DNA from: Candidatus Heimdallarchaeota archaeon
Lineage (GTDB): Archaea > Asgardarchaeota > Heimdallarchaeia > Heimdallarchaeales > Kariarchaeaceae
Assembly (NCBI GenBank): GCA_021399405.1
Contig: JAAFKL010000437.1
Span: 1-11,457 of the forward strand
Direction of reading: 5' to 3'
Length of the DNA: 11,457 bases
Below are positions 1 to 11,457 of this stretch, piece after piece. Below the pieces are notes generated by a model. That model did not search any database. It worked only from the letters and a program-made list of their open reading frames with translations, and was not told the origin of the DNA. Positions within the stretch are counted from its first letter, which is position 1, and each line of letters begins with the position of its first letter. The translations under genes were made by a program, and so were the position numbers.

Positions 1-1188
1 AAATATGCTCACTGGCTGGGAGATGATTTTAATACTATTCGAGAATTTGAATTTCAGCTTGTTAACCTTGATGCAGACTCTGAACTTGAAATATTGTACT
101 CTCGGTTCTTCTGGTATTTCGGATGGCCAATTTCTCAACTAACTTCATTGGATGGCGATGGAACAATTATAAAGACACAATATTTACCATTTGGAAAGGA
201 TCTAGTCTTCAATGTTGGTGATATTGACGGTGTTGGTACATCTACGGAAATTATCCTTGCTGTTAAATATTTCTTCAATCCATCAATTGCAATCCTAGCT
301 GTATTCGATAACAATTTTGGTCTGAAGGATGGTGTGGCACCAGTTATTCTCAATGGTATGTTCCCGATTACAGAAATCGCAGTTGGAGATTTTGATGAGA
401 CCACAACAGGAGAAGAGTTCATCTATTTCTTTGAAATGGCCGAGCTTAATCTTCCAGAGATCATTTACAATCTGATTGGGTTCCCAACATTGTTTATACA
501 ATTCGGATGGAACAATGCTTTCAATAGTAATTATACTATTCCATTGGATTTTGATAATATTATTGGTATCGCTCCTACAGGTGAACCTACCGTGAACTAT
601 TGGGTAGAGGTTGCAAAAGATGTTGATGGTACAGCTGGTAACGACATTACTTATCTAGTCATTGAATCCCGTACCGGAGATCTATTCAATTATGACTTCA
701 GTGCATCTGGAGTATTAATGACCCATACCGGAATAATTAGAGATAGTGCTATTCCATATGCAAAGACATCGTTTGTTACAGGAACCTTCGAGGGATGTGG
801 AACCAATTCGTTCATTACCTTAACTGCAGCAAATTCAATTTCATGTTATTATAATAATGATGGAAGTCTAAACTTCACCTCTCCAATAGAAGCATGGAGT
901 CGAACATTGGAATTCGATGTAATACAAGATATGATAGTTGCAGATCTTGATGATGATGGAATTGATGATCTACTGATTGCTAGTTTTAGTGGATACGTTT
1001 GGGTAACAAGGAGTAATCCGCCACCACAACCATTGTTGCAACTAAGTGCAGATAGTCTGTTGACTGAAAATATCCCCAGTTCTGTAGAAAATGATACACC
1101 AACACCCCTCATTATACTCGGTTTTGGTACATCTTTTATGACCGGATTATTGGTTATATTGAAGAAAAAGAAGATACTACCTCTCTAA
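1..1188 (+). CDS. FG-GAP/VCBS-like surface protein with C-terminal membrane anchor (5' end outside window)
   Basis: The frame is open from base 1, so the true start lies upstream; 395 residues are visible. Acidic loop repeats of the FG-GAP/VCBS type recur: NLDADSE (visible residues 22-28), GDIDG (73-77), GDFDE, KDVDG, and the best one, DLDDDGIDD (315-323), which looks like a Ca-binding loop. Each is followed by a short hydrophobic beta strand, as in integrin-like beta-propeller blades. The protein ends in a hydrophobic helix (about residues 368-387) followed by KKKK and a short tail, so the propeller should lie outside the cell and be held by a C-terminal anchor. The family points to adhesion or ligand binding, but no specific partner can be read from the sequence. 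The downstream neighbours are on the opposite strand, so it ends its own transcription unit. The propeller assignment is fairly sure; the function is unknown. Confidence 0.72.
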   Translation, partial: KYAHWLGDDFNTIREFEFQLVNLDADSELEILYSRFFWYFGWPISQLTSLDGDGTIIKTQYLPFGKDLVFNVGDIDGVGTSTEIILAVKYFFNPSIAILAVFDNNFGLKDGVAPVILNGMFPITEIAVGDFDETTTGEEFIYFFEMAELNLPEIIYNLIGFPTLFIQFGWNNAFNSNYTIPLDFDNIIGIAPTGEPTVNYWVEVAKDVDGTAGNDITYLVIESRTGDLFNYDFSASGVLMTHTGIIRDSAIPYAKTSFVTGTFEGCGTNSFITLTAANSISCYYNNDGSLNFTSPIEAWSRTLEFDVIQDMIVADLDDDGIDDLLIASFSGYVWVTRSNPPPQPLLQLSADSLLTENIPSSVENDTPTPLIILGFGTSFMTGLLVILKKKKILPL

Positions 1189-1191
1189 CAT

Positions 1192-1207
1192 AAAAAATTA
1201 AAAAAAA
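1192..1207 (-). terminator. Oligo-T terminator candidate for the vapBC transcript
   Basis: Read on the minus strand this is two close T runs (eight and six T's split by AA). It lies downstream of the vapC stop codon and of the relic. Archaeal RNA polymerase can stop at oligo-U tracts without a hairpin, and no hairpin was seen here. The site could end the leftward vapBC transcript before it runs into the convergent surface-protein gene. Confidence 0.4.
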
Positions 1208-1271
1208 CAAATAAAATAATATTATAATTTTACAATAAATTCAATTAAATCAATTATATGATTCAAATACA

Positions 1272-1391
1272 TTATTCCAGAAGATACCTGATAAGGTCAT
1301 CCAAAAACCAATTTAATACTCCCTTATTCATTTCTTTTGTGCTTTTAAGTGCAGCAATTCTGGTTTTGATTAGAAAACTTATTCGGTTATA
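1272..1391 (-). pseudogene. Relic of the 3' end of a response-regulator paralogue
   Basis: Bases 1271-1390 align without gaps to 2241-2360, the 3' end of the intact response-regulator gene, with about 95 of 120 bases identical by hand count. Translated leftward, the relic matches residues 379-417 of that protein at 32 of 39 positions and ends at the same stop codon. About 14 of the 25 base differences are silent, so both copies diverged while still coding. Upstream the similarity ends abruptly: the reading frame meets a TAG two codons before the first matching residue, and the vapC stop lies 8 bp away. There is no usable start and no receiver domain, so the piece cannot encode the protein. 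It is either the remnant of a former paralogue or the displaced 3' end of the intact gene after an insertion. Confidence 0.8.
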
Positions 1392-1398
1392 TAACTAA

Positions 1399-1833
1399 TT
1401 ATAGAATGATTAATTGAACATCAAAACCCTGTTTATTTTGTTCTTTTAAAATTTCTTTCTCTGATTTGAAAAGAACAGGAATATTGTATTTTTTGGCGAT
1501 AGCCAAGCTAAAGCAATCTGAAATAGATATAGCATATTGACATTTGAATGCTCCAGCTTCTCTCCATATCTCTTCGGAGGGGATGATTCGGCAAATGATT
1601 TTGATATCCTCAACAAACTCAGTTGCTATCTCTTGAGAGAAATTTCTGCAAAGTATGTAGTAAAGTTCAGTAATCGAATAATTATGAATAAGTATTTTGT
1701 TAATTTTATGATTCTCTAAGATATTTACGTTGAATATCCCACCTAATTCAGATTTGAGAAAAAATTCTATGAAAAGACCTGTGTCAACTACAACTGGTCC
1801 TGAGTATGAGGTTAGATCATTAATACCGCTCAA
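1399..1833 (-). CDS. vapC: PIN-domain ribonuclease, VapC-like toxin
   Basis: This 144-residue protein has the PIN-domain layout of a metal-dependent RNase. The first acidic residue is in VVVDTGLFIEFF (D17), the second in YSITELYYIL (E56) and the third in SISDCFSLAIAKKYNIPV (D106). The fourth position, usually Asp after a short strand, looks like E125 in FKSEKE. Length and motif spacing are normal for VapC toxins, which cleave RNA and are held inactive by the partner antitoxin. The likely start is TTG at 1833, with a GGGAGAG stretch about 8 nt upstream; no in-frame ATG lies near it. The gene overlaps the 3' end of the antitoxin gene by 14 bp, so translation is probably coupled. The PIN call is secure; the toxin role follows from the pairing. 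Confidence 0.85.
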   Translation of the reverse strand: MSGINDLTSYSGPVVVDTGLFIEFFLKSELGGIFNVNILENHKINKILIHNYSITELYYILCRNFSQEIATEFVEDIKIICRIIPSEEIWREAGAFKCQYAISISDCFSLAIAKKYNIPVLFKSEKEILKEQNKQGFDVQLIIL

Positions 1834-2056
1834 GATTCCGACTCTCCCGCAGCTGCGAAGAAATATCCTTTCCTTCTAATAATCCATAATATTTCTTTGA
1901 AAAATCTAGTCGATCAATCATGCTGAACTGAAAATCATCGATTAGTCTACGAATGATATCCTCATAGGTTAGTCTCTTACCGGATTCCTTTTGGAAATTT
2001 GCCATAAGATTGAGTAATTCCCTCTTTACCTTGTCAGATATTTGGATAGTAGTCAT
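1820..2056 (-). CDS. vapB: VapB-like antitoxin
   Basis: This 78-residue protein starts MTTIQISDKVKRELLNLM, a strand-then-helix pattern typical of the short N-terminal DNA-binding region of archaeal VapB-type antitoxins. A helix with TYEDIIRRLIDDF follows (about residues 30-43). The last 30 residues are charged and carry a KKYYGLLEGKD segment, as expected of a toxin-binding tail. It precedes the PIN gene and overlaps it by 14 bp, the usual antitoxin-toxin order. The ATG at 2056 follows directly on an array of three TATAGT repeats and has no Shine-Dalgarno sequence, which suggests a leaderless transcript. The fold could be ribbon-helix-helix or AbrB-like; ribbon-helix-helix seems likelier, but this was not tested. 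Confidence 0.75.
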   Translation of the reverse strand: MTTIQISDKVKRELLNLMANFQKESGKRLTYEDIIRRLIDDFQFSMIDRLDFSKKYYGLLEGKDISSQLRESRNLERY

Positions 2057-2058
2057 TC

Positions 2059-2087
2059 TATAGTGCTTATAGTCGCTATAGTATATG
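2059..2087 (-). promoter_or_regulatory. vapBC promoter with three 9-bp-period operator repeats
   Basis: On the plus strand TATAGT occurs at 2059-2064, 2068-2073 and 2077-2082, exactly 9 bp apart (ACTATA on the coding strand). The distal copy merges into an A/T box (ATATACTATA, about 2078-2087) centred about 26 bp upstream of the antitoxin ATG, the right place for an archaeal TATA box on a leaderless transcript. Two further copies lie between that box and the ATG. A protein bound to the array would block the TATA-binding protein, so VapB or VapBC autorepression is the obvious inference. Confidence 0.55.
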
Positions 2088-2241
2088 AGATTTTTCTCTA
2101 GAAATGAATATTTTTTCTATATTTTCAATTTTTCCATAGCAATTGTAATAGATCCAGTTAATGTATTAATTAATCGCAATATCAGGTAATTTAATTGTTA
2201 TTAGTCTCTGAAAATATGGGGTTTAAAATTAAGCTAACCCA

Positions 2242-3495
2242 TTATTCCAGAAGATACTGGATAAGATCATCCAAAATCCGATTCAAAACACCTTTATTAA
2301 CATCAGAAGTGCTTTTGAGGGCAGTAATTCGGGTTTTAATTAGAAAGCTGATCCGATTATAATCTGATACTATACGCTCAGCCACATCTGTAAAGTAAAT
2401 ACAAATCAGAATTAAGTCATCTTCAATTTTTGCCGCATATACAAGTGATGAAACCTTAATTTCGGAAGTGACGGGTAAGGGTCCAAACAATCCTTCCTGG
2501 AAATTTTCTCCTTGACCAACCAAAGTGAAGAAAAAGATTGAATTCCTCATATATTCAACTTCAGTGAGAAGATGTTCATTCAGCTTAGCAACGACATCTG
2601 GTCCATGATGAGTGACGTTCAATGCTGCAAGAGATATCCCAGATGAATATTCATCATAACTAGAAGCTGCTTTAGGTACTGTAGTAACTTTACCTTCTTC
2701 AGGTACAACAAGTTCTGGTAGTCCTATTTTCTCAGGAGCTAGATATTCGAAAAGATGAGCTAATTGTCGTTTAGAAGACATAGTATTAATTGCATTAACA
2801 AATAAATTTGAAATAAACTCGTCTGAATAAAGAAATTGGAGTTCGAACTGCAAATCAACAACAATTTGTTTTAACACATTGATTACAGTTTCTTCAGTGT
2901 GTACTCCCCAAAGTGCAGGATCTATGTTTATTGTTCTATCAAATGTGTCTATCTTCAACATGCCTTGACTAGTTTTCTGGATATCTTCCAAGATAGTGGA
3001 GGCTTGTTGTTCTATTACATGTCTAAGAGTAGATGAAGTATGTGCAGCTAATTCTTCCAAGAATACGGTGATAATATTTGATGCAACACCGATTGTAGAA
3101 ATATCTTCAACACTCTGGGGCTCTATATCATCAGCTATCTTATTTAGTAATCCCACCAGCCTTTCTTTAGACACCGGTTTTTGCATGAAATCAATGGCTC
3201 CTAAGCGCAAAGCTGCGGATATTGCTTCACTCTGGGCGATACCTGATAACATGATAACTTTGATATCTGTTTTACGTTCATTTAATTTTTCGAGTAATTC
3301 CAATCCTGTAATATTTGGAAGAATTATATCGAGAAATAGGACATCCGGATTCAGAAATTGTGAGTTATCCAGGAATTCCTGTCCTTCTTCGAATGATGCT
3401 ATGACTTGATGACCAGACTCCTTAATCATTCGTGAAACGGTCTCTCGAACGAAAAGGCTATCGTCAATAATTACGCATCCAAGACTCTCAGCCAC
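2242..3495 (-). CDS. Response regulator: receiver domain with a novel C-terminal output region
   Basis: This 417-residue protein starts with a CheY-like receiver domain (about 6-122). Its acidic pair is D11/D12 in VIIDDS, the phospho-acceptor D56 is in LFLDIILP, the switch residue S84 is in VIMLSG, and K106 is in MQKPVS, so all catalytic positions are present. The remaining 290 residues contain no helix-turn-helix, kinase, GGDEF or methylesterase motif. A helical middle (about 135-265) leads, through a short linker, to a mixed alpha/beta region (285-417) that starts with a beta hairpin. GLFGPLPV, then LVYAAKIEDDLILICIYF, then a long C-terminal helix suggest a profilin-like (longin/roadblock) fold, but this is inference from pattern only. 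The start is GTG at 3495. No histidine kinase gene is adjacent. The gene is transcribed away from the divergent GTPase gene, and its 3' end is duplicated at 1272-1391. Confidence 0.85.
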   Translation of the reverse strand: MAESLGCVIIDDSLFVRETVSRMIKESGHQVIASFEEGQEFLDNSQFLNPDVLFLDIILPNITGLELLEKLNERKTDIKVIMLSGIAQSEAISAALRLGAIDFMQKPVSKERLVGLLNKIADDIEPQSVEDISTIGVASNIITVFLEELAAHTSSTLRHVIEQQASTILEDIQKTSQGMLKIDTFDRTINIDPALWGVHTEETVINVLKQIVVDLQFELQFLYSDEFISNLFVNAINTMSSKRQLAHLFEYLAPEKIGLPELVVPEEGKVTTVPKAASSYDEYSSGISLAALNVTHHGPDVVAKLNEHLLTEVEYMRNSIFFFTLVGQGENFQEGLFGPLPVTSEIKVSSLVYAAKIEDDLILICIYFTDVAERIVSDYNRISFLIKTRITALKSTSDVNKGVLNRILDDLIQYLLE

Positions 3496-3520
3496 AATCT
3501 TTGCAAATTAGGATGAATAT

Positions 3521-3556
3521 TTCAATCTTTTATTGTGTTTACAGATTTAAAAAACA
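3521..3556 (-). promoter_or_regulatory. Candidate promoter of the response-regulator gene
   Basis: On the minus strand TTTTTTAAAT (about 3545-3554) is followed after about 20 nt by TGAA at 3524-3521. This resembles the box-to-start spacing seen at the surface-protein genes in this window. It would give a leader of roughly 28 nt before the GTG start, with no clear Shine-Dalgarno sequence. A/T boxes are common in sequence of this composition, so the call is weak. Confidence 0.35.
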
Positions 3557-3693
3557 ATAAAGCTAGAATCTTAGAGCAGAGCAACTAGAAATTAAATGAG
3601 AAATAATATGAATTGTCCAACAAATAGGAGCAGATACTAATTTCTTTCAAAATGATTTATTAATTGGTAAATCGGTGAAAAATTAAGATTGAG

Positions 3694-3699
3694 TTTATA
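3694..3699 (+). promoter_or_regulatory. Candidate TATA box of the GTPase gene
   Basis: TTTATA lies about 32 bp upstream of the ATG at 3729 and is preceded by an A-rich stretch that could be the TFB-recognition element. Transcription would start only a few bases before the ATG, giving a near-leaderless mRNA, and no Shine-Dalgarno sequence is seen. Confidence 0.4.
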
Positions 3700-3728
3700 C
3701 CTCACTTCATAATTGATTTGGTAATATT

Positions 3729-5321
3729 ATGAAATTTTTGTCTCCAGAAGCAGATTATGGTAATATTGAGTACAAACTTACGTTGAGTCATCATCTGGAT
3801 AATGTGAGTAGAATCGAGGAATTAGCCTCACAAATGAGATTTCGATTGTATGAGGGTAATGGTGAGGCATTCTACTATATAGGAGTTGAAGATGATGGCA
3901 CTCCTACAGGTATTTCTGATGAGGAGCTAGAAAAGAGTCTGGCATCTCTTGAAAAAGTAGCTTCTTTGGCAAAAGCAAAAGTCATGTTGCTAAGAAAAGA
4001 AAGAGGTAACGAGGGGCTGATTTCTGAGTTACTGATAAGAAGAGAGAAGGATCCGGAAGAACTACCTGCCGATATAAGAATAGCAAGTGTGGGAAATGTT
4101 GATGCTGGTAAGTCTTCGTTAATTGGTGTTTTGCTAAAGGGTACATTGGACGATGGCAGAGGATCTGCTCGGAGTTTGGTGTTTAGGTATTTACATGAGT
4201 TAGAATCAGGAAGAACATCCTCGGTTAGTACCACAGTGATTGGATATGATATTAATGGTGAAGTGGTCAATCAAGATAACATTCATCCTCCGACTGATAT
4301 TGAATTATTAGAACGCTCTATCAAAACGGTTACCTTTCACGACTTAGCTGGTCATGAGAAATATCTAAAAACGACAATTTTTGGATTAACAGGATTAACT
4401 CCAGAGTTTGCCATGTTGATCGTAGCAGCAAATCAAGGTGTTCTTCAGATGACAAAGGAACATCTAGGGCTATTGATAAGCTTAAAGATTCCATTTTTCA
4501 TTGTACTAACAAAAATAGATTTGGCACCAGAAAACATAACAAAACAAACAAGGCAGGAACTTACCAAGCTACTAAAAATACCTGGAGTATCAAAAGTCTC
4601 TTTCAATGTAAAATCCAAGGATGACGTTGTTATTGCTGCCTTGAACATATCAAATAAATCGATTGTTCCAATATTCTCTATCAGTTCGGTTACTGGGGTG
4701 GGTGTTGATTATTTGCAGCTTTTCCTTCAATTACTTCCAGCTAAACGAATTGAAGAAGCTGATCAGGATCTAGAATTCCGAGCGTATATTGATGACATCT
4801 ACCATGTAACTGGTGTAGGTACTGTAGTCGCAGCAATGGTGTATTCAGGCACAATAAGTACTCAAGAGAATGTGCACCTTGGTCCATTTAATGACGGATC
4901 TTTCCGAGAAGTGCGTTTGAAATCAATTCATTACAAACGAGTGCCCACTAGTAGTATTTATTCAGGATTAAATGCCACATTCGCTTTGCATAACATCCAT
5001 AGAGAGCAGGTGAGAAAAGGGATGGTTCTAGTTTCTAAAACTGAGTTTCAGAATAAAGCATTTTTTGAATTTGAAGCCGAAATTTATGTCCTTTATCATT
5101 CAACTACTATTCGTCAAGGTTATTCCCCAGTGATACATTGCAGAAGTATAAGACAAAGTGCTCAAATGGTGCAGATTGATTCACCATCAATTAGAACTGG
5201 TGATAGGGCAAAAGTAATTTTTAGGTTCCTATATCGCCCAGAATATATTCGTGCTGGTCAAAGAATTGTTTTCCGAGAGGGACGAACAAAAGGATTGGGC
5301 ATAATAACTGATATACGGTAG
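3729..5321 (+). CDS. GTPBP1/GTPBP2-like translational GTPase (EF-1alpha superfamily)
   Basis: All five G motifs are present in this 530-residue protein: the P-loop GNVDAGKSS (122-130), the switch I Thr within SGRTSSVSTT, DLAGHEKYLKTT from residue 205, TKID (261-264) and SSVTG (319-323). Around them are signatures specific to the GTPBP1 family: DDGRGSAR after the P-loop, an F-R-x-L-H-E-x-ESGRTSSV stretch, and MTKEHLGL. The N-terminal 115 residues match the family-specific extension (RLYEGNGEAFYYIGVEDDG). Two beta-barrel domains follow the G domain (about 355-440 and 445-530), as in EF-1alpha. The length is complete for an archaeal member. Eukaryotic relatives are linked to mRNA turnover and ribosome rescue; the archaeal role is not established and could be an elongation-factor-like or surveillance function. 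It is monocistronic, divergent from the response regulator. The family call is very sure. Confidence 0.95.
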   Translation: MKFLSPEADYGNIEYKLTLSHHLDNVSRIEELASQMRFRLYEGNGEAFYYIGVEDDGTPTGISDEELEKSLASLEKVASLAKAKVMLLRKERGNEGLISELLIRREKDPEELPADIRIASVGNVDAGKSSLIGVLLKGTLDDGRGSARSLVFRYLHELESGRTSSVSTTVIGYDINGEVVNQDNIHPPTDIELLERSIKTVTFHDLAGHEKYLKTTIFGLTGLTPEFAMLIVAANQGVLQMTKEHLGLLISLKIPFFIVLTKIDLAPENITKQTRQELTKLLKIPGVSKVSFNVKSKDDVVIAALNISNKSIVPIFSISSVTGVGVDYLQLFLQLLPAKRIEEADQDLEFRAYIDDIYHVTGVGTVVAAMVYSGTISTQENVHLGPFNDGSFREVRLKSIHYKRVPTSSIYSGLNATFALHNIHREQVRKGMVLVSKTEFQNKAFFEFEAEIYVLYHSTTIRQGYSPVIHCRSIRQSAQMVQIDSPSIRTGDRAKVIFRFLYRPEYIRAGQRIVFREGRTKGLGIITDIR

Positions 5322-5413
5322 TCTAGAGGAAAAATAGACTAAAAACCTATTATTTACTAGTGTGATATGATGCATATTGCTGAATAAGAATCTTGATCAT
5401 AATGAATGGAAAA

Positions 5414-5447
5414 GAATTAAATAGTTGAATCGGGTAAATATTGAATT
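5414..5447 (+). promoter_or_regulatory. Promoter of surface-protein gene A
   Basis: GAATTAAATA (5414-5423), an 18-nt spacer and TGAATT (5442-5447) form a TATA box plus probable initiator. The ATG lies 14 nt after GAATT. The same geometry precedes the other three paralogues. The leader contains AGGG, shared in position with gene C. Confidence 0.7.
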
Positions 5448-5461
5448 GATAGGGTTATACA

Positions 5462-6337
5462 ATGAAACGTGGCTTAATGAAATTAACTGGAATATTGCTT
5501 ATGTTTAATTTAATGATCAGCGGAGGATCAGGACAAGAATTTGTAGGTGATTACAATATCTACTATAGTGATAAATTAAAAACAGATATGGGATTTACAT
5601 GGGAGATCATAAAATTTGATTTTATCCTCCCTCCACCTCCTGAGGGAGAGATAATGCCACCTTCCACCACAACTATCACAGGCTCAGATGGAGAAACTAC
5701 AACCGTTGTGGTTGAAACAACTACTGCTTTTGACGAGATTGATATTCCAGATATCAAACCTGGGACACTATACACAGTTAAATTGCTTAAGGATCTTGGT
5801 GGTTTATCACAAAAAATGTATTGGGAAGATTATAATACTAACCAAGATGAATATTTTCAGGTTTCTTTTTCCGATCCCGATATTGATACTTGGTCAGGTA
5901 ATTTTGGTCCTGAAGGGTTTATCGAACCAAATACTATTCGTTTTGAAAATGGTACAGAGTTAAATTTCTTTGAATATCGAATAGATCTGATAGAAACCCT
6001 AGAAGGAGAGCTTCCAGATGATTTTGAATTTGGATATAAGATTGAAAATGGTGTTTACTTTGAGAAAACTAATTATTCCTCTTATCAAGATGTGGTGCAA
6101 ATGGAATCACAGATCGATGTTGATACGGGGATTTTATTGTATCTTTCCTTATATCAAAATATTACAGGTTTTACCTCAGATGTCGAAATGAGGCTTGATC
6201 ACGTTGTAGGGATTGATATCAATACTTTCAATGGAAATGGGAATCCAACTTTAAGTGTACCATTATCTCCTATTTTTGTCTATTCGATAATTATCTTACC
6301 AATCATAATTGGCAGAATAAGAAAGCAAGTGAACTAA
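5462..6337 (+). CDS. Secreted Thr-rich-linker protein with C-terminal anchor, paralogue A
   Basis: This 291-residue protein belongs to a family of four in this window; I do not recognise it beyond that. A signal peptide (residues 1-24) ends before Gln25, with no lipobox Cys. Conserved blocks follow: YYSDKLKTDMGFTWEI (34-49), a Pro-rich then Thr-rich linker (56-89), GTLYTVKLLKDLGGLSQ (101-117), FENGTELNFFEYRI (161-174) with an N-glycosylation sequon, a KIENGV block near 193, and IDVDTGILLYLSL (218-230). The end is tripartite: NPTLSVP (261-267), a short hydrophobic span (268-284) and a basic cluster GRIRKQ. This resembles archaeal sorting/anchor tails, so the body should face outward. Its signal peptide and leader resemble gene C more than B or D. 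It converges on the MFS gene with a 41-bp gap. The role is unknown. Confidence 0.85.
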   Translation: MKRGLMKLTGILLMFNLMISGGSGQEFVGDYNIYYSDKLKTDMGFTWEIIKFDFILPPPPEGEIMPPSTTTITGSDGETTTVVVETTTAFDEIDIPDIKPGTLYTVKLLKDLGGLSQKMYWEDYNTNQDEYFQVSFSDPDIDTWSGNFGPEGFIEPNTIRFENGTELNFFEYRIDLIETLEGELPDDFEFGYKIENGVYFEKTNYSSYQDVVQMESQIDVDTGILLYLSLYQNITGFTSDVEMRLDHVVGIDINTFNGNGNPTLSVPLSPIFVYSIIILPIIIGRIRKQVN

Positions 6338-6378
6338 TTGACCTGAATCTCAATACGTTGACATTAAGATTTATCTAA

Positions 6379-8217
6379 CTAGCTCCTCTTTCTCTTCTTT
6401 TTCTTAGATTTAGATTTTTTCTTTTTCTTGATATATTTCTCTCTTTCTGATCTTTCAAACTGACTTAGTATTGTTTGCAGTTTCATAATAATTGCTTTTT
6501 CTTCATCACTAACATTGTCATCAATTTCTCCAATTATTCTAGCATTTTGTAACAACGTGTTTCGTGCTGCTAGCAAACCTTCTCGCTCTTTCTTATCAAT
6601 TATATTATCAGATAGTGCTTCCTCCAGCAATAATGAATAAGATTGTAAGTCTCCTACGATTTGACGAAGTAGTAATTGTTCATCACTTGTGACTACTCCA
6701 TCCTCTTCTGCAACCTGCATAAGTTTCATCCATGATTTAGTAACCATTTTTTCACTCTTCCAGTGCTTGGGCAAATTCAACAGAGAAAAGGTACCACTAA
6801 TTTCTTCTGTTCCTGCGATATAATTGAAAATAGGATCATGTAATTGTTCATGCTCTCGATAATTCCTTACAGCCAAAAATCCGGTAAAAGAAGCCACAAT
6901 GATAGGTGTAAACAAAAATAACACAATTGTTAATGCTAAATTCTCAGTTAATTGAATAAATCTACCCATAAAAAATGCCACAATCGAGCTAAGTAGTAGT
7001 GATATTGTCGGTAACATGGAATAAAATGAATTGCGATTTTCGTCAGGTACAATATCTATAAGAATTCGCTGTGAAGCGATCATCCAGACGGTGTTTAGAA
7101 TTAATCCAAATACTGAAATCACGAAAAAGAAAAAGGCAGCAACATAATTAATGCTAGAAGTCTCTAAATCTATGGGGTATTTACTTAGAAGCAATGCGTA
7201 TAATCCATAATACAGTAAACCTTGCATTGCAATAATAAAGGGTAAGGACTTAGTTATGTTGATTTTTCTACTTAAAATAACACCAATATAAGTTGAAATT
7301 GAACCTGAAAAGAAAATGCTAAAATAGAGAATTGCTGCTCTTGGATCCGAACCTGTATACGCATAATTTAGTGGAATAAAGATAAATGTCAACCAAACAA
7401 AATTTACAACAGTGACTATAATGTAGGTCAGGAAAAAGAAAACCATCAATTTCGATCTAAAAATGAGTTTGATACCGCCAAATAACAAGACAAGGAATCG
7501 TTTGAAAGATGGCCGGGGCACCTCTATTGGTACAATACTTTTTTCACCAATTATTATCTCCTGAAATTTGAGGAAAATCATGACAGCAATCGCAAACATG
7601 GCAATTGACTGAATAGCAAATACTGCTTCTCTTGAGATCGTATCGGCAAGCCTCCCACCTAATAAAACCGAAAAACTACTAAAAAATCTAATAAAAATAA
7701 TTGTCTTCCCAAAAATTAAACGATAATGTTCTCTCTTTGGATCTAATCCCTTTGTATTAATTTTGTAATTAGTGTCAAACCAAGATTGTAGTACACCAGA
7801 TTCCTGTGCTAAGGCTATAGCTTCTAAAATAAAAAGCCCAAATAGATACGGTAAGACCAAATCTGATGGGACATAAGAAATCAGTGCTAAAAGAAGAAAT
7901 GAAATTCCATGCATAATGTAAGCAAAAATTAATACGAATTTTCTTCCCAACCAATCCGCAATAACCGATGAAGGAAAATCTACCAATGCTTGGAAAACAA
8001 GACTGGCTGATATCAAAATACCGTATTTGGCAAATCCAACAATCCCAAGTATGTAAATAACATAAAATGCTGTGGTTAGTTGCAGACCTCCATACATTAA
8101 CCCTGAGAACAGGAAATATATTGAAATCATCTCTTTTGATTCTTCTGGATAGTCTTCTATTTTCAGATACCTATGTAGATATTTTGAGACACCTGAAAAA
8201 TAATCACCAATTATCAA
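6379..8217 (-). CDS. MFS transporter with cytoplasmic helical-repeat domain and polylysine tail
   Basis: The first 450 or so of 612 residues contain about 12 hydrophobic segments in MFS order. A motif A-like loop, DFPSSVIADWLGRK (80-93), joins TM2 and TM3; GGRLAD (187-192) and a long central loop (220-240) separate the two halves. The substrate cannot be read. Residues 451-594 are soluble and probably cytoplasmic. They contain three similar loop-helix units, starting with DGVVTSDE (506), DNIIDKKE (537) and DDNVSDEE (566), spaced about 30 residues, reminiscent of TerB-like domains. The protein ends in 16 residues that are nearly all Lys, Arg or Ser. The start is TTG at 8217; an in-frame stop lies a few codons upstream and no ATG lies between. 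A weak T/A-rich box near 8270-8281 may be its promoter. It sits antisense between surface-protein genes A and B. Confidence 0.87.
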   Translation of the reverse strand: MIIGDYFSGVSKYLHRYLKIEDYPEESKEMISIYFLFSGLMYGGLQLTTAFYVIYILGIVGFAKYGILISASLVFQALVDFPSSVIADWLGRKFVLIFAYIMHGISFLLLALISYVPSDLVLPYLFGLFILEAIALAQESGVLQSWFDTNYKINTKGLDPKREHYRLIFGKTIIFIRFFSSFSVLLGGRLADTISREAVFAIQSIAMFAIAVMIFLKFQEIIIGEKSIVPIEVPRPSFKRFLVLLFGGIKLIFRSKLMVFFFLTYIIVTVVNFVWLTFIFIPLNYAYTGSDPRAAILYFSIFFSGSISTYIGVILSRKINITKSLPFIIAMQGLLYYGLYALLLSKYPIDLETSSINYVAAFFFFVISVFGLILNTVWMIASQRILIDIVPDENRNSFYSMLPTISLLLSSIVAFFMGRFIQLTENLALTIVLFLFTPIIVASFTGFLAVRNYREHEQLHDPIFNYIAGTEEISGTFSLLNLPKHWKSEKMVTKSWMKLMQVAEEDGVVTSDEQLLLRQIVGDLQSYSLLLEEALSDNIIDKKEREGLLAARNTLLQNARIIGEIDDNVSDEEKAIIMKLQTILSQFERSEREKYIKKKKKSKSKKKKRKRS

Positions 8218-8370
8218 TCTTAGCGAATTGAGAAAAATTTACCTCAAATATGAAATTTTAGGTCAAAGGGAATAAATAAATGATTTTTGCATTAATAATA
8301 TTCGTATATTCAAGTAAAATCAAAGTAGAATGCACTTTTACTATGAATTAGTTATCTTATTTCAATAACT

Positions 8371-8402
8371 ATTAAATACTAAAAACTTGTATTAGTTGAA
8401 TT
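8371..8402 (+). promoter_or_regulatory. Promoter of surface-protein gene B, with an upstream inverted repeat
   Basis: ATTAAATA (8371-8378), an 18-nt spacer and TGAATT (8397-8402) repeat the geometry found at genes A, C and D, with the ATG 14 nt after GAATT. Just upstream, TAGTTAT (8349-8355) and ATAACTA (8365-8371) form a perfect 7-bp inverted repeat with a 9-nt centre. It touches the TATA box and could be an operator, though the sequence is simple. The leader shares GTGATTT with gene D. Confidence 0.65.
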
Positions 8403-8416
8403 AGTTAAGTGATTTT

Positions 8417-9388
8417 ATGAGATTAGCTAAAATTAACATATTTTTCGCAGTTATGATAATCTGTTTATTCGCAGGATCGACATTTGCCCAGTCAGATGAT
8501 TACTACTATGAATCTGAAATCAAATACTCAGATAAACTCAAAGCAGGAATGGAATTTACCTGGGAGATTTCAAAATATAGTGTTGAAATCCCTTCGGACA
8601 AATTAGGTCTTGATCAAGCAGCTACTACGGTGACATCAACAGTAGATGAAACGACTTATGTTACCACCACTGCCCCACCAGAGACTTCAACTACCGTGTA
8701 CACTAGCTATGAAACAACGACTTGGGATGATTCAACAACAACAACATACACCGAGGACATATCATATCCTAATTTTCCAGATATTGCAGTCGGTACAACA
8801 ATTACAATAAAATTGTTAAAGGATTTATCAAACTTCACTCAATACTATTTTACCGATAATTCTGACTACGACGATTATCAGACATATGTAGATAGCTTCT
8901 TTGAGATGTCATACTCAGCTGGAACTCAAGAGGAGATGAAGAATTTTATACCTGCAGAAGCCTTAATTGGGCCAAACACTGTTGTATTTGAAAACGGAAC
9001 AGTCATGAACTTATTTGAATTACAAGTACTAGAATATGAACGATATCAAGATGAATATGAGGATGAAGATTCTAGTTCAACATTTGAGGTAAAAGATGGT
9101 ATAGCCATCCAAACCGAATCATACAATGATCCAGATAGGAATGAAACTTCTTCATTAAATATTCAGTATGATATCGACACTGGACTATTGGTGTATGTAT
9201 ATTCTGAACTTAGAGAGAGCGATACACATTTTGAGATTGAGGTTAAATTACAAAGTAGTGAAGGTCTTGATGTTAACAATTTAGTGGCTAATGATGACCC
9301 AACATTATCGGTTCCAATCTCTGCAATATATGTATATACCCTTATTCTGGTTCCTATTGTAGTAAACAGGATTAGAAAAAAAAAATAG
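8417..9388 (+). CDS. Secreted Thr-rich-linker protein with C-terminal anchor, paralogue B
   Basis: This is the longest complete family member (323 residues). The signal peptide (1-24) ends in STFA before Gln25. The block YSDKLKAGMEFTWEIS (37-52) is followed by the longest Thr/Ser linker in the family (about 69-113), rich in Thr pairs and triplets, likely extended and O-glycosylated. Next come GTTITIKLLKDLSNFTQ (126-142), FENGTVMNLFEL (191-202), an acidic stretch (211-220), EVKDGIAIQ (224-232) and YDIDTGLLVYVYSEL (251-265). The tail is ANDDPTLSVP (291-300), a hydrophobic span (301-316) and RIRKKK. Its body resembles paralogue D (LSNF; EEMKNFIP against EEAMKGFLP), while its tail is closest to C. 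The gene ends in a run of ten A's. It is monocistronic with its own promoter, and its role is unknown. Confidence 0.85.
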   Translation: MRLAKINIFFAVMIICLFAGSTFAQSDDYYYESEIKYSDKLKAGMEFTWEISKYSVEIPSDKLGLDQAATTVTSTVDETTYVTTTAPPETSTTVYTSYETTTWDDSTTTTYTEDISYPNFPDIAVGTTITIKLLKDLSNFTQYYFTDNSDYDDYQTYVDSFFEMSYSAGTQEEMKNFIPAEALIGPNTVVFENGTVMNLFELQVLEYERYQDEYEDEDSSSTFEVKDGIAIQTESYNDPDRNETSSLNIQYDIDTGLLVYVYSELRESDTHFEIEVKLQSSEGLDVNNLVANDDPTLSVPISAIYVYTLILVPIVVNRIRKKK

Positions 9389-9469
9389 TATCAGTTAGAA
9401 TCAGCTATACTCCGAAAAAATCATAAGAAAACCACAAATTCTACTTATATTCAAACAAAATTTAGAAAA

Positions 9470-9503
9470 GAATTATATAACAAAATCAACTAATAATAGA
9501 ATT
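9470..9503 (+). promoter_or_regulatory. Promoter of surface-protein gene C
   Basis: GAATTATATA (9470-9479), an 18-nt spacer and AGAATT (9498-9503) match the shared module, again with 14 nt from GAATT to ATG. The leader carries AAAAGGG, a possible Shine-Dalgarno sequence, aligned with the AGGG of gene A. Confidence 0.7.
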
Positions 9504-9517
9504 AAAAGGGAAAAGAA

Positions 9518-10474
9518 ATGAAAAACAATTTTGCAAAATTCATTGGTATTTTTATAATGATCAATTTAATGATAAGTGGTGTGTCAAGCCAAGAATATGT
9601 TAACGATGATGATATATATTATAGTCAAAAATTAAAAGCAGGAATGGAATTTACTTGGGAATTTGTGCGATTTAATTTTGAACTTAACAATACGCAAGGC
9701 GATTCCCCTGCTTTGGATCAAGCCAGCACATCTACAACTGCTGTGACATCCTCCGTAATCGATGAAACCTCAACTATTACTATCACAGCCACAACAACCT
9801 CCCCAGTAACAAGCTCAGACGATGTAACCGTTACCGAAACTGAAACTGTTTCAGATCAAGAGTTTCCGGAGATTCCTCCTGGTTCAAAATATACTTTAAA
9901 ACTCCTCAAAGATTTGGGTGATTTGTCCCAGGAAGAATACTGGGACACATATGAAACGGATGTAAATGAATATTATGATGGCAGTTTTAACGATCCAAAT
10001 TTGAACGATGAAGAGTTTTTTGGAGGTTTAGATCCCTTCATCTTTCCTTCTGAGATTAGATTTTCAAATGGAACTGAGCTAAATTATTTTCAATATTCTA
10101 TAGAAGAGAGACAACGTCAAATGGAGGAATATTCTGAAGACTATACTGATGATAGTCCTTTTGGATCTGAAGAATATTATATTCAAGATGGAATTGCAAT
10201 AGAGAAAATTGATTTTTCTGAAGAGAATATGACATTTATTGTAGAGCAAAGAGCTGATATTGATACTGGGGTTCTGCTGTATTTATCATTGGTTCAGGAA
10301 TTCGATGAACTCAAAGTTGATCTATTAATTGTACTTGATCAAACTGAAGGAATTGACATAGACACAGTAATTGCAAATGATGATCCTACACTAAGTGTCC
10401 CAATTTCAGCAATATTTGTCTATACCCTTATTCTGATCCCTATAATAGTAAATAGAATTAGAAAGAAAAACTAA
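9518..10474 (+). CDS. Secreted Thr-rich-linker protein with C-terminal anchor, paralogue C
   Basis: This 318-residue paralogue has a signal peptide almost matching that of gene A (NLMISG near residues 16-21, then S-x-QE), with Gln25 as the likely mature N-terminus. It carries YYSQKLKAGMEFTWEF (34-49), a Thr/Ser linker (70-112), KYTLKLLKDLGDLSQ (124-138), FSNGTELNYFQYSIE (182-196) with the conserved NGT sequon, an acidic stretch (202-219), YIQDGIAIEK (221-230) and ADIDTGVLLYLSL (246-258). The tail ANDDPTLSVP (286-295), hydrophobic span (296-312) and RIRKKN nearly match paralogue B. The expected topology is signal peptide, exposed ectodomain on a glycosylated-looking stalk, and one C-terminal membrane pass. 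No catalytic motif is visible. It has its own promoter 129 bp downstream of gene B. Confidence 0.85.
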   Translation: MKNNFAKFIGIFIMINLMISGVSSQEYVNDDDIYYSQKLKAGMEFTWEFVRFNFELNNTQGDSPALDQASTSTTAVTSSVIDETSTITITATTTSPVTSSDDVTVTETETVSDQEFPEIPPGSKYTLKLLKDLGDLSQEEYWDTYETDVNEYYDGSFNDPNLNDEEFFGGLDPFIFPSEIRFSNGTELNYFQYSIEERQRQMEEYSEDYTDDSPFGSEEYYIQDGIAIEKIDFSEENMTFIVEQRADIDTGVLLYLSLVQEFDELKVDLLIVLDQTEGIDIDTVIANDDPTLSVPISAIFVYTLILIPIIVNRIRKKN

Positions 10475-10582
10475 ATTCCTGGAATGTTAACCAAAAAATC
10501 AAAATGAATGAATTATGAAATATCGATCTCTCTAAGTAGTTTCCTCCTTATTTGATGTTAACAATCGATCATTGCTAGCAAA

Positions 10583-10616
10583 GAATTAAATATGTGTATC
10601 CACTAATAATTGAATT
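10583..10616 (+). promoter_or_regulatory. Promoter of surface-protein gene D
   Basis: GAATTAAATA (10583-10592), an 18-nt spacer and TGAATT (10611-10616) repeat the module, with the ATG 14 nt after GAATT. The perfect 10-bp palindrome TTGCTAGCAA (10572-10581) abuts the box upstream and could be a regulator site. The leader shares GTGATTT with gene B. Confidence 0.7.
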
Positions 10617-10630
10617 GTTAGCGTGATTTA

Positions 10631-11457
10631 ATGCATTTAAAGATAAAGCTATATATAATTTTTATATTACTAAATTTAACCGTAAGTGGATCGATGGCCC
10701 AAAGTGACCCATATTATGAATTACCCGAATATCGATACTCTGATCAATTAGTAACTGGGGTGGAATTCACTTGGGAGATTTCAAAGCTTAAGATGGAATT
10801 AAACTCAGATGCCACTTTGAGTGATGATGATAGCCTTGAAGATATTCGTGCAGGAATGAGTATGACAGTCAAGATTATTCAAGATTTATCTAATTTTAAT
10901 TTGACAGATTTCTATGCTGCATTGGCAAACAATACGAATGACGGCATTGACAATTATTTCTCCTTTTTTGAAATTTATTATGCAGATTATTTTGAAATAT
11001 CCTATTCAGAAGACGACGAAGAAGCTATGAAGGGTTTTCTTCCAATTCAAATACTGATTTCTCAAAATACCATTGAATATCCAAATGGAACTGTTATCAA
11101 TACCTACGAACTTGCCTATGAGCAATTTCAACAAAGAGAAGATACATATTTCGATGAATTGGAAGAGGCTGGAATAAGCTCAACTTACGAAATTAAAGGT
11201 GGAATTGCAATTCAAAAACAACAATTTGATCAGACAGAAGATGGTTTTTCAGGTATTAGCGAGACTCGATTTGATATTGATTCTGGAGTTCTTATTTATT
11301 TGAATAGTAATGTGCAAGATGAAGATGGAGACTTTGAGCTCGAATTTCGATTAAAGAACTCAAAAGGAATTGAGATCAATACAATAGTTCCAAATGACGA
11401 TCCGACTTTGTCAATTCCATTCTCAGCTACATTTGTTTTTGCTTTGCTTCTAATCCC
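10631..11457 (+). CDS. Secreted protein of the same family, paralogue D (3' end outside window)
   Basis: The frame is open from ATG 10631 to the window end, giving 275 codons with no stop. The signal peptide (about 1-23) ends in SMA before Gln24. It carries the family blocks YSDQLVTGVEFTWEIS, MTVKIIQDLSNF, YPNGTVINTYEL with the conserved sequon, YEIKGGIAIQKQQF, FDIDSGVLIYL, and NDDPTLSIPFS followed by the start of the hydrophobic anchor; only the last few residues and basic cluster should be missing. Unlike A, B and C it has no Thr-rich linker: the WEIS block reaches the TVKI block through about 25 acidic residues. It also has an insertion rich in Tyr and Phe after LSNF (about 95-118). It resembles paralogue B most. 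The role is unknown. Confidence 0.82.
   Translation, partial: MHLKIKLYIIFILLNLTVSGSMAQSDPYYELPEYRYSDQLVTGVEFTWEISKLKMELNSDATLSDDDSLEDIRAGMSMTVKIIQDLSNFNLTDFYAALANNTNDGIDNYFSFFEIYYADYFEISYSEDDEEAMKGFLPIQILISQNTIEYPNGTVINTYELAYEQFQQREDTYFDELEEAGISSTYEIKGGIAIQKQQFDQTEDGFSGISETRFDIDSGVLIYLNSNVQDEDGDFELEFRLKNSKGIEINTIVPNDDPTLSIPFSATFVFALLLI

Follow-up and report, generated by a model that had tools for sequence, protein, structure and literature searches.

How toxin-antitoxin (TA) modules that carry neither a transposase nor an integrase enter chromosomes is, to our knowledge, an open question. The window (the whole stretch of DNA analysed, 11,457 nucleotides) raises it in a precise form, since a vapBC-like pair lies there between two diverged copies of the 3' end of a response regulator gene. 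Read along the minus strand, the order is regulator, spacer, vapB, vapC, relic and spacer, and then a convergent gene. The regulator gene (2242..3495, minus strand, 417 aa, GTG start; Pfam Response_reg, E 3e-25) ends with its own attached copy (2242..2361, minus strand), i.e. the last 39 codons and the stop, which encode the last helices of a longin-like domain. A spacer of 185 bases and 25% GC (2057..2241) separates its stop codon from the vapB-like antitoxin gene (1820..2056, minus strand, 78 aa). The vapC-like PIN toxin gene (1399..1833, minus strand, 144 aa, TTG start) comes next, and seven bases lie between its stop codon (1401-1399) and the start of the match. The relic (1272..1391, minus strand) repeats, in diverged form, the last 39 codons and the stop, and contains no other part of the gene. 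On its far side, an AT-rich spacer (1189..1271, about 10% GC, with T-runs on the minus strand), presumably the original downstream region of the regulator gene, leads to a convergent FG-GAP-like gene (1..1188, plus strand; weak match to Pfam FG-GAP_3, below cut-off) that is cut by the window start.

The minus-strand segments 1272-1391 and 2242-2361 align without gap and are identical at 95 of 120 bases. The full match (1270-1391 with 2240-2361) covers 122 bases at 79.5% (E 6e-26, blastn on the window's first 4 kb), and the probability of such a match by chance, from composition only, is about 2e-31, or about 3e-23 after multiplication by all position pairs. The original prediction had described a gap-free match of 120 bp at about 79% with a shared stop codon, while allowing that the similarity might not be significant; the description was accurate, TAA closing both copies, and the doubt is removed by the E value and the corrected P value. 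Its figure of 32 identical residues out of 39 in the gene's frame was recovered, as was its statement that over half of the differences are silent: of the 40 codons compared, counting the stop, 19 are the same in both copies and 21 differ, 14 of these silently and 7 with a change of residue. It was also right that vapBC fills most of the 970 bp between the copies (658 bases for the two genes together). The relic is open in frame up to its TAA, without indel, and a TAG stop (1397-1395) stands two codons upstream of it, where the gene body would have been. The match begins abruptly at 1391/1392, the point at which vapC-side DNA meets the relic at codon 379 of the response regulator. We regard this as the sole clear breakpoint, because the other edge of the match falls just past the stop codon, as expected of diverged non-coding DNA. 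The longest identical run, of 18 bases, is at the stop-codon end rather than at the breakpoint.

The 25 base differences between the two copies are distributed 7/2/16 over codon positions 1/2/3, and the Nei-Gojobori method gives a Ks of 1.05 and a Ka of 0.114 (Ka/Ks 0.11). Decay from identical copies was simulated under 42 parameter settings with 3000 runs each; per setting, 0 or 1 of the 3000 runs had a similar total and reached the split of 14 silent to 7 replacement changes. The third-position share was likewise improbable under the decay null (P 0.0067). Decay of an initially identical copy fits the window poorly. A rejection simulation in which a coding phase gives way to a free one (253 of 60000 runs accepted) put the part of the time since separation spent free of function at a median of about 10%, with a 95% range of 0.5-48%. 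The view that both copies had evolved as coding sequence before the event is upheld by the Ka/Ks ratio and by the rejection of the decay null. The flanking copies are related as alleles of two lineages would be, with the relic falling in the gene's own clade, and not as copies that were identical at insertion and of which the outer one then decayed evenly over codon positions.

The gene itself encodes a response regulator of the Kariarchaeaceae type, made up of a receiver domain, a helical middle and a longin-like C-terminal domain. For this last domain, the model has a pLDDT of 90 and the top Foldseek match is a Lokiarchaeota longin domain (E 0.004); when the full-length regulator was used for the structure search, receiver domains swamped the matches. 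Relatives at 72-86% carry the names Heimdallarchaeota or Kariarchaeaceae, with LC_2 at 72%; accordingly, the window probably derives from an Asgard archaeon of this group. The family has many divergent members, represented by 28 matches, each with a different longest-contig size. When the 39 residues of the relic were placed in a family tree of 27 sequences (P0026 was left out of this tree and of A4), they fell beside the window gene/P0001, P0004 or P0005, or on the inner branches. Placements within this group differed by less than 1.5 log units and the next ones were at least 6.9 worse. The window regulator and P0005 share 216 of 262 residues in the body and 33 of 39 at the end, and at this resolution the regulator's own C-terminus bears no apparent sign of foreign origin. 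A scan of genome contigs returned only three bacterial loci with similarity to the receiver domain, and viral contigs scanned with the regulator and VapC alignments contained no relative.

The pair between the copies is vapBC-like, its toxicity and neutralisation being predicted. The vapC product matches the PIN family (PF01850, E 6e-12, over the cut-off), and directly upstream, overlapping by 14 bases, is the small vapB gene, whose product matches PF02697 (VAPB_antitox) at E 0.0066, under the curated cut-off; its assignment also takes account of its position ahead of vapC. A PIN toxin behind a small antitoxin gene, with overlapping reading frames, is the arrangement of type II VapBC modules; the differences are that the antitoxin here matches a known family weakly and that versions of a neighbour's gene end frame the module. 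Two relatives of VapC were detected (82% and 68%, on contigs of 1449 and 908 bases), in both of which D17, E56, D106 and the C-terminus are conserved; plasmids and phages searched for VapC gave no match. For three relatives of the regulator whose C-terminus is complete, the longest contigs measure 60635, 8998 and 19300 bases, and a VapC search sensitive down to 68% found nothing on contigs of these sizes. This suggests that vapBC is missing from those three relatives, contig size being a weak proxy and small unpredicted genes escaping such a search. A 138-aa regulator C-terminal query gave no link with the contigs of the VapC relatives; one LC_2-type fragment was found, on another contig. As to mobility, neither a Pfam scan of 10 window proteins nor an NCBIfam scan of 5 found an integrase, and there is no short identical attachment core at the two ends, the copies differing throughout.

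The recurrence of this layout around toxin genes was surveyed in bacteria, with PIN-domain loci taken from 61 genomes that belong to the same phylum as G001 (Nitrospirota) and were reached via a Nitrospiraceae record. Many of these genomes are fragmented and probably metagenome assemblies, and the gene calls were crude (open reading frames). The loci were the best-scoring matches plus hand picks, a non-random and modest sample with a small control. Repeats were counted under a tight criterion (blastn E at most 1e-5 over at least 40 bases, with the copies just upstream and just downstream of the toxin), which was fixed after a first look at the loci, so that the survey is partly exploratory. 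The first batch gave repeats at 19 of 89 PIN and 7 of 29 ParE loci, against 1 of 29 control loci (GNAT acetyltransferase). The rate was low in the second batch for PIN (2 of 38), with 3 of 20 for ParE and 0 of 20 for GNAT. Loci with too little flank had been dropped (1 of 90 PIN, 1 of 30 GNAT, 1 of 30 ParE and, in the second batch, 2 of 40 PIN). With the batches pooled, 21 of 127 PIN and 10 of 49 ParE loci, i.e. 31 of 176 toxin loci, have such repeats versus 1 of 49 GNAT loci (Fisher P 0.0044); the second batch by itself (5 of 58 toxin loci versus 0 of 20 controls) is not significant (P 0.32). In a third set of PIN loci, drawn from genomes of higher contiguity, 3 of 22 loci had repeats, of 71-76% identity only; five further loci of this set were omitted as places already counted. 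When the tight geometry was not imposed, as in the first screen, a flanking repeat was found at 20-21 of 89 PIN loci versus 11 of 180 shifted positions.

The bacterial repeats are 41-352 bp long and lie at 3' or 5' gene ends. The pairs from the first screen (20 loci) showed no similarity when compared across loci, and since they are unrelated, the repeats look like host DNA and not like the ends of one element. All 31 tight pairs show at least some difference between the copies, which is to be read with the fact that assembly can lose long perfect repeats. Codon positions were analysed in the 20 of the 31 toxin cases in which one copy lies within a neighbouring open reading frame of at least 100 aa that extends beyond the copy. 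The pooled differences are 91/72/199; the per-case decay null expects 154 of the 362 at the third position, against the 199 seen (P 1.5e-6). Taken singly, 8 of the 20 cases are below P 0.05 and 12 do not reject decay, and five (L005, L055, L072, L148 and L239) are below the mean of the decay null. Among the 20, the five with at least 94% identity give 2/1/22. The bacterial repeat copies diverge like genes, and the pooled pattern rejects decay. We would link the window to the survey by likeness of structure and divergence, and not by descent.

Two bacterial loci were worked out against relatives. At the crcB locus (L087), the last 290 bases of the gene (Pfam E 2e-28) recur beyond a PIN-toxin unit, and the far copy runs for 95 residues in frame to the stop. 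Two genomes (G067 and G109) have a one-copy gene end with the downstream DNA at nearly equal spacing (within about 4 bases). Both flanks lay on the fetched locus in 7 relatives, of which these two show the empty site and five carry other DNA between the flanks. In the crcB tree, built without the loci of 10 of the 29 relatives (no gene-end match), both copies join the gene ends of two sister species, G099 and G078, in a single supported clade, and are about as distant from each other as those two gene ends. At the tex locus (L238), 283 bases spanning the gene end recur behind a parDE unit in G037. The same tex-parDE-fragment order is found in G068 and, as far as the contig goes, in G080, making three genomes. 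In G044 and G065, tex is followed by parDE and the fragment is absent (tex and ParE are Pfam-confirmed in G044). G066 and G079 have partial matches to the parDE unit, and at 23 of the 30 tex loci, G099 included, tex is present with no parDE match. A partial second tex end is found further downstream in G089 and G084, with no match to the L238 unit. The tex tree, which omits L319 and does not use the partial second copies of L306 and L322, groups the two readable fragments as a clade of their own inside the gene-end clade, and the two (G037 and G068) probably share one old insertion. In neither tree is the fragment clearly an allele of any sampled species. For a third locus, L028, its genus offered no other genome for comparison; for L024, the search gave gene matches.

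The window thus presents coding-diverged copies around a TA pair, with no relic gene body and no integrase found. In bacteria, the layout is commoner at TA than at control loci, the pooled divergence is of the coding type, and empty sites exist at the two worked loci. We think it slightly more probable than otherwise that a fragment made of a diverged gene end and the TA pair came from a related lineage and entered by the host's homologous recombination. The incoming DNA would have comprised the last 39 codons of that lineage's response regulator gene followed by vapBC, and the resident gene's 3' end would have been the entry site. The fragment may have formed a circle that integrated through a single crossover within the gene end, or only one of its ends may have recombined by homology while the other was joined illegitimately. 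The circular route would place gene, TA pair and second gene end in series, the second copy being followed by the original downstream DNA. One end copy would then complete the gene, and the other would remain past vapC as a relic, ahead of the original spacer and the convergent neighbour. The fragment would need no recombinase of its own. Addiction, i.e. the poisoning of cells that lose the module, could retain a structure otherwise removable by the reverse crossover. We infer the donor, the circular or linear route, which of the copies is foreign and the retention by addiction. The archaeal basis is one Asgard example, with an empty site in relatives suggested at the protein level.

The flanked TA structure is a variant of known processes. 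Circularisation by ligation with single-crossover integration, and the one-ended alternative (homology-facilitated illegitimate recombination, HFIR), are reported for an E. coli plasmid system (PMC3240628), where homology likewise anchors the incoming fragment and a circle gives repeat, cargo, repeat; it differs in being experimental, and its abstract does not mention TA modules. In Helicobacter, one homologous and one non-homologous junction are reported to have left a 1577-bp duplication around an insert (PMC4615327). For Vibrio cholerae, toxin-immunity modules are proposed to displace T6SS effector genes, a pair entering by homology at one end with the displaced part of the old gene left behind (PMC5361080); there, it is the toxin system itself that supplies the anchor and the displaced part, whereas here both come from an unrelated host gene.

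The main competitor supposes a tandem regulator paralogue downstream, of which the insertion or deletion that brought vapBC removed all but the last 39 codons. It would account for the coding-type divergence and the missing body of the relic, and the family is rich in divergent members; we nonetheless consider it rather unlikely. No tandem pair is visible among the 28 family matches, since all differ in longest-contig size, the duplication would have to be young, because the relic is nested in the gene's own immediate clade, and duplication, deletion and insertion are all required. The genes at the two worked bacterial loci, moreover, are single in relatives. Between these two models, both contained in the original prediction, a unit bringing its own version of the gene end is the better one, since the layouts at bacterial TA loci match it and some relatives of the two worked loci have an empty site. 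What did not survive is the likeness that the prediction saw to classical integrative elements, whose layout is a restored gene end, cargo and a displaced end. A site-specific element of this kind, with its integrase lost or acting in trans and with its own 3' end carried along, agrees with the order seen here, but the unit is 1 kb in size, has no detected integrase and lacks an identical core where the breakpoint lies, while repeats in the bacteria are too variable in length and position, and too locus-specific in the first screen, for it to be other than improbable.

Homologous capture of a gene end with its TA pair also has to be weighed against two readings to which we give still less credence. 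For restriction-modification systems, long target duplications of variable extent have been reported (PMC3031569, citing Nobusato 2000). Such systems resemble the present case as addiction-type gene pairs between long direct repeats of target DNA. By analogy, the module would have copied 120 bp on insertion and the outer copy would have decayed. The repeats there are read as duplicated target, whereas those here differ like coding alleles; decay from identity is rejected in the window and in the pooled bacteria, and fully identical pairs are missing from the 31 tight ones, with the above reservation on assembly, which makes target duplication very improbable. Equally hard to believe is an assembly artefact that placed in series the alleles of two co-occurring strains, with and without vapBC. 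The window is an 11.4 kb contig and the copies do resemble alleles of two lineages, but it contains no N, and the sequence runs without interruption from the vapC end through the seven-base join into the relic. This arrangement is also seen in contigs of about 0.2-1 Mb (G044 has four tight cases: L024, L063, L073 and L087) and, for tex, at one site in two or three genomes.

A TA pair between such gene-end copies was not described in the literature titles and abstract openings searched. The layout around some bacterial TA pairs suggests entry by ordinary recombination that carries along a relative's copy of the gene end. If recurrent, a scar made of two coding alleles of a gene end around a TA pair would record the entry site, the donor lineage and the age of the event, and would make addiction-stabilised, otherwise unstable homologous insertion directly testable. 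It is conceivable, though doubtful, that TA modules are widespread recombinase-free integrative cassettes in Asgard archaea and bacteria, travelling with a piece of a neighbouring gene end, entering there by host homologous recombination and kept because the reverse crossover is lethal. The two readable tex fragments bear on such a cycle: they differ by 4/4/18 over codon positions, a third-position excess not expected if the fragments had simply lost function once inserted. Repeated excision and re-entry, or repeated exchange, could hold both gene ends under selection, and would explain such coding-like spare fragments.

One minor feature of the window concerns the spacer ahead of vapB. Repeats of the form CTATAG / CTATAAG / CTATAG, noticed by eye at 2058-2081 just before the vapB start, may form an operator for autoregulation.

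The C-terminal part of the response regulator (residues 286-417; gene 2242-3495) was modelled with a pLDDT of 90 as two strands, a helix, three strands and terminal helices, and appears longin-like from this structure model and a Foldseek search. The best match was a Lokiarchaeota longin domain (E 0.004), followed by weaker matches to FLCN/Lst4-type longins; none of the matches to this domain reached E 0.001. Going by the model, a bacterial-type receiver is fused here to a trafficking-type, longin-like domain. In the relic, the diverged second copy of the gene's 3' end, a GTT to ATG difference gives a 19-codon frame (1272-1331) in the same reading frame as the gene, which is probably there by chance.

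Divergent from the response regulator gene is that of an EF-1A/SelB-like GTPase (3729-5321), which has an additional N-terminal region and was under every NCBIfam cut-off among the matches listed. Four related proteins (5462-6337, 8417-9388, 9518-10474 and 10631-11455), none matched in a Pfam scan, are encoded almost consecutively, the row being broken by an MFS-like gene; the DNA blocks common to their genes are repeats D1-D6.

Within the bacterial (Nitrospirota) survey, the only control locus with a match was L123, where a 109-bp direct repeat (74%) flanks the acetyltransferase gene. At L050 and L014, a short repeat is present in at least three copies with apparent TA or small-gene units in between, as if modules had been acquired repeatedly at one site. 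For a short stretch of L024 (2110-2190), 59 genomes from the genus of its source genome, G044, were searched, and 20 of them have it at other places, with up to 97% identity and down to about 30-45 bases; it is perhaps a dispersed REP-like element.
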